A stretch of 64,000 bases of DNA from Sphingomonas sinipercae (GTDB lineage: Bacteria; Pseudomonadota; Alphaproteobacteria; Sphingomonadales; Sphingomonadaceae). The number at the start of each line of letters is the position of its first letter. Within the stretch, counting starts at the first letter, position 1. The stretch is from assembly GCF_011302055.1 (NCBI RefSeq), contig NZ_CP049871.1, positions 454,501 to 518,500 on the forward strand. The letters are read 5' to 3'. Positions 1-64,000 of the stretch are shown here, in pieces. Both the position numbers and the translations under genes were made by a program. The notes beneath the pieces are model-generated. The model searched no databases. It saw nothing but the letters and a program-made list of their open reading frames with translations, and was not told the origin of the DNA.

Positions 1-1284
1 GCAAAGCGCACCGAAATCGCCGATTGGCTGGCCGGCCACGGCGCCGACGCGGCGGTGCTGTCGGCGCTGGATTCGATTGCCTGGGCGTTTAACGTGCGCG
101 GGCAGGACGTCGCCCATACGCCGGTTGCTCTGGCCTATGCCCTGGTCAATGCCGACGGCACCGCCGACCTGTTCGTCGCCGGTGAAAAGGTCGGCGCCGA
201 CGTTCGCCAGCACCTTGGCAACGGGGTCCGGCTGCACGAGCGGAGCGACTTCGAACCGGCGCTGGCCCATCTTGCCGGAAAGACCGTGGCGGTCGATCCC
301 GAGCGCGCCGTCGCGGCGATTTTCGATGCGCTTGAAAAGGCGGGCGCCAGGGTCATCGCCGTGCGCGACCCGACGGTGCTCGCCAAGGCGATCAAGAACA
401 CGGTCGAGATTTCCGGGCAGAAGGCGGCGCAGGCCCGCGACGGGGCGGCGATCGCGCGCTTCCTCAAATGGGTCGATGAAGAGGCGCCCTCGGGGGAAGT
501 CGACGAGCTGGTCGCTTCCGACCGGCTCGAAGCCTTCCGCAAGGAAAATGCCGAGCTTCGCGACCTGTCGTTTGACACCATTTCCGGCGCCGGCCCCAAT
601 GGCGCCATCGTCCATTATCGCTCCGACGAGAGCACCAACCGAAAGCTTGAGCAGGGCACGCTCTATCTGGTCGATTCTGGGGGTCAGTACGTCGACGGGA
701 CCACAGACATCACCCGCACCGTGCCGATCGGCACGCCGACGGACGAAATGCGGGACCGCTTTACCCGTGTGCTTCAGGGGCACATCGCCATCGACACGGC
801 ACTGTTTCCAAAGGGCACGCGCGGCAGCCAGCTCGACAGCTTCGCGCGCCGGCCGCTGTGGGAAGCGGGGCTCGATTATGCCCACGGGACCGGCCACGGG
901 GTCGGCAGCTTCCTGTCGGTTCATGAAGGCCCGCAGCGAATCTCGCCGGTCGGAAGCGCGCAATCGGGCGGCGACGAACCGCTGCAGCCCGGCATGATCC
1001 TTTCCAACGAGCCGGGATATTACAAGACCGGAGAGTATGGGATCCGCATCGAGAATCTCGTGCTGGTCGTCGACAAGCCGATCGATGGTGCGGAAAAGCC
1101 GATGCTCGGCTTTGAAACGCTGACCTTCGCGCCGATCGATCGCCGGCTGGTGGTCAAGGAGATGCTGTCGGCGCGCGAGCTCGAATGGCTCAATGCCTAT
1201 CATGCCAGGGTGCTCGAAAAGATCGGCCCGAAGCTTGAAGGCAGCGACCGCGAATGGCTCGAAGCGGCCTGTGCGCCGCTCTAA
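1..1284 (+). CDS. pepP: M24 family Xaa-Pro aminopeptidase, 5' end missing
   Basis: This is a dinuclear-metal aminopeptidase of the M24B family, which removes an N-terminal residue preceding proline. The reading frame is open from base 1, so the start lies outside the window and about 427 residues are visible. The metal-binding pattern is complete: DSGG...DGTTDITR near 700 supplies two aspartates, HGTGHGVG near 890 the histidine, NEPGYY and the following GIRIENL the first glutamate, and FETLTFAP the second. The usual three-domain form of this family is near 600 residues, so roughly the first creatinase-like domain is lost to the window edge. The C-terminal extension after the last metal ligand is the typical short one. 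No signal peptide can be judged. The symbol is a family-level guess. Confidence 0.9.
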   Translation, partial: AKRTEIADWLAGHGADAAVLSALDSIAWAFNVRGQDVAHTPVALAYALVNADGTADLFVAGEKVGADVRQHLGNGVRLHERSDFEPALAHLAGKTVAVDPERAVAAIFDALEKAGARVIAVRDPTVLAKAIKNTVEISGQKAAQARDGAAIARFLKWVDEEAPSGEVDELVASDRLEAFRKENAELRDLSFDTISGAGPNGAIVHYRSDESTNRKLEQGTLYLVDSGGQYVDGTTDITRTVPIGTPTDEMRDRFTRVLQGHIAIDTALFPKGTRGSQLDSFARRPLWEAGLDYAHGTGHGVGSFLSVHEGPQRISPVGSAQSGGDEPLQPGMILSNEPGYYKTGEYGIRIENLVLVVDKPIDGAEKPMLGFETLTFAPIDRRLVVKEMLSARELEWLNAYHARVLEKIGPKLEGSDREWLEAACAPL

Positions 1285-1409
1285 GGCTTGGGCTTTTCGT
1301 CCGGTTTCAGGTCGCGCGCCTGCGCTTTGCGCCGCCGCAGGTTTTCGCGAAGCGCGGCCGCAAGCCGTTCTTCGCGCTTCTCTTTCTCGCCCATGATCGG
1401 CAGATGCAT
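1281..1409 (-). CDS. Small highly charged hypothetical protein
   Basis: This is a 42-residue, very basic and acidic, probably helical protein beginning MHLPIMGEKEKREERL and rich in Arg, Lys, Glu and Ala. A second in-frame ATG at 1394 would give 37 residues; neither start has a convincing ribosome binding site. Its stop codon overlaps the stop of the convergent aminopeptidase gene by a few bases. The sequence resembles short charged proteins I recall from other sphingomonads (MGEKEK/ALRENLRRRKAQAR type), but I cannot name a function. A longer frame to 1541 exists only because it reads into the neighbouring tRNA gene, so I rejected that start. Confidence 0.55.
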   Translation of the reverse strand: MHLPIMGEKEKREERLAAALRENLRRRKAQARDLKPDEKPKP

Positions 1410-1435
1410 TAGGCGGCCCGCGCCCGCAAGCCGGG

Positions 1436-1464
1436 TTGACGGCCAAAGGCCGCACCGCCATAGG
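1436..1464 (+). promoter_or_regulatory. Possible promoter of tRNA-Thr(GGT)
   Basis: TTGACG at 1436-1441 and CATAGG at 1459-1464 are separated by 17 bases and lie about 20 bases before the mature tRNA. The -35 is good and the -10 is weak. The call rests on spacing and position only. Confidence 0.35.
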
Positions 1465-1484
1465 CGCGCCACCTCCGTAAAAGT

Positions 1485-1559
<75 letters not shown>

Positions 1560-1613
1560 TTTTCACGCACAAGCATCCCGGGTCATGCCGGGCATGGAAA
1601 TGACGGACCGCGC

Positions 1614-2942
1614 ATGACCTTCCGGGTCGAAGCGACGGACGCCGGCCAGGGCATCCGGATCGCGATCAGCGCCGAGGGCCGGAACGCGACTTACGTCCTC
1701 GCCGACACGCTGCAGCCCGACTTCCTGAATTTCTATGCCGAGCTTGCCCGCGATTTCGGCACCCGCCCGCCGCGCGCGCTGCTCCATCACCCGACCGACC
1801 ACGATCCCCGGTGGCGGCCGCTGCTGACCGAGAACGTCCATCCGCACATCCTCTCCGGCTATGGCGACCCGGCGGTGCTGAAGACGGACGATGGCTGGAT
1901 CCTGGTCGCCACGTCGAACGATGCGCCCGACGCTTTCCCGATCCTGCATTCCTCCGACCTCGACCAGTGGCGGCATGTCGGCTTCGCTTTCCCACGCAGC
2001 GAAACTCCCGGCTGGACCGCAGCCGGCAGCCGAGTCGGCGATTTCTGGGCGCCGGAAATCGCCAGGGTCGGCGACGAATATTGGCTGGTCTACACCGCCC
2101 GCGACCGCGACCATGTGCTGCGAGTCGGCCTGGCCAAGAGCGCCCTGCCGACCGGGCCGTGGACCGACATCGGCCGGCCGCTGCTGGGCAGCGGCACCAT
2201 CGACGGCCATATCTTCGTCGATGACGACGGCGCGCCGTACCTGTTGTGGAAAGAAGATCGCAACGGCATCTGGCCGCGCAAGCTCGCGGCCTTGCTGCGC
2301 GACCGGCCGGAACTGATCGAGCGCATTTTCAGCGAGGAAGAGGATCGCCGGACGGCGCGGTTCGCGGCGGAAATCGTCGGTTGGGCAGCGACCCGCCGGC
2401 CGATCGAGCGCTTCTTCGTGATGCAGCCGTTCATTGGCACCGCCGTCGACAATTACGAGAGCGTCCGCAGGGTCCTGTCGAGCAGCGGTGAAGGCGACGA
2501 CTTGCTGGCGGCAATGACGACACCGATCCTTGCCCAGCGGCTGGCGAGCGACGGCACGTCCCTGCTGGGTTCGCCGACGGTCGCGATTTCGAACGACCAG
2601 CTGTGGGAGGGGCATTTGGTCGAAGGCCCGTTCCTGTGGAAGCAGGGCAAGCATTACTTCCTGTTTTACGCGGCGAACGATTTCACCGATCCCGCTTACG
2701 GCATCGGGGTGGCGGTCGGCGAAAGCCCGCTCGGGCCGTTCACCAAGCACCAGGCGCCGCTGCTGAAGACCGCGCGGAGCTGGGCCGCGCCCGGCCACGC
2801 GTCGGTCGCGTTGGGACCGGACGGTCAGCCGCACATCTTCTTCCACGCCTTCTTCCCCAATACCGGCGGCTACAATGTCTTTCGGGCGCTGCTGACGGCA
2901 CTGCTCCGCTTCGATGGGGATCGGGTCGAAGTCGTTCAGTAG
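1614..2942 (+). CDS. GH43-like five-bladed beta-propeller glycosidase with a helical insertion
   Basis: This 442-residue protein resembles glycoside hydrolase family 43, whose members cleave arabinose- or xylose-containing glycans. The expected three acidic residues appear in order: Asp85 in GDPAVLK (base), Asp197 in IDGHIF (pKa modulator) and Glu337 in LVEGPF (acid). Repeated blade motifs (YWLVYTA, YFLFYAA, PHIFFHA) support the propeller fold. Between residues about 218 and 320 there is an insertion of mostly helical sequence that breaks the usual spacing between the second and third catalytic acids. No signal peptide is visible, so it is probably cytoplasmic. The start is the ATG following a weak purine-rich stretch. 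The substrate cannot be told from sequence, and no sugar transporter or other glycosidase lies nearby. Confidence 0.75.
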   Translation: MTFRVEATDAGQGIRIAISAEGRNATYVLADTLQPDFLNFYAELARDFGTRPPRALLHHPTDHDPRWRPLLTENVHPHILSGYGDPAVLKTDDGWILVATSNDAPDAFPILHSSDLDQWRHVGFAFPRSETPGWTAAGSRVGDFWAPEIARVGDEYWLVYTARDRDHVLRVGLAKSALPTGPWTDIGRPLLGSGTIDGHIFVDDDGAPYLLWKEDRNGIWPRKLAALLRDRPELIERIFSEEEDRRTARFAAEIVGWAATRRPIERFFVMQPFIGTAVDNYESVRRVLSSSGEGDDLLAAMTTPILAQRLASDGTSLLGSPTVAISNDQLWEGHLVEGPFLWKQGKHYFLFYAANDFTDPAYGIGVAVGESPLGPFTKHQAPLLKTARSWAAPGHASVALGPDGQPHIFFHAFFPNTGGYNVFRALLTALLRFDGDRVEVVQ

Positions 2943-2990
2943 CGGCCGCAGCTTGCCTTGCCGCCGGCGATAGTCTTGGGGAGCGGGATC

Positions 2991-3992
2991 ATGCGCTTTT
3001 TCTCCGACAATGCGGCGGCCGCGCATCCGGCGGTCATCGATGCAATCGCCAGGTCCAACCAGATGGACACGGCCTATGACGGCGATGCGTTGAGCCAGCG
3101 GCTCGACGGTGCCTTTTCCGAACTGTTCGGGCGCGAGGTCAAAGCGCTGTGGGTGACGACCGGCACCGCGGCGAATTGCCTGGCGCTGGCGGCGCTCTGC
3201 CCGTCCTTCGGCGCCATCGTCTGCCACCGCGACGCCCATATCGAGAATGACGAGGCCGGGGCGCCCGCTTTCTTCGCGGGCGGGGCCAAGCTGATGCTGG
3301 TCGACGGGCCCGGGGCGAAAGTGACGCCCGAGGCCGTCGCCGAAGCCTGCGACCGGGTGCGCAAGGACGTTCACCAGGTCCAGCCAAAGGCGCTGTCGAT
3401 CACCAACGCGACCGAATACGGCCTGGCTTACCGCGCGGCCGAAGTCGCGGCGCTGGGCGAGGTCGCACGGTCGCGCGGCCTTGCCTTGCATATGGACGGG
3501 GCGCGCTTCGCCAACGCGCTTGCAACCACCGGCGAAAGTCCGGCGGACGTCACCTGGCGGGCAGGGGTCGATGCGCTCAGCTTCGGCTTCGTCAAGAATG
3601 GCGGCCTTAATGCCGAAGCGCTGATCCTGTTTCGGACCGAACTTGCCGACGAAGTCGCGGTTCGCCGCAAGCGGGCCGGGCATCTGGCAAGCAAGGGGCG
3701 GATGCTTGCGGCGCAGATCCTGGCGATGCTCGAAAACGACCTGTGGCTCGATAATGCCCGGTCCGCCAATGCCGCCGCGCAAACGATCGCCAGCGCCGCC
3801 GGCGAGCGGCTGGTTTATCCCGTCGAAGCCAACGAAATCTTCCTGCGCTGCACGCCCGGCGAAGCGGCGTCGCTGCGCTCGGCGGGCTTCGATTTCTACG
3901 ATTGGGCGCCGGGCGAAATCCGGCTGGTCACCAGCTGGGACCAGCAGGGCGAGGCAGTCGAGCAACTGGCGGCAGCGATCACGCGCCTGTGA
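2991..3992 (+). CDS. ltaE: Low-specificity L-threonine aldolase
   Basis: This PLP enzyme splits L-threonine and allo-threonine into glycine and acetaldehyde. It has 333 residues, near the family norm. The aldolase-type fold is shown by the N-terminal FFSDNAAAAHP, the HMDGAR motif with the PLP-binding Asp169, and the Schiff-base lysine Lys202 in FGFVKNGG. I chose the ATG at 2991 because GGGGAGCGGG lies just upstream; an earlier in-frame codon at 2958 would add a poorly conserved tail. Its stop overlaps the start of the following transporter by four bases (GTGA), so the two are probably translated together. Confidence 0.9.
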   Translation: MRFFSDNAAAAHPAVIDAIARSNQMDTAYDGDALSQRLDGAFSELFGREVKALWVTTGTAANCLALAALCPSFGAIVCHRDAHIENDEAGAPAFFAGGAKLMLVDGPGAKVTPEAVAEACDRVRKDVHQVQPKALSITNATEYGLAYRAAEVAALGEVARSRGLALHMDGARFANALATTGESPADVTWRAGVDALSFGFVKNGGLNAEALILFRTELADEVAVRRKRAGHLASKGRMLAAQILAMLENDLWLDNARSANAAAQTIASAAGERLVYPVEANEIFLRCTPGEAASLRSAGFDFYDWAPGEIRLVTSWDQQGEAVEQLAAAITRL

Positions 3993-4912
3993 CTCGCGCC
4001 AAAGTCGACGCGTCGATCGTCATCCCGTTCATCGTCTTCACGACCATCTGGGGAACGACCTGGATCGTCATCCGCGACCAGCTTGGCACGGTGTCCGCCC
4101 ATTGGTCGATCGCCTATCGCTTCTTCATCGCGGCTGCGGCGATGGCGGCGCTGGCGCGGTGGAAGGTTCAGACGCTCCGGCTGCCGGCCGCGGGCTTCGC
4201 CGCTGCGGCGGCGCTGGGGTTCCTGCAGTTCGTCATCAACTTCAACGCGGTTTACCTGGCGGAACACCATATCACTTCGGGGCTGGTTGCCACCGTCTTC
4301 GCACTGCTTCTGATCCCCAACAGCCTGCTTGCCTGGGCGCTGCTCGGGCAGCGGCCTTCCGCGCGATTTGCCGTCGGGTCGCTGATTGCCGTCGCCGGAA
4401 TCGCGCTTTTGTTCGCGCATGAGCTGTCGGAGCATCCGGCGCGCTTCGACGCGATTCTCCTGGGCATCGGCCTGACCCTGGTTGGAATGCTCGGCGCGTC
4501 GGCGGCCAATGTGTTCCAGGCGCTGGAGCGGGTGAAGCGCTTCCCGCTGCTGGCGGTGTTGACCTGGGCGATGCTGCTCGGCGCGCTATTCGACACGGCC
4601 ATCGCCCTGATCGTCGCCGGCCCTCCCACAATCGAACTCCGCCCGGCCTATTGGCTCGGCCTTGCCTACCTCGGCGTGTTCGCATCGGCGTTGGCGTTCA
4701 CGCTCTACTTGCCGGTGGTGCGCAAGATCGGCCCCGGCAAGGCTGCATATTCCAGCGTCATGGTGCCGATCATCGCAATGGCCTTTTCGACCTGGCTGGA
4801 AGACTATCGCTGGACGCCGCAAACCATCGCCGGCGCATGCCTTGCGCTGGGCGGCATGGTGGTCGCGCTCAGTCGCGGGCGGGTATTGGTCCCCGCGCCG
4901 GACGCTGCCTGA
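3989..4912 (+). CDS. EamA/DMT-superfamily membrane transporter
   Basis: This inner-membrane protein of about 307 residues has two EamA repeats and about ten transmembrane helices, as in drug/metabolite exporters such as RhaT- and YdcZ-like permeases. The first helix contains TTIWGTTW, a typical EamA opening, and the second repeat ends VRKIGPGKAAYSSVMVP. I start it at GTG 3989, which overlaps the TGA of ltaE; the longer frame upstream reads through ltaE in another phase. Coupling to threonine aldolase suggests export of an amino acid or breakdown product, but that is a guess from position only. Confidence 0.87.
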   Translation: MTRAKVDASIVIPFIVFTTIWGTTWIVIRDQLGTVSAHWSIAYRFFIAAAAMAALARWKVQTLRLPAAGFAAAAALGFLQFVINFNAVYLAEHHITSGLVATVFALLLIPNSLLAWALLGQRPSARFAVGSLIAVAGIALLFAHELSEHPARFDAILLGIGLTLVGMLGASAANVFQALERVKRFPLLAVLTWAMLLGALFDTAIALIVAGPPTIELRPAYWLGLAYLGVFASALAFTLYLPVVRKIGPGKAAYSSVMVPIIAMAFSTWLEDYRWTPQTIAGACLALGGMVVALSRGRVLVPAPDAA

Positions 4913-5299
4913 CTAGCGGCGAACCCCATAGAGTGGCTTTGGAATCTGGGTGACTCCGGTGACCAGGCAACGTTCCGAGCCGAAGGCGTCGGGGAAGACG
5001 ATCTGGGCATCCAGCCCGCCGCAAATCCACGATCCGCCGCCAAGGGTGCGCAGCACCGCGCGCGGGTTGGACACGCTGCTGTTGCAAGTCCCGGACAATT
5101 GCAGCCGGTAGAAGCGGCTGCCCCCGACCTGCACGTCGACGACATCGTCGGCGATGGTCGAAAAGTGACGGACCTGATTGGCGTTGAAGCAGGTGCCGCC
5201 GTTCGACCTGGCGACCGGCACGGCCGGCGAGGGCACTTGCGTGCAACCGGCGGCGGCAAGGGCGCAAAGGCTGGCGGCAGTGGCGGTGAAGCGGCGCAT
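4913..5299 (-). CDS. DUF6491-type lipoprotein
   Basis: This is a 128-residue exported lipoprotein. It has a short basic N-terminus, a hydrophobic stretch and a lipobox LAAAGC at about residues 14-19, so it should be lipidated and periplasmic or in the outer membrane. The mature part carries CFNANQVRHF and several further cysteines (CNSS, SWICGG, ERCLV), the pattern I associate with DUF6491 proteins of Sphingomonadales, whose function is unknown. It ends directly after the convergent transporter gene and is divergent from pepN, with an 87-base shared upstream region. Confidence 0.75.
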   Translation of the reverse strand: MRRFTATAASLCALAAAGCTQVPSPAVPVARSNGGTCFNANQVRHFSTIADDVVDVQVGGSRFYRLQLSGTCNSSVSNPRAVLRTLGGGSWICGGLDAQIVFPDAFGSERCLVTGVTQIPKPLYGVRR

Positions 5300-5386
5300 G
5301 TCGGGTCTCCTTCGTCAGCGGTTGAACGCTCCAGGGGCGGGTTGGGTCGCATTGCGCGCCGCCGGCCCGCTCCCTAGACCCGGACC

Positions 5387-7993
5387 ATGGCTGACGTCCG
5401 AATGACCGCGGAAAATCCGCAAAACCCGACCCACCAGGAAATCCGCCGGCTCGATTACCGGCCGCCGGACTGGCTGGTGCCGGAGGTCGAGCTCGATTTC
5501 GACCTCGATCCGGAAAGCACCACCGTCCGCGCCCGCTTGCATGTGCGGCGAAACGGCGACCACGATCGGCCGCTGCGGCTCGACGGCGATGGACTGACGC
5601 CGGTGACGGTCAAGGTCGATGGCATGGACGCGCAGTGGCAGCTGGACGGCGCCGCGCTGGTGGTCGTGGTCCCCGCCGGCGAAGCGGTCGTCGAGACCGA
5701 AGTCCGGATCGACCCGGCGGCCAACACGCAGCTGATGGGCCTGTACGCATCGGGCGGAATGCTCTGCACCCAGTGCGAGGCGGAAGGCTTCCGGCGGATC
5801 ACCTTCTTCCCCGACCGGCCTGACGTGCTCAGCAAATATCGGGTGCGGATGGCGGCGGATCGGCAGCGCTTCCCAGTTCTTTTGACCAACGGCAATCCGC
5901 TGCGCAGCGGCGAGGCGGAGGGCGGGCGCCATTGGGCCGAGTGGGAAGATCCGTTCCTCAAGCCATGCTACCTCTTCGCGCTCGTCGCCGGCGACCTCAA
6001 GGCCAACAGCGACAGCTTCACAACCATGAGCGGCCGCAAGGTCGCGCTGAACATCTGGGTGCGCGAAGCCGATCTGCCGCGGACCGCCCACGCGATGGCC
6101 GCGCTGAAGGCGTCGATGCGATGGGACGAAGAGGTGTACGGGCGCGAATACGACCTCGACCTGTTCAACATCGTCGCCGTGTCCGACTTCAACATGGGGG
6201 CGATGGAGAACAAGGGCCTCAACATCTTCAACACGGCCTACATCCTGGCCGATCCCGACACCGCGACCGACGCCGATTTCGACAATATCGCGCGGGTCGT
6301 CGCGCACGAATATTTCCACAATTGGTCGGGCAACCGGGTCACCTGTCGCGACTGGTTCCAGCTCAGCCTGAAGGAAGGCTTCACCGTCTTTCGCGACCAG
6401 GGCTTTTCCGCCGACATGGGCAGCGCCGCGGTGCAACGCATCGATGATGTGAAGGTGCTTCGCGCCGCGCAATTCCCCGAAGACCAGGGCCCGCTGGCGC
6501 ATCCGGTACGGCCGGACGGCTATCTGGAAATCTCCAACTTCTACACCGCCACCATCTACAACAAGGGCGCGGAGCTGATCCGGATGTTGCGGACGGTGCT
6601 TGGGGCCGACAAATTCCGGGCCGGCACCGACCTCTATTTCGAGCGGCACGACGGCGAAGTGGCGACCTGCGACGATTTCGTCAGGGCGCTGGAAGATGCC
6701 AGCGGGGTCGACTTGTCCGCTTTCAAAATCTGGTACGGGCAGGCCGGGACGCCGCTGGTCGGCGCGCGGCTGGACCATGATTTGGCCAGCGGACGCGCGA
6801 CCCTGCACCTGACCCAGACGGTCAAGCCGACCCCCGGGCAGCCGGTCAAGGCGCCGATGCCGATCCCGCTGCGCACCGCCCTGATCGGCGCCGACAGCGG
6901 CGCCCAGATCGGCGAGGAGCAACTGATCATTTTCGACCGGCCGGAGCAAAGCATCGCTTTCGACGATGTGCGCGAGCGGCCGCTGCTTTCCATCAACCGC
7001 GGCTTTTCAGCGCCGGTGGTGATGGCCGTGGACCGGGATGGCGACGCGCTGGAGCGCCTGGCCCAGAGCGATACCGATCCCTTCGCCCGATATGAGGCGA
7101 TGCAGGAGTTGATGCTGCAATTGCTCATCGCCGGCAGCCGTGGCGAGCCGACCGATTCGGCGCCGCTGATCAGGGCGATGGCGGAGACTCTGAAATCCAA
7201 CTCGCTCGACCCGGCCCTGAAGGCCGACGCGATTATGCTTCCGACGGAGGCGGTCATCGGCGACCGGATGGAGCAGGTCGACCCGGACGCCATTCACGCC
7301 GCCCGCGAAAGCTTGCGGGCCGATCTGGCGATTGCGCTTCGGACGGACCTCCTGGCGCTCCACGCTGCTTCGGCGCCGGGCGGCAGCGACCTGTCGCCGG
7401 AGGCCAAGGGCGCGCGCAAGCTGCGCAATGGCGCCTTGTCCTACCTTGCCGCCGCCGACTCCGCCGACGGCGCACGGCGCGCCAAGCAGCAATTCGATTC
7501 CGCCGACAACATGACCGCGCGGCAGGGCGCGCTTGCGGTGCTGGTGTCGCTGGACAGTGAGGAGCGCGAACAGGCGCTGGGAAGTTTCTACACCCGCTTC
7601 GAAGCGGAGCCGCTGGTGATCGATAAATGGTTCGCGCTGCAGGCGATGGCGCAGCGGCCCGAAACTCTGGACGATGTCGAACGGCTGGCTCGCCACCCGG
7701 CGTTTACTATCGCCAATCCGAACCGGCTGCGCGCGCTGGTCGGCACTTTCAGCGCCAATCAGTGGGCATTCCATGCCGCCGGCGGGCGCGGGTACCGGTT
7801 CCTCGCCGACATGATCCTCGCCGTCGACAAGCTGAACCCGCAAATGGCGGCGCGCTTCATTCCGCAGCTGGGCCGCTGGCGCCGGTTCGACGAACAGCGC
7901 CAGGCGCTGATGCGCGCGCAGCTTGAACGGATCGTTGGGACCCCGGGATTGTCGAAGGACGCTTTCGAGCAAGCATCCAAATCGCTCGGCTAG
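5387..7993 (+). CDS. pepN: Aminopeptidase N (M1 family)
   Basis: This cytoplasmic zinc aminopeptidase of 868 residues finishes the breakdown of peptides and matches the usual length for bacterial PepN. The exopeptidase signature GAMEN lies near residue 271. The zinc site is HEYFHNW, with His307, Glu308 and His311, and the third ligand is Glu330 in LKEGF. The C-terminal half has the all-helical DUF3458 character of the E. coli-type enzyme. The start is the ATG at 5387; a second ATG six codons later is possible. The gene stands alone, divergent from the lipoprotein upstream and convergent with the Mla operon downstream. Confidence 0.96.
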   Translation: MADVRMTAENPQNPTHQEIRRLDYRPPDWLVPEVELDFDLDPESTTVRARLHVRRNGDHDRPLRLDGDGLTPVTVKVDGMDAQWQLDGAALVVVVPAGEAVVETEVRIDPAANTQLMGLYASGGMLCTQCEAEGFRRITFFPDRPDVLSKYRVRMAADRQRFPVLLTNGNPLRSGEAEGGRHWAEWEDPFLKPCYLFALVAGDLKANSDSFTTMSGRKVALNIWVREADLPRTAHAMAALKASMRWDEEVYGREYDLDLFNIVAVSDFNMGAMENKGLNIFNTAYILADPDTATDADFDNIARVVAHEYFHNWSGNRVTCRDWFQLSLKEGFTVFRDQGFSADMGSAAVQRIDDVKVLRAAQFPEDQGPLAHPVRPDGYLEISNFYTATIYNKGAELIRMLRTVLGADKFRAGTDLYFERHDGEVATCDDFVRALEDASGVDLSAFKIWYGQAGTPLVGARLDHDLASGRATLHLTQTVKPTPGQPVKAPMPIPLRTALIGADSGAQIGEEQLIIFDRPEQSIAFDDVRERPLLSINRGFSAPVVMAVDRDGDALERLAQSDTDPFARYEAMQELMLQLLIAGSRGEPTDSAPLIRAMAETLKSNSLDPALKADAIMLPTEAVIGDRMEQVDPDAIHAARESLRADLAIALRTDLLALHAASAPGGSDLSPEAKGARKLRNGALSYLAAADSADGARRAKQQFDSADNMTARQGALAVLVSLDSEEREQALGSFYTRFEAEPLVIDKWFALQAMAQRPETLDDVERLARHPAFTIANPNRLRALVGTFSANQWAFHAAGGRGYRFLADMILAVDKLNPQMAARFIPQLGRWRRFDEQRQALMRAQLERIVGTPGLSKDAFEQASKSLG

Positions 7994-7997
7994 GGGC

Positions 7998-8600
7998 CTA
8001 GCCGCCGATCCATTGCGCGACTTCGGCCGCGACCTGGTTGGCGACGGCGTTGAGCGCCGGTGCCACCGTCGCGGTGGTTCCGTCGGCCGGTGCTTCGGCA
8101 ACGAAAGTGCGGCTCTGCACGCTGGCGCCGCCGTTGGTCGCGAGCGTGCCCTGGTAGCGGGCGATGACGACGCCGCGCTGCGCATCGAAGCCGAAATCGA
8201 GCAGCTCGCCGCTCAGCGTGATTCCCGGATCGAGCCCGGACTGCTGCGGGTCGAGCACGACGCGGCTAGTGGTCCGCCGGATCGTTTCCGCAACCAGCTT
8301 CTGGAACAGCCGGTCGGGGGTATCGACCCACTGCATGTCCTTCACATATTCGACCTGCGACGCATTGACCTGCACGGGCACGCGAATGGTGTGCAATTCC
8401 TTGCTGGTGACCGGCACGCGGACAGTCACGGCCGACCCGGCGCTCGACTGGCGCGCAATGGCGCCGGTGGGCGGTGCCGCCGGCGTCAGGTCGTAAAGCA
8501 CGGTCGGGGCCTTGCCGCCGCCAAGCAGGCCGCCGAGCGAGCAGCCGGCCAGCGATACCGCGAGCGTGAGCGGTCCTGCGAAACGCAACAGCGGGGTCAT
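7998..8600 (-). CDS. ABC-type transport auxiliary lipoprotein (Mla/Pqi type)
   Basis: This 200-residue lipoprotein is the last gene of the Mla-like operon. A signal peptide with lipobox SLAGC at residues 16-20 indicates lipid anchoring. The mature part opens with VLYDL and has the alternating strand pattern and the RRTTSRVVL segment of the ABC_trans_aux (DUF330) family, which includes PqiC. Such proteins are thought to link the periplasmic MCE channel to the outer membrane. Its ATG overlaps the stop of the MCE gene (ATGA), so it is almost certainly co-translated with it. Confidence 0.85.
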   Translation of the reverse strand: MTPLLRFAGPLTLAVSLAGCSLGGLLGGGKAPTVLYDLTPAAPPTGAIARQSSAGSAVTVRVPVTSKELHTIRVPVQVNASQVEYVKDMQWVDTPDRLFQKLVAETIRRTTSRVVLDPQQSGLDPGITLSGELLDFGFDAQRGVVIARYQGTLATNGGASVQSRTFVAEAPADGTTATVAPALNAVANQVAAEVAQWIGG

Positions 8601-9550
8601 TTCTTTTTCCTCGGTTCGTAATCGGGCAGCTTCTCGGGGCCGAGCGTGCCGCCGATGCCGCCCTGTTCGACGCGGTCGGCGACGCCGCGCAGCGACTGCG
8701 TCAGTTCGCGCATGTCGCGGACCAGGCGATTGGCCTCCGGCAAGGTCGACTTGCTGAAGTTCTGGATGCCCGGGCGGGCTTCGGTGATCACGGTGTCGAG
8801 ATTGTCCGCGGCCCGCTGCATCGAAGCGATCGCCTTGCGCAGGTCCTGCGCTGCCGGCTTGCCCTCGTCGTTGACCAGCCGGTTGGTGTTGTCCGCCAGC
8901 GCCGCGACACGTTCGGCGGCGATGCCGGCGTTGGTCAACGCCACTTTGGCGCTGGCCATCGCATCGCCAAGTTCGGGGGCACGGTCGGCAAGCACCTGGG
9001 TCGTGCGGTCGATATTCTCGAGAATGTCGGAAATCGCATTCTGGTTCTTGTCGGACAGCAGTTCGGTCAGCCGCTCGGTCAAGCGCTGGATCCGCTCGAG
9101 CAATTCAGGAGCGCTGTTGAGCAAGGCGCCAAGGCCGCCAGCGCTCGATGGGATGACAGGGCAACCCTCCGGGCCGAGCTGGGCGATCGGCCGGGCGCCC
9201 TTGACCGCGCCTTGAAGCTGGATCTCGCTGACGCCGGTGAAGCCGACGCCTTTGACCTGCGCCGTCGTACCTTGAAGGACCGGGGTTTCCTCGTCGACCT
9301 CGATCCGCACCCAGACGAACTCAGGACGCTTCGGAAGCAGGGAAATCTTCGTGATCTGGCCGACCGGAACGCCGGAGAAGCTGACGTTGGACCCCTTGTT
9401 GAGCCCACCGACGCCCTGGCTGAAATAAATGTCGTAGCATTTGCGTTCTTCGCTGGAGACGCCGCTCAACCAGACAATGAACAGCAAGGTCGCCACCAGC
9501 AAAGCCAGCGTGACCGAGCCGACCAGCACGAAATTGGATCGCGTTTCCAT
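8597..9550 (-). CDS. mlaD: MlaD-like MCE-domain protein
   Basis: This periplasmic substrate-binding component of an Mla-type phospholipid transporter has 317 residues. One N-terminal transmembrane helix (about residues 8-30) anchors it. The single MCE domain covers about residues 38-120 and includes GLNKGSNVSFSGVPVG and a typical QLQG end. The remaining region of about 190 residues is helical, with repeated leucine-rich segments, as in long-tailed MCE proteins that form a tube. Its start overlaps the ATPase stop by one base (TGATG). Confidence 0.9.
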   Translation of the reverse strand: METRSNFVLVGSVTLALLVATLLFIVWLSGVSSEERKCYDIYFSQGVGGLNKGSNVSFSGVPVGQITKISLLPKRPEFVWVRIEVDEETPVLQGTTAQVKGVGFTGVSEIQLQGAVKGARPIAQLGPEGCPVIPSSAGGLGALLNSAPELLERIQRLTERLTELLSDKNQNAISDILENIDRTTQVLADRAPELGDAMASAKVALTNAGIAAERVAALADNTNRLVNDEGKPAAQDLRKAIASMQRAADNLDTVITEARPGIQNFSKSTLPEANRLVRDMRELTQSLRGVADRVEQGGIGGTLGPEKLPDYEPRKKK

Positions 9551-10350
9551 CAGGCTTCAGCGTGCTCCCTGGCCGTCGTTCCGGCGGACCGCCCCCGCGG
9601 GCCGTTGAAATATTCCTGAATCCACGGGTGATCCAATGCCAATAGTTCCGGAATCGTTCCGACCGCGATCACCTTCCTTTCGGCGATGACCGCCACTCGG
9701 TCGCAGATCGCGTACAAAGTGTCGAGGTCGTGGGTGATCAGGAACACCGTCAGGTCGAGCTTCTTTTGCAGCGACAGGATCAGTTCGTCGAAAGATGCGG
9801 CAGCGATCGGGTCGAGGCCGGCGGTCGGCTCATCGAGGAACAAGAGCTCCGGATCGAGCGCGAGCGCGCGCGCAAGCCCGGCGCGCTTGACCATGCCGCC
9901 CGAAAGCTCCGACGGATATTTGGGGCCGGCGTCGGCAGGCAAGGCGCTCATCGCGATCTTGTAGGACGCGATCTCATCAAGCAGCGGCGGCTTGAGGAAC
10001 GGGAAATATTCCCGGATCGGCACTTCGATATTTTCGGCCACGGTCAGCGTCGAGAACAAGGCGCCGTTCTGAAACAAGATACCCCAGCGGCGGCGAATGT
10101 TCTTGGCCTCGTCCTCCGGGCGGTCGATCATGTTCTCGCCAAGCACTTCGACCTCGCCGGCCTCGGGCTTCTGGAGGCCGATGATCGAGCGCATCAGGAC
10201 CGACTTGCCGGTGCCCGACCCACCAACCACGCCGAGGATTTCGCCGCGGCAGACGGTTAGGTCGAGACCGTCGTGGACGACCGCTTCGCCAAAGGCGTTG
10301 CGCAGGCCGCGCACCTCGATGACCGGGTCGCATTGTTTGCGCTCGTTCAT
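9550..10350 (-). CDS. mlaF: MlaF-like ABC transporter ATP-binding protein
   Basis: This 266-residue ATPase powers lipid transport by the MlaE permease. Walker A is GGSGTGKS, the ABC signature is LSGGMVKRAG (the Mla-type variant with M in place of Q), and Walker B is LLFLDEPTAGLDP. I take the ATG at 10350, which overlaps the permease TGA as ATGA; an ATG two codons earlier (10356) is equally possible. A longer open frame to 10656 runs through the permease gene and is not coding. Confidence 0.93.
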   Translation of the reverse strand: MNERKQCDPVIEVRGLRNAFGEAVVHDGLDLTVCRGEILGVVGGSGTGKSVLMRSIIGLQKPEAGEVEVLGENMIDRPEDEAKNIRRRWGILFQNGALFSTLTVAENIEVPIREYFPFLKPPLLDEIASYKIAMSALPADAGPKYPSELSGGMVKRAGLARALALDPELLFLDEPTAGLDPIAAASFDELILSLQKKLDLTVFLITHDLDTLYAICDRVAVIAERKVIAVGTIPELLALDHPWIQEYFNGPRGRSAGTTAREHAEA

Positions 10351-11450
10351 CGCCATCCAATCGAGCTGAAGAAGACGGCGAAGACCGCGTCCAGGACGAT
10401 GACCAGGAAGATCGACTGCACCACGGCCGTCGTCGTGCGCCGGCCCACCGCCTCGCTGTCGCCTTCGACCAGCATTCCCTGGAAGCAGCCGGCAAGCGCG
10501 ATGATGAAACCGAACACCGGCGCCTTGATCAGCGCGATCCACAGGTCGGTCATCGGGATGACTTCCTGCAGCCGCTGCACGTAGGTCGCGGGCGGAATCC
10601 CAAGCACCAGCCATACGAACAGCCCGCCGCCGAGCAGCGAAGACAGGATCGCCCACATGCCCAGTAGCGGCATCATCACCACGGCAGCGATCATCCGCGG
10701 GATCACCAGCGCCTCGATCGGCGATACGCCGATGGTGCGCATCGCGTCCACTTCCTCGGTAAGCTTCATCGTCCCGATCTGCGCGGCGAAGGCAGATCCG
10801 GAGCGGCCGGCGACCATGATGGCGGTCATCAGGACGCCAAGTTCACGCACGGTGATGCGGCCGATCAGGTTGATGGTGTACACTTCGGCGCCAAACTGCT
10901 GCAGCTGGACCGCGCCCTGCTGGCCGACGACGATGCCGATGAGGAAGCTCATCAGGCCGATGATTCCGAGCGCGCGCACGCCGACGACATCGAAGCGCTG
11001 GACGACCGAATTGAACCGGAACCGCTTGGGTCGCCGGATCAACGCGACGAAGCCAAGCAAGGTAGCGCCGAAAAAGCCGAGCAAGCCGACGAGGGTGTGG
11101 CCGACTTCGATTACCCAGACGCCAAGTTCGCGGACGACGCGGCCGAAACCGCCGCTTTCTTCCGGCCGGACCCGCGCCGGCTTGTCCGCTTCGGCGACCT
11201 GGTCGAGCAGGCTTTGGAGTTCGCTGCTGGCGCCAACGACCTTCGCCTGGCGGTCGCGCACGGTGCGATAGACGAGCCATGCGCCAACCGTGTCCATCCG
11301 GCTGACCTCGGACAGGTCGATGGTCAGCGGATCGGGCGCGTTTTCGATTTCCCGGGCGGTGCTGGCGGCGCGCGCAATGGTGATGGCGCCGACCATGCGA
11401 TAGGTCGCGCCTCCGTCACTTTCCTCCTGCTGTGCGACGCTGGCGGCCAT
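10347..11450 (-). CDS. mlaE: MlaE-like permease with an N-terminal STAS domain
   Basis: This inner-membrane permease of the Mla operon has 367 residues. Residues about 1-100 form a STAS domain (pattern LTIDLSEVSRMDTVGAWLVY), equivalent to the separate MlaB protein of enterobacteria and fused here. The rest is the MlaE domain with five or six membrane helices, including GRSGSAFAAQIGTMK and the EEVDAMRTIGVSP coupling region. It is the first gene of the operon and divergent from the CDP-alcohol phosphotransferase gene 93 bases away. The complex is known to move phospholipids between inner and outer membranes; the direction cannot be judged here. Confidence 0.94.
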   Translation of the reverse strand: MAASVAQQEESDGGATYRMVGAITIARAASTAREIENAPDPLTIDLSEVSRMDTVGAWLVYRTVRDRQAKVVGASSELQSLLDQVAEADKPARVRPEESGGFGRVVRELGVWVIEVGHTLVGLLGFFGATLLGFVALIRRPKRFRFNSVVQRFDVVGVRALGIIGLMSFLIGIVVGQQGAVQLQQFGAEVYTINLIGRITVRELGVLMTAIMVAGRSGSAFAAQIGTMKLTEEVDAMRTIGVSPIEALVIPRMIAAVVMMPLLGMWAILSSLLGGGLFVWLVLGIPPATYVQRLQEVIPMTDLWIALIKAPVFGFIIALAGCFQGMLVEGDSEAVGRRTTTAVVQSIFLVIVLDAVFAVFFSSIGWR

Positions 11451-11543
11451 CTGACTAAAGAGTGCGCCATTTGCGTTGTCGCGGCAAGGGCGCCGACGCA
11501 GCCCACTTTCACGGCGGGCGTCTCGCCCCTACACAGCCGCGCG

Positions 11544-12644
11544 ATGGATACGCCTGCCCGCCCCGATTTCGTCCCTGTCGGAACCAATGAAACCCGCGTC
11601 TTCGGCGTGCCGGCGCGGGAGCGTGCCTGCCGCCTGGCTGCGAAAGCGGGTCTCGAATGCAGCGACGCGCCGCGGCCGGATGCGCCAACTTTGCTTGCGA
11701 ACATCGATTATGCCTGGGATCCCTTGTGGCTGAAGATGCTGGTGAAGCGGCCCGGCGCGGTCATCGTCTGCGACGGCGTTGCCGTCCTGGCGCACCTGCC
11801 GGCGGGCAGCGACATCGATCGGGTTCATGCCGGCGACCTGACCGGCTTTGAGCAGCTCGACGCGGCGACCGTCGAACTGACCAACGACGAACTTCGCAAA
11901 CGCGAACGCCCATTCGTCCTGCCATTGACTGAACAGACCGCGGACCAGGTCGAACGTGCCGCTTACGACGGGGCATATAAAGGCGTGACCGATGCGCTGA
12001 CGCTGTACGTGTGGCGCAAGCCCGCGTTTTACCTGACCCGCTGGGCCGCGCAGGCGGGAATCAGCCCGAACATGGTGAGCCTGGTCGGCGCGGCCTGCTG
12101 CATCCTTGCATTCTACCTGTTCTGGATCGGCCAATATTGGCCCGGGATGCTGTCCGGTTTCGTGTTCATGGTGCTCGACACGGTCGACGGAAAGCTCGCG
12201 CGCTGCACCGGTACCGCTTCCTGGTGGGGGAATGTGCTCGACCACGGCGTCGACCTGGTGCACCCACCGTTCTGGTGGTGGGCCTGGTTGCACGGCCTTG
12301 GGGCTTACGGGCGTCCGCTAGAGCCCGTCTATGCCGCGAACCTGCTTGCGGTCATCGTCATCGGCTACGTCATGCAACGCGTCTTCGAGGGCATCTTCCT
12401 CGCCCGCTTCGGCCTGGACATGCACACGTGGCGGCCGATCGACAGCCAGTTCCGGCTGATCACTGCGCGGCGCAACCCGAACATGGCGATCCTCCTTGCC
12501 GCCCTGCTGTTCGGCCGTCCCGACGTCGGCATTGAACTGGTCGCGTTGTGGACGTTGCTCTCGCTGATCTTCCACGCCGTCCGGATCGCGCAGGCGGAAA
12601 CGGCGCGCCAGGTCGGCGGACCGATCAGGTCCTGGTTGTCGTGA
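11544..12644 (+). CDS. CDP-alcohol phosphotransferase with extra N-terminal domain
   Basis: This membrane enzyme of about 366 residues transfers a phosphoalcohol from a CDP-linked donor to an acceptor alcohol. The family motif is perfect: Asp212, Asp215, Gly216, Ala219, Arg220, then Gly229, Asp233 and Asp237 (DTVDGKLAR...GNVLDHGVD). About 170 soluble residues precede it. They resemble the tail of nucleotidyltransferase domains found fused in inositol-phosphate cytidylyltransferase/DIPP synthase-like proteins (LLANIDYAWDP, KRERPFVLPLT), but the nucleotide-binding loop is not visible. The following two genes overlap it and each other by four bases. The ATG at 11544 was chosen because the frame upstream reads back through the divergent permease. 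The natural substrate is unknown. Confidence 0.82.
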   Translation: MDTPARPDFVPVGTNETRVFGVPARERACRLAAKAGLECSDAPRPDAPTLLANIDYAWDPLWLKMLVKRPGAVIVCDGVAVLAHLPAGSDIDRVHAGDLTGFEQLDAATVELTNDELRKRERPFVLPLTEQTADQVERAAYDGAYKGVTDALTLYVWRKPAFYLTRWAAQAGISPNMVSLVGAACCILAFYLFWIGQYWPGMLSGFVFMVLDTVDGKLARCTGTASWWGNVLDHGVDLVHPPFWWWAWLHGLGAYGRPLEPVYAANLLAVIVIGYVMQRVFEGIFLARFGLDMHTWRPIDSQFRLITARRNPNMAILLAALLFGRPDVGIELVALWTLLSLIFHAVRIAQAETARQVGGPIRSWLS

Positions 12645-13408
12645 CCGGCCTCACCGCGCTGGTGCTGGCGGGCTCCCGGCCGGGCCGGGATGCCTTCGCC
12701 GAGGCGCATGGGACGGACTTGAAGCCGCTTATCCCGGTTGGCGGGGAGCCGATGGTCCGGCGCCCGGTACTGACCCTGCTGGCGACTGACGGAATCGCGC
12801 GTGTCCTGGTCGTTTCGCAGCAGCCGGAACGCATCGCCGCCGTCCTCCCCGCCGATGCGCGCACGGCGGTCAGCGCTTCCGCCGCGACCATCGCCGCGAC
12901 CCTTGTCCAGCTGATCGACGACCCGGCCACGCAATGGCCGCTGCTCGTCACCACGGCCGATCATGCCCTGCTGACCAGCGGCATGATCTACGACTTGGTG
13001 ACGGGCGCCGCCGGGGCCGACGTGGCGATCGGGCTGGTCGGCGAAGCCGCGCTGATGCGGCGGCTCCCGGACACCAAGCGGACCTGGATCCGCTTTCGCG
13101 ACGGCGGTTACAGCGGGGCCAACCTGTTCCTGCTCCGCGGGCCGCAAGTTCGCCCGGCGATCGAGAAATGGCGGGCGGTCGAGCAGGATCGTAAGAAGGG
13201 GTTGCGCCTGCTACTGAGCCTCGGGCCGCTGGCCTTGGTCGGCGCCGTCCTGCGGCTCCGCACGCTCGACCAGACGCTGCGCACGGTCGGCCGCAAGCTC
13301 GGCCTGAAACTGGTCGCGGTGCGGATGAGCGACCCGCTCGCCGCCGTGGATGTCGACAAGGATGCCGACCTGACGCTCGTCGAACAATTGCTTCGGGAAC
13401 GCGCATGA
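12641..13408 (+). CDS. MobA-like nucleotidyltransferase
   Basis: This predicted NTP transferase of 255 residues has a Rossmann-like N-terminus TALVLAGSRPGRD (nucleotide-binding loop) followed by KPLIPVGGEPMV, as in MobA-like and sugar-phosphate nucleotidyltransferases. VTTADHALL is the probable metal-binding segment. A hydrophobic stretch near residues 186-207 (LLLSLGPLALVGAVLRLR) could attach it to the membrane. The GTG start overlaps the stop of the CDP-alcohol phosphotransferase, and its own stop overlaps the HAD gene start. It probably makes the nucleotide-activated alcohol used by the preceding enzyme. This is inferred from context. Confidence 0.8.
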   Translation: MTGLTALVLAGSRPGRDAFAEAHGTDLKPLIPVGGEPMVRRPVLTLLATDGIARVLVVSQQPERIAAVLPADARTAVSASAATIAATLVQLIDDPATQWPLLVTTADHALLTSGMIYDLVTGAAGADVAIGLVGEAALMRRLPDTKRTWIRFRDGGYSGANLFLLRGPQVRPAIEKWRAVEQDRKKGLRLLLSLGPLALVGAVLRLRTLDQTLRTVGRKLGLKLVAVRMSDPLAAVDVDKDADLTLVEQLLRERA

Positions 13409-14076
13409 GCGACCTTGCCGTCTACGACCTCGACCGGACGATCACGCGCCGGGCGACCTACACGCCGTTCCTGCTGCACTGCGCGATGCGGCGCCAGCAG
13501 TGGCGGCTGGTGTTCGTGCCGGTGGTCGCGCTGGCGATGCTTGCTTATGTCGCCGGGCTGTTCGACCGCGGCCGACTGAAGGAAATCTGCCAGGCTCTGC
13601 TGATCGGCCGGCACATCCACGCATCGCGGCTAAAGCCGCTCGCCGACAGCTTTGCCGACGCGACGGTTGCGGGCAATATCCGGCCCGGTGCACGCGACGC
13701 CATCGCCCGCGACCGGAAGGAGGGCCGCCGCCTGGTCCTCGCGACTGCTTCCTATCGCCTTTACGCCGCCTCGATCGCGGAGCGCCTGGGGTTCGACGAC
13801 GTCATCGCCACCGGCTCGGTCATCGGCCTCGACGAGAGAGTCCACGCCCGCATTCATGGCAACAATTGCTACGGAGTGGAGAAAATGCGGATGATCGCCG
13901 ACTGGGTAGAAAAGAGCGGCCTAGCCGGCAAGCACGGCCACGTCCGCTTCTATTCAGACCACGCGTCGGATGCGCCCGCGTTCGAGTGGTCGGATGAGCC
14001 GGTGGCCGTGAACCCACATGACCGGCTGCGGCGGCTAGCGGGTGAGCGTGGTTGGGCGGTGGAGGACTGGGGCTAG
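13405..14076 (+). CDS. HAD-IB family phosphatase
   Basis: This 223-residue phosphatase has HAD motif I YDLDRTITR (nucleophile Asp and general acid Asp), motif II LATASY, and a motif IV-like segment FYSDHASDAP. A hydrophobic segment near residues 33-53 fits the HAD-IB branch related to phosphoserine and phosphatidylglycerophosphate phosphatases. It overlaps the nucleotidyltransferase stop by four bases. In this operon it may remove a phosphate from the lipid product, as PgpC does in phosphatidylglycerol synthesis; that role is inferred. Confidence 0.85.
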   Translation: MSDLAVYDLDRTITRRATYTPFLLHCAMRRQQWRLVFVPVVALAMLAYVAGLFDRGRLKEICQALLIGRHIHASRLKPLADSFADATVAGNIRPGARDAIARDRKEGRRLVLATASYRLYAASIAERLGFDDVIATGSVIGLDERVHARIHGNNCYGVEKMRMIADWVEKSGLAGKHGHVRFYSDHASDAPAFEWSDEPVAVNPHDRLRRLAGERGWAVEDWG

Positions 14077-14078
14077 CC

Positions 14079-14417
14079 GTGCCCCAAACCAGGCCTGCAC
14101 CGCCAAGGACGCCCGATGGGCGATACTTTGCGATCGTCGGCAAAGCCGGCCCACGGCTGTGGCGCGCCACCAATCCGAACTTGCCGGAGGCTGAGCGGCA
14201 GCGGCTCGTAAGCAAACTCATGGAAGCTCGGCGCACGATTCGCTCGGCCGAGCCTGGTTCCGAGGCGCTCGCTCATGCGCGCAAAGACGTCCATTCGGCC
14301 AAGGTTGCGTTGGGCGAACGCGGCGCGCCGTGGTGGACCGATGGCGATCCCGATTACAACCGACACTTAGTGCGTAACACGCCTTACGCCGCCTGGTGGT
14401 CGGAGGTAGAAGGCTAA
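14079..14417 (+). CDS. Small conserved protein of unknown function
   Basis: This 112-residue soluble protein is rich in Arg, Ala and Trp. It starts DGRYFAIVGKAGPRLWRATNP after a proline-rich lead and ends with WWTDGDPDYN and TPYAAWW. I recall similar small proteins in many proteobacteria but know no function. I place the start at GTG 14079, just after the HAD stop, because GGAGGA lies upstream at 14060; the earlier in-frame ATG would overlap the HAD gene. It may be the last gene of the lipid operon. Its 3' end overlaps the convergent PLP-enzyme gene by four bases. Confidence 0.72.
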   Translation: MPQTRPAPPRTPDGRYFAIVGKAGPRLWRATNPNLPEAERQRLVSKLMEARRTIRSAEPGSEALAHARKDVHSAKVALGERGAPWWTDGDPDYNRHLVRNTPYAAWWSEVEG

Positions 14418-15718
14418 ACTGCCTCCAGCGCGTTGGCGAAATCGGCGATGAGGTCGTCCGGGTCTTCGACTCCGATCGAGATGCGCACCAGATTGTCGGT
14501 GATCCCGAGCGCCTGCTTGCGCTCGTCGGGGACCGACAGATGGGTCATCGCCGCGGGCGCGCTCGCCAGCGTCTCGGTACCGCCGAGGCTGACCGCGAGA
14601 TGGGCAATCTTCAGCGCGTCGAGGAACGCGAACGCCTCCTTCTCGCCGCCCTTGAGGTAGAGCGAAAAGGTCGACCCGGCGCCGGTGCAGTGGCGGTTGT
14701 AGATGTCCGCCTGCCGCGAGCCTTTTTCGAGGAAGCCGAGGTAGCCGACGGTTTCGACCTTCGGGTGAGTGCGGAGGAATTCGCAGACCTTGGCGGCATT
14801 TTCGCCGGCGCGGCTCATGCGCAGCTCGAGCGTTTCCAGGCTGCGCAGGAGCATCCATGCGGTGTTGGGATCGCAGATCGTGCCGATGGTGTTACGCATC
14901 ATCCGCACCTGGTTGATCATCCCCTTTTCGCCGACCAGCCCACCGGCGACGAGGTCGCTATGGCCGCCCGCATATTTCGTCAGGCTATAGATGGTCAGGT
15001 CCGCGCCCTGCGCGAGCGGTTTGGCCCAAAGCGGGCCGAGGAAGGTGTTGTCGATGGCGATCGGCGGCACTTCATCGCCAGAGAATGCCGCCTTGCGGGC
15101 GGCGGCGACGGCCTCGACATCGACCAGCGCGTTGGTCGGGTTGGCCGGGCTTTCGAGATAGATGAGCGAGACCCGGCCCTTTTGCTTGGCGGCGGCGAGC
15201 ACGGCGTCGATTTCCTCACGCGTCGCGCCGGCGGGGAAGTCGAGGTACGAAACGCCGAACTTGCCCAGAATCTTGGCGATCAGGCCTTCGGTCGCCGCAT
15301 AGAGCGGGCCGGAGTGGACGATGACGTCGCCCGGCTGGACGAAGGTCATGAACAGGGTAGCGATCGCCGACATGCCGCTGGAGAAAGCGAGCGCGTCGTC
15401 GGCGCCTTCCCAAAGCGCAAGGCGATCCTCAAGGATTTCCTGGTTGGGGCCGTTGAAGCGCGAGTAGATCAGCCCTTCGGCGCCGCCCGGGCGCTTGCCG
15501 GTCACGCCTTCGAAAAAGCGCTTACCGGCGGCCGCATTCTCGAACACGAAGGTGGAGGTGAGGAACACCGGCGGCTTCAGCGAGCCTTCGCTCAGCGCCG
15601 GATCGAAGCCGTAGCCCATCATCAGCGTCGCCGGGTTCAGCTTGTGATTGCCGATGGTCGTGACCGGCTTCTTCGGCCGCCGCTGCGGGGTTCCGGTCAT
15701 CTCGTCTTCGTTGGGCAC
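14414..15718 (-). CDS. Cys/Met metabolism PLP-dependent enzyme (cystathionine gamma-synthase family)
   Basis: This 434-residue fold-type I PLP enzyme belongs to trans-sulfuration and methionine metabolism. The lysine motif is YSLTKYAGGHSD, and FSSGMSAIATL and DNTFLGP are conserved cofactor-site segments. The family includes cystathionine gamma-synthase, cystathionine gamma-lyase, methionine gamma-lyase and O-acylhomoserine sulfhydrylase; the exact reaction cannot be fixed from sequence. The GTG at 15718 is preferred over the ATG six codons later because GAGGAG lies seven bases upstream. It stands alone between convergent genes and the lgt operon. Confidence 0.85.
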   Translation of the reverse strand: MPNEDEMTGTPQRRPKKPVTTIGNHKLNPATLMMGYGFDPALSEGSLKPPVFLTSTFVFENAAAGKRFFEGVTGKRPGGAEGLIYSRFNGPNQEILEDRLALWEGADDALAFSSGMSAIATLFMTFVQPGDVIVHSGPLYAATEGLIAKILGKFGVSYLDFPAGATREEIDAVLAAAKQKGRVSLIYLESPANPTNALVDVEAVAAARKAAFSGDEVPPIAIDNTFLGPLWAKPLAQGADLTIYSLTKYAGGHSDLVAGGLVGEKGMINQVRMMRNTIGTICDPNTAWMLLRSLETLELRMSRAGENAAKVCEFLRTHPKVETVGYLGFLEKGSRQADIYNRHCTGAGSTFSLYLKGGEKEAFAFLDALKIAHLAVSLGGTETLASAPAAMTHLSVPDERKQALGITDNLVRISIGVEDPDDLIADFANALEAV

Positions 15719-15766
15719 GTAAATCTCCTCACTGGCGGTGGCGCTAGGCCCCGCTTGCTTGAGCGG

Positions 15767-16537
15767 TCAAGCCGAAGTTGGCGGCAGGCCGATAAGGCTG
15801 ACTTGTCGGCCATAGTCGGGCTCGCCTCGGTGCGTCGCCCGGCGGAAGCTGAAGAAGCGATCCTCGGCGGCGTAGGTGTCGAGGCCGAGCGTTTCGACCT
15901 GCGCCAGGCCGGCGTTCCGCAGCCGCTGCGCGACGTAGCCTTCGAGGTCGAAGTGCGGCCGGCCAGCGCCCGGGGAGAAAAAGGCGGCATTGGCAGGATC
16001 GGCGGCGACGAAGCGATCCCGGAAACCCTCGTCCACTTCGTACGATGCGCGGGCGATGCATGGCCCGACCGCGGCGGCAATCCGGTCGCGACGAGCGCCG
16101 CGCTGCTCCATTAAGGCGATGGTCGCGTCGGTCACGCCGGCCAAGGCGCCGCGCCAGCCGGCATGAGCGGCGGCAATCACGCCCGCCTGTGCATCGGCGA
16201 ACAGGACCGGCGCGCAATCGGCGGTGAGAATGCCAAGCAACAGCCCGGGCCGGTCGGTAACCATCGCATCCGCCTTCGGCCGCGCCTCGTGCGGCCACGG
16301 TTCAGCGACGAACACGGCATCTCCGGAGTGCACCTGGAAGACCGTCGCCAGCAGCGCTCCGGGAAGCACTGCGTCGACGGCTCGCCGCCGGTTCTCGGCA
16401 ATGGCCTCCGGGTCGTCGGCGCTGCCTGTGCCGACGTTGAGGCCGGCCACGACCCCAGTCGACACGCCGCCGCGGCGGCCGAGGAAACCGTGCGGGAGTC
16501 CGCGCAATCCCGCGGCCTGGACCGCCTCGACGCTCAC
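15767..16537 (-). CDS. pgeF: Peptidoglycan editing factor PgeF
   Basis: This 256-residue protein of the YfiH/laccase-domain family acts in the cytoplasm to keep the correct amino acid composition of peptidoglycan precursors. Metal-site segments are VFQVHSGD, TADCAPVLF, AHAGWRGALAG and GPCIA. It is the last gene of the lgt operon; its GTG start overlaps the stop of the GNAT gene (GTGA). Upstream extension of the frame to 17278 is an artefact. A short GCTTGA/TCAAGC hairpin spans its stop codon but has no T-tract. Confidence 0.92.
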   Translation of the reverse strand: MSVEAVQAAGLRGLPHGFLGRRGGVSTGVVAGLNVGTGSADDPEAIAENRRRAVDAVLPGALLATVFQVHSGDAVFVAEPWPHEARPKADAMVTDRPGLLLGILTADCAPVLFADAQAGVIAAAHAGWRGALAGVTDATIALMEQRGARRDRIAAAVGPCIARASYEVDEGFRDRFVAADPANAAFFSPGAGRPHFDLEGYVAQRLRNAGLAQVETLGLDTYAAEDRFFSFRRATHRGEPDYGRQVSLIGLPPTSA

Positions 16538-17043
16538 AGGGTCAGGCGCATGATGATGTCGTCGTCGGCATGGTTGCCGACCATGAACGTGTAAGGCGCG
16601 ACATAGTCGAACCCGTAGCGTTCGTAGAAGCGGCGCGCGCGGTGATTTTCCGTGAAGACCGACAAATAGATTTCGCGGGCGCCGCGCTCCCTCGCGACCC
16701 CGATCGCCCACTCCATCAGTTCGGCGGCTATGCCTTGGCCGGTGTAAGCGTGAAGCAAATAGAATTGCCGAAGCTCGATCGCCGCGCCGCCCGGTTCGAC
16801 CGGAAGCGATAGCGGGCCCAGCTTGATGTAGCCGATGCATTCGCCGGCATCCTCGGCAACGCGGAACGCAAAACCGGCGTCTGCGATCTCCCCTTTCCAC
16901 TTGTCCGGCGTAAATCCGCCGAGAAAGCTGGCCAGGTCCTCCGGGCCGTAAAGGTGGCCGAAGGTGTCGCAGAAACTCTGTCGGAAAACGCGGTCGATGG
17001 CGGCCGCGTCGGCGATTTGGGCCGGTCGGTAGGCGATCGTCAT
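16534..17043 (-). CDS. GNAT family N-acetyltransferase
   Basis: This predicted acetyl-CoA-dependent acyltransferase has 169 residues. The acetyl-CoA loop is YTGQGIAAELMEWA, preceded by the beta-strand ELRQFYLLHAY, and motif B is ENHRARRFYERYGF, the classic RimI-like arrangement. The acceptor is unknown. Its ATG overlaps the stop of midA (ATGA) and its stop overlaps pgeF, so it is an integral part of the envelope operon. It could modify a ribosomal or cell-wall related target. Confidence 0.88.
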   Translation of the reverse strand: MTIAYRPAQIADAAAIDRVFRQSFCDTFGHLYGPEDLASFLGGFTPDKWKGEIADAGFAFRVAEDAGECIGYIKLGPLSLPVEPGGAAIELRQFYLLHAYTGQGIAAELMEWAIGVARERGAREIYLSVFTENHRARRFYERYGFDYVAPYTFMVGNHADDDIIMRLTL

Positions 17044-18017
17044 TCGAAGCCCTCCGGCCGGGGCCACTCGGGCGCATGGATGGCCATGACCTTGAACAAC
17101 GATCCCATCTCCTGCGGGTCGCACAATCGGCGATGGGAAGCCGCGATTTCCTCGGTTCGATCCGGGTGACGTCGCGCCAGCGAAGCGGCACGGGCGGCGA
17201 TGCCGAGACGTTCGAGCCACAGGCCCTGCGTGACCACCGGCGACGCTTTGGCACCGGCCGACCGCGCGGCCTCGGCAAGCGCCTCGAAGTCGACGTGGGC
17301 GGTCAGGTCCTGCTCTCCGGGGCGGTCGAGCACCGCAGCGAACTTGTGTCCGTGCAGGGCCTGCAACGTCTCGCCGGGCGCGCTTTTCGCGTGGCCGTAG
17401 TCAATGACCAGGGCGACCCCGCCATTCGTGGCGATCGAGCCGCTTAGCGCGGCGGCGGCTTCGGCGCGCGCGGGCGACTGTTCGACGACCTGACCGTCGC
17501 GATCGAAGGCCAGTCCGCCCGCGGCCACCGAAACGCGGCGTTCGACGCCATCGACGAATTGCCGCACCGGCAGTGCATCGAAAAACTCGTTGGCGACCAC
17601 CGTCAGCGGCGCTTGCGGCAAGTCGTCGATGCTATCGTGCCAGATTGCTCCGGGTACCGCTTGCGCCTGGGCTTCGCGAAGGACGGGGCTGGTTTCAACC
17701 AGATGCACCGGCGGTTCCAGCCCGGCCATGCGCATCGTTCGCAAGGCATCGGCGGCAAGGGTGCCTCGGCCCGGCCCAAGCTCGGCATAGATTGCTTTCC
17801 CGGGGCGTCCGGCCCGCGTCCAGCAGTCGGCGAGGCAGGCGCCGACCAGCTCGCCGAACATCTGGCTGATCTCCGGCGCGGTGGTGAAGTCGCCGCTTGC
17901 GCCAAGCGGGTCGCGGGTCGCGTAATAATAAGCGTTGCAGGCCTCCATATAGGCCTCGAGGGTGATCGGCCCGTCGGAGCGAATGCGCTCCCGAAGCGCC
18001 CGTTCCAGCGGGGTCAA
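17040..18017 (-). CDS. MidA/NDUFAF7-family SAM-dependent methyltransferase
   Basis: This 325-residue methyltransferase belongs to the COG1565 family, whose eukaryotic member NDUFAF7 dimethylates an arginine of a complex I subunit. Signatures are [13 protein letters not shown], the SAM loop [20 protein letters not shown] and VIDYGHA. The start is TTG at 18017, overlapping the lgt stop as TTGA; no ATG is available near the conserved N-terminus. The partner in bacteria is not settled, though a respiratory-complex subunit is likely by homology. Confidence 0.9.
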
Positions 18018-18895
18018 GAGACGCTTGCAGTCCCGACCGTCGGTTCGACGCGGACCCTGCGCTTGCTCGCGGTCGCCATCAGATAGACTCCGCCAAGGAT
18101 CAGCGGCAGCGACAGCCATTGGCCCATGTGCAGGCCGCTGACCCGCGCGAACTCGACCAGCTGGGCGTCGGGTTCGCGGACGAACTCGATCAGGAAGCGG
18201 AACAGGCCGTAAAACAGGCCAAACGCGCCGACCAGCATGCCCGGCTTGTAGCGGGCGTCGGTTTTCCAGAACATCCACCAGAGGATCGCGAACAGCGCCA
18301 CGCCCTCAAGCAGCGCTTCATAGAGCTGCGTCGGGTGGCGTGGCGGGCCAAGGATGGACGCCCCGGCGACGACTTCGGGAAAGCGCACGGCCCAAGGGAC
18401 GTTGGTCGGCGCGCCCCACAGTTCGGCATTCACGAAGTTGGCGAGGCGGCCCAGGAACAGCCCGAGCGGGGCCACGCAGGCGACATAATCGTGGACTCTG
18501 AGCGGCGAGAGCTTGTTCTTCAACGACAGGTAGAAGACCGCGAGCACGGTTCCGAGCAGGCCGCCGTGGAAGGACATGCCGCCGTCCCACAGCCGGAACA
18601 CCTCGCCCGGATGATCGATGTAATAATCGAGATTGTAGAACAGGACGTAGCCGATCCGGCCACCCAGCAGGATTCCCAGGGAAGCGTAGAAGATAAGGTC
18701 GTCGGCGTGGCGCCGCGCCATCGGCGCGCCCGGTTGGGCAAGCAGCTTGACCATGTAATAATAGCCAAGCGCGACCCCGGCGATGTAGGCCATGCTGTAC
18801 CAGCGCAACTGGAAGAAGCCGAGGTCGAGTGCGACGGGATTGAGGTGCAAGTCCGCCCACGCGATCGCGGCTGTTGCGAAAATGGCTGCTTGCAA
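18014..18895 (-). CDS. lgt: Prolipoprotein diacylglyceryl transferase
   Basis: This inner-membrane enzyme moves a diacylglycerol from phosphatidylglycerol to the lipobox cysteine of prolipoproteins, the first step of lipoprotein maturation. It has 293 residues and about seven membrane helices. Conserved segments are [32 protein letters not shown] (the Lgt signature) and HPTQLYEA. The start is a TTG with GGGGGA seven bases upstream. It heads the four-gene operon lgt-midA-GNAT-pgeF, in which all joints are four-base overlaps. The upstream side is divergent from an acyl-CoA synthetase. Several lipoproteins in this window would be its substrates. Confidence 0.96.
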
Positions 18896-18963
18896 GGCTT
18901 CCCCCTGAATGAACAGCGCCTCATAAGGCGCACAGGTGCAAAGGCAAAGGAGCGGGAAGGCCG

Positions 18964-20625
18964 ATGGCGAGCGAGCTCGATCGCAGGTTCGACGAGATGC
19001 TGGCCAAGGTTATCGGTCCAGGGGGCCGGATGGTCATTGGCGAGGGACCGGACGGGCGCCCGATTGCGACCAATTTCCCGCCGACTCTGTCGGGGCTCTT
19101 CACTACCTTTTGCGCGCTTTATCCCGATCGCGAGGCCGTGGTCGCCGGCGACGAACGCCTGACCTTCGGCGACCTCGAGCGCTGGGCTCAGGACCTTGCG
19201 CCCCACTTGGCGGCGCGCGGCATCGGCAGGGGCGACCGGGTAGCGATCGCGATGCGCAACTGCCCCGCCTGGATCGTCAGCTACATGGCGCTTGCTCACG
19301 TCGGCGCGGTGATCGTCCTCGTAAACGGCTGGTGGCAGTCGCACGAAATGAAGCACGGGCTCGACCTGGTCGAACCCAAGCTAGTTCTGGCCGATCCGCC
19401 CCGCGCCAAGCGGATTGCGGCGACGGGACGCGATGTAGACATTGCCGTCCTCGACGTCGGCGAACCGCTGGCGGAGGCGTTGCGCCCCCTGATGGAGGTG
19501 GAGCCGGCAACTGGCGACCTGCCGCAGGCCGCGCCGGAGGACGATGCGACGATCCTCTTCACTTCCGGCTCCACCGGTGAAGCGAAAGGCGCGGTGTCGA
19601 CCCAGCTAGCGGTGGTTACCGGCACCTACAGCTACGCGGTTGGGCTGATGACGTTGCTCGGCCTGCTGACCGAAGAGGGGCGAGCGCCCGAAACGCCACC
19701 GCGCACTCTGCTTAGCGTTCCATTGTTCCACGTCACCGGCGAAGTGCCGGTGATGCTCAACAGTTTCGTCGTCGGGCGCTGCATGGTGGTGATGCCCAAG
19801 TGGGACGCGGGCGAAGCGCTGCGGCTGATCGAGAAGGAGCGGATCAGCTATTTCGTCGGCGTGCCGACGATGAGCCTGGAACTGATGAACCACCCCGACC
19901 GGGATCGCTACGACCTGTCGTCGCTGAAGGACATTACCGCCGGCGGCGCGCCTCGCCCGGTCACGCACGTGCAGCGGATCGCCAAGGAGTTTCCGCACGC
20001 CAATCCGGCGATGGGCTACGGGCTGACCGAAACCAATGCGTGCGGGGCCAGCAACTTCTGGGGCAGCTACGCGGCCAAGCCGGCATCGACCGGCCGGGCG
20101 CAAAAGCCGTTCGTCGACCTGGCGATCCTTGGCGAAGGCGATCTCCATTTGGGAAGCGACCAGATCGGCGAGGTTGCGATCCGCACCGCGTCGAACATCC
20201 GCGGCTATTGGCGCAACCCGGAAGCGACCGCTGCAGCGTTCACCGCCGATGGCTATGTTCGAACCGGCGACATCGGTTTCCTCGATGACGAAGGCTATCT
20301 GTTCATCGTCGACCGCAAGAAGGAAATCATCATTCGCGGCGGCGAGAATATCTCCAGCGCCGAGGTCGAAGCGGCCTGCTACGAATGCCAGTCGGTCGCC
20401 GAGGTGGCGGTGTTCGGCGTGCCCGACGAGCGGCTCGGCGAAGTCCCGATCGCAATCCTGCACTGCCGCGACGGGCTCAACGAGCAACAGCTGCGCACCT
20501 TCCTCGAGCCGCGGCTGGCAGCGTTCAAGATTCCGGCGCGTATGATCTTCAGCGACGAACCGCTCCCACGACTCGGCACCGGCAAAATCGACCGAGTCGC
20601 GTTGAAGGCGAAGTACGCGGCTTGA
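18964..20625 (+). CDS. Class I adenylate-forming acyl-CoA synthetase
   Basis: This 553-residue AMP-forming enzyme activates a carboxylic acid as acyl-AMP and then acyl-CoA. The P-loop is [15 protein letters not shown]5 is [10 protein letters not shown]7 is [15 protein letters not shown] and the C-terminal hinge is [15 protein letters not shown]. The catalytic lysine of A10 lies in RLGTGKIDR. The acid is unknown; fatty-acid chain or aromatic acid are both possible. A good ribosome site (GGGAAGG) precedes the ATG. Its stop overlaps the TTG of hemH. Confidence 0.93.
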
Positions 20626-21638
20626 TCACGGCCCCGAAGCCTGACGGTCACCCGGCCGTGGCCCATGGCCGCGTCGGCGTGCTACTGATCAACCTCGGCA
20701 CGCCCGACGCGCCGGATCCGGGGGCGGTGCGTCGCTACCTTGCGCAATTCCTGTCCGACCCGCGCGTGATCGAGATTCCGGCGATCGCCTGGAAGCCGAT
20801 CCTGCACGGCATAATCCTGCGCACGCGGCCGAAGAAATCGGCCCATGCCTATCGCCAGGTGTGGACCAACGAGGGGTCGCCGCTGGCAGCGATCACTCGG
20901 CGGCAGACCGAAGCGCTGCGGCGGCGCTTGGGCGGCGACGTCATCGTCGAGTTTGCAATGCGCTACGGCAACCCCGGCATCGCCTCCGTGGTCGACCGGA
21001 TGCTTTCGGCCGGTTGCGACCGCATCCTGGCGGCACCGCTTTACCCGCAATATTGCGCGGCCACGACGGCGACGGCGCAAGATGCCTTGTTCGCGGCACT
21101 GGCATCGGTTCGCCGCCAGCCGGCGCTGCGGACGCTTCCGCCTCATCACGATGATCCTGCTTACATCGGCGCACTGAAGGCGAACATCGAACGCCAGCTC
21201 GGTGGGCTCGGATTCGCGCCGCAACGCCTTCTGCTCAGCTTTCACGGGATGCCGCAGCGCACGCTCGAGCTGGGCGATCCCTATCATTGCCACTGCCAGA
21301 AGACCGCGCGGCTGCTTTCCGAGCAATTGTCGATCCCGACCGACATCGCCTTCCAGTCGCGGTTCGGTCGGGCCAAATGGCTGGAGCCGGCAACCGATAG
21401 CGTCCTTGCGAGCTACCCGTCGCAACAGGTCAAGCGCATCGCCATCGCCGCGCCCGGCTTCTCGGCCGATTGCGTCGAGACGCTGGAGGAGCTGGCGCTG
21501 CGCGGGCGCGACACCTTTATCGCTGCTGGCGGGACCGACCTGGCGGTACTCGAATGCCTGAACGATTCCGATGAAGGCATGCAGATGCTCGATGCGCTGA
21601 TCCGGCGCGAACTTGCAGGCTGGCTGCCCGGGGCATAA
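20622..21638 (+). CDS. hemH: Ferrochelatase
   Basis: This enzyme inserts ferrous iron into protoporphyrin IX, the final step of haem synthesis. It has 338 residues from the TTG at 20622, which overlaps the stop of the acyl-CoA synthetase (TTGA). Landmarks are VLLINLGTPDAPD at the N-terminus, PLYPQYCAATTAT, LLSFHGMPQR with the metal-site histidine, CHCQKTARLL, SRFGRAKWLEP and APGFSADCVETLEE. An upstream extension of the frame is rejected because the family starts just before VGVLLINLG. Coupling of hemH to an acyl-CoA synthetase is unusual. Confidence 0.95.
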   Translation: MITAPKPDGHPAVAHGRVGVLLINLGTPDAPDPGAVRRYLAQFLSDPRVIEIPAIAWKPILHGIILRTRPKKSAHAYRQVWTNEGSPLAAITRRQTEALRRRLGGDVIVEFAMRYGNPGIASVVDRMLSAGCDRILAAPLYPQYCAATTATAQDALFAALASVRRQPALRTLPPHHDDPAYIGALKANIERQLGGLGFAPQRLLLSFHGMPQRTLELGDPYHCHCQKTARLLSEQLSIPTDIAFQSRFGRAKWLEPATDSVLASYPSQQVKRIAIAAPGFSADCVETLEELALRGRDTFIAAGGTDLAVLECLNDSDEGMQMLDALIRRELAGWLPGA

Positions 21639-21666
21639 GCCGCCGGCAGAGAACAGGGAGAAGACT

Positions 21667-22389
21667 ATGGCTCGGGTGGCGATCGTAACGGGCGGAACGC
21701 GCGGCATTGGCGAAGCGATCAGCCTCGCGCTCAAGGACATGGGGATGACCGTCGCCGCGAATTACGCCGGTAACGACGAACGCGCTAAGGCCTTTTCCGA
21801 CAAGACTGGCATCAAGGCCTTCAAATGGGACGTGTCCGACTTCGACGCGTGCCAGGAAGGTGTCCGCAAGGTGGAGGCGGAGCTTGGGCCGGTTGACGTC
21901 CTTGTCAACAACGCCGGCATCACCCGCGACACCACGATGAAGCGGATGGATCACCAGAAGTGGCAAGAGGTGATGGACACCAACCTTGGCGGTTGCTTCA
22001 ACATGGCCAAGGCGGTGTGGGACGGAATGACCGCCCGCGGTTACGGCCGGGTGGTCAATATCGGATCGATCAACGGCCAGGCGGGCCAGTACGGCCAGGT
22101 CAATTACGCCGCCGCCAAGTCGGGCATTCATGGCTTCACCAAGGCGCTTGCCCAGGAAGGCGCGCGGGCAGGGATCACCGTCAACGCCATCGCTCCGGGC
22201 TATATCGACACCGACATGGTCGCCGCAGTGCCGGAAGAAGTACTCGGCAAGATCGTGGCCCGGATTCCCGTCAACCGGCTCGGGCGGGCGGACGAGATTG
22301 CGCGCGGCGTCGCTTTCCTGGTCGACGAAAATGGCGGCTTCATCACTGGATCGACGCTGTCGATCAACGGCGGGCAGCACATGTACTGA
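21667..22389 (+). CDS. phbB: Acetoacetyl-CoA reductase (SDR family)
   Basis: This 240-residue NADPH-dependent enzyme reduces acetoacetyl-CoA to (R)-3-hydroxybutyryl-CoA for polyhydroxyalkanoate synthesis. It has the SDR cofactor loop TGGTRGIG, LVNNAGITRD, and the catalytic Ser-Tyr-Lys in IGSINGQAGQYGQVNYAAAK. PhbB-specific segments include FKWDVSDFD and STLSINGGQHM at the C-terminus. GGGAG precedes the ATG. No synthase gene (phaC) is in this window. It overlaps the following small gene by one base. Confidence 0.93.
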   Translation: MARVAIVTGGTRGIGEAISLALKDMGMTVAANYAGNDERAKAFSDKTGIKAFKWDVSDFDACQEGVRKVEAELGPVDVLVNNAGITRDTTMKRMDHQKWQEVMDTNLGGCFNMAKAVWDGMTARGYGRVVNIGSINGQAGQYGQVNYAAAKSGIHGFTKALAQEGARAGITVNAIAPGYIDTDMVAAVPEEVLGKIVARIPVNRLGRADEIARGVAFLVDENGGFITGSTLSINGGQHMY

Positions 22390-22631
22390 TGACGTCCGGC
22401 GCATCCCTTGGGGCGCCGGTGAAGCGATCGGTGACCATCGCCGGGCACGAAACGTCGCTGGCGCTGGAGCCGATCTTCTGGGCCGCCCTCGCCAGACAGT
22501 GTGACCAGCGGCAATTGCCGATCAATGCGCTGATTGCGCGGATCGATGCGGAACGGTTGGAGGCGCCGACCCCGCCCAACCTGGCGTCAGCGATTCGGCA
22601 GTGGCTATTCGCGCAGGCGCTCGGCGGCTGA
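22389..22631 (+). CDS. Ribbon-helix-helix domain protein (RHH_4)
   Basis: This 80-residue protein has the ribbon-helix-helix pattern KRSVTIAGHETSLALEP followed by an amphipathic helix (FWAALARQCD) and PINALIARID, as in the RHH_4 family of small DNA-binding or scaffold proteins. It begins one base inside the phbB stop (TGATG), so it is probably co-translated with it. Its 3' end overlaps the convergent ATP-grasp gene by 27 bases. The target is unknown. Confidence 0.85.
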   Translation: MTSGASLGAPVKRSVTIAGHETSLALEPIFWAALARQCDQRQLPINALIARIDAERLEAPTPPNLASAIRQWLFAQALGG

Positions 22632-23465
22632 GCGCACGGCTGCGGCAAAGCGCGGGCCTGCTTCGGGCACCTGGGCAAGGAAGAACGCCGGCTCGATCAA
22701 CTCGAGTTCGATCACTTGCAGGGCGCCGTCATTGCCAACGACCAGGTCGACCCGCGCGTAAGTGGCCGCCGTCGGCGCCGCCGCAAGCGCGGCGGTCGCG
22801 ACGTCCCGCGCGCCGGCAGGAGGATCGCAGCGCGTGACGACTCCGCCGAACTCCGGCTGCACTCGGAATTCGCCCGGCACGGGCACCTTGCTGACGCAAT
22901 GGCTGAACGCGCCGCCGAAGAAGATCAGCGAATATTCGCCCGCGCTGACGATGCTGCCAAGCCATGGCTGGACCAGCATCCGCCAACCCCGGACAGGCTC
23001 CGGGACGCCCTCACCATGGCCAATTCGGAACGTGCCATAGGAGCTGGCGGAAATTGGCGGCTTGACGACAAGCTCGCCGCTGCCAAGCGCCTCGCGCGCC
23101 CGGTCGAGCCCGGCTTCGTCGAGTGCATCGACCATGATCGTCGGCACCGTCGGGATTCCCTGGCCGCCAAGCTCCGTCAGATAGGCCTTGTCGCCATTCC
23201 ACCGAAGCAGCGCGACCGGATTTTCGATCTTCAGCCCATCGCGCTCGGCGCGATCGAGGAAGCCCAGCCAACGCTCGTAATCCTGATGATAGCCCCAGGC
23301 GACGAGTGGCAGGACGAGGTCGAAACCTCGAAGATCCCGCTGGTCGGTCCAGGCAATCGGCTCGACCGCCATGCCTGCGTCGGTCAGCGCTTTGGCTTCG
23401 AGGTCGTAAGCCCACCGCCACTCGCCCGCATAGTCAGCGGCGGGCGTCAGGATTGCGACCTTCAA
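22605..23465 (-). CDS. ATP-grasp domain protein (RimK/glutathione synthetase-like)
   Basis: This predicted carboxylate-amine ligase has about 286 residues. The ATP-grasp fold is suggested by VALLRWNGDKAYL, GELVVKPPISASSYGT (P-loop-like), RMLVQPWL, GEYSLIFFGGAFSHCVSKVP and VIELELIEP, the magnesium-binding end. It resembles RimK/glutathione synthetase-like ligases but the substrate is not known. The start is TTG at 23465, seven bases after the gdh stop; the longer frame from 23543 overlaps gdh and lacks family similarity. Translation is probably coupled to gdh. Confidence 0.8.
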   Translation of the reverse strand: MKVAILTPAADYAGEWRWAYDLEAKALTDAGMAVEPIAWTDQRDLRGFDLVLPLVAWGYHQDYERWLGFLDRAERDGLKIENPVALLRWNGDKAYLTELGGQGIPTVPTIMVDALDEAGLDRAREALGSGELVVKPPISASSYGTFRIGHGEGVPEPVRGWRMLVQPWLGSIVSAGEYSLIFFGGAFSHCVSKVPVPGEFRVQPEFGGVVTRCDPPAGARDVATAALAAAPTAATYARVDLVVGNDGALQVIELELIEPAFFLAQVPEAGPRFAAAVRSAAERLRE

Positions 23466-23472
23466 GGCGGCG

Positions 23473-26400
23473 CTAGCGCGCGAGCAGGATGCGCGCCTGG
23501 CTGGCAATCTGGGCCAGCATCGACGCCGAGACGGAGCCTTCATGCCGAGCGCGCGCGATCAGCTGGCGGAACTGCTCGATCCTGGGCATCTGCGCTTCAA
23601 CCCAATTTTCGACCGCGACATGCGGTTCCTTGCTGCGCACGCGCGACAGGAACTCGATCCGCAGCTGTTCGAAGTCGCGGGCAAGGCCGGCGGTCAGAAG
23701 GCGTTCCCACTGGTCGGACGGGGTGAAGCGGGCGACCTGCTGTTGCGCCCAGTCGATCCCGAGCGCTTCGCCGAGCATCGTGTAAGCGCGGGTCAGCGAT
23801 AGCTCGTCCACCTTTCGGCGGGCTGCCAGCGCAACGATCCCGAACATGCCGTCGAGTTCGAACAAGCGGACGAGGCCTTTGACGATGTCTTCGCTGGCGC
23901 CGAGCGCGATCAGTCGCTCGCGCCGGGCGACGGCTTCGTTGCGGACCTCTGCACGGATCAGCTTGGTAGCGGCGGCCGAGATCTTGCGGACGCCAGGCTC
24001 CAGAAGCTTGCACAGGGCGCTTACGCTTGCGTCCGCGCTGGTTGCCCGAAGGATATCGGACATGTGCGCACGCACACTGCGTGCGGCGATCGTGAACAGC
24101 TCGACCCGGACCGTTTCCGGGACCTCCGCGGTTTCAATCTGTCCCCACAGCGTGTCGAGGTCGAGCAGACGCTCTGCGACCAGGAATGCCGACGCGACCT
24201 GGCCGAGCGATGCGCCCTCTTCCTCGGTCAGGTCGAGCGCTACACCCGGGCCAAGGCGGTTGACGAGCCGGTTAGCGACCCGCGTTGCGATGATTTCGTT
24301 GCGCAAGCGGTGGGCGCGAATGGCATTGGCATGCGCGCTTCGCATCGGCTTTGGAAAGGCCGCGAACAATTCCGGCTCCAACAGCTTGTCGTCGGCCAGA
24401 TCGAGTTCCTCGATCGCATCCTGGAGCGCCATTTTCGACATCGACAAGACCACCGCCAGTTCGGGCCGGGTCATGCCGCGATTGTCTTGCCCACGGCGCA
24501 ACAGCTCTTCGCTGGACAGAAGCCCTTCGACCTTGCGGTCGAGCCGGCCGGACGCTTCGAGCAGTTCGATCGTCCGGACATGGCCAGGCAGGCCGTTGAT
24601 CCCGGCGCTTTCGGCGATCGACAGCGCCAACGCTTGCAGGCGATTGTCTTCAAGCACCATCTCGGCGACGTCGTCGGTCATTCGCGCCAGCAGCGTATTG
24701 CGCTTCGCCTCGGTCAGCCGCCCTTCGCGCATTTCGCGATTGAGCGGGATCTTGATGTTCACTTCCTTGTCCGAACAATCCACGCCGGCGCTATTGTCGA
24801 TGAAGTCGGTGTTGATGCGTCCGCCGTGCTCGGAAAATTCGATCCGCGCGGCCTGCGTGATGCCAAGGTTGGCGCCCTCGCCGATGACTCGCACCCGCAG
24901 TTGATTCGCGTCGGCCCGGATCGCGTCATTGGCCGGGTCGCCGACTTCGGAATGGAGCTGGTCGGACGACTTCACGTAGGTGCCGATCCCGCCGAACCAC
25001 AGCAGGTCCACCTGGCTTCGAAGGATCAGGTTCATCAGGGATGCCGGGTCGATGGTCGCAGTCTCGATACCCAGTGCCGCCTGGGCTTCCTTCGACAGCG
25101 AAATTTCCTTCTGCGTGCGCGGGAAGACGCCGCCGCCGCGCGAAATCTTCGAACGGTCGTAGTCGTCCCAGCTTGATCGCGGCAGATCGAATAGGCGTTG
25201 CCGCTCGGCCCAGCTCGCCGCCGGGTCGGGATCGGGGTCGATAAAGATGTGCCGATGATCGAAGGCGGCGACCAGCTTGATCGCCTTGCTCAGCAGCATG
25301 CCGTTGCCGAAGACGTCGCCCGACATGTCGCCAACGCCGATCACCCGGATCGGGTCGGTTTGCACGTCGGTGCCCATTTCAAGGAAATGGCGCTGCACCG
25401 AAATCCAGGCGCCGCGCGCGGTGATCCCCATCGCCTTGTGGTCGTAGCCGTTGGAGCCGCCGCTGGCGAAAGCGTCGCCGAGCCAGAAGCCGCGTTCCAA
25501 AGCGATGCCGTTGGCGACGTCGGAGAAGGTCGCCGTACCCTTGTCGGCCGCGACGACGAAATAGGGGTCGTCGCCGTCGTGGATGACCACCTGTTCCGGA
25601 TGCACCACCTTGTCGTCGACGATATTGTCCGTGACCGAGAGCAGGGACCGGATGAAGATCCGATAGCTTTCGGTCCCTTCCGCAATCCAGGCATCCCGGT
25701 CGGACGGCGGCGGCAGCAGCTTGGGATAGAAACCGCCCTTCGCGCCGGTCGGAACGATCACTGCATTCTTCACCAGCTGGGCCTTCATCAGGCCAAGGAT
25801 TTCGGTCCGGAAGTCGTCACGCCGGTCCGACCAGCGCAGCCCGCCACGCGCGACCGGTCCGCCGCGCAGATGGATACCTTCGATGCGCGGCGAATAGACC
25901 CAGATTTCGCGCCACGGCACCGGCGCCGGCAGGCCTGGCACCAGCGACGAGTTCAGCTTGAACGCGAGCGCTTCTTCCGCCGCAGGAGCGAAGGCGTTGG
26001 TGCGAACCACCGCTTCGACGAGCGCGCGAAGCCGGCGCAGGATTCGGTCGTCGTCGATCGAGCGTACCTGTCCCAAGGCGTGGTCGAACGCGGAACGAAG
26101 CCGCGCCACTTCGGAATCGCGCTTTTTGACCGACGGATCGTGAAGTGCGCCGAACAGCGCGACCAGCGCATCCGTGGCAGCCGGCGCACGCCGAAGCGCG
26201 TCGACGACGGTAAGCAGTCCGAACGAGCTGCCGGTCTGGCGCAGGTAACGGAACCAGGCGCGCAGCCAGACGACCGCCGACGGATCCAGCCCCGCGAGCA
26301 CCACGAGCTGGTTGAATTCGTCATTCTCCGCCGCGCCGCTGAGCACGCAGGCAATGGCCTGCTCAATCACTGACGCGCGCTTCAGGATCGTGTCGACGGA

Positions 26401-28092
26401 ATCGACCCCGGGAAGCTCAAGCCGGAAATCGTGAATGTAGCCAATCGTGCCGCCGCCCAGCGAGGTCGGCATTTCTTCAAGCACCCGGAAGCCGAAATTC
26501 TCCAGCACCGGCACCGCATCGGACAACGGGATCAGCTGCCCGCGGCGATAGGTCTTGAGTTGGAGCTGGCTGCCCGAATCGCCGACTTTGGCGAGCCGCA
26601 CCGAGCGCTCGTCGGCGCTGTTTAGGTCAGCCAGGCGAAGCACGTCGACCGCTGCGTCTTCGGGACTGGTGCGGCCGCGATATCCATCGGGAAGGGCAGG
26701 CAAATAGGTCAGCGCCAGCCGGGTGGCGCGGTGCGCGCCGGCGACATTGACCAGTTCGGCCTCGACGGCTGGCGCCCAGCCGCGGACCATTTCCAGCAGC
26801 GCCTCGTCAAGCGCTTCGGTATCGGGCAATTGCGCGCCCGGATCCACCGGCAGCGTGAAGCGCAGCAGCGCCAGCTCGCCCTCGCCAAGCTCCAGCGACC
26901 AGCTGGTGATCGGAGCTTCGATTTCCAGTTCGAGCATGCGCGCAATCGCGCGCCGGCGGGCGGTGCTAAGCTCGTCGCGCGGAAGCCAGACGAAGGCGTA
27001 GATGTGCCGGTGAAGCGCTCCGGGGAGGAGCAGCAGCTTTGGCCGCGGACGGTCGGCCAGGCCCATCGCCGTAAGGGCAACGGCGCGCACCTCTTCCTCG
27101 TTGAACGAGATCAAAAGGTCGTGCGGAAGCGTCGAAATCGTATGCGCCAGCGCCTTGGCGGCGTGGCCCGAGGGTGCGAAGCCGAATTCGCGATCGAGAC
27201 TTTCAAGCCGGGTACGCAGGACTGGCACTTCGTCTGCCGACGTGCGCAGCGCCGCGCTGGTCCACAGGCCGACGTGCACCGACAGGGAGCCGTCGGCGAG
27301 CCGGACCATGACCACGTCCAGCGGGACTCGGCGGTGGACCGGCGAGATCCGATCGGCCTTGAGGATCAGGACGGTGCGCGATTCGTCGCCGAGATGGTCG
27401 ATCGCGGCTTCGGCGGCGCCGCGTTCCCAAAGCGCCATTTCCCGCTTCAATATCCCTTGCGCCTCGCGCACCTCGCCGTTGCTTTTGAGGTGGGCCTGGC
27501 CAAGCAGGGTGAAGTTGTTGTCGGCAAGCCAGCCGAGCAGCGCTGCCCCTTCGGCATCGCGGCCGGCCAGGCATTCGGCGTCCGACCGCATCTGCGCGAG
27601 CATCGGCTTCCAGTCGCGGACCGCGGCCCGGACATCGCTGAGAACATCCTTGAGTTCGCGGACCAAGTCCTGCCGGCCACGCGCGTCGGCGCGATCCAGC
27701 TCGATATAGATAACCGATTCCGGGCTGCCTTCGCCAACCGCCAGCAGCTCGCCGTCCGCGTCGCGCTCGATGTTGACGATGGGGTGAAGCAGCCGGTGAA
27801 CGGCCAGGCCACGCGCGGCGATCGCGCCGGTGACGCTGTCGACTAGGAACGGCATGTCCTCGTTGACGGTGACCAGCCGCATCCGGCGACGTCCCGCTTC
27901 GCCGCCGGTCGATTCGATGTCGATCGCGGTCGTGCCGGCCGGCCGTGAGGCGGCGGCGTCCGCGACGAACTCGGCGGCCTCGCGAAGTTTTGTCCGATCG
28001 AGGCCTTCGGTTTCGCCGGGAAGCGCGCTGCTGGTCAGTGCGGTCCTAAGCTGGTCGACTACCGACTTCGGCAGGCGCGAATGGACCGTCAT
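23473..28092 (-). CDS. gdhB: NAD-specific glutamate dehydrogenase, large (about 180 kDa) form
   Basis: This protein of about 1539 residues belongs to the L-GDH180 class (Bac_GDH), which oxidises glutamate to 2-oxoglutarate and ammonium. The N-terminal half is regulatory with ACT-like segments. The catalytic core begins near residue 720 and contains GPVARGGLRWSDRRDDFRTE and the catalytic lysine segment PTGAKGGFYPK. The nucleotide-binding region follows with GVGDMSGDVFGNGMLLS. I take ATG 28092; a TTG one codon earlier is in frame. GGAG lies about ten bases upstream. The gap to the PAS gene upstream holds a small GGCGGC/GCCGCC hairpin (28126-28142) without a T-tract. Confidence 0.95.
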   Translation of the reverse strand: MTVHSRLPKSVVDQLRTALTSSALPGETEGLDRTKLREAAEFVADAAASRPAGTTAIDIESTGGEAGRRRMRLVTVNEDMPFLVDSVTGAIAARGLAVHRLLHPIVNIERDADGELLAVGEGSPESVIYIELDRADARGRQDLVRELKDVLSDVRAAVRDWKPMLAQMRSDAECLAGRDAEGAALLGWLADNNFTLLGQAHLKSNGEVREAQGILKREMALWERGAAEAAIDHLGDESRTVLILKADRISPVHRRVPLDVVMVRLADGSLSVHVGLWTSAALRTSADEVPVLRTRLESLDREFGFAPSGHAAKALAHTISTLPHDLLISFNEEEVRAVALTAMGLADRPRPKLLLLPGALHRHIYAFVWLPRDELSTARRRAIARMLELEIEAPITSWSLELGEGELALLRFTLPVDPGAQLPDTEALDEALLEMVRGWAPAVEAELVNVAGAHRATRLALTYLPALPDGYRGRTSPEDAAVDVLRLADLNSADERSVRLAKVGDSGSQLQLKTYRRGQLIPLSDAVPVLENFGFRVLEEMPTSLGGGTIGYIHDFRLELPGVDSVDTILKRASVIEQAIACVLSGAAENDEFNQLVVLAGLDPSAVVWLRAWFRYLRQTGSSFGLLTVVDALRRAPAATDALVALFGALHDPSVKKRDSEVARLRSAFDHALGQVRSIDDDRILRRLRALVEAVVRTNAFAPAAEEALAFKLNSSLVPGLPAPVPWREIWVYSPRIEGIHLRGGPVARGGLRWSDRRDDFRTEILGLMKAQLVKNAVIVPTGAKGGFYPKLLPPPSDRDAWIAEGTESYRIFIRSLLSVTDNIVDDKVVHPEQVVIHDGDDPYFVVAADKGTATFSDVANGIALERGFWLGDAFASGGSNGYDHKAMGITARGAWISVQRHFLEMGTDVQTDPIRVIGVGDMSGDVFGNGMLLSKAIKLVAAFDHRHIFIDPDPDPAASWAERQRLFDLPRSSWDDYDRSKISRGGGVFPRTQKEISLSKEAQAALGIETATIDPASLMNLILRSQVDLLWFGGIGTYVKSSDQLHSEVGDPANDAIRADANQLRVRVIGEGANLGITQAARIEFSEHGGRINTDFIDNSAGVDCSDKEVNIKIPLNREMREGRLTEAKRNTLLARMTDDVAEMVLEDNRLQALALSIAESAGINGLPGHVRTIELLEASGRLDRKVEGLLSSEELLRRGQDNRGMTRPELAVVLSMSKMALQDAIEELDLADDKLLEPELFAAFPKPMRSAHANAIRAHRLRNEIIATRVANRLVNRLGPGVALDLTEEEGASLGQVASAFLVAERLLDLDTLWGQIETAEVPETVRVELFTIAARSVRAHMSDILRATSADASVSALCKLLEPGVRKISAAATKLIRAEVRNEAVARRERLIALGASEDIVKGLVRLFELDGMFGIVALAARRKVDELSLTRAYTMLGEALGIDWAQQQVARFTPSDQWERLLTAGLARDFEQLRIEFLSRVRSKEPHVAVENWVEAQMPRIEQFRQLIARARHEGSVSASMLAQIASQARILLAR

Positions 28093-28187
28093 CAATGCTG
28101 AGCTCCGCTATGCTGTCGCGATGGTGGCGGCCTATAGCCGCCGCCCTAGCGAAGGAGCAACCGGGAGACTCGGCGAATGTTCGAGTT

Positions 28188-29507
28188 TCAGCCCGCCGCG
28201 TGGCGCAGGGCGCGCTCGACCAGCGCCGGATCGTCGACGACAGCAACTGCCTGATGGCCGCCGTCGGCGGAACGACGCGTCAGGACCAGCGCAAACTCTT
28301 CGTCGGTGCCGATGGCTGAAAGCGACATCGGCGCCGCTTCGCGCAACCGCGCCTTCGCCTCCATCGTCTTCGTATCGGGCTTGGGCTCGGGCCGCCGCGC
28401 CTGCCGCTCGGCCGCGACCAGCGCCTTCAAGCCGCCGAGCTGGCGCTCGACCAGGTTCAAAAAGCCGCCGAGCGGGACGCCTTCGCGTTCCGCGTAGGAC
28501 AAAGCGGCGGCAAATTCGGTCAGTCGCGCCTTGTCGTAATCGATTCCGAAGACGAGCTTGACGATCGCCGTCATCGGGGCACGGACCTGCGCCTTGAGCC
28601 CGGATTCGTCGAGCAGTTCGGCGTATCCGTCCGGGTCGGCCTTGGCTGCCAGCGCAAAGTCCCACGCCCGGCTCAATGCCTGGTAGAGCGCGGTCCTGCT
28701 GCGGCCTTCCGAAGCCTTGGCAGCTTCGGCGGTTTCGCGCGCGGCCCATAGGCGATCGCCGATCCCGGCATCCTCGCCAACGTCGAAATCGGTTTCGCCC
28801 TCGTCGTCATGGATGGCCGGCGCAACGATCGATTCGGCGCCCAGCTCAAGCGGCGCCTCTTCCTCGTCGGCCAACCCATGGATCGAAAGTGCCGCATAGG
28901 CGTCGGGCTCGTCTTCAGGTTCGAGGACAGGGGTCTCCGGTGCGACTTCAGCGGTAGCGGGGGCTGCGACCGGCTGCGCGGCGCCTTCGCCTTTCTTCCA
29001 GTTGATCACGCCGTAAATGAAGTCGATCGTGTCGCCGTCGGACGAAAACGGCATCAGGATGCCGCGATAGCAGATGTTTTCGCCGCGCTGGTTTTCGAAT
29101 TCCGCTTCGAAGCCGACCGGCGCGCGGTTGGCGATGATTTGCATGTAATGGTCGGTCAGGCGCGAAAGCAGCGAACGGGCGGGCACATTGGCAATGGTCT
29201 GGATGTCGTCGCCAACGCCGCATTCCACCCGGATCGCGTCGCCGATGTACGGGGTGGCCGGGTTATCGCGACCGGCGGTAAAATCCAGAAGGACGCTGTG
29301 CGGTGCGAATTCCTTGAGGTCGCCCGGCTCGAGGTCCTCGATCGAGGGATAGTCGCGGCCATCGAGCAGCGACGCCCAGTAATTGTATGCGCGAACGTGC
29401 ATCCGGCGCTCGTCGCTGCCGATGTCGGGACGGACGGCCTCGCTTTGCGCCGCCGGCTCGAACTCGCTCGGATGTTCGCGATAACTGTCCACGGCACGAC
29501 GCCCCAC
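28188..29507 (-). CDS. PAS-domain protein of unknown function
   Basis: This protein of about 439 residues has a PAS-like N-terminal domain (about residues 35-170), containing RAYNYWASLLDGRDYPSI, VLLDFTAGRDNPATPYIG and a typical final strand IDFIYGVINWKKG. A long acidic low-complexity middle section (about 170-250) links to a helical C-terminal domain without recognisable catalytic motifs. It resembles PAS proteins conserved in Sphingomonadales whose role is not known to me. The start is GTG at 29507; a GTG at 29492 is an alternative, and the ribosome site is weak for both. It precedes gdh on the same strand, but the 95-base gap makes co-transcription uncertain. Confidence 0.65.
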   Translation of the reverse strand: MGRRAVDSYREHPSEFEPAAQSEAVRPDIGSDERRMHVRAYNYWASLLDGRDYPSIEDLEPGDLKEFAPHSVLLDFTAGRDNPATPYIGDAIRVECGVGDDIQTIANVPARSLLSRLTDHYMQIIANRAPVGFEAEFENQRGENICYRGILMPFSSDGDTIDFIYGVINWKKGEGAAQPVAAPATAEVAPETPVLEPEDEPDAYAALSIHGLADEEEAPLELGAESIVAPAIHDDEGETDFDVGEDAGIGDRLWAARETAEAAKASEGRSRTALYQALSRAWDFALAAKADPDGYAELLDESGLKAQVRAPMTAIVKLVFGIDYDKARLTEFAAALSYAEREGVPLGGFLNLVERQLGGLKALVAAERQARRPEPKPDTKTMEAKARLREAAPMSLSAIGTDEEFALVLTRRSADGGHQAVAVVDDPALVERALRHAAG

Positions 29508-29675
29508 TGCTTCAATCCGGATGAGAGATGCCGGAGCCGCGTTACCAAAGCGTTAAGCATAACCGTTCAGCCGCCGCGCCGGGGCCCGGATAAAGCCTGC
29601 GGGCTTGCCCGCTTCGAAGGCCGCTGGTAGGGGGTGCGCCGCCTGGCGCGAGCAACGCCCGGCCTACCTGGAAAT

Positions 29676-29751
29676 GCCGCTTTAGCTCAGCTGGTAGAGC
29701 ACATCATTCGTAATGATGGGGTCAACGGTTCGAGTCCGTTAAGCGGCACCA
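29676..29751 (+). tRNA. tRNA-Thr (anticodon CGT)
   Basis: The acceptor stem is GCCGCTT/AAGCGGC, the D arm GCTC/GAGC, the anticodon stem CATCA/TGATG is perfect around loop TTCGTAA (anticodon CGT), and the T arm is AACGG/CCGTT around TTCGAGT, with discriminator A and encoded CCA. It reads ACG threonine codons and complements the GGT tRNA at 1485. Confidence 0.96.
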
Positions 29752-29877
29752 GATTCCCCATCTCCCTTCTGTCACGATGACCTCGTTGGTGTGCACCTGA
29801 TCTGGCAAGGGCATGACACCGCAGGCCTTTTACACCCCGCAACGGCCAAGCAGGCCTAGGCTGCTTGTGACCGAAAT

Positions 29878-29908
29878 AGGTGAAGGCCAGCTGCCATATG
29901 GCTCACCT
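29878..29908. terminator. Weak hairpin at the end of the serine hydrolase gene
   Basis: AGGTGA at 29878-29883 pairs with TCACCT at 29903-29908, with inner GCCA/TGGC pairing and a two-base bulge. It spans the stop codon of the serine hydrolase (minus strand) and is followed on that strand by ATTTC. It could end the GntR operon transcript, but there is no long T-tract. Confidence 0.3.
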
Positions 29909-31015
29909 CGGCGGGAACATGATCTTCGCCGCGATATTGTCGACCCCGTCGAAGCCGCCGGAATTGGTAAGCACCACAACTCCCGTGTTGCGCTTGGGCT
30001 CGATCACCATGAAGGACCGAAAGCCCGCAGTCCCGCCACTGTGAGTGAGCAGCGTCCGACCGTCGCGTTCCCGAATGCTCCAGGCAAGGCCCGCTTTTCT
30101 TCCGGTCGAGGCGTCAATGACATTGGGCTGATGGGCGATGCGCAGGGACTTTTCTATGCGGGTTTCCGCAGGGCCCACGTTCGCATCAATAAAGGCCAGC
30201 ATGTCTCGTGCCGACGCATTCAGTCCGCCCGCGCCGCTCAAGACGGCGACGTCCCAGTGCGTCACCTCGCGCCCCTCCTTATCATGCCCGGCGACTAACC
30301 TGGGAGTGGGTCCGAAACGGGTCGACGTCATCTTGAGCGGATTCAAAATCCGCGTCTGCACCAAGGTCTTGAAATCTTTTGCCTTGGCCGCTCGCGCGAG
30401 GACATGGCCGAGGAGGCCGGCGCCGAGATTGGAATATTCCATCTTCTCGCCGGGATCGCGAACCAGCTGATACCGGTTCAGGAAGGCGTACAGCTGCGTT
30501 TCCTTGTAATCGGCATAGGGATTGTCGGCTCGCGGAGGGACGTAGCCCTCTGGGAGCCGCGGCAAACCCGACATGTGCGTGGCAAGGTGCCGCAACGTGA
30601 TTGCCTTGCCGTTGCGTGAAGGCACGCGGACCGATGCGGGCAAATATTTCGAAATCGGATCGTCGAGACCAACCTCGCCGCGCCGAACCATGTCCGCAAG
30701 GACGCTTGCGGTGAATGTCTTGTTCAACGAGCCAATTTCGAACACTGAATCTGGTCCCAGCGGCGCGGCGCCGCCACCCCCGGAGCCGTAAGAGACGTAC
30801 CGCCTGCGACCATCCGGCTCGAGGATGCCTACGACAATCCCCTTTGCTTCGCCCTTGTCGACGTAGCGAGCAATCATGGATCGAATGGCATCATCCGAGG
30901 GAGATGCGGCCACTGACACCGCGGCCGCCGCGGCGGTTTGATTGTCTTGGGCAGTCGCAATCGCGGAAGGGAAGGCAACGGCCAAGCTTACCGTAAGCCA
31001 AAGGGTCTTACGCAT
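29903..31015 (-). CDS. Exported beta-lactamase-related serine hydrolase
   Basis: This 370-residue protein of the class C beta-lactamase/DD-peptidase (AmpC/AmpH, S12) superfamily has a cleavable signal peptide ending AIATAQ near residue 23. The active site shows SLNK (Ser-x-x-Lys, in EIGSLNKTF), the Tyr motif YSN (MEYSNLGAG) and HSGGTAG. It could be a D-aminopeptidase, esterase or DD-endopeptidase rather than a true beta-lactamase. A very strong ribosome site AAGGAG lies eight bases before the ATG. It is the last gene of the GntR-ABC operon, 35 bases after the permease. Confidence 0.88.
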   Translation of the reverse strand: MRKTLWLTVSLAVAFPSAIATAQDNQTAAAAAVSVAASPSDDAIRSMIARYVDKGEAKGIVVGILEPDGRRRYVSYGSGGGGAAPLGPDSVFEIGSLNKTFTASVLADMVRRGEVGLDDPISKYLPASVRVPSRNGKAITLRHLATHMSGLPRLPEGYVPPRADNPYADYKETQLYAFLNRYQLVRDPGEKMEYSNLGAGLLGHVLARAAKAKDFKTLVQTRILNPLKMTSTRFGPTPRLVAGHDKEGREVTHWDVAVLSGAGGLNASARDMLAFIDANVGPAETRIEKSLRIAHQPNVIDASTGRKAGLAWSIRERDGRTLLTHSGGTAGFRSFMVIEPKRNTGVVVLTNSGGFDGVDNIAAKIMFPPR

Positions 31016-31050
31016 AGTAGTTCTCCTTGAATTAAACTGCTGTGTGGTGG

Positions 31051-31917
31051 TTAGCGCTCGGCGTGTCGCCGGACGGCGAATGTGATTAGCAACAGGGTCC
31101 CTGCCATCCAGGCGGCGGTCGAGCGCAGCCACGGGGCAGGAGAAGGCAGGCTCGACCAGAGGAGCGCCTTGCTTCCGTTCGGAAGTTGGAATTCGTGCTG
31201 GAGGCGGTAGTCCTGGACGCCGCTCAGCACCTTATCCAAACCATAGCGACCGAACCACAGGTGCTCCCGGATAGTGTCCACACCTGCCGCCAAAGGGGTG
31301 CCCGGTAAGTTCAGAAGCGCGATCAGCAGCCCCCAAGTAAAAGCGATGCCGAGCACCCACCGCAGCGGATAGCGGAGTCCGACAACGGCCGCGGTCGCCA
31401 GACCGTAGACGATAAGGCAGGCGGTGAACGGTGCGATATATTCCCAAGCGGGCGTCGTCCAAGTGACCTTCGTCGCTGCAGCCGGATTGGCCGTTGCCGA
31501 GACCAATCGCACCTCGGTGATCCCCATGTGTCCGCCGCTTGCCCAGGCAATCACTGCAATGGTGAGCATCGTCACGCCGATTGCGACCACGAGCCAGACG
31601 GCGCCTGCAAATATTCGGGCGAAGGCATTGCCTTGGCGCCGGGCGGGTAATGTCCACAGGTAGGCCCGCCCGAACAAGCTCTCCCCGCGCCACACCGCAA
31701 TCGGCAGGATGGCCGCGACGGGTAAAGCGAGCAAAAGGAAACTTGGCTCCCCAACGAGCGGATCCCGGCCAAAGCCGCCAAGCGCAGCGAACAGGCAGAG
31801 GAGGATGAGGGCAGCGGCGAGCACGCGGACTTCCTGCCTGAGCGCGCCGGTGACGACGCGCAGCTGCTGCCCGACAATCGTCCCCATGGACGGAAGGTTA
31901 AGGGGATTGGACGCCAT
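31051..31917 (-). CDS. ABC transporter membrane protein
   Basis: This 288-residue polytopic membrane protein has about six hydrophobic helices and no recognised catalytic motifs. It follows the ATPase with a one-base overlap (TGATG) and so is the membrane partner of that exporter. A soluble loop of about 50 residues (about 205-255) lies between the last two helices. The predicted export substrate is unknown. A TTG one codon before the ATG is in frame. Confidence 0.78.
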   Translation of the reverse strand: MASNPLNLPSMGTIVGQQLRVVTGALRQEVRVLAAALILLCLFAALGGFGRDPLVGEPSFLLLALPVAAILPIAVWRGESLFGRAYLWTLPARRQGNAFARIFAGAVWLVVAIGVTMLTIAVIAWASGGHMGITEVRLVSATANPAAATKVTWTTPAWEYIAPFTACLIVYGLATAAVVGLRYPLRWVLGIAFTWGLLIALLNLPGTPLAAGVDTIREHLWFGRYGLDKVLSGVQDYRLQHEFQLPNGSKALLWSSLPSPAPWLRSTAAWMAGTLLLITFAVRRHAER

Positions 31918-32864
31918 CAAAGGTCTCCAGCCTGAAGAAGAATGAGGATTGAATCGGCAAGGGTCAGTCCGGTGACGCCGCGGACACCGGCGCCAGCCCG
32001 CGACAGCGCGGCCTCCACGGCCGCTTCCGGCGCGCGTGTCGTGAACATGCGGGATCGACCAAGCCCCCGGTCCCAGCGAAGGACGAGCGCCTCCAAATCT
32101 TCGCTCGGCGACCAGCTTTGCGGAACATCGACTTCGTAGCGGCGGATTGAGCCAGCAACCTCGTCCCGCTGCCCTTGCGCAATCAGGCGGCCGGAATGCA
32201 GGACGCCAACATGATCGACCAGTCGATCGACTTCCCCGGCCAAGTGCGTCGAAATCAGTAACGTGCAGCCCGTGTCAGCGAAGTGTGCGGCGAGCAATTC
32301 GAGCACAGTGTCACGGATGATTGGGTCGAAGCCGTCGGTCGGCTCGTCGAGCAGAAGAAGCTGCGGGCGATGTGCCAAAGCCGCGATCAGTTGAACCCGC
32401 CTCGCCTGCCCTTTGCTAAGGTCCCCGACAATGCGATCGGTCCGGACGCCTAGAGTTTTTACCAGCCGGGCGGCGTAGTCGTGATCCCATGTCGAGAAGT
32501 AGCTGGCGCGGTGATCGAGCAGCTGGCGGATTCGCATCCACCGGTAGCCGGGCTCAATTTCCTCCGACATGTACCCAGTGCTAGCCCGCACCAGAGGTCC
32601 GTCTCGCTGGGAGTCTAGGCCGAGGACCGAGGCCGAACCTACGTTTGGTCGGTCTAGGTTAAGAAGAATCCGCAGCAACGTGCTCTTGCCGGCGCCGTTC
32701 GTACCCGACAGCAGATACGCGCTTCCCGCCGGCACGGTGAGATCGACATCCCGGAGCGCCTGTTCGCTGCCGTAACGCCGGCTCAGCCCATGTGTCTCGA
32801 CCGCGTTCAGGCCGTCCCGCGGCCCAGACCCAGCAATCTGGATGGATTGAGGAATCTTGTTCAC
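31917..32864 (-). CDS. ABC transporter ATP-binding protein
   Basis: This 315-residue ATPase has Walker A GTNGAGKST, signature LSKGQARRVQL, Walker B LLLLDEPTDGFDP and an H-loop in ISTHLAGE. It resembles the CcmA/YtrB type that partners GntR-YtrA regulators. The C-terminal 90 residues form a regulatory extension. The GTG start overlaps the GntR stop (GTGA), so expression depends on the regulator's message. Confidence 0.93.
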   Translation of the reverse strand: MNKIPQSIQIAGSGPRDGLNAVETHGLSRRYGSEQALRDVDLTVPAGSAYLLSGTNGAGKSTLLRILLNLDRPNVGSASVLGLDSQRDGPLVRASTGYMSEEIEPGYRWMRIRQLLDHRASYFSTWDHDYAARLVKTLGVRTDRIVGDLSKGQARRVQLIAALAHRPQLLLLDEPTDGFDPIIRDTVLELLAAHFADTGCTLLISTHLAGEVDRLVDHVGVLHSGRLIAQGQRDEVAGSIRRYEVDVPQSWSPSEDLEALVLRWDRGLGRSRMFTTRAPEAAVEAALSRAGAGVRGVTGLTLADSILILLQAGDL

Positions 32865-33259
32865 TTTCGAGCCTTTACTGATGTGGCCGGACGCGCCGGC
32901 GCTTGGATGGATTGGATGGCGTGCAGCAGTTCATCTGTCGAAAGGCCGTTACGGTGTGCTTCGTTGATCGCCCGCTCAGCGACCCCTGCGGCAAGCTTGG
33001 CACGCTGCGCTTGGCGGTCGGCGATCGGAGCGACGAACGTTCCCTGGCCCCGGCGGACGTAAACGATTCCGTCCCGTTCGAGCTCGCGATAGGCCTGGGC
33101 GATAGTGTTGTGATTGATGCGGATGTCCGCAGCGAGCTGCCTAACGGACGGAAGCGCATCCTCAGGCGATAAGTCGCCAGTGGCGATGAGGCGGCGAACC
33201 TCATCGCTGATCTGCACATACAATGGCCGGATTGCGGCGGGGTCTACGGAGATGATCAA
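32861..33259 (-). CDS. GntR-family (YtrA-like) transcriptional regulator
   Basis: This 132-residue regulator has a winged helix at residues about 12-75 (EVRRLIATGDLSPEDALPSVRQLA, then INHNTIAQAYRELERDGIVYVRRGQG) and a short C-terminal helical domain, as in the YtrA subgroup, which controls ABC transporter operons and itself. The first in-frame codon is TTG at 33259, with TAGGG about ten bases upstream. A GTG or ATG start is not available. Its likely operator is the inverted repeat at 33274-33293 in its own promoter. Confidence 0.88.
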   Translation of the reverse strand: MIISVDPAAIRPLYVQISDEVRRLIATGDLSPEDALPSVRQLAADIRINHNTIAQAYRELERDGIVYVRRGQGTFVAPIADRQAQRAKLAAGVAERAINEAHRNGLSTDELLHAIQSIQAPARPATSVKARK

Positions 33260-33273
33260 AACATGTGCCCTAC

Positions 33274-33313
33274 TGTACCGGTAGACTGGTACACCAGTTC
33301 ACATTCGTGTCAA
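33274..33313 (-). promoter_or_regulatory. Promoter and inverted-repeat operator of the GntR-ABC operon
   Basis: Read on the minus strand, a perfect -35 TTGACA (33313-33308) is followed 16 bases on by a -10-like TACCAG. A perfect inverted repeat, TGTACC (33274-33279) and GGTACA (33288-33293) with an eight-base spacer, lies over and just downstream of the -10 and 15 bases before the gntR start. GntR/YtrA regulators bind such palindromes, so autorepression is likely. Confidence 0.6.
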
Positions 33314-33417
33314 GTGGGGTTTTTGCCTTAGCGCGTGATCTTGGGTGTGATCCCGGTCGGGGTCGAATGCAGACTTAAGCGATTAACGCCATGAATGAGT
33401 GCAAACACACATTGCGA

Positions 33418-33570
33418 CTAGCGAAACGCCACGGTCACGACCAAGGCTAACGCCGCAAGGCCGATAATCCAAACGGCTGGCCGGGAACGCGCAAGGCAGC
33501 AACGCCAACACTCGCCGTGGAAGTCTACGTTTCTGACAGCCTGCCCGCAGCTAGCGCAACGCTCCGTCAT
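33418..33570 (-). CDS. Small zinc-ribbon membrane protein
   Basis: This is a 50-residue protein with two cysteine pairs (CASC at 5-8, CWRCC at 21-25), which together make a zinc ribbon, followed by a basic patch and one transmembrane helix (about 31-48). It has no long frame and is easy to miss. The ATG has a near-perfect ribosome site (GAAGGAGGGCAA). The N-terminus is probably cytoplasmic by the positive-inside rule, placing the zinc ribbon in the cytoplasm. Function unknown. It runs opposite to the DUF885 gene 132 bases away. Confidence 0.65.
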   Translation of the reverse strand: MTERCASCGQAVRNVDFHGECWRCCLARSRPAVWIIGLAALALVVTVAFR

Positions 33571-33679
33571 TTGCCCTCCTTCGTGTCCACTCATCAGCCT
33601 CCTCGACTTCCCGCATTGCGGATGCTCGCCAATGCCCCATCCGGGGCAGTGGACAAAGCTCGGCCACGCCTTAGTCTTG

Positions 33680-33705
33680 CCCCCACAATTGGGGGACAGA
33701 TCGTG
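33680..33705 (+). promoter_or_regulatory. Hairpin that can hide the DUF885 gene's ribosome binding site
   Basis: CCCCC at 33680-33684 pairs with GGGGG at 33691-33695 around the loop ACAATT. The G run is the only Shine-Dalgarno-like sequence before the GTG at 33703. An upstream hairpin TGCCCC/GGGGCA (33633-33648) is also present. This suggests translation control by local RNA structure, or only chance in a GC-rich region. Confidence 0.4.
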
Positions 33706-35490
33706 CGGCTGATCATTTCGACGTTGCTGCTGGCGACAGCGGGTTGCACGCAGGTTGCCGTTCCGGTGGCGCCGGTACCGCCAGTGGCGGTCGTTCCCGC
33801 GGATTCGGAAAGCGTCCGCTTTGCCGCGTTCAGCGATCGGGTCGTCGACGATTGGCTGCGGATGGATCCGGTCAACGCCACGCAACAGGGGGATCACCGC
33901 TACGACGCGCTGATGCCCGACGTTTCGGCGGCGGGACGAGCCCGAGCGCAGGCCTTCGCGGTATCGACGCTGGCCGAACTCGCGCGTTTCGACGTCGCAG
34001 GTTTGACCCGTGAACAGCAGGTCGATGCGATCCTGCTTCGGGACCAGCTCAACTACGCGCTGTTCAGCGACGCGCGCCTCCAGGAGTGGGCTTGGAACCC
34101 GCTCGGCTATTCCGGCACCGCCGGCAATGCGCTCTATACGCTGTCGGCACGCGAATTCGCGCCATTGCCCGATCGGCTGCGGTCGGCGATCGGGCGCATG
34201 GAGGCGCTCCCGGCCTTCCTGGCGCAGGCTCGGTCCGCCCTGGTGCCCGCCCGCGTCCCGCTGATCTATGCGCAGACCGCGGCCAAGCAGAACCCCGGGC
34301 TGAATGGCCTCATCGACGGCTTCGTCGCGCAGAAGGCGGTGCTTGCGGATGCCGACCGCGCCCGGATCGAGCAAGCCGCGGCGAGTGCCAAGGCCGCGGT
34401 GGCGGAGCATCAGCGCTGGCTCGACACCATGCTGGTGCCGAATGCCAAGGGCGACGAGCGCATCGGCGCCGAATTCTACGACGAAAAGCTCCGGCTTGCG
34501 CTGAACTCGCCGCTGTCGCGGCAGGAAATTCGCGCCCGCGCCGAGCGGACGTTCAAGGACCTGCGCCAGAAGATGTACGACGTGTCGGTGCAGCTGCTTC
34601 GCGGCCGCGCGGGAGCGCCGCCACTGCCCAAGGCGCCAACCGCTGCCGAGCAGCAACGCGTGATCGAGGCCGCGCTTGCAATCGTCACCGCCGAGCGTCC
34701 TGCCCGCGACCAGGTGGTGCCGTTCGGGCAGGCCACGCTCGAGCAAGCGACGGTTTTCGCCAAGGCCAAGGATCTTGTCGGTTTCCCGGATGCCCGGTTC
34801 GGCGTGATCGAAATGCCGGAGTATGCGCGCGGATATGCGGTCGCTTACGCCGACATGCCGGGCCCGCTGGAGCCGGACCAGCGCGGCTATTATGCCGTCA
34901 TGCCGATCCCTGCCGACTGGACGGCGGAGCAGAGCACCTCGTTCCTTCGCGAATATAACAAGTGGACGATGCACGAGCTGACGATCCACGAAGGCGTGCC
35001 GGGACACTTGCTGCAGCTATCCCACGCCAATCAGTTCAAGTCGCGATTGCGGGCGCTGCTCCAGTCCGGCCCGATGATCGAGGGATGGGCCTGTTACAGC
35101 CAGGACGTGATGGCCGACGCCGGCTATCTCGACCGCGATCCGCGCTACCTGCTCGCCCATTACAAGTTCCAGCTGCGGCTGCCGATCAACGCCATGCTCG
35201 ACCAGGACTTCCATGTGAACGGCCTGACCCGCAATGCGGCGATGACGCTGATGACTCAAGGCGGATTCCAGGAGGAACGCGAGGCGGCCGGCAAATGGGT
35301 CCGGATGCAGATCAGTTCCGCGCAGCTGCCGACCTACTTCGTCGGTTACCAGGAATGGCTGGACCTGCGGGCAGCGGCGGAGCGTCGGCCCGGCTTCAGC
35401 CTGCGCACGTTCCACGATGAGGCGTTGAGCCACGGCTCGCCGCCGGTGCGCTTCATTCGGCAGCTGATGTTCGGCGAGCCGATCCAGTAG
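33703..35490 (+). CDS. DUF885 lipoprotein, putative metallopeptidase
   Basis: This 595-residue exported lipoprotein has signal peptide LIISTLLLATAGC with the lipobox cysteine at residue 15. The rest is a DUF885 domain; the motif HEGVPGHLLQ (His-Glu-x-x-x-His) near residue 428 looks like the zinc site of M32-like/M3-like peptidases, and EGWACYSQD further on is conserved. Such proteins are believed to be peptidases but activity is poorly documented. GTG 33703 is preferred because it directly precedes the signal peptide and has GGGGGA upstream; the frame up to 33517 overlaps the divergent zinc-ribbon gene. Confidence 0.85.
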   Translation: MRLIISTLLLATAGCTQVAVPVAPVPPVAVVPADSESVRFAAFSDRVVDDWLRMDPVNATQQGDHRYDALMPDVSAAGRARAQAFAVSTLAELARFDVAGLTREQQVDAILLRDQLNYALFSDARLQEWAWNPLGYSGTAGNALYTLSAREFAPLPDRLRSAIGRMEALPAFLAQARSALVPARVPLIYAQTAAKQNPGLNGLIDGFVAQKAVLADADRARIEQAAASAKAAVAEHQRWLDTMLVPNAKGDERIGAEFYDEKLRLALNSPLSRQEIRARAERTFKDLRQKMYDVSVQLLRGRAGAPPLPKAPTAAEQQRVIEAALAIVTAERPARDQVVPFGQATLEQATVFAKAKDLVGFPDARFGVIEMPEYARGYAVAYADMPGPLEPDQRGYYAVMPIPADWTAEQSTSFLREYNKWTMHELTIHEGVPGHLLQLSHANQFKSRLRALLQSGPMIEGWACYSQDVMADAGYLDRDPRYLLAHYKFQLRLPINAMLDQDFHVNGLTRNAAMTLMTQGGFQEEREAAGKWVRMQISSAQLPTYFVGYQEWLDLRAAAERRPGFSLRTFHDEALSHGSPPVRFIRQLMFGEPIQ

Positions 35491-35493
35491 CGG

Positions 35494-36756
35494 CTATCGG
35501 GCGGCGAGCACCCGTCCGACGCATTCGCCGAAGCCGATGCGGACTTCGCCTTCGCGCTCGCACCAGGCGCGAAGCGTGATCTCGTCGCCGTCCTCGAGGA
35601 AGCTCCGGCTCTCGCCGCTGGCAAGCGTGATAGGCTGCTTGCCGCCACGGCTGATTTCCATCAGCGAGCCGAGGCCGTCGTCGCTGCTGGTCGATAGCGT
35701 CCCGGTCCCGATCAGGTCGCCGGGCTGCAGGTTGCAGCCGTTCGATGCGTGGTGAGTCACGATCTGCGCCGCGCTCCAATACATCGCGCTGTCCGCCGAC
35801 CCGCGCGAGAGGACGTGCGGCTGCAGGCCTTCGCTGCGCATTCGCTCCGTCGTCAGGGTTACTTCCAGCTGGATTTCCAGCGCGCCGGCGCCATTGCCCT
35901 CCTGCAGATAGGGTAAGGGTTCAGGGTCGCCTTCGGGCCGCGGCGGCATGGCCTTGCGGAACGGCGCCAGCGCGTCGCTGCTCACCACCCAGGGGCTGAT
36001 GCTCGTGAGGAAGTTCTTGGCCAGGAACGGCCCGAGCGGCTGGTACTCCCAGGCTTGCAGGTCGCGCGCGGACCAATCGTTGAGCAGGCAATAGCCGGCG
36101 ATATGCTCATCGGCCTCGTCGATGGCGATCGCATCGCCAAGGCCGTTGCCGCGACCGATCCAGATGCCCAGCTCCAGCTCATAATCGAGACGGCGGCTGG
36201 GCCCGTATTCCGGCGCTTCGGCTTCCGGCGGCTTGCGCTGGCCCTTGGGGCGGACGACGGGTTCGCCGGAAACCCGGACCGAGCTGGCGCGGCCGTGATA
36301 GCCGATCGGCACATATTTGTAGTTGGGCAGCAGCGGGTTGTCGGGGCGAAACTGCCTGCCGACGTTGGTCGCGTGATGAATGCCGACGTAGAAATCGGTG
36401 TAATCGCCGATGATGCAGGGCAGGTGCATGTCGGCCTCCGACTGGCCGATCAGCGCCGGCTCGACGTCCGCGCGATAGCGCTCGTCGGACAGCAACTGCG
36501 TCAGCCGCGCTCGAAACGCGCGCTGGTCCTGCGGCCGGCGCGCCAGCCAGCCGTTGAGCACCGGCATGGACAGATCGTCGCGCCAATCCTCGTCGAGCAG
36601 GTCGGCGATCGCAGGCAGGTCGAGGATGTAATTGCCAATGGCGACCCCCGGCCGCCTTTGCTCGCCCGGGGTCGAAAAAATGCCCAGCGGCAGGTTCTCA
36701 ATCGGAAAATCGCTGCCCGGCTGCGCGCCGTCGACCCAGCTGACGACATCGGTCAT
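35494..36756 (-). CDS. fahA: Fumarylacetoacetase
   Basis: This 420-residue enzyme cleaves fumarylacetoacetate into fumarate and acetoacetate, the last step of tyrosine/phenylalanine catabolism. It has the family's N-terminal SH3-like and C-terminal FAH domains: metal and catalytic residues lie in [46 protein letters not shown] and the GTLSTSS turn. The ATG at 36756 overlaps the hmgA stop (ATGA); an in-frame ATG ten codons earlier lies inside hmgA and is not used. The intermediate enzyme maleylacetoacetate isomerase (maiA) is not adjacent. Confidence 0.95.
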
Positions 36757-38030
36757 GGTAGTTTCGCCTTCGGAAAATCCCGCCATGCCTGGTCGTAATC
36801 CTGTTGCGCGTGGTCGAGCGCGAAGCGGGTCGGGACATAGGGCCAGCAGCTTTCGACCATGAAGGCCATCGTCCCTTCGATCTTCACCGGCTTCAATTCT
36901 GCGCCGCTTGCCTTCTTCCAGCTATCGACGTCGGGGCCGTGCCCGCTCATCAAATTGTGCAGCGACAGACCGCCCGGCGCGAACCCGTCAGCCTTGGCGT
37001 CATATTCCCCGTGGATCAGGCCCATCGCCTCGCTCATCACGTTGCGGTGGAACCAAGGTGGGCGGAACGTGTCTTCGCCGACCATCCAGCGCGGGGGGAA
37101 AATCACGAAATCCGCATTCGGCCGGCCAAGCGTTTCGCTGGGGCTGGTCAGCACCGTAAAGATCGACGGGTCGGGGTGGTCGAAGCTGATCGACCCGATG
37201 GTGTTGAAACGCGCAAGCTCATAGCGGCAGGGGGCCAGGTTGCCGTGCCAGGCGACCACGTCCAGCGGGCTGTGGTCCAGTGCCGTCGTCCAGGTCGACC
37301 CCATATATTTCTGGACCAGCTCGTTATCGCCATCGACGTCCTCGAACGCGGCGACCGGCACTTCGAAGTCGCGGGCATTGGCAAGCCCGTTGGATCCGAT
37401 CGGCCCAAGCTCGGGCAGGCGGAACATGGCGCCGTGGTTTTCCGCGACATAGCCCCGGCTGTCGCCGTCCACCTCGACCTTGAAACGGACGCCGCGCGGG
37501 ATCAGGGCGATCCAGCCCGGCGCAACCTGCAGCCGGCCCATTTCGCTAAAGATGCGCAACGTGCCCGATTGCGGGATGATCAGCAGCTCGCCGTCGGAAT
37601 TGGCGAACACCCGCCGCTCCATGGACCGGGTCGCACGGTACAGATGGATTGCAACGCCGTTGAGATCGTGCGGCGGCCGGCTCGCCATCATCGTCACCAA
37701 CCCGTCGACGAAGTCCGTGCCGCCGGGCAAATGTTCGGGCGGGTCCCAGCGCAGCCTGTTCGGCGGGACCGCTTCCTTGACCGTTCCGGGCGCGAACATT
37801 GGCGCGCCTTCATAGCGACGAAACGGTGGGTGATCGGCGGTCGGCCGCATCCGGTACAGCCAGCTCCGGCGGTTCTCGTGCCGAGGCGCGGTGAAAGCGG
37901 TTCCGGAGAGCTGCTCGGCATAAAGCCCGAAGGCGGGCCGCTGCGGGCTGTTGCGGCCCTTCGGCAAGGCGCCGTCCACGGCCTCGGTTTCGAAGTGGCC
38001 GCCGAAACCGGTCATGTAATCGCCAGTCAT
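36753..38030 (-). CDS. hmgA: Homogentisate 1,2-dioxygenase
   Basis: This 425-residue non-haem iron dioxygenase opens the ring of homogentisate. Its N-terminus is [13 protein letters not shown], followed by [10 protein letters not shown]. The ferrous ligands are the His and Glu in [14 protein letters not shown] and the His in LMSGHGPD. It forms an operon with fahA by overlap. A hairpin (38081-38116) lies upstream, between it and the small membrane protein. Confidence 0.96.
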
Positions 38031-38080
38031 GGGCGCGGGTTAGTGCGTCCCGGCTGCAAACTCAAACGCGGCGAATGCAA

Positions 38081-38116
38081 ACGGGCGCAGCGCCCCGGCC
38101 GGGGAACTGCGCCCGT
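38081..38116. terminator. Strong GC hairpin between hmgA and the upstream gene
   Basis: ACGGGCGCAG and CTGCGCCCGT are perfect ten-base arms, with a second small stem CCCCGG/CCGGGG inside the loop. On the minus strand it is followed by TTTGCATT. It sits 80 bases after the stop of the small membrane gene and 50 bases before hmgA, so it may terminate the first and isolate hmgA; an RNA regulatory hairpin is an alternative. Confidence 0.5.
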
Positions 38117-38195
38117 CAGCGCGCGAGACTCGCATACCACGCGCCGGCCTGTCGAGGGCGGCGTCGCGCGCCGCCCGCGCCCCGCTTCGATTAGG

Positions 38196-38402
38196 TCAGG
38201 TTACGTTGACGTTGATCGAATCCGGTACGTTGACCGTCGTGTCCTTCGATCCGAAACCGAGTTGGTCGCGGAACAGGAAGAGCAGCACGAGCACGACGAT
38301 GATTAATAGTACGACTGCGAGCACGCCGCCGCTGCCGCCGCCGCCGTCAGTTTCGACGATAGTGGTGCGTTCGACCTCGCGGTCCCGATCTGGATCGACC
38401 AT
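38196..38402 (-). CDS. Small single-pass membrane protein
   Basis: This 68-residue protein has an acidic/basic N-terminus (DPDRDREVERTTIVE), a glycine linker, one strong transmembrane helix (VLAVVLLIIVVLVLLFLF) and a short C-terminal tail rich in Asn and Val. A strong ribosome site (AGGAGG) lies five bases before the ATG. The longer frame reaching 39056 is spurious. Function unknown; the C-terminal end is probably periplasmic. Confidence 0.75.
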   Translation of the reverse strand: MVDPDRDREVERTTIVETDGGGGSGGVLAVVLLIIVVLVLLFLFRDQLGFGSKDTTVNVPDSINVNVT

Positions 38403-38525
38403 GCATTCCTCCTGTTGACCCTGTTGAGGTTGCGTAACGAACGATTGCCTTGCGTCACGGTTCCGCAGCCCCGGTGAACGCATTGGGGTGAGGCGCGTTA
38501 CATGGCCGAGCGGAGGAAATCGGCG

Positions 38526-39089
38526 GTGAGAAAACGGGTCCTGATCAGCGCTGCAGCAATGCTGCCCTTGGCTGCCTGCGGCGGCACCGACCCCGCGCAG
38601 ACCAACGCCGCAACGCCGCCGGCCCAGCAGCCTGCCGAACGAGCGCCCCTGAGCCCGCCCACGCCGGGGACAGCGGGCGGATTGCCAATCCAGCCCGGTT
38701 CGCCCGTGGCCGAGCCGAACGGCCCGATCGACCCGAAGAGCGCGGAGGCCGCCGGGCAGGTGGTGCAGCTTTACGCGGCGCTGGTGGAAGCGAAGAAATT
38801 CGACGAGGCGGCCAGGCTCCGCCCGGGCAACACCGGGGCAAGCCTTAAACAGGATTATGCCGGCTATTCGGAAGTGCACATGCAAATCGGCGCGCCGTCC
38901 GAACCGGAAGGCGCCGCCGGATCGGCCTACGTCACGGTTCCGGTCGTCGTTTACGGCAGGCAGCTCGACGGCAAGCAGTTCAGCAATCCGGGCACAGTGA
39001 CCTTGCGCCGGATCAATGACGTTCCCGGTTCGACCGAGGAGCAGCGGCGCTGGCACATCGAAACCATCGTCCTCAAACCGACCCAGTAA
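38526..39089 (+). CDS. Proline-rich lipoprotein of unknown function
   Basis: This exported lipoprotein has about 187 residues. It starts at GTG 38526, chosen because GGAGGA lies eight bases upstream and the protein then begins with a proper signal peptide (VRKRVLISAAAMLPLAAC). After the lipobox cysteine there is a Pro/Ala-rich linker of about 60 residues, then a globular domain of about 100 residues with no named motif. An ATG at 38502 would place a charged extension before the signal peptide. Function unknown. Confidence 0.75.
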   Translation: MRKRVLISAAAMLPLAACGGTDPAQTNAATPPAQQPAERAPLSPPTPGTAGGLPIQPGSPVAEPNGPIDPKSAEAAGQVVQLYAALVEAKKFDEAARLRPGNTGASLKQDYAGYSEVHMQIGAPSEPEGAAGSAYVTVPVVVYGRQLDGKQFSNPGTVTLRRINDVPGSTEEQRRWHIETIVLKPTQ

Positions 39090-39117
39090 GCGTTACCCCG
39101 ACCAGAAGGAGAATATC

Positions 39118-39381
39118 ATGAGCATAGAGAACGTCCGCGAGCACATGCAGGTGATCGATGCCGAGGGCACGCCGCTGGGCAAGGTCGACAAGGTCGAAGG
39201 CGACCGCATCAAGCTGACCCGCGACAGCTCCAGCGTCGGCGGCGGTGAGCATGACGGCCATCACCATTTCGTGCCGGCCGGGCTTATCGCCGATGTCGAG
39301 GGCGACACGGTCCGCTTGTCGGCCCGGATCGATGCGATCGAGGCGAACTTCATCAGCGAAGAAGACGGCTCCGCCGCTTGA
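39118..39381 (+). CDS. DUF2171 domain protein
   Basis: This 87-residue soluble protein has the DUF2171 pattern: an initial I-EHM-VIDA-EG-PLGKVDKVEGD strand-loop followed by a polar loop with HDGHHH and LIADVEGDTV. It is probably a small beta-barrel of the PRC-barrel type. Ribosome site AAGGAG precedes the ATG. It follows the lipoprotein by 28 bases and may be in its operon. Function unknown; the family is often linked to stress response. Confidence 0.8.
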   Translation: MSIENVREHMQVIDAEGTPLGKVDKVEGDRIKLTRDSSSVGGGEHDGHHHFVPAGLIADVEGDTVRLSARIDAIEANFISEEDGSAA

Positions 39382-39449
39382 GTTGACGCCGGACAGGCGG
39401 CGTTCCAAACCGGCCGCATCGATTTAGCAGCCGGGATGGAACGCCGTTC

Positions 39450-40961
39450 ATGACTACCGCTGAAGCAACGCCGGATTTCGAAGTCGGCGACCGCAACGAC
39501 CGCGCGTTCATCGGCCACCCCAAGGGGCTCGGCTATCTCTCCTTTGTCGAGGGATGCGAGCGCTTTTCCTATTATTCCATGCAGACGCTGCTGGTGCTCT
39601 ACATGGTCAAATACCTGCTCACGCCGGAGCGGATGGCCGGCGTGGTGGGGCTCGATTGGCTGCGTTCATGGCACTACACCGGGCTTGAAGGGCAGCAGCT
39701 CTCGTCCGCAATCTACGGCGACTATAGCTCGCTCGTTTACCTGACCCCGATCCTGGGCGGAGTCATTGCCGACCGTTTCGCCGGACGCCGCGCGGCGTTG
39801 CTCGCGGGCGGCCTCGTCATGTCGCTCGGCCATTTCCTGATGGCGATCGAAGGTGCGTTCGTTTTCGCCTTGTTGGCGCTGATCGTCGGCGTCGGACTGT
39901 TCAAGGGCAACATAGCCAGCCAGGTCGGAGCGCTTTACAAAGACAATGATCTGCGCCGCGCGATGGCGTTCCAGATCTTCTACATCGCCATCAACGTCAG
40001 CGTGATCGTCGGCCCGCTCATCAGCGGTACACTGGGCGAAAAGGTAGGCTGGCACTACGGCTTCGGCTGCGCCGGCATTGTCATGGTTCTCGGCGTCTTG
40101 CTGTTCCTGGCCGGAAGGCCGCACCTTCCGGAAGACGACGCAGGCCGGGAGATGAACTCGACGCGGACGCTGGGCGCGATCGCGCTTGGCACAATCTTGT
40201 CATTGCTGGTGATCGGCATTGTCTTTGCGCTTGGCATTACCATCACCGTCTTGGCGCTGATCCCCCTCTACTTCTTCCTGACTTACCGGCTGCAACGCGC
40301 TGACAAGGCGAGGGTGCTTGGACTGTGCCTGCTGATCCCGGCGCTCGCCATCTCGCTGCTGACGAACCAGGAAATCTTCAACGCTTACCTGGTTTGGGCC
40401 GACGAGCATTTCCAGCTGACCTTTGCCGGCAACACGCTCCCGACCAGCTGGATGATCACGCTCGACGCGACGCTAAGCTTCGCCATGCTGGTCGCCGTTG
40501 CGGCATTCTACAAATGGTACGGGACGCGCCGGAATGAGCCCGACGAGCTCAACAAGATGATCATCGGCAGCTTCTTCACCATCGCGGGTGGCCTTTGCCT
40601 GTACCTTGCGGCGCTGACCCAGGGCAGTGGCAAGATCGGCCTGTTCTGGCCGTTCATGTTCCACCTGCTGAACAGCATCGGCTTCGCGCACATCCTGCCG
40701 GTCAGCCTTGCGCTCTTCTCCAAGATCGCGCCGCGGCAGATCAACGCGACGGTCATCGGGCTTTACTATCTGGCCTTCTTCGCCGCGAACAAGATCGTGG
40801 GCGAGGTCGGCAAGCTTTACTCGACCATGGACACGCCGACGTTCTGGCTCCTGCACGTCGGCAGCGCGGTCGTCGGGCTCGTCGCCTTCATCGTCTTCAA
40901 GCTGGCGATCGGCAAGCGGATGGACAGCACCGTCGAGGACCAAGCAGCGGCGCTTTCGTGA
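39450..40961 (+). CDS. POT-family proton-coupled peptide transporter
   Basis: This 503-residue inner-membrane symporter of the POT/PTR family takes up di- and tripeptides with protons. The POT signature EGCERFSYYSM (ExxER) lies near residue 29, followed by about 12-14 membrane helices and a long loop around residue 230. A proton-coupled gating pattern is typical of the family. Its stop overlaps the next gene's GTG start. Confidence 0.93.
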   Translation: MTTAEATPDFEVGDRNDRAFIGHPKGLGYLSFVEGCERFSYYSMQTLLVLYMVKYLLTPERMAGVVGLDWLRSWHYTGLEGQQLSSAIYGDYSSLVYLTPILGGVIADRFAGRRAALLAGGLVMSLGHFLMAIEGAFVFALLALIVGVGLFKGNIASQVGALYKDNDLRRAMAFQIFYIAINVSVIVGPLISGTLGEKVGWHYGFGCAGIVMVLGVLLFLAGRPHLPEDDAGREMNSTRTLGAIALGTILSLLVIGIVFALGITITVLALIPLYFFLTYRLQRADKARVLGLCLLIPALAISLLTNQEIFNAYLVWADEHFQLTFAGNTLPTSWMITLDATLSFAMLVAVAAFYKWYGTRRNEPDELNKMIIGSFFTIAGGLCLYLAALTQGSGKIGLFWPFMFHLLNSIGFAHILPVSLALFSKIAPRQINATVIGLYYLAFFAANKIVGEVGKLYSTMDTPTFWLLHVGSAVVGLVAFIVFKLAIGKRMDSTVEDQAAALS

Positions 40962-41788
40962 GCCCGGATGCGCCGATCGAGCGGGCGAAGGAGCTCGCTC
41001 GGGAAAGCAATTTCCTGAGCTTGTGCCGAATCGGCTTCCTGGGCCGCGGCGTGCTCTACATCCTGATCGCTTTCCTCGCGCTGCGGACTGGGCGGACCGA
41101 GGACCTGACGGGCGCACTCACCTATCTCAACGAAGGCGTCGGGCGCGTTCTGCTGATCGTCATCGCCGCGGGGCTTAGCGCTTACGGCTTGTGGCGGCTG
41201 GCCGACGCGGCGTTCGGGATCGAACATCCGGGCGGCGATGCGAAAGCCATGCGCAAGCGCGCGGCGGCCGGCGGGATCGGGCTCATTTACCTGTATCTCG
41301 CCTACAAGGCGGCGCGCATCCTGCTGGCCGGCGAGGCGGGCGAAATGAGCGCCGCGGAGCAGGCGGATACGGTGCTCGACCTGCCCGGGGGCGCACTGGT
41401 GCTGGGGTTGGCCGCGCTGGGGCTCGCGGCGGGCGGGCTCAACCAGATTCGCAAGGCATGGATATGCACGTTCCTGCGCAATCTCGACCATCGCGGACGC
41501 GCGCCATTCGTGCTGTGGCTGGGCCGCATCGGCTACACCGCGCGCGGGGTAATTTTCCTGACCATCGCCTATTTGATCGGTCACGCCGCCCTAGACGGGG
41601 AGACCGACGAGGTCGGCGGCATGGAGGAGGCGCTCGACTTCTTCTCCGGCCCGGTCCTTTACGCTGTGGCGCTCGGCCTGCTGCTATTCGGCGTTTTCAG
41701 CCTGATCGAGGCCGTCTTCCGCCAGATGCACGAGCCGCCATCCGCCGACGCCATCAAGCGCGACGTACAGGCCAAAGTAGGTAGCTGA
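40958..41788 (+). CDS. DUF1206 membrane protein
   Basis: This 276-residue protein is built of three DUF1206 repeats of about 70 residues, each with two membrane helices (RIGFLGRGVLYILIAFLAL..., AAGGIGLIYLYLAYKAAR..., RIGYTARGVIFLTIAYLIG). The family is of unknown function and often lies beside stress or transport genes. The GTG start overlaps the peptide transporter's TGA (GTGA), so the two are co-translated. Confidence 0.85.
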   Translation: MSPDAPIERAKELARESNFLSLCRIGFLGRGVLYILIAFLALRTGRTEDLTGALTYLNEGVGRVLLIVIAAGLSAYGLWRLADAAFGIEHPGGDAKAMRKRAAAGGIGLIYLYLAYKAARILLAGEAGEMSAAEQADTVLDLPGGALVLGLAALGLAAGGLNQIRKAWICTFLRNLDHRGRAPFVLWLGRIGYTARGVIFLTIAYLIGHAALDGETDEVGGMEEALDFFSGPVLYAVALGLLLFGVFSLIEAVFRQMHEPPSADAIKRDVQAKVGS

Positions 41789-41804
41789 AAACACGTCCTT
41801 TTGC

Positions 41805-41837
41805 TGGACTCCGCAAAGCGGAGAACATATCTAGAAC
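41805..41837 (+). promoter_or_regulatory. LexA (SOS) box in a promoter
   Basis: GAAC at 41823-41826 and GAAC at 41834-41837 are separated by seven bases, giving GTTC-N7-GTTC on the other strand, the known alphaproteobacterial LexA operator. It overlaps a possible -10 (TATCTA, 41828-41833), which lies 17 bases after a -35-like TGGACT at 41805-41810. Transcription would start near 41840, right at the coding start of the radical SAM gene, which suggests a leaderless message. Confidence 0.7.
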
Positions 41838-41839
41838 AT

Positions 41840-43084
41840 GTGGCCCAGCTCGACCTCCAGGCAAAGCTCGCGATCCTTGCCGACGCGGCGAAATACGATG
41901 CCTCCTGCGCCTCGTCGGGAACGTCCAAGCGCGACAGCCGGGGCGGAAAAGGCGTCGGTTCGACCGAGGGCATGGGCATCTGCCACGCCTACGCCCCGGA
42001 CGGCCGTTGCATTTCGCTGCTGAAGATATTGCTGACCAACAGCTGCATTTTCGACTGCCATTATTGCATCAACCGCAAGAGCTCGAACGTGCGGCGGGCG
42101 CGGTTCACGGCCGAGGAAGTCGTCCGGCTGACGCTCGCTTTCTATAAGCGCAATTACATCGAAGGCCTGTTCCTCTCGTCGGGCATCATCCGCTCGTCCA
42201 ACTATACGATGGAACAGATCGTGGAGGTGGCCCGGTCGCTGCGGGAAGACCACGACTTTCGCGGCTACATCCACCTCAAGACCATTCCCGACGCCGATCC
42301 GGAATTGGTGCGCCTGGCGGGCGTCCATGCCGACCGGGTTTCGATCAACGTCGAATTGCCGACCGACGCCGGGTTGAAGCGACTGGCGCCGGAGAAAGAC
42401 GGCGGCCGGATCGAAGGCGCAATGGCCGACGTGAAGGCGTCGATCGTCGAGACGAAGGACGCGCGGAAGCGATTCAAGTCGGCACCCAGGTTCGCACCGG
42501 CAGGGCAATCGACGCAGATGATCGTCGGCGCCGACGCGGCCAACGACTGCGATATCGTGGCGCGGTCATCTACCCTTTACGACCGGTTCAAACTTCGCCG
42601 GGTCTATTACTCGGCCTTCTCCCCCATCCCGGACGCAAGCGCGGTGCTGCCGCTGCAACGGCCGCCATTGATGCGCGAGCACCGGCTTTATCAGTCCGAC
42701 TGGCTGATGCGTTTCTACGGCTTCAAGCCGAAGGAAGTGATGGCCGCGGCCGGGGCGGATGGAATGCTTCCGCTCGACATCGATCCGAAGCTCGCCTGGG
42801 CGCTCAAGTTTCGGGAAAGTTTTCCCGTCGACGTCAACCGCGCTCCGCGGGACATGTTGCTGCGCGTGCCCGGGCTTGGGACCAAGGCGATCGACCGGAT
42901 CCTGGCGTCGCGCCGAGTCCGTAGCCTACGCCTTGAAGACGTCGCGCGGCTGACGGTGTCGGTCGCCAAGGTTCGTCCGTTCATCGTCACCATCGACTGG
43001 CGGCCGACCTTGCTGACCGACCGCGCCGACCTGCGCGCGCTGATCGCGCCGAAGCGGCAGCAGCTCGAGCTATTCGCCGCCTGA
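41840..43084 (+). CDS. DNA modification/repair radical SAM protein
   Basis: This 414-residue radical SAM enzyme (TIGR03916-type) is predicted to repair or modify DNA bases. The cluster motif is CIFDCHYC with Cys69, Cys73 and Cys76. The family-defining KYDASCASSG lies near the N-terminus. The C-terminal helix-hairpin-helix (VPGLGTKAIDRILASR) binds DNA. I start at GTG 41840, because the TTG further upstream (41801) would put the coding region across the LexA box and promoter. Family length is near 415. It overlaps in function with the next gene (UdgX); the gap is two bases. Confidence 0.92.
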   Translation: MAQLDLQAKLAILADAAKYDASCASSGTSKRDSRGGKGVGSTEGMGICHAYAPDGRCISLLKILLTNSCIFDCHYCINRKSSNVRRARFTAEEVVRLTLAFYKRNYIEGLFLSSGIIRSSNYTMEQIVEVARSLREDHDFRGYIHLKTIPDADPELVRLAGVHADRVSINVELPTDAGLKRLAPEKDGGRIEGAMADVKASIVETKDARKRFKSAPRFAPAGQSTQMIVGADAANDCDIVARSSTLYDRFKLRRVYYSAFSPIPDASAVLPLQRPPLMREHRLYQSDWLMRFYGFKPKEVMAAAGADGMLPLDIDPKLAWALKFRESFPVDVNRAPRDMLLRVPGLGTKAIDRILASRRVRSLRLEDVARLTVSVAKVRPFIVTIDWRPTLLTDRADLRALIAPKRQQLELFAA

Positions 43085-43086
43085 CC

Positions 43087-44535
43087 ATGGCGATGACCGA
43101 CGTTCGCCGGGTGACGCTGACGGCGCCGGACGATTTCGAAGGCTGGCGCGATTCGGCGCGCGACCTGGCCGAAGCTGGTGTGCCGCCCGACGCAGTCGTC
43201 TGGCAGGTTGAAGGCAAGGAAGCCGACTTGTTCGGAAGCGACGCGCCGGCCCTTACTGCACCGAGCTTCGCCGTGCCCCGCTCATTCGTTTCGCTTGCCA
43301 GGGACGCGATTTGCCATTCGGACCCTGAACGGTTCGCGTTGCTTTATGCCTTGCTGTGGGAATTGCGCGGCAATCGGGCGGCCGTTTCCAATTCCGCCGA
43401 CCCGCTGGTGCGCCGTATCGAACTGCTCGCCAAGGAAGTCCGCCGCGACCTTCACAAGATGCATGCGTTCGTGCGCTTCCGTGAGCTGGACGAGCCGGGC
43501 GGCGACACACGGTTCGTCGCTTTCTTCGAACCCGACCATCACATCGTCCGCCGCGGTGCTCGCTTCTTCGTCAACCGTTTCGCCAACATGCGCTGGTCGA
43601 TCCTGACGCCGGAACTGTCCGTGCATTGGGACGGCGACGTGCTGACCGAAGGGCCGGGGGCGACGCGCGCCGAGGCGCCCGCCGGCGATCCGCTGGAAGC
43701 CATGTGGGGCACCTATTACGCATCGATCTTCAACCCCGCGCGGCTGAAGGTGGGCGCGATGCTGAAGGAAATGCCCAAGAAATATTGGCGCAACATGCCG
43801 GAAACGTCGCTCGTTCAACCGCTGATCGCAGGCGCGCGTGCACGGGAGCTGGAGATGATCGACCGATCGGCGGCGAAGCTAGGGTTCGATAATGCGCTGC
43901 AAGCGGAGCGCGGGATCGAGCGCGGCAGCAACATTCGTGCCGCCTGGGAAGCCCTGTTCAAGGAAGCGTGGGGCTGCACCCGATGCGAACTTTTCAAATG
44001 CGGGACGCAGACCGTGTTCGGCGAAGGGCCGCTTGACCCCAAATTGATGTTCGTCGGCGAGCAACCGGGGGACCAGGAGGACCTTGCCGGGCGGCCGTTC
44101 GTCGGCCCCGCCGGGCAATTGCTGGACCAGATGCTGGAGGAAGCGGGCGTCGACCGCGCCCAGACCTACGTCACCAACGCGGTCAAGCATTTCAAGTTCG
44201 AACGGCGCGGCAAGCGGCGCATCCACAGCAAACCGGACAGTGGCGAAATCGAAGCCTGCCGGTGGTGGATCGACCAGGAGCGCACGCTGATCCGACCGCC
44301 GATTACCGTCGCGCTCGGCGCCACGGCCGCGCGTTCGCTGTTTGGCAAGGCGGTGACGATCGGCAAGGTGCGCGGCAGCCCGATGGCGCTCCCCGACGGT
44401 TCGGAATGCTGGGTGACGATGCACCCCAGCGCGCTGTTGCGGATGCCGGAGCCCGAGCGCCGCGAGGAGGAGCGCGCCCGCTTCGTCACGGAGATGCGCG
44501 AGATCTGGAAGCGGGCCGAGACACTCGCCGTCTGA
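43087..44535 (+). CDS. udgX: DUF4130-UdgX fusion, uracil-DNA binding protein
   Basis: This 482-residue protein has two parts. The N-terminal half (about 1-240) is DUF4130, present in partners of the radical SAM protein. The C-terminal half (about 260-482) is a UdgX/family-4 uracil-DNA glycosylase with GEQPGDQED (near residue 324) and HPSALLR (His446). The R-loop has KRRIHSKP with His380, the residue that in UdgX forms a covalent bond with uracil sites in DNA. A CTRCELFKCG cysteine group fits the iron-sulfur cluster. The pair is predicted to be induced by the SOS response. The start is ATG; a second ATG is two codons later. Confidence 0.94.
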   Translation: MAMTDVRRVTLTAPDDFEGWRDSARDLAEAGVPPDAVVWQVEGKEADLFGSDAPALTAPSFAVPRSFVSLARDAICHSDPERFALLYALLWELRGNRAAVSNSADPLVRRIELLAKEVRRDLHKMHAFVRFRELDEPGGDTRFVAFFEPDHHIVRRGARFFVNRFANMRWSILTPELSVHWDGDVLTEGPGATRAEAPAGDPLEAMWGTYYASIFNPARLKVGAMLKEMPKKYWRNMPETSLVQPLIAGARARELEMIDRSAAKLGFDNALQAERGIERGSNIRAAWEALFKEAWGCTRCELFKCGTQTVFGEGPLDPKLMFVGEQPGDQEDLAGRPFVGPAGQLLDQMLEEAGVDRAQTYVTNAVKHFKFERRGKRRIHSKPDSGEIEACRWWIDQERTLIRPPITVALGATAARSLFGKAVTIGKVRGSPMALPDGSECWVTMHPSALLRMPEPERREEERARFVTEMREIWKRAETLAV

Positions 44536-44541
44536 CCCGCC

Positions 44542-46626
44542 TCAGAAGCCGTAGCGAAGCGTCGCCTTCAGCGAGCGCGGCGCGCCGGGCGCGATATTGT
44601 TGTCGTTGTGCGCGGTCGGGAAGTAATCGGCGTTGAAGGCGTTCTCGAGGTTGAGCTGCGCTTCGATGCCGCGCGCAACCTTGTAGAACAGCGCGGCATC
44701 GACACGCGCATAACCGGGCAGGGTGACGTCGTTGCTGATCGACGCATAGGACTTCGACCGGGCGACGAGGCCTAGGCCGAAGCCAAGCTGCTTATTGGCG
44801 TCGTAGCGGCTCCACAGCGAAAAGGTGTGGCGGGGGACCAGCGGGACTTCGCGCCCCTCCGGCGCCGACGCCGTCGTCCTGGTGATCTCCGCTTTCTGCA
44901 GCGCATAGCCGGCCGAGATTTGCCAGCGGTTGCTGATGCTCCGCTCCAACCCCAGTTCGATCCCGCGCGTGCGCTGCGCGCCGGTAAGCACCGTCAACTG
45001 GGTCAGCGGGTCGGTGGCGCGGGTGTTGGTGCGGTCAAGCTGGTAGACGGCGGCGGTCGCCAGCAGGCCTTCGACCGGCTCCCACTTGGCGCCAGCTTCG
45101 ACGTTGTCGAACTTCTCCGGCTTGAGCGAGTCGGTGACCGGGCTCAGGCCGCTGAACTGGTCGCCCGATTGCGGCAGGAAGGAGCGGCTGTAACTGCCGT
45201 AGAGCGAAAGGCGCTGCGACGGCTTGAGCACGACGCCAAGGCGCGGCGACCATAGGGTATCGCGGCGGTCGAACTCGGCGCCGCCGTCGCGAAGGTCGTC
45301 GACGTGAAGCTTGAAGCTGTCGAAGCGAAGGCCGGCGACGATTTCCAGCCAGTCGGCCGGTCGGATCTGGTCCTGGACGTAAAGCGCGCCGACCGTCGCC
45401 CGGGTGCGGTTGTCGGCGTCGCTGGCGGTCGAGGCGAAGAGGACATCCCGGTCGACCGTGGCGGCCGCGAGGTCGGTCGTGTTGCCACCCGTTATGGTGC
45501 CGCTCATCCGGTGATTGCGCGACGTCTGCTTGCCGACCTCAAACCCGAACAGCAGCGTCTGGTCGACGCCGCCCACCCGGCCGGTCCAGACAAGGTCGGT
45601 CTGGTTGAACAGGTTCCGGCGACTGTTCTCGCTATTGTACGCGCCCAGGGTGACGGTCGAGCCTTCCAGCTTCGACGGGTAAATGTTCTGGTAGAACTTG
45701 TCGTAGTCGCCGAACCGGGCCCGGCTGCGCAGCGTCAGTTCGGGCATGAACTGATGCTCCAGCGTCGCTGTCGCCAGGCTGACGTCGGCCTTTGAGAAAC
45801 TCTTGTCGGGGTCGCCGAAGAAAGTGCGGTCGAAGCCGCGCAGCGGTTCGCCATCGCGCGCCGGGACGCCGCGGTCGGCGGTGCGCCGGTCGTGCAGATA
45901 TTCGAATCCGACATCGATCCGGATGCTGGAGCCCGGCACATAGGCAAGCGTCGGATTGATGCCGTAGCGCTGCAGGTCGACGTGGCGGCGGAAGCTGTTG
46001 CCGTCCTCGTACAAGCCGTTGACCCGCAGACCCAGGCCTGCGCCCAGCGGCTGGTCGACGTCGCCGGTGAAACGAGCGCCCCCGTCGCTTCCGGTCGATC
46101 CGATGAACTGCCGATAGGGGTTGAGGCTGGAGCGCTTGGTCACGCGATTGACGACTCCGCCGCCGCCGCCGCGGCCGAAAATCATCGCGTTCGATCCGCG
46201 CAGGACCTCGACCCGGCCGACGTTATAGAAGTCGCGGAAATATTGGACGTCGTCGCGCACGCCGTCGACGAAGAAATCGGCGGTGCTGTTGTTGCCGCGC
46301 AGGGTCATCTGGTCGCGGTTGCCCTCGCCCGTCCCTGGTGTCGCGCCGGGGACGAAATAAAGCAGGTCGGCGACCGAGCGCAGCTGCTGGTCCTCGATTT
46401 GCGCCTCGGTAATCGTGGTCAGCGCCTGCGGGATGTTGCGGACCTCGGTAACCGTCTTGGTCGCGGTGGAGGTCGAGCGCGCCCCATATTCGGAACGCTG
46501 GCCGGTAACGACGATCTCCGGCTGGTCGACCGCGTCCGCGCTCGCGTCAGCCGTTTCCGCCGCCGCCCAAACCGGCGAGGCGCTGGCGAGCAGGATCGCC
46601 GCGAACGAGCAGCCACGAAGAATCAT
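44542..46626 (-). CDS. TonB-dependent siderophore receptor
   Basis: This 694-residue outer-membrane receptor has a signal peptide ending VWAAAET, a TonB-box region EIVVTGQR, a plug domain (about residues 60-170: ALTTITEAQIED, GNRDQMTLRGN, VEVLRGSNAMIFGRG) and a 22-strand barrel ending in the usual C-terminal Phe (LRYGF). It belongs to the ferrichrome/catecholate siderophore type. The promoter region upstream contains a Fur-like palindrome. Ligand not predictable. A ribosome site (AAGGGG) lies eight bases before the ATG. Confidence 0.94.
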   Translation of the reverse strand: MILRGCSFAAILLASASPVWAAAETADASADAVDQPEIVVTGQRSEYGARSTSTATKTVTEVRNIPQALTTITEAQIEDQQLRSVADLLYFVPGATPGTGEGNRDQMTLRGNNSTADFFVDGVRDDVQYFRDFYNVGRVEVLRGSNAMIFGRGGGGGVVNRVTKRSSLNPYRQFIGSTGSDGGARFTGDVDQPLGAGLGLRVNGLYEDGNSFRRHVDLQRYGINPTLAYVPGSSIRIDVGFEYLHDRRTADRGVPARDGEPLRGFDRTFFGDPDKSFSKADVSLATATLEHQFMPELTLRSRARFGDYDKFYQNIYPSKLEGSTVTLGAYNSENSRRNLFNQTDLVWTGRVGGVDQTLLFGFEVGKQTSRNHRMSGTITGGNTTDLAAATVDRDVLFASTASDADNRTRATVGALYVQDQIRPADWLEIVAGLRFDSFKLHVDDLRDGGAEFDRRDTLWSPRLGVVLKPSQRLSLYGSYSRSFLPQSGDQFSGLSPVTDSLKPEKFDNVEAGAKWEPVEGLLATAAVYQLDRTNTRATDPLTQLTVLTGAQRTRGIELGLERSISNRWQISAGYALQKAEITRTTASAPEGREVPLVPRHTFSLWSRYDANKQLGFGLGLVARSKSYASISNDVTLPGYARVDAALFYKVARGIEAQLNLENAFNADYFPTAHNDNNIAPGAPRSLKATLRYGF

Positions 46627-46658
46627 TGATGGTCCCCTTCAAGTCGGGGACAGCACTA

Positions 46659-46687
46659 TCGCTATTGATATCTATTCGCAATAGCGA
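46659..46687. promoter_or_regulatory. Palindrome before the siderophore receptor gene (Fur-like)
   Basis: TCGCTATTG (46659-46667) and CAATAGCGA (46679-46687) are perfect nine-base arms around an eleven-base AT-rich spacer. It lies 33 bases upstream of the receptor's ATG and three bases after the smc stop. The inner sequence TTGCGAAT/ATATCAA resembles alphaproteobacterial Fur sites, so iron repression is likely. Confidence 0.5.
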
Positions 46688-46689
46688 GC

Positions 46690-49600
46690 TTACTCTGCTG
46701 CGAGCAAGGTCTCCGCTCCGCCAAGGTCGACCGACACCAGGCGACTGATGCCTTTCTCGATCATCGTCACCCCGTAGAGGCGGTGCATCCTGCTCATCGT
46801 CACTGCATTGTGCGTGACGATCAGATAGCGGGTGTCGGTTTCGCGGGTCATCCGTTCCAGCAGGTCGCAAAAGCGCTCGACGTTGGCATCGTCGAGCGGC
46901 GCATCGACTTCGTCGAGCACGCAGATCGGCGCCGGGTTGGTCAGGAACAGGCCGAAGATCAGCGCCACTGCGGTCAAAGCCTGCTCGCCGCCCGACAGCA
47001 GGGTCAGGGTCGACAGGCGCTTGCCGGGCGGTTGCGCCATGATCTCCAGCCCGGCTTCCAGCGGATCGTCGCTCTCGACCAGCTCAAGGTGGGCCTGCCC
47101 GCCTTCGAACAAGGTGGTGAACAGGCTTTGGAAATGCGTGTTCACTTTCTCGAATGCGTCGAGGAGCCGCACGCGCCCCTCGCGGTTGAGGCTGCCGATC
47201 GACCCGCGCAAGCGATGGATCGCCTGCGTCAGTTCCTCGGCCTCCTCGGCGCCCTTGGTGCGGTCGGCCTCGATTTCCGCCAGTTCCTGCTCGGCCACCA
47301 GGTTGACCGGGCCGATCCGCTCGCGATCGGCGGTCAGCCGCTCCAGAGTCGTTGACTGGACGTCGGGGTCGGCGACCTCGTCGGCGTCGAAGCCCAGCTT
47401 TTCCGGAAGCCGCTGCGGGACGCATTCGAAGCGCTCCAGGGCAATCCGCGCATATTCGGTACGGCGGGCGTTCTGCGCTTCGGCCCGCGCTTCGGCCCCG
47501 GCTCGCTGCTCCCGCGCCGACGCCGAGGCTTCGGTCCCGCTGGCGACCGCGCTCGCCTTTTCGCTCACCAGCCGCTCGGCCTCGCGTTCGGCACTGAGCG
47601 CCGCCGACAGCGCCGCCTCGCTGCCGGAGGCTTCATGCTCCAGCTCGGCGATCCGGCTTTCCAGCACCGCCGGTTCGGCTTCCAGCTCGACGCGTTCCAG
47701 GCGATAGCGCTCCAGCCGTTCGGCGCTTTCCGCGACCCTCTTCTCCGCATCCTTCTGTCGCCGGCGCCATTCGGCGTCTTCGCGTCCCGCCGCTGAATGC
47801 CGTTCCCGCGCCGCCGCGGTTTCGCGCGCGCGCGTGGCGGCTTCGGCCCGCTTGTCGGCCACCGCGGCTCCAGCCTCCGCCGCAAGCGCGCGCAAATTGC
47901 CCACCGTGGCTTCCAGCTCGTCCGGATCCGGCAGCGCGACCAAATTCCCTTCCGCACCGGCAACCGCGTCGGCGGCGGCCTTCGCGACCGGCGCCAGTTC
48001 CTCGATCCTTTGTTCGATCGCGCTTTGCTGGGCGGCAATCCGCTCGATTGCCGCATCTGCTGCGTCGGCCGCGCGCTGCGCGTCGCGGAGTTCCCGTTCG
48101 GCGGTGGCCGCCGCGGCGCGCGCGCTGTCGCCCTCGGCCCGGATCCGAGCAATCTCCGCCCCGGCGGCGTTACGCGCCGCTTCCGCCGCGCCGACCGCTG
48201 CTTCCAGCGCCGGCAACTGCCGCGAGATTTCGGCCAGGCGGTTGACCCGGACCAACCGCTCGGCGTTCGCCGCGCCGCTACTGGCCGAAACGAATCCGTC
48301 CCAGCGCCGCATCATTCCGTCGCGAGTGACCAGCCTTTGCCCGACCGCCAACCGCTGGCCGGTATCGGCATCCGCGATCCCGACCTGGCGTAACCGGCGG
48401 ATCAGCTGCGCCGGGGCGCGAACGTGGTCGACCAGCCGCTCAAGCCCGTCAGCGAGCGGCGGGTCATCCGCCTGCGGCTCGCTCCCCGCCCATCGGCGCG
48501 AACCTTCATTGCCCAGCGCGGCATCGGCGTCGTCGCCGAGCGCTGCTGCAAGCGCCTGCTCGAAACCGGGATCGACCGACAGGGCTGAGAGCAGCGAATT
48601 GCCGCTTCCCTGGACTGCGCTGCTCAGAGCCTTGTGCTCGGCGCTGGCCGCGGATTGCGCCGCGCGGGCCGAGGCCAATGCGCTCTCCGCCACATCGCGC
48701 GCTTCCACCGCCGCGGTGCGACCTTCCTCCGCGGCAGCCACCCGAGCTTCGGCATCCGCTCGTGCGCTTTCCGCCGCGCTTGCCCGTTCGCGGCCTTCTT
48801 CGCGGGCGGCTTCATGCTGCCCGCGCAAGTCGCCGGCGCGACGCTGGTCGGTCAGCTTCGCACGCTCCGCCTCGATCCGGCCGAGCTGGGCGCGCGCTGC
48901 TTCCAGCGCAGCCTCCGCAACCCGCCGCTCGGCGCGCATCGCCGCCTGGCGAGCCATCATGTCGGCGAGCGCCACCTCCGCTTCGCGCGACTTGGCCTCA
49001 AGCGCTGAAAGGTCCGTCGCCAGGCGAGCCGAATTCGCCTCGCTGTCGGCCAGGCGAGCCTCGATCGCCGACCTCTCGGCTTCCAGTTGCCCGATTGCCT
49101 TGGCGGCATCGGCCTGCAGCGCTTGCTCGCGTTCGATCTCGGCCTGGGTCGTGCCGTGCAGGCGCTCCAGCTCGGCCAGGCGGCGAGTAACGGTATCGCG
49201 CCGCGCCCGCGCCGTCGCCAGCTGGTGGGCGATCTCGCTGCCGCGCGACCGCGCTTCGGCGGTCGCCTCGCGCAACTTGGCAAGCGCCGCCTCGGCTTCG
49301 CGCTGCTCGCCGCGCGCGCGCTCGACATGCTGCAGAAGGCGGTCGACCTCGGCTTGGGCCGCCGCCGCTTCTTCGCGCGCCTTTCGTGCTTCCCGCTCGG
49401 CCTCGACCCAGCGGGCATGGATCAGGCGCGCCTCGACGGCCCGTATCTTCTCGGTCAGTTGGCGATACCGCTCTGCGGCGCGCGCCTGCCGCCGCAGGGT
49501 CGAGGCACGGTTTTCCTGGTCGCTGAGCAATTCGGCTAGCCGCGCCAGATTCGCTTCGGCCGCGCGCAATTTCTGCTCGGCGTCCTTGCGCCGCGCGTGA

Positions 49601-50088
49601 AGCCCCGAAATCCCCGCCGCTTCTTCCAGCATCAACCGGCGCTCGGTCGGCTTGGCCGCGATGACCGCGCCGATCCGCCCCTGGCTGACCAGCGCCGGCG
49701 AGTGCGCCCCGGTCGCCGCGTCGGCGAACAAAAGCGCCACGTCCTTGGCGCGGACATCCTTGCCATCGACGCGGTAAGCGGAACCCGCGCCGCGCTCGAT
49801 CCGGCGGGTGACTTCGCTTTCGCCATCCTCCTGGTCGAGCAGGATCGAGACTTCGGCGAAGTCGCGCGGCGGCCGCTGGGCGGTGCCGGCGAAGATGACG
49901 TCTTCCATGCCGCCGCCGCGAAGCGACTTCGGGCTGCCTTCGCCCATCACCCAGCGGATGGCTTCCAACAGGTTGGACTTGCCGCACCCATTGGGTCCGA
50001 CGACGCCGGTCAGGCCGGGTTCGATCCTGAGCTCGGACGGCTCGACGAAGCTTTTGAAGCCGCTGAGTTTCAGCCGCCGGATCTTCAC
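46690..50088 (-). CDS. smc: Chromosome segregation protein SMC
   Basis: This SMC ATPase of 1132 residues compacts and segregates the chromosome. Walker A is GPNGCGKSN near residue 32. Two long coiled coils (very rich in Ala, Glu and Arg) flank a hinge domain at about 480-610, and the C-terminal half ends with LLSGGEQALTAVALIF and Walker B ICVLDEVDAPLDD. I start at GTG 50088, as the conserved KIRRLKLSGFKSF follows at once; the longer frame to 50283 overlaps the DsbA gene. It lies last in the dciA-dsbA-dsbA operon. Confidence 0.97.
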   Translation of the reverse strand: MKIRRLKLSGFKSFVEPSELRIEPGLTGVVGPNGCGKSNLLEAIRWVMGEGSPKSLRGGGMEDVIFAGTAQRPPRDFAEVSILLDQEDGESEVTRRIERGAGSAYRVDGKDVRAKDVALLFADAATGAHSPALVSQGRIGAVIAAKPTERRLMLEEAAGISGLHARRKDAEQKLRAAEANLARLAELLSDQENRASTLRRQARAAERYRQLTEKIRAVEARLIHARWVEAEREARKAREEAAAAQAEVDRLLQHVERARGEQREAEAALAKLREATAEARSRGSEIAHQLATARARRDTVTRRLAELERLHGTTQAEIEREQALQADAAKAIGQLEAERSAIEARLADSEANSARLATDLSALEAKSREAEVALADMMARQAAMRAERRVAEAALEAARAQLGRIEAERAKLTDQRRAGDLRGQHEAAREEGRERASAAESARADAEARVAAAEEGRTAAVEARDVAESALASARAAQSAASAEHKALSSAVQGSGNSLLSALSVDPGFEQALAAALGDDADAALGNEGSRRWAGSEPQADDPPLADGLERLVDHVRAPAQLIRRLRQVGIADADTGQRLAVGQRLVTRDGMMRRWDGFVSASSGAANAERLVRVNRLAEISRQLPALEAAVGAAEAARNAAGAEIARIRAEGDSARAAAATAERELRDAQRAADAADAAIERIAAQQSAIEQRIEELAPVAKAAADAVAGAEGNLVALPDPDELEATVGNLRALAAEAGAAVADKRAEAATRARETAAARERHSAAGREDAEWRRRQKDAEKRVAESAERLERYRLERVELEAEPAVLESRIAELEHEASGSEAALSAALSAEREAERLVSEKASAVASGTEASASAREQRAGAEARAEAQNARRTEYARIALERFECVPQRLPEKLGFDADEVADPDVQSTTLERLTADRERIGPVNLVAEQELAEIEADRTKGAEEAEELTQAIHRLRGSIGSLNREGRVRLLDAFEKVNTHFQSLFTTLFEGGQAHLELVESDDPLEAGLEIMAQPPGKRLSTLTLLSGGEQALTAVALIFGLFLTNPAPICVLDEVDAPLDDANVERFCDLLERMTRETDTRYLIVTHNAVTMSRMHRLYGVTMIEKGISRLVSVDLGGAETLLAAE

Positions 50089-50111
50089 CGCTGCCGACCC
50101 CGCGACACGCC

Positions 50112-50798
50112 CTAGCCCCGTTCGCCCATGGCCTGCCGGATCGCGGCATCGACATCGGGCCAGGCGTTCACCGGCAATTGCTGGCCGTTGAGGAAGAACG
50201 TCGGCGTGCCCTGGACCCCAGCGGCCGACCCCGCGTCGTGAAGAGCGGTCAGGCGAGCGCCGAGCTTCGGGTCGGACAGGCATTGCCTCGCCTTGACGGC
50301 CGTGACTCCGTGGGCGGCCGCCGCCTTCAGCAAATCGCCGGCCCGGGCGAGCGCAACCAGCCGACCGGTTTCGCTCAGCCCATTGATGCGCTGTTGCTCT
50401 GCGACCGGCAGGCCGACGATCTTGGCAACCCAGGTTGGCTGCGACTCGTACAGCTTTTCAACAAAGGGAAAGAAGGCCCTCGTCCCCGCACAATGCGCCA
50501 GCCGGGTCGCGGCTAGGTCGATATCGTTGAGCACGTAATTGCGAAACTCATAGGCGACCTTGCCCGACCGGACGTAAGTCATCAGCGGAGCCGAGGAGTC
50601 CTGGCTGAAGTGCGCGCAATGCGGACAGGTCAGCGACCCATATTCGACCAGCTTGACCGGCGCCGCCGGGTTGCCGACGACGAACCCGTCGTCCAGCGAA
50701 AGCGCGACGGTTTTGGTCCAGTCCTTCACCTGCGTGGCGGCCGGCGCTGGGGCGGCGATTACCGCGAGCGCCAGCGCCGAGGCGATGGCAAACCTCAC
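50112..50798 (-). CDS. Periplasmic DsbA-like thiol:disulfide protein
   Basis: This 228-residue thioredoxin-fold protein has a signal peptide (FAIASALALAVIAAPAPA) and the redox site CPHC in YGSLTCPHCAHF. It has the helical insertion and the cis-Pro GTPTFFLNGQ of DsbA. Extra cysteines exist (HCAGTR, QCLSD). It begins with a GTG overlapping the stop of its lipoprotein neighbour. The pair is unusual beside smc but conserved in sphingomonads. Confidence 0.9.
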   Translation of the reverse strand: MRFAIASALALAVIAAPAPAATQVKDWTKTVALSLDDGFVVGNPAAPVKLVEYGSLTCPHCAHFSQDSSAPLMTYVRSGKVAYEFRNYVLNDIDLAATRLAHCAGTRAFFPFVEKLYESQPTWVAKIVGLPVAEQQRINGLSETGRLVALARAGDLLKAAAAHGVTAVKARQCLSDPKLGARLTALHDAGSAAGVQGTPTFFLNGQQLPVNAWPDVDAAIRQAMGERG

Positions 50799-51547
50799 TG
50801 CAGGGCCTTGTCGATGGCGGGCTTGAGCGTGTTCCAGGCGGCCGCGTCCGGGACCAGCTCGCCGTTGATGACGAAGGCGGGCGTGCCGGGCACATTATAT
50901 TGCTGGGTCGCATCGCTGTTCATTTGGACCAGCTTGTTGATCGCATTCTGGTCGGCCAGGCACTGGCTGCTCTTGGCGCTCGGAACGCCGCGCATCGCCG
51001 CCCAGGCCGGGAAGCCCGCAGCATCGGCAATCGCCGCAAACTGCTTTTCAGGCGGCAGCGTCTGCAGCGCCTGCTGCTGGTCGGCCGGCATCTTCTGCAG
51101 CTTCATGAACCAATCTTCCTGGTCCTTGTAGAGGCCGCGCGTCAGCGGGAAGAAGCTCTTGGCGCCGTTGCAACGGGCAATGAGCGCGGCGGCGATGTCG
51201 TACGGATCGCGCACGTAATTGCGAAATTCGAAGCTGACCTGCCCGGTCTTCACATAAGTATCGATGAGCTTCGGTACGCCGTTTTCATCGAAGTCGCGGC
51301 AGTGCGGGCAGGTCATCGAGCCGAATTCGACCAGCTTCACCTTGGCATCCGGGTTGCCCATGACGAAGCCGCCTTCGTGCGTCGCGGCGACCGCCTGGCT
51401 CCAATCGCCGTCGGCCGGGCGCGCAACTTTCTCGACCGGGCCCGACTGGGCGCTGCCGGTGGCGGCATTGCCGCCGGCCTTGTCGTCGTTGCAGCCGGCC
51501 AGGCTTAGCGCCGCAGCGCCGATGAGAAGGATGGAAATGCGCTTCAT
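50795..51547 (-). CDS. DsbA-like lipoprotein
   Basis: This 250-residue lipid-anchored relative of the preceding DsbA has a signal peptide with lipobox SLAGC (Cys19). The redox motif is CPHC in FGSMTCPHCRDF, and GTPAFVINGELV carries the cis-proline. It overlaps the dciA stop (ATGA) and the DsbA start. The two probably act together in periplasmic disulfide chemistry. Confidence 0.92.
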   Translation of the reverse strand: MKRISILLIGAAALSLAGCNDDKAGGNAATGSAQSGPVEKVARPADGDWSQAVAATHEGGFVMGNPDAKVKLVEFGSMTCPHCRDFDENGVPKLIDTYVKTGQVSFEFRNYVRDPYDIAAALIARCNGAKSFFPLTRGLYKDQEDWFMKLQKMPADQQQALQTLPPEKQFAAIADAAGFPAWAAMRGVPSAKSSQCLADQNAINKLVQMNSDATQQYNVPGTPAFVINGELVPDAAAWNTLKPAIDKALQ

Positions 51548-52104
51548 TTCGCCTGAACTCCGCTGAATGGGATGGGATCGGGCTCGCTCGCCTCGATCTC
51601 GGGAGGGCCATTACTGGCAGCAATCCGGCCTGCAAGCGATTCCAGGCAGGCGCGAAGCTCCGAATCCGCGATTTCACGCAGGCCTTCGCCGATTTCCTTG
51701 GGCACCGGACGGAGCTGGGGGCGCGTCGGCCGGGCCGCCGCCGGAGCCGGCGATCCTTGCCGGAATGCGACCCGGCAAACGGCCGAATAGCCGAAGAAGC
51801 GATTGACCCGTTCGATGATCGTCGGTGCAAGATGCTGCATCAGCGGCGCATGGGCGCCCTGGACGAGCAGGGTGAGGACGCCGGCCGATTTCTTGCCGGC
51901 CGGGAAGCGGATCGATTCGGGCGAGGAGACCCTGGCGTAGCGTTCGCCGACGATCTCGCTCCAGCGGCTGACGATCGACGATTGCACGAAGCCGAAGCGC
52001 TTGAACGCGACCCCGCCGATCTCGCCGATCAGCTCCCCCGCGGAGCGCGCACGTCCGCCACGCGCACGTTCGGGAGTTCCAGCTTTTTGCGGGGCCTTCG
52101 CCAT
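51544..52104 (-). CDS. dciA: DciA (DUF721) replicative helicase loader
   Basis: This 186-residue protein has the DUF721 domain (about residues 24-115): GFVQSSIVSRWSEIVGERYA, FPAGKKSAGVLTLLV and LQ-like strands. DciA is the helicase-loading factor replacing DnaC in most bacteria. The ATG at 52104 was chosen; an upstream one 18 bases earlier adds a non-conserved lead. It is the first gene of the operon and divergent from mutY (27 bases between). Confidence 0.88.
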   Translation of the reverse strand: MAKAPQKAGTPERARGGRARSAGELIGEIGGVAFKRFGFVQSSIVSRWSEIVGERYARVSSPESIRFPAGKKSAGVLTLLVQGAHAPLMQHLAPTIIERVNRFFGYSAVCRVAFRQGSPAPAAARPTRPQLRPVPKEIGEGLREIADSELRACLESLAGRIAASNGPPEIEASEPDPIPFSGVQAK

Positions 52105-52131
52105 CGCGCCGGAGCATGCCATAGCCCAAAC

Positions 52132-53133
52132 ATGGCTGCCAATGCCGGACGACGGCTACTCCAACATTATGTGGATAACTTCAGGCATTTGCCCTGGCGT
52201 TCGCCGCCCGGCGAAGCGCCGCCCGATCCCTATCGCGTCTGGCTGAGCGAGGTCATGCTGCAGCAGACGACCGTCGCCGCGGTGGCGCCGCGGTTCGAAC
52301 GGTTCGTCAGCCGCTGGCCGACGGTGGGCGCGCTCGCGCAAGCGCCGGAGGCGGAAGTGCTCGGCGAATGGGCGGGGCTGGGCTATTACGCCAGGGCCCG
52401 CAACCTCATCGCCTGCGCTCGCGAAGTGGCGACCCGCGGCCGGTTCCCGACCGACGAACCGGGCCTGCGGACGCTTCCCGGGATCGGCGAATATACCGCC
52501 GCCGCAATCGCCGCGATCGCGTTCGGGCGCGACACGTCGCCGGTCGATGCCAACGTCGAGCGAGTGATCGCCCGGGTGCACGGCCTGCCAACGACGGAAC
52601 GCGCACCTATCCGCGCCCGCTTCGCTGAAATGGCGCCGCCCGGCCGCTGCGGCGATTTCGTGCAGGCGATGATGGACCTTGGCGCGACGATTTGCCGCCC
52701 GCGCGCGCCGCTTTGCGCGCAATGCCCGCTGAGCGAAGGTTGCGCGGCCTTCGCCAGCGGCTCGCCAGAGTCCTTCCCCCAGCGTAAGCCGAAGCAGCCG
52801 CGCCCGCTTCGGTTCGGGGTCGCTCACTGGATCGAGCGCGACGCCGCGGTGTGGCTGGTGCGGCGGCCGGCCAAGGGACTTCTCGGCGGGATGGCGGCGC
52901 TTCCTGGCGACGACTGGAGCGGTCCAGACGCGCCCGCCAATGCAATGACGCAGGTGACCCATGTCTTCACGCATTTCGAGCTTCGGTTGAGCGTCGTCGC
53001 GAAAGCCGAGCCCGAGGGCGAGGGCTGGTGGCATCCGATTGCCGACCTCGGCGGCGCCGGCCTGCCGACGCTTTACCGCAAGGCCGCGGGCGCGCTTATG
53101 GCGAAGCGCGCGTCGCTTGCCGCTGCCGCTTGA
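52132..53133 (+). CDS. mutY: A/G-specific adenine DNA glycosylase
   Basis: This 333-residue enzyme removes adenine mispaired with 8-oxoguanine. Catalytic Glu is in LSEVMLQQTTV, the helix-hairpin-helix is LPGIGEYTAAAIAAIAFG followed by VDANVERV with the catalytic Asp. The [4Fe-4S] cysteine pattern C-x6-C-x2-C-x5-C is present in CRPRAPLCAQCPLSEGC. The NUDIX-like C-terminal domain reads 8-oxoguanine. The ATG lies 27 bases from dciA, which it faces. Confidence 0.96.
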   Translation: MAANAGRRLLQHYVDNFRHLPWRSPPGEAPPDPYRVWLSEVMLQQTTVAAVAPRFERFVSRWPTVGALAQAPEAEVLGEWAGLGYYARARNLIACAREVATRGRFPTDEPGLRTLPGIGEYTAAAIAAIAFGRDTSPVDANVERVIARVHGLPTTERAPIRARFAEMAPPGRCGDFVQAMMDLGATICRPRAPLCAQCPLSEGCAAFASGSPESFPQRKPKQPRPLRFGVAHWIERDAAVWLVRRPAKGLLGGMAALPGDDWSGPDAPANAMTQVTHVFTHFELRLSVVAKAEPEGEGWWHPIADLGGAGLPTLYRKAAGALMAKRASLAAAA

Positions 53134-53200
53134 AGTAGGCCGGAGTCACCCGTAAAGGGTCGCCGACTTTCCACACTTGGCTCGAACGAGCAGGAACCTC

Positions 53201-53899
53201 ATGGACGATCGCTTCAACACCATCGCTGGCTGGACCTTATTTGCCGGGATCGTCGCCTTGGGCGGGTCGATCGTCGCCGCCGAGCTCTTCCATTCGGAGC
53301 GGCCGGAAAACATGGGCTTTCCGATTGCGGGCGTAGTCGAGGACGGCGAAGACACCGAAGCCGAAAAGCCGATCGCTTTCTACCTCGCCAGCGCCGACGC
53401 TGCGAAGGGCGAGCAGGTGTTCAAGAAATGCACCGCTTGTCACAATGCCGACAAGGGCGGCGCCAACGCGCTCGGCCCGAACCTTTGGGGCGTGTTGGGT
53501 GAGCCGGTTGGCAAGGGCCACGGCTTCGCGTTCTCGGACGCGCTCGCAAGCAAGGGCGGCACTTGGGACTGGGACACGATGAGCGCGTGGCTCAAGAGCC
53601 CGAAGGCATTTGCGCCGGGCACCAAGATGACCTTCGCCGGGCTCAGCAACCCTGAAGACCGCGCGAACGTCATCGCTTTCCTCAATTCGCGCAGCGATTC
53701 GCCCAAGCCGCTGCCGGCGGCTCCGGCCGAAGCCGCGGCTCCCGATCCGGGCACCGCGCCGGGCGCGACAGATGCGCAGGCTAAGGCGGGCTCCGGCACC
53801 AACGACGGCGCCCAGAAGGCGGAAGCCGAGCCGGTGATCGACGCTGGCAAGAAAGACGTGAAGGGCGGCGGCGAAGCCGACCCGACCAAGAAGAACTAG
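53201..53899 (+). CDS. cycM: Membrane-anchored cytochrome c
   Basis: This 232-residue class I cytochrome c has an N-terminal membrane anchor (about residues 9-27, TLFAGIVALGGSIVAAEL) and a haem domain with CTACH (haem attachment) and the methionine ligand in GTKMTF. It resembles CycM/cytochrome c552, which feeds electrons from complex III to an aa3 oxidase. The C-terminal tail of about 70 residues is low-complexity Ala/Pro/Gly/Lys. The start at ATG 53201 is preferred over 53177. Confidence 0.88.
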   Translation: MDDRFNTIAGWTLFAGIVALGGSIVAAELFHSERPENMGFPIAGVVEDGEDTEAEKPIAFYLASADAAKGEQVFKKCTACHNADKGGANALGPNLWGVLGEPVGKGHGFAFSDALASKGGTWDWDTMSAWLKSPKAFAPGTKMTFAGLSNPEDRANVIAFLNSRSDSPKPLPAAPAEAAAPDPGTAPGATDAQAKAGSGTNDGAQKAEAEPVIDAGKKDVKGGGEADPTKKN

Positions 53900-53917
53900 G
53901 CCGCTAGCGGCTTTCGT

Positions 53918-54814
53918 TCACTCGGACGGCGCACCTTGCTGCCGCTCGGGGCAGGGGTCTTCTTCGTAATATTTCTGGACGAACGCCCAAGCTTCCTCGG
54001 CGCTCTCCGTCCAGTGCAGCAGGTCCAGGTCCTGGCGTGAAATCACGCCTTCGTCGGCAAGCGCCTCGAAATCCACCACCCGGTTCCAGAATTCACGCCC
54101 GAACAGCAGGATCGGCAACGGCCGAACCTTGCCGGTTTGGATCAGCGTCAGCAGCTCGAACATCTCGTCGAAGGTGCCGAACCCGCCCGGGAACACCGCC
54201 ACCGCACGGGCGCGCAGCAGGAAGTGCATCTTGCGAAGCGCGAAATAGTGGAACTGGAAGCTCAGGTCCGGGGTGACGAAGGTGTTGGGCAATTGCTCGT
54301 GCGGAAGCACGATGTTGAGGCCGATGGTCTCCCTGCCTTCTTCGACCGCGCCGCGGTTCGCCGCCTCCATGATCGAGGGACCGCCGCCGGAGCAGACGAC
54401 GAAGTGGCGCGAGCCGTCCTCATCGACCGCGCAGCGGCTGGCGAGACGCGCAAGCTCCCGCGCGACTTCGTAATAATGCGCCTTGGCCTTGAGCCGCTCG
54501 GCGACGCGTTTCTGGGTTTCGTCGGTCGCTGCTTCAATGAGCGCGTCCGCCGCCGCGGGCTCGGGAATGCGCGCCGAGCCGTAAAAGACGAACGTGGAGG
54601 CGATGTTCGCCTCGTTCAGCATCAGCTCCGGCTTCAGCAGCTCGAGCTGGAAGCGGACCGGCCGCAAATCCTCGCGCAGCAGGAAGTCGAGATCCTGGAA
54701 GGCGAGCTTGTAGGCCCGGCTTTCGGTCTGCGGGCTGGACGGGACATGGCTTGCCGCTTGCGCGTCAACGCGGGAAGTCGGGAAGATGCGTTTGGGGGGT
54801 ACTGCGTCGGACAT
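53918..54814 (-). CDS. LOG family protein (TIGR00730)
   Basis: This 298-residue protein of the lysine decarboxylase-like LOG family, in which characterised members are cytokinin riboside 5'-monophosphate phosphoribohydrolases, carries PGGFGTFDEMFE and SGGGPSIMEAANRGA. It is longer than the compact LOG (about 190), matching the extended type II form. The ATG at 54814 was chosen; the upstream frame to 54904 adds a non-conserved lead. Confidence 0.87.
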   Translation of the reverse strand: MSDAVPPKRIFPTSRVDAQAASHVPSSPQTESRAYKLAFQDLDFLLREDLRPVRFQLELLKPELMLNEANIASTFVFYGSARIPEPAAADALIEAATDETQKRVAERLKAKAHYYEVARELARLASRCAVDEDGSRHFVVCSGGGPSIMEAANRGAVEEGRETIGLNIVLPHEQLPNTFVTPDLSFQFHYFALRKMHFLLRARAVAVFPGGFGTFDEMFELLTLIQTGKVRPLPILLFGREFWNRVVDFEALADEGVISRQDLDLLHWTESAEEAWAFVQKYYEEDPCPERQQGAPSE

Positions 54815-54854
54815 CGGGCGGCTCTTAGCGTCCGCCGCCCGGAACCCCAAGCGC

Positions 54855-56264
54855 TCACTCCGCAATCGCGCGACTTGCCCCCCAATCGATGCGCCGCGTC
54901 GCATACATCACCCCGGCCAGAGCTGCGAAGAGCAGCAACGATCCGATCAGCAGCGAGAAGGCTTCGAGGCTGAGCAGGATGTACAACACAGCATAAAGCG
55001 CAACCAGCAGTCCGCCGATGAACCACGCGCGCCGCCAGCTGCCGAGGACCGCCGCAGAATAAGCCGTGTTGAGGCCCGCGATCGCGGCCGCCGCCAATAT
55101 GTAAGCGGGGGTGAAGCCGATCACTTCGGCCAGGGCCAGCAACAGCACGAAGAACAGCACCAGCGCCGCGCCCATCAGCAGATATTCGACCGACGAGACC
55201 CGCACCCCGCCGATGATGTCGAACATCAGCAGCGCCAGGAAGGTGAAGGCGACGAACAGGAAGCCGTATTTGGTCGCCCGATCGACTTGCGAATAAAGGT
55301 CGACCGGCTGGATCAGGCTGATCTGAGCGGTCTGGACCGAACCTGCGTCGGTGGCGTTGGTCGTGGCTCGGGCAGCTATCGGGCTGGGCGGCGCGATCCG
55401 CTCGACCAGCGACGGAGTGCCGATGTCGCTGGTGCTGACCAGCGAACGGCCAAGCGCCAGATTGCCGACCCGGTAGGTCGCCTGAAAGCCGTCGGAACCG
55501 ATTGTCCGGCCGACGGGAAGGAAATCGCCGGCGAAGCTTGGGTGCGGCCAGCTCGACCGTACCGTCCAGCGCGTGTCGCCCGCTTGGGGCGCGAGGCTGA
55601 GTGCGGCATTGCCGCGGAAGTCGAATTGGAAATCGACGACGATCGGCTTGGAGGAGAGCGATGCGGCGTCAATCCAGGCGAAGAAGCCGCGGCCGGCGGC
55701 GGCGCCGCTACCACCGCCCGGCTGAAGCCGAAGCGGCCGGCCATCTGCGATGACGCGCGGATTGGCGCCGAGCCCGCGGGGGTCGCTAAGCGCAAAGCGA
55801 AGCTCGGCCGCGCCAAGGTTGGCTTTGGCAAGATCGACACCGCTTTGGGCGAGGTCTGCCGGCAGTGCAAAGCGGGCCCGACCCGACGCCTTCGCATCAT
55901 AAACGACCGCCTGGTAGATTGATCGCTTGCGCAATTCGGGCCGGATGTCGGTGGTCAGCTCGACCGCTTCGGGCGCCAGCGTCAGCTCGCGCACGACTTC
56001 GGTCGAACGGGTGACGCTCTGCCCGTTCTGCACCACCGTCTCGCGCGCGGTGGTGCGATAGGGAATGACCAGCGTCGGCCCGGCAAACGCCTGCGGTCCA
56101 CCCCAGCCCTCGGTGATCGATGCGGTCGCCTGCTGCGATTGCGACTGGCGGTCGTAGACCAGGGCCCAGACGACGAAGATCGGGATTGCCAGCGCGACTC
56201 CGACCAGGATCGCGAACAGCAGCTTGATCGCCGGGCTCCGCTCGCCGCCTTCAGTCCTGAACAT
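54855..56264 (-). CDS. creD: CreD-like cell envelope integrity inner membrane protein
   Basis: This 469-residue protein has one N-terminal membrane helix (about residues 14-36), a large periplasmic domain of about 290 residues and a C-terminal cluster of about six helices, the architecture of CreD. Motifs include ARETVVQNGQSV and the C-terminal YLLMGAALVLFFVLLLALAE. Proteins of this family are linked to envelope stress and beta-lactam response. No creBC regulatory genes are adjacent. The ATG at 56264 was chosen over the upstream one. Confidence 0.88.
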   Translation of the reverse strand: MFRTEGGERSPAIKLLFAILVGVALAIPIFVVWALVYDRQSQSQQATASITEGWGGPQAFAGPTLVIPYRTTARETVVQNGQSVTRSTEVVRELTLAPEAVELTTDIRPELRKRSIYQAVVYDAKASGRARFALPADLAQSGVDLAKANLGAAELRFALSDPRGLGANPRVIADGRPLRLQPGGGSGAAAGRGFFAWIDAASLSSKPIVVDFQFDFRGNAALSLAPQAGDTRWTVRSSWPHPSFAGDFLPVGRTIGSDGFQATYRVGNLALGRSLVSTSDIGTPSLVERIAPPSPIAARATTNATDAGSVQTAQISLIQPVDLYSQVDRATKYGFLFVAFTFLALLMFDIIGGVRVSSVEYLLMGAALVLFFVLLLALAEVIGFTPAYILAAAAIAGLNTAYSAAVLGSWRRAWFIGGLLVALYAVLYILLSLEAFSLLIGSLLLFAALAGVMYATRRIDWGASRAIAE

Positions 56265-56357
56265 CGTCGTCCTCCGCGCTTGGTCTTGCAGATGCGGGAT
56301 AGCGCGAGCGGCGGTGAGCGCCATGAGCGCCAAGTGATGTTTCGCTGAAATCGGCGG

Positions 56358-58157
56358 TTAGTAAACCCGCGCCTTCGGCTTGATGTAGTCGATGTCGTCG
56401 GTGAGCGTATATTCGTGGACCGGGCGATAATCGATCTTGACCGCGCCTCCCTTGCCGCCCCAGCCCTCGAACCAGGCGGCGGTATGCTTCATCCACTTGG
56501 CGTCGTCGCGCTTGGGATAGTCCTCATGCATGTGGGCGCCGCGGCTTTCCTTGCGGTTGGCGGCGCAATGCATGGTGACGACGGCCTGGCTGATCAGATT
56601 GTCGAGCTCCAGGGTTTCGACCAGGTCGCTGTTCCAGATCAGGCTGCGGTCGGTGACGTGGATGTCCTTCATCCGCTGGTAGACCGCGTCGATCTTCTGC
56701 ACGCCTTCGGCCAGCGAGCGCTCGGTGCGGAACACCGCGCAATCGGCCTGCATCGTACGCTGCATCTCTTCGCGGATTTGCGCCGTCGGCGATCCGCCCT
56801 CGGCATGGCGGAAGTGGTCGAGGCGGGCGAGGGACAGCTCGGCGCTGTCCTTTGGCAGCGGCTGTTGCTGCGCGCCCGGCTTCAGGGTTTCGCCGAGCCG
56901 GTGGCCCGTCGCGCGGCCGAAGACGACGAGGTCGATCAGGCTGTTGGAGCCAAGCCGGTTGGCGCCGTGGACGGACACGCACGCCGCTTCGCCGACCGCG
57001 AACAGGCCAGGCACGATCGAATCCGGGTTGCCGTCGCGGATGGTGACGACTTCGCCGTGATAGTTCGTCGGGATGCCGCCCATGTTGTAATGGACGGTCG
57101 GGGTTACCGGGATCGGCTGGCGGGTAAGGTCGACGCCAGCGAAGGTCATCGCCGTCTCGGTAATCCCGGGCAGGCGTTCCGCCAAGATCTTCGGGTCGAT
57201 GTGGTCGAGGTGAAGGAAGATATGATCCTTGTGCTCGCCGACGCCGCGGCCTTCGCGGATTTCCATCGCCATCGAGCGTGAGACGACGTCGCGGCTGGCA
57301 AGGTCCTTCGCGCTCGGTGCGTAGCGCTCCATGAAGCGCTCGCCCTCGCTATTGGTCAAATAGCCGCCTTCGCCGCGCGCGCCCTCGGTGATCAGAACGC
57401 CGACGCCGTAGACTCCGGTCGGGTGGAACTGGACGAATTCCATATCCTGCAGCGGCAGGCCGGCGCGAAGCACCATCGCATTGCCGTCGCCGGTGCTGGT
57501 GTGCGCTGACGTCGCCGAGAAATAGGCACGCCCGTAGCCGCCGGTTGCAAGCACCACCGCCTGCGCGCGGAAGCGGTGAATGGAGCCGTCGTCCATCGAC
57601 AGGGCGATGACCCCGCGGCACTCGCCATTCTCCATGATCAGGTCGAGCGCGAAATACTCGATGAAGAAGTCGCTCTCATACTTCAGGCTCTGTTGGTACA
57701 AAGTGTGAAGCATCGCGTGGCCGGTGCGGTCGGCGGCGGCGCAGGTGCGCTGCGCGGCCGGGCCTTCGCCCATGTTCTGCGTCATCCCGCCGAACGCGCG
57801 CTGGTAGATTTCGCCTTCCGCCGTGCGGCTGAACGGCATCCCCATATGCTCAAGCTCGACCACCGCGGCGGGCGCTTCGCGAGTTAGATATTCGATCGCA
57901 TCCTGGTCGCCGAGCCAGTCGGAGCCCTTGACCGTATCGTACATGTGCCAGGTCCAATGGTCCGGGCCCATGTTGCCGAGGCTGGCAGCGATTCCGCCCT
58001 GCGCCGCGACCGTGTGGCTGCGGGTCGGGAAGACCTTGGTGATGCAGGCGGTCTTCAGGCCTTTTTCCGCGGACCCCATGGTCGCGCGAAGGCCGGCGCC
58101 GCCGGCGCCCACGACGACGACGTCATAGGTGTGGTCGATGATCTTGTAAGCGCTCAC
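56358..58157 (-). CDS. sdhA: Succinate dehydrogenase flavoprotein subunit
   Basis: This 599-residue flavoprotein oxidises succinate to fumarate. The FAD-binding motif is [13 protein letters not shown] and the covalent FAD histidine is His48 in [10 protein letters not shown]. The active-site region has [12 protein letters not shown] and R-rich TNYHGEV. The start is GTG at 58157, overlapping sdhD's stop. Downstream lies creD, not the iron-sulfur subunit sdhB, as would be usual. Confidence 0.97.
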
Positions 58158-58549
58158 GCAGCAGCTCCGAAAGCGATCTTGCCAAGGGCGAACAGGCACA
58201 GTGCCGCGCCCGCGACCGTGGCGAACAGCAGGACGGTGCTGACCGCGAAGCGGTTGCCTTCGTCGTGGACGTAATCGTCGACGGCGACTTTCAGCCCGTC
58301 GAGGCCATGCCAGAACGCGGTGATGACGAAGAGCGCCATGGGCACGGCCGCGCTCGGCGCGCGCAGCCATTCCGCCACTGTCCGTTGGTCGAGGCTTGGA
58401 AGCATCAGGAGCGAGGCGATGAACCAGACGCCAAGCAGCAGCAGCGCGACGCTTGAAACCCGCTCGCTAAGCCAATGCTCGCCGCCTTCGCGCGCCGATC
58501 CGAGGCCGCGAACCTTGCCGAGGTCGGTCGAACTTTTGCCGATGCTCAT
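58154..58549 (-). CDS. sdhD: Succinate dehydrogenase membrane anchor subunit
   Basis: This 131-residue membrane protein has three helices and a haem-ligand region around [15 protein letters not shown]. It overlaps sdhC by four bases (ATGA) and sdhA by four (GTGA). With SdhC it binds haem b and quinone. Confidence 0.93.
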
Positions 58550-58941
58550 TTCACGACTCCCAAGGCGAAGACCCAGACCGCGGCGGTGCAGATTAGCGAG
58601 GCGACGATGGTCGCGACCGCGCCGGTCTTGTTGGACTTCAGCTCAAAGTTCATGCCGGTATCCATCAGAAGGTGACGAATGCCGGAAAACAGGTGCTGGA
58701 AGAATGCCCAGGTCAGCCCGATCAGGACGACCAGCCCGGCCCAGTGCGATGCGGCCTTGCTGAAATCCTCATAGGCCGTCCCGCCCTTGGCGGCCGACAG
58801 CAGCCACCAGGTCAACGCCGCCAGCCCGGCGATGGTCAGCGCGCCGCCGGTCACCCGGTGCAGGATCGACACCAGCATGTGCGGGCCCCAGCGCCAGATT
58901 GTCAGGTGCGGCGAAAGTGGTCGTTCGCGAACGGCTGGCAT
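58546..58941 (-). CDS. sdhC: Succinate dehydrogenase cytochrome b556 subunit
   Basis: This 131-residue membrane subunit has the signature RPLSPHLTIWRWGPHMLVSI with the SILHR motif and haem-ligand histidine in FQHLFSGIRHLLMD. The ATG at 58941 excludes an upstream non-conserved 51-residue lead. It is the first gene of the sdhCDA operon. The 186-base upstream region, shared with the divergent chemoreceptor, should hold its promoter. Confidence 0.93.
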   Translation of the reverse strand: MPAVRERPLSPHLTIWRWGPHMLVSILHRVTGGALTIAGLAALTWWLLSAAKGGTAYEDFSKAASHWAGLVVLIGLTWAFFQHLFSGIRHLLMDTGMNFELKSNKTGAVATIVASLICTAAVWVFALGVVK

Positions 58942-59127
58942 AGGCGAAAATGCTTTCTTTTGGCGGTTCCAAATTGGCGTTGACGGCGCCGCGAACCGCT
59001 TACGGCGCGCACCTGAACCGCGCAAGGTCGCCGGCTCGCGCCCTAACCCCGCTTTAACCATTGCCGGCGCAAGGAACGGCTCAGCCGGGCGCATTGCCCT
59101 TCAAGCGTTTTCGAGCGGAGTGACGGA

Positions 59128-60417
59128 ATGAGCAGCGACACCAGCCATCTGCAGCGGATGACGAGCGAGCAGGTCGAAGCGCGGCTGGCCGCCTACGCCG
59201 ATGGCGGCCGGTTCCAGTATTCGCTCGGCTGGCTGTGGTCCGAAGCGGGCGAGATGATTGAGAACGCCTGCCGCGATCACTTCGGCGACAAGGGCGCGGA
59301 CGTCGCCCGCACCTATTTCACGCGCCCGGTCGATGCGGCCTGGGTGCAGACCGTCGCCAAGCAGGGCCGGCTGATGTTCAGCTCCCGCGCCAGCGTGCCT
59401 GAATTCATCGCCACCCGCGCCGAGATGATCCGGCAGGTGATCCCTGGCCTTGAAGAGCGGTTCAGCGACCGGACCGAGGATCGAATTCGGGCGATCGACA
59501 CCTTTTACCGGCTGATGACCTATAGCGAGGACATCATCCTGGCGCAGATCTCGTTGCTTGAGGCCAATGCCGCCGCCGATGCGCGCGGCCGCCAGAGCGA
59601 ACAGTTCGAACGCCGCGTCGGCGACCTCGTGCGCGGCAGCACCGACCAGTCGCGCGTGCTGACGGAACGCACCCGCGCCACTGCAAGCTCGGCGCGCGGA
59701 ATGCTCGGCAAGACCAGCGAAGTCGCCGCCGCGGCCGAACAGTCTGCCGTCGCCATGCGCGAAGCCGCGCAAACCGCCGCCGGCCTGATCCGCGCCATCG
59801 AGGATGCGCGCTCTGAGGTCGAGGTTGCCGCCGACGTTGCCGTCCGCGCCGGCGACCAGGCGAGCGAAGCGGTCAAGGTCAGCCAGATGCTGTCCGGGCA
59901 CGTCGAAGCGATCGAATCGATCCTCAGCCTGATCCGCGACATCGCCGGCCAGACCAACCTGCTGGCGCTCAATGCGACCATCGAAGCGGCGCGTGCCGGG
60001 GACGCCGGTCGTGGCTTCGCGGTGGTTGCGCAAGAGGTGAAGAGCCTTGCGTCGCAGACCGCGCGCGCCACCGACGACATCACCGCCAAGATTACCGCCA
60101 TCCAGCAAGCGACCCGCCAGACGGTTGAAGCCAACGGCTCCATCCAGGGAACGGTGCACGAGGTGCAGACCTCCGCGGACCGGATTCGCCAGGCGATGGA
60201 GCTGCAGGCGCAAACCGTGACGATGATCACCGCTGCGGTCGATGAAACGGCCCTCGCCGCCGACTCGATGAGCTCGACCATTGCAGCGATCCGAAGCGAC
60301 ACCGAAAACGTCGCCACCGACATCGACGAGGTCGAAAAGGGCTTCGGCCGCTTCGTCGAGCAAATCGCCGACTTCAAGTCGACGACTAAGGAGTTCGTGG
60401 CCGGAATCGCCGCCTGA
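59128..60417 (+). CDS. Soluble methyl-accepting chemotaxis protein with globin-like sensor
   Basis: This 429-residue cytoplasmic chemoreceptor has no membrane helix. Residues about 1-155 are helical and resemble a globin-coupled sensor (HemAT-like) domain, but the region aligned to the haem-proximal helix ([14 protein letters not shown], residues 80-93) has no histidine at the expected place. Residues about 170-429 form the signalling coiled coil with the conserved tip [27 protein letters not shown] site precedes the ATG. No other chemotaxis genes lie nearby. Confidence 0.85.
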
Positions 60418-60456
60418 CGCTTCACCGGCCGCGCCCGCGCGGCTAGTGACGATTGC

Positions 60457-61161
60457 ATGAACATCCTTGTCACCGGCGCCAGCCGGGGAATCGGCGCCGC
60501 CGCTTTAGAATTGCTCAAGGCGCGCGGCCATGCGGTCGTCGGCCATTCGACCCGCGGCGGCGGCGACCTGGTGGCAGGCGACCTTGCCGATCCCGCCGCA
60601 CCGCGTGGCATCTGGGAAGCGGCGCTCGATCGCCTGAATGGCCGGATCGACGTCCTGGTCAACAATGCCGGCATCTACGAAGCGGTGTCGGCGGACAGCA
60701 GCGACGACGAATGGCAAGCGGCGTGGGCCCGGACGATGCGGATCAACCTGCATGGGTCGGCCGACCTGTGCCGACTGGCGGTCAATCAATTTCGTGCGCG
60801 CGGGCAGGGTGGGCGGATCGTCAATGTCGCCAGCCGCGCCGCGTCGCGCGGGGACAGCCCGGACCATTGGCATTATGCGGCGTCAAAGGGCGCGATGATC
60901 GCGATGACCAAGTCGATCGCCCGCGCTTATGCCGGCGAAGGCATACTCGCCTTCGCGGTTTCGCCCGGCTTCACCGTGTCGGAGATGACCGCTGACTATC
61001 TCGCGGGCCGCGGCGGAGAGAAAATCCTGGCCGAAATCCCGCTCGGGCGCGTCGCGAGCACCGACGAAATCGCCGAGACGATCCGCTGGCTCGCGACCGA
61101 AGCGCCGGCTTCCGCCACCGGCGCGAACATCGACGTCAACGGAGCAAGCTATGTCCGCTAG
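60457..61161 (+). CDS. SDR-family oxidoreductase
   Basis: This 234-residue short-chain dehydrogenase has the cofactor loop TGASRGIG, NNAGIYE, catalytic Ser in VASRAASRG, and Tyr-Lys in HYAASKG. The substrate is unknown. The start ATG is 36 bases after the chemoreceptor. Its last eleven bases overlap the metallo-beta-lactamase start, so the two are probably one operon. Confidence 0.9.
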   Translation: MNILVTGASRGIGAAALELLKARGHAVVGHSTRGGGDLVAGDLADPAAPRGIWEAALDRLNGRIDVLVNNAGIYEAVSADSSDDEWQAAWARTMRINLHGSADLCRLAVNQFRARGQGGRIVNVASRAASRGDSPDHWHYAASKGAMIAMTKSIARAYAGEGILAFAVSPGFTVSEMTADYLAGRGGEKILAEIPLGRVASTDEIAETIRWLATEAPASATGANIDVNGASYVR

Positions 61162-62070
61162 GATCTGGCGCACGATTCCCGCACTGCTTCTGGCCGGGTG
61201 CGCGGTCACCGTCCCACTACAATCCACACCGCCGCAGCTTGACCGCTTGCCGGCCCCGCTCGCGGTGTCGGGCAAGGCGTTCGCCGCGACCTGCAAGGAT
61301 TTGGACGATTGGGACAAGCCCGCTCCGCCGGTGCGGATCCACGGCAATAGCTACCTCGTCGGCACCTGCGGCATTTCGGCGATCCTGGTGACCAGTCCGG
61401 ACGGCCATTTCCTGATCGATGGCGGCACCGACAATGGCGCCGAGTTGATCGCGGCCAATATCCGGGCGCTGGGCTTCCGACTGGAGGACGTCAAATACCT
61501 GCTGCACAGCCATGAACATTTCGATCATGTCGGCGGCATCGCGCGGCTGCAGCAGCTCACCGGCGCGCAATTGCTCGCTTCACCAGCGGCCGCCAAGGCG
61601 CTCGCTAGCGGAGTGCCGGGGGCCGACGACCCGCAGGCCGGGATGCACGCCCCCTTCCGAATTGCGCGCGTCGATCGAATCATCAACGAGGGCGACACCG
61701 TGCGTATCGGCGACTTGGTCCTGCGGCCCTTTGCCACGCCCGGCCATACCCCTGGAGCGTTGAGCTGGAGCTGGACATCCTGCGAAGCCGGCGAATGCCG
61801 GCAGATCGTTTATGCCGACAGCCTGTCGCCGATCAGCAGCGATCGCTATCGCTTCAGCGATCATGCCGCCTACGTGCAGGCCTACCGCAACGGGCTCGCC
61901 AAGCTGGCCGACATCCCGTGCGAGATCCTGCTCACGCCGCATCCCTCGGCAAGCAAGATGATCGATCGGCTTGGCGGCCGGATGCCATTGGTGAATGCGA
62001 ACGCTTGCCGGGCTTACGCCCTCGACATCGACAAGCGGCTCGATGAGCGGCTGGCCAAGGAGCAGGGGCG

Positions 62071-62074
<4 letters not shown>
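61151..62074 (+). CDS. Subclass B3 metallo-beta-lactamase, lipoprotein
   Basis: This 307-residue metallo-hydrolase has a signal peptide with lipobox LLAGC (Cys17), so it is lipid-anchored. All six zinc ligands of subclass B3 are present: His121, His123, Asp125 and His126 in HEHFDH, His199 in PGHTPG and His264 in TPHPS. The B3-type loop DSLSPISSDRY follows the strand carrying His199. Hydrolysis of beta-lactams is expected. GGAG lies six bases before the ATG. It overlaps the SDR and touches prmA. Confidence 0.88.

Positions 62075-64000
<1,926 letters not shown>

Follow-up and report, generated by a model that had tools for sequence, protein, structure and literature searches.

A conserved SOS-type operator precedes the TIGR03916 radical SAM and DUF4130-UdgX genes of Sphingomonas sinipercae in a predicted leaderless layout

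In Sphingomonas sinipercae, a gene for a radical SAM protein and a gene for a DUF4130-UdgX fusion lie behind a short direct repeat that resembles a LexA operator. Does this repeat place the pair in the SOS response, and if so, what kind of repair unit would it control? The locus was analyzed within a window of 64 kb, the whole stretch of DNA under study. A preliminary description had read the repeat as the LexA operator of a leaderless promoter. The features relevant to that reading are as follows.

41805..41810, + strand: candidate −35 element TGGACT, 17 bp before the −10 element, whose T, G, and C match the three positions kept in the window's family
41823..41837, + strand: LexA operator GAACATATCTAGAAC, GAAC-N7-GAAC (reverse complement, GTTC-N7-GTTC), found at the orthologue in 93 of 95 same-class genomes
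41828..41833, + strand: candidate −10 element TATCTA, inside the operator, with box offsets 5 (T) and 6 (A) kept in aligned promoters
41840..43084, + strand: radical SAM protein TIGR03916, 414 aa, GTG start, weak helix-hairpin-helix match
43061..43075, + strand: codons for the C-terminal QLELF, a candidate beta-clamp-binding motif in the tail of the radical SAM protein
43087..44535, + strand: DUF4130 (TIGR03915) fused to UdgX (TIGR03914), 482 aa
43120..43806, + strand: DUF4130/TIGR03915 match from the profile search, aa 12-240
43810..44502, + strand: UdgX match (TIGR03914), aa 242-472, with the His380 codon at 44224-44226

The first gene product matched TIGR03916 ("putative DNA modification/repair radical SAM protein"), which we take to be the same family as COG4277, with 565.2 bits against a cutoff of 343.5. 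In an alignment of 15 TIGR03916 sequences, the CxxxCxxC motif and three more cysteines were invariant. The HHH_3 match of the window's protein was weak (E = 0.01); matches in three other orthologues were better (E = 9e-4 to 5e-5), and all lay under the curated cutoff. A predicted structure of moderate quality (mean pLDDT, 69.2) matched MiaB and HydE-type radical SAM enzymes at low TM-scores. SplB was absent from the four NCBIfam matches and from the 50 of 1,452 PDB matches listed, and a SplB identity for the protein was set aside for lack of support in either. The organism names of close homologues were mostly Sphingomonas or Sphingomicrobium. In 6 of 10 second genes scanned among the relatives, a hemerythrin-domain gene directly followed the radical SAM gene, with DUF4130 further downstream; this arrangement places a protein that binds oxygen next to an enzyme that is probably sensitive to it.

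The second gene product scored 205 bits against TIGR03915 (cutoff, 112.25) and 124.2 bits against DUF4130 (cutoff, 27). Its UdgX half contains all three motifs by which UdgX is defined in PMC10359453 (GEQPG, KRRIH, and HPS(S/A)(L/V)(L/V)R): GEQPG from residue 324, the KRRIH histidine at residue 380, and HPSALLR from residue 446. All three align with the matching stretches of the solved Mycobacterium smegmatis UdgX. The claim that gene 2 joins DUF4130 to a UdgX with His380, the predicted covalently bonding residue, therefore stood, with the bonding role assigned by motif. A structure model for DUF4130 was weak (mean pLDDT, 65.9), and the 50 of 579 PDB matches listed were UDG-superfamily entries and one phage polymerase, with nothing for the DUF4130 fold. 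Fused UdgX domains at eight other loci lacked the first CxxC cysteines in the printed stretch and kept GEQPG; at one further locus, motif A of the UdgX-like half was altered to AGQPG.

The two families travel together. TIGR03916 is widespread: it exceeded its cutoff in 43 of the 147 genomes sampled within the order, in 18 of 289 within the class, and in 84 of 398 across the phylum, in samples that overlap. TIGR03915 passed its own cutoff in exactly these 43 genomes of the order, and a Caulobacter control genome carried both. In 78 of 80 further loci, mostly from Bacteroidota with some gammaproteobacteria, a home-made DUF4130 profile found a homologue downstream of the radical SAM gene and on its strand. 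We scanned 61 second-gene proteins, namely, the window's own, 17 close homologues, and 43 of the 78 proteins from the further loci. All 61 matched TIGR03915; UdgX was matched by 18, confined to the Sphingomonas-like set, and by none of the 43 from other loci. These data are read as indicating an operon core of radical SAM protein plus DUF4130, to which UdgX is an addition.

The distribution bears on another account of the pair, in which uracil in DNA is what it repairs, UdgX does the essential work, and the radical SAM protein assists UdgX. The UdgX fusion in the S. sinipercae genome fits that account, as does the published name of a related operon, the uracil-DNA glycosylase base excision repair system (PMC8565304). 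The regular pair, however, is radical SAM plus DUF4130, and the restriction of UdgX to 18 of 61 second genes, with 0 of 43 outside the Sphingomonas-like set, makes a uracil-centered function unlikely in our judgment. For the same reason, the "uracil-DNA glycosylase" label given to the Bacteroidetes operon may fit poorly the genomes examined here.

With the genes identified, the operator itself could be considered. GAAC-N7-GAAC lies upstream of the radical SAM gene, with 2 nt between the end of GAACATATCTAGAAC and the GTG at 41840. By pattern count, GTTC-N7-GTTC occurred twice in the 64-kb window, against 1.88 expected, and 51 times in the 2.07-Mb genome, in which the reversed pattern occurred 50 times. 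The only other copy in the window, at 9645-9659, needs no explanation beyond chance. The genome-wide count was uninformative and was dropped as evidence. A matrix built from six sites placed GAACATATCTAGAAC 9th among the 51 boxes, level with the 10th; the training sites are within this ranking, and six are too few to rely on. Since counts alone are at chance level, the significance of GAACATATCTAGAAC rests on conservation.

Conservation was examined in 124 distinct genomes, 95 from the same class (Alphaproteobacteria) and 29 from other classes of the phylum, which we inferred to be beta- and gammaproteobacteria. The exact box was present within 150 bp upstream of the conserved N-terminal motif of the orthologue in 93 of the 95 same-class genomes. 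Elsewhere in the same loci, it was found in 8 of 2,522 windows of 156 bp, a background to be read with caution in that these windows are largely coding, and the reversed pattern was present at the orthologue's upstream region in 1 of the 95. In 15 of 17 family labels, every genome had the box, although members of a family do not count as independent cases; L051 and L095 were the two same-class genomes without it. The comparison of promoter regions in relatives thus bore out, at the level of sequence, the claim that GAAC-N7-GAAC at 41823-41837 is the alphaproteobacterial LexA operator, and on that footing the interpretation of the preliminary description is supported. One outcome that the preliminary description had named as refuting it, a box missing ahead of the orthologues, was looked for in this comparison and did not occur.

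The alphaproteobacterial box was absent from the same upstream region in all 29 other-class genomes. CTGT-N8-ACAG, which we take to be the E. coli-type LexA box, was instead present exactly in 19 of 29 (background, 4 of 886 windows; reversed pattern, 0 of 29) and with up to one mismatch in 24 of 29 (background, 21 of 886; reversed pattern, 2 of 29). Every genome carried it in 5 of 8 other-class family labels, a count that is not corrected for kinship within families. Both operator types were missing in five other-class genomes (L110, L132, L135, L136, and L139). Might the box nevertheless be a chance match and the pair lie outside SOS control? The window and genome counts, taken alone, would allow it. 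Conservation in 93 of 95 genomes and the presence of the other LexA-type operator in 24 of 29 argue so strongly against coincidence that we reject it as very improbable.

Of the further loci, 76 could be anchored. The published Bacteroidetes motif CTAA-N5-TTAG was found within 250 bp in 23 of these (background, 7 of 1,088 windows), and GGA-N5-TCC was found in 14 (background, 57 of 1,088); many of the 76 loci therefore have neither. Taken with the counts for the alphaproteobacterial and E. coli-type boxes, these figures suggest that, in the sampled lineages, an SOS-type operator tends to remain close to the TIGR03916 gene even as the operator sequence changes.

Three of the genomes without either LexA-type box (L135, L136, and L139) share the family label f189. 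They carry the near-palindromes GGTCTCATccaATGAGACC and GGTTTCC-N5-GGAAACC, the latter overlapping the start codon; GGTCTCATccaATGAGACC was found at a single place per genome. The palindrome GGTCTCATnnnATGAGACC, present in the same three genomes, was considered as a regulon operator and rejected: because it occurred at one place per genome, at the TIGR03916 locus, no regulon was found.

Other candidate SOS genes were sought in the S. sinipercae genome. Neighboring open frames were inspected for 21 of the 51 boxes, most of which had AT-rich spacers, and one protein from each of 10 of these 21 was searched against family profiles. GTTC-N7-GTTC precedes lexA (177.2 bits; cutoff, 110.95) and recA (577.7 bits; cutoff, 325.3), two of the genes at which the preliminary description had proposed to look for further sites. 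Boxes were also found before uvrA (594.2 bits, under the cutoff of 729.8, in a gene truncated by the locus end), rmuC (173.4 bits, under the cutoff of 810), and an ImuA-like gene (59.1 bits, under the cutoff of 150). Another lies 23 nt before the first start codon of a second radical SAM gene, of the PA0069 family (443.9 bits; cutoff, 360). With starts assigned mechanically, the distance from box to first start was 18 nt for lexA, 20 for the ImuA-like gene, 11 for uvrA, 18 for rmuC, 23 for the PA0069 gene, and 73 for recA, each greater than the 2 nt at the TIGR03916 gene. One more box, near a DarT-like gene, was not counted as a promoter site; it is probably intragenic, because the family match starts at profile position 71.

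The short distance at the TIGR03916 gene bears on the second part of the earlier reading, a leaderless transcript. The likely start of the radical SAM gene is GTG 41840 and not the first in-frame TTG at 41801; orthologues in the window's family mostly have ATG or GTG at the position of this GTG. Reading downstream, the layout is TGGACT, 17 bp, TATCTA, GAACAT, and GTG, from which transcription is predicted to start at 41840 and yield a leaderless mRNA. Among the 93 conserved boxes, 77 were oriented as GAAC and 16 as GTTC. The start codon followed a GAAC box by exactly 2 nt in 47 of 93 and by 1 to 3 nt in 51 of 93. Within these 51 aligned promoters, box offsets 5 and 6 were almost fixed, as T and A, respectively, each in 50. 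A 2-nt gap in about half of the boxes is as expected if the −10 element lies inside the operator and the start codon is the +1 position. The 16 boxes of opposite orientation indicate that the operator has been kept while the arrangement changed.

Support for a −35 element was confined to the window's own family, which contributed 33 of the 47 promoters with a 2-nt gap. The pattern T.G.C at the 17-bp distance was present in 19 of these 33, with no more than 2 in slid controls; outside the family it was present in 2 of 14, not above slid controls (up to 3). A generic consensus promoter scan gave no site in the GAACATATCTAGAAC region. The leaderless claim is thus favored by the 47 of 93 boxes that end 2 nt before the start and is weakened by the promoter scan and by a −35 pattern that exceeds controls in one family.

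A LexA-controlled operon could also produce a short-leader mRNA or be read through from upstream, in which case the 2-nt spacing would reflect compact promoters and not true leaderless translation. The failed promoter scan would suit this possibility, as would a same-strand open frame that ends at 41788 and the 46 of 93 boxes with another gap or orientation, some of which have Shine-Dalgarno-like sequences and room for leaders. Promoters of the 2-nt class, however, are too compact to fit a ribosome-binding site between the operator and the start codon, and their −10-to-start distance is the usual −10-to-+1 distance. We therefore consider a leadered or read-through transcript improbable and retain the leaderless layout as the preferred prediction.

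A further conserved feature lies at the other end of the radical SAM protein, which terminates in QLELFAA. Clamp-binding motifs have the consensus Q, L/M, x, L, and F/L/W near the C terminus, and the QLELF tail looks like a candidate beta-clamp-binding motif. The pattern Q[LMFAVI]x[LMVI][FWLY] occurred in the last 22 residues of 102 of 123 orthologues, against 3.5% of shuffled tails and 35 of 2,106 other windows of the same proteins. The stricter QL[SDEGTN]LF was found in 62 of 123 (shuffled tails, 0.05%; other windows, 0 of 2,106). The pattern was written after the 15-sequence alignment had been seen, and those 15 are among the 123. The loose form was also present in 73 of the 76 further loci. 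It was missing from 21 of the 123 tails, including 7 of 8 in family label f166, which have QLGFGF; four orthologues end in QMGLWG. The motif was present in 13 of 115 tails of gene 2, which include those of a few open frames other than DUF4130, and is not claimed for that protein.

Taken together, the data favor, with a probability of roughly 80%, a LexA-repressed, leaderless, two-gene SOS operon for a radical SAM protein and DUF4130-UdgX. LexA would bind the direct-repeat operator and block RNA polymerase, because the operator contains the promoter's −10 element. Upon DNA damage, RecA-stimulated cleavage of LexA would free the promoter. The G of the GTG would be the first base transcribed, and the message encoding the radical SAM enzyme and DUF4130-UdgX would have no leader. 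The QLELF motif may anchor the radical SAM protein to the replication clamp, and close to replication forks this protein and DUF4130, its regular partner, may act on a damaged base. UdgX, as an added module, would excise uracil and bond to the abasic site.

A broader proposal, which we put forward tentatively and at somewhat less than even odds, is that TIGR03916 is in general a clamp-tethered, SOS-induced radical SAM repair enzyme whose partner at forks is DUF4130; it would be the radical-chemistry equivalent of the clamp clients ImuB and DinB. The promoter-proximal operator of its gene would be rebuilt to match each lineage's LexA specificity, and UdgX would be optional. Different SOS-type operators at the same gene across lineages suggest that the TIGR03916 gene answers DNA damage, and the clamp-like tail points to the replication fork as the place to look; together, they make the function of this family testable.

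SOS regulation of this kind of operon is not new, and the present locus is another member. PMC8565304 cites earlier reports from Verrucomicrobia and Alphaproteobacteria of SOS control of a two-gene operon, COG1573-COG4277 (a UDG-based system), and extends this by prediction to Bacteroidetes. The placement of the pair in the SOS response, which operator conservation supports, was therefore overstated as a novelty. In PMC1839093, CC2333 is listed among four UDG-family genes of Caulobacter. A 2025 paper on SOS timing in Caulobacter confirms the GTTC-N7-GTTC motif; the words uracil, glycosylase, and radical SAM are absent from its main text. Among the papers listed in a limited search of the open-license literature, there was no earlier mention of the leaderless layout or of the clamp-like tail; neither "clamp" nor "leaderless" appears in the main texts of the papers found under DUF4130, TIGR03915/6, or COG4277, and no open-license paper was found on UdgX together with LexA. 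The E. coli-type operator at this gene in beta- and gammaproteobacteria was likewise not met in this literature, which was searched on those other subjects.

Compared with the UDG/COG4277 operon, as described in PMC8565304, the S. sinipercae locus has the same kind of gene pair under each group's LexA-type regulator, with GTTC-N7-GTTC as the alphaproteobacterial motif; it differs in its order (radical SAM and then DUF4130-UdgX) and in its predicted leaderless layout. A figure legend of PMC3765255 groups DUF4130, SplB-like radical SAM proteins, and UDGs together in the SOS network. The domain partners are the same, but the radical SAM protein here is TIGR03916, with no SplB among the 50 of 1,452 PDB matches listed. 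M. smegmatis UdgX (6AIL and 8IIE) shares GEQPG, the KRRIH histidine, and HPS(S/A)LLR with gene 2, in which UdgX is, unlike there, fused behind DUF4130 in an SOS-type operon. The ImuB protein of the ImuA-ImuB-DnaE2 mutasome is likewise damage inducible and has a clamp motif: in mycobacteria this is QLPLWG, which, according to PMC10421592, is required for ImuB clamp foci, and four TIGR03916 orthologues end in QMGLWG. ImuB is a polymerase relative, whereas TIGR03916 is a radical SAM enzyme with putative clamp binding.
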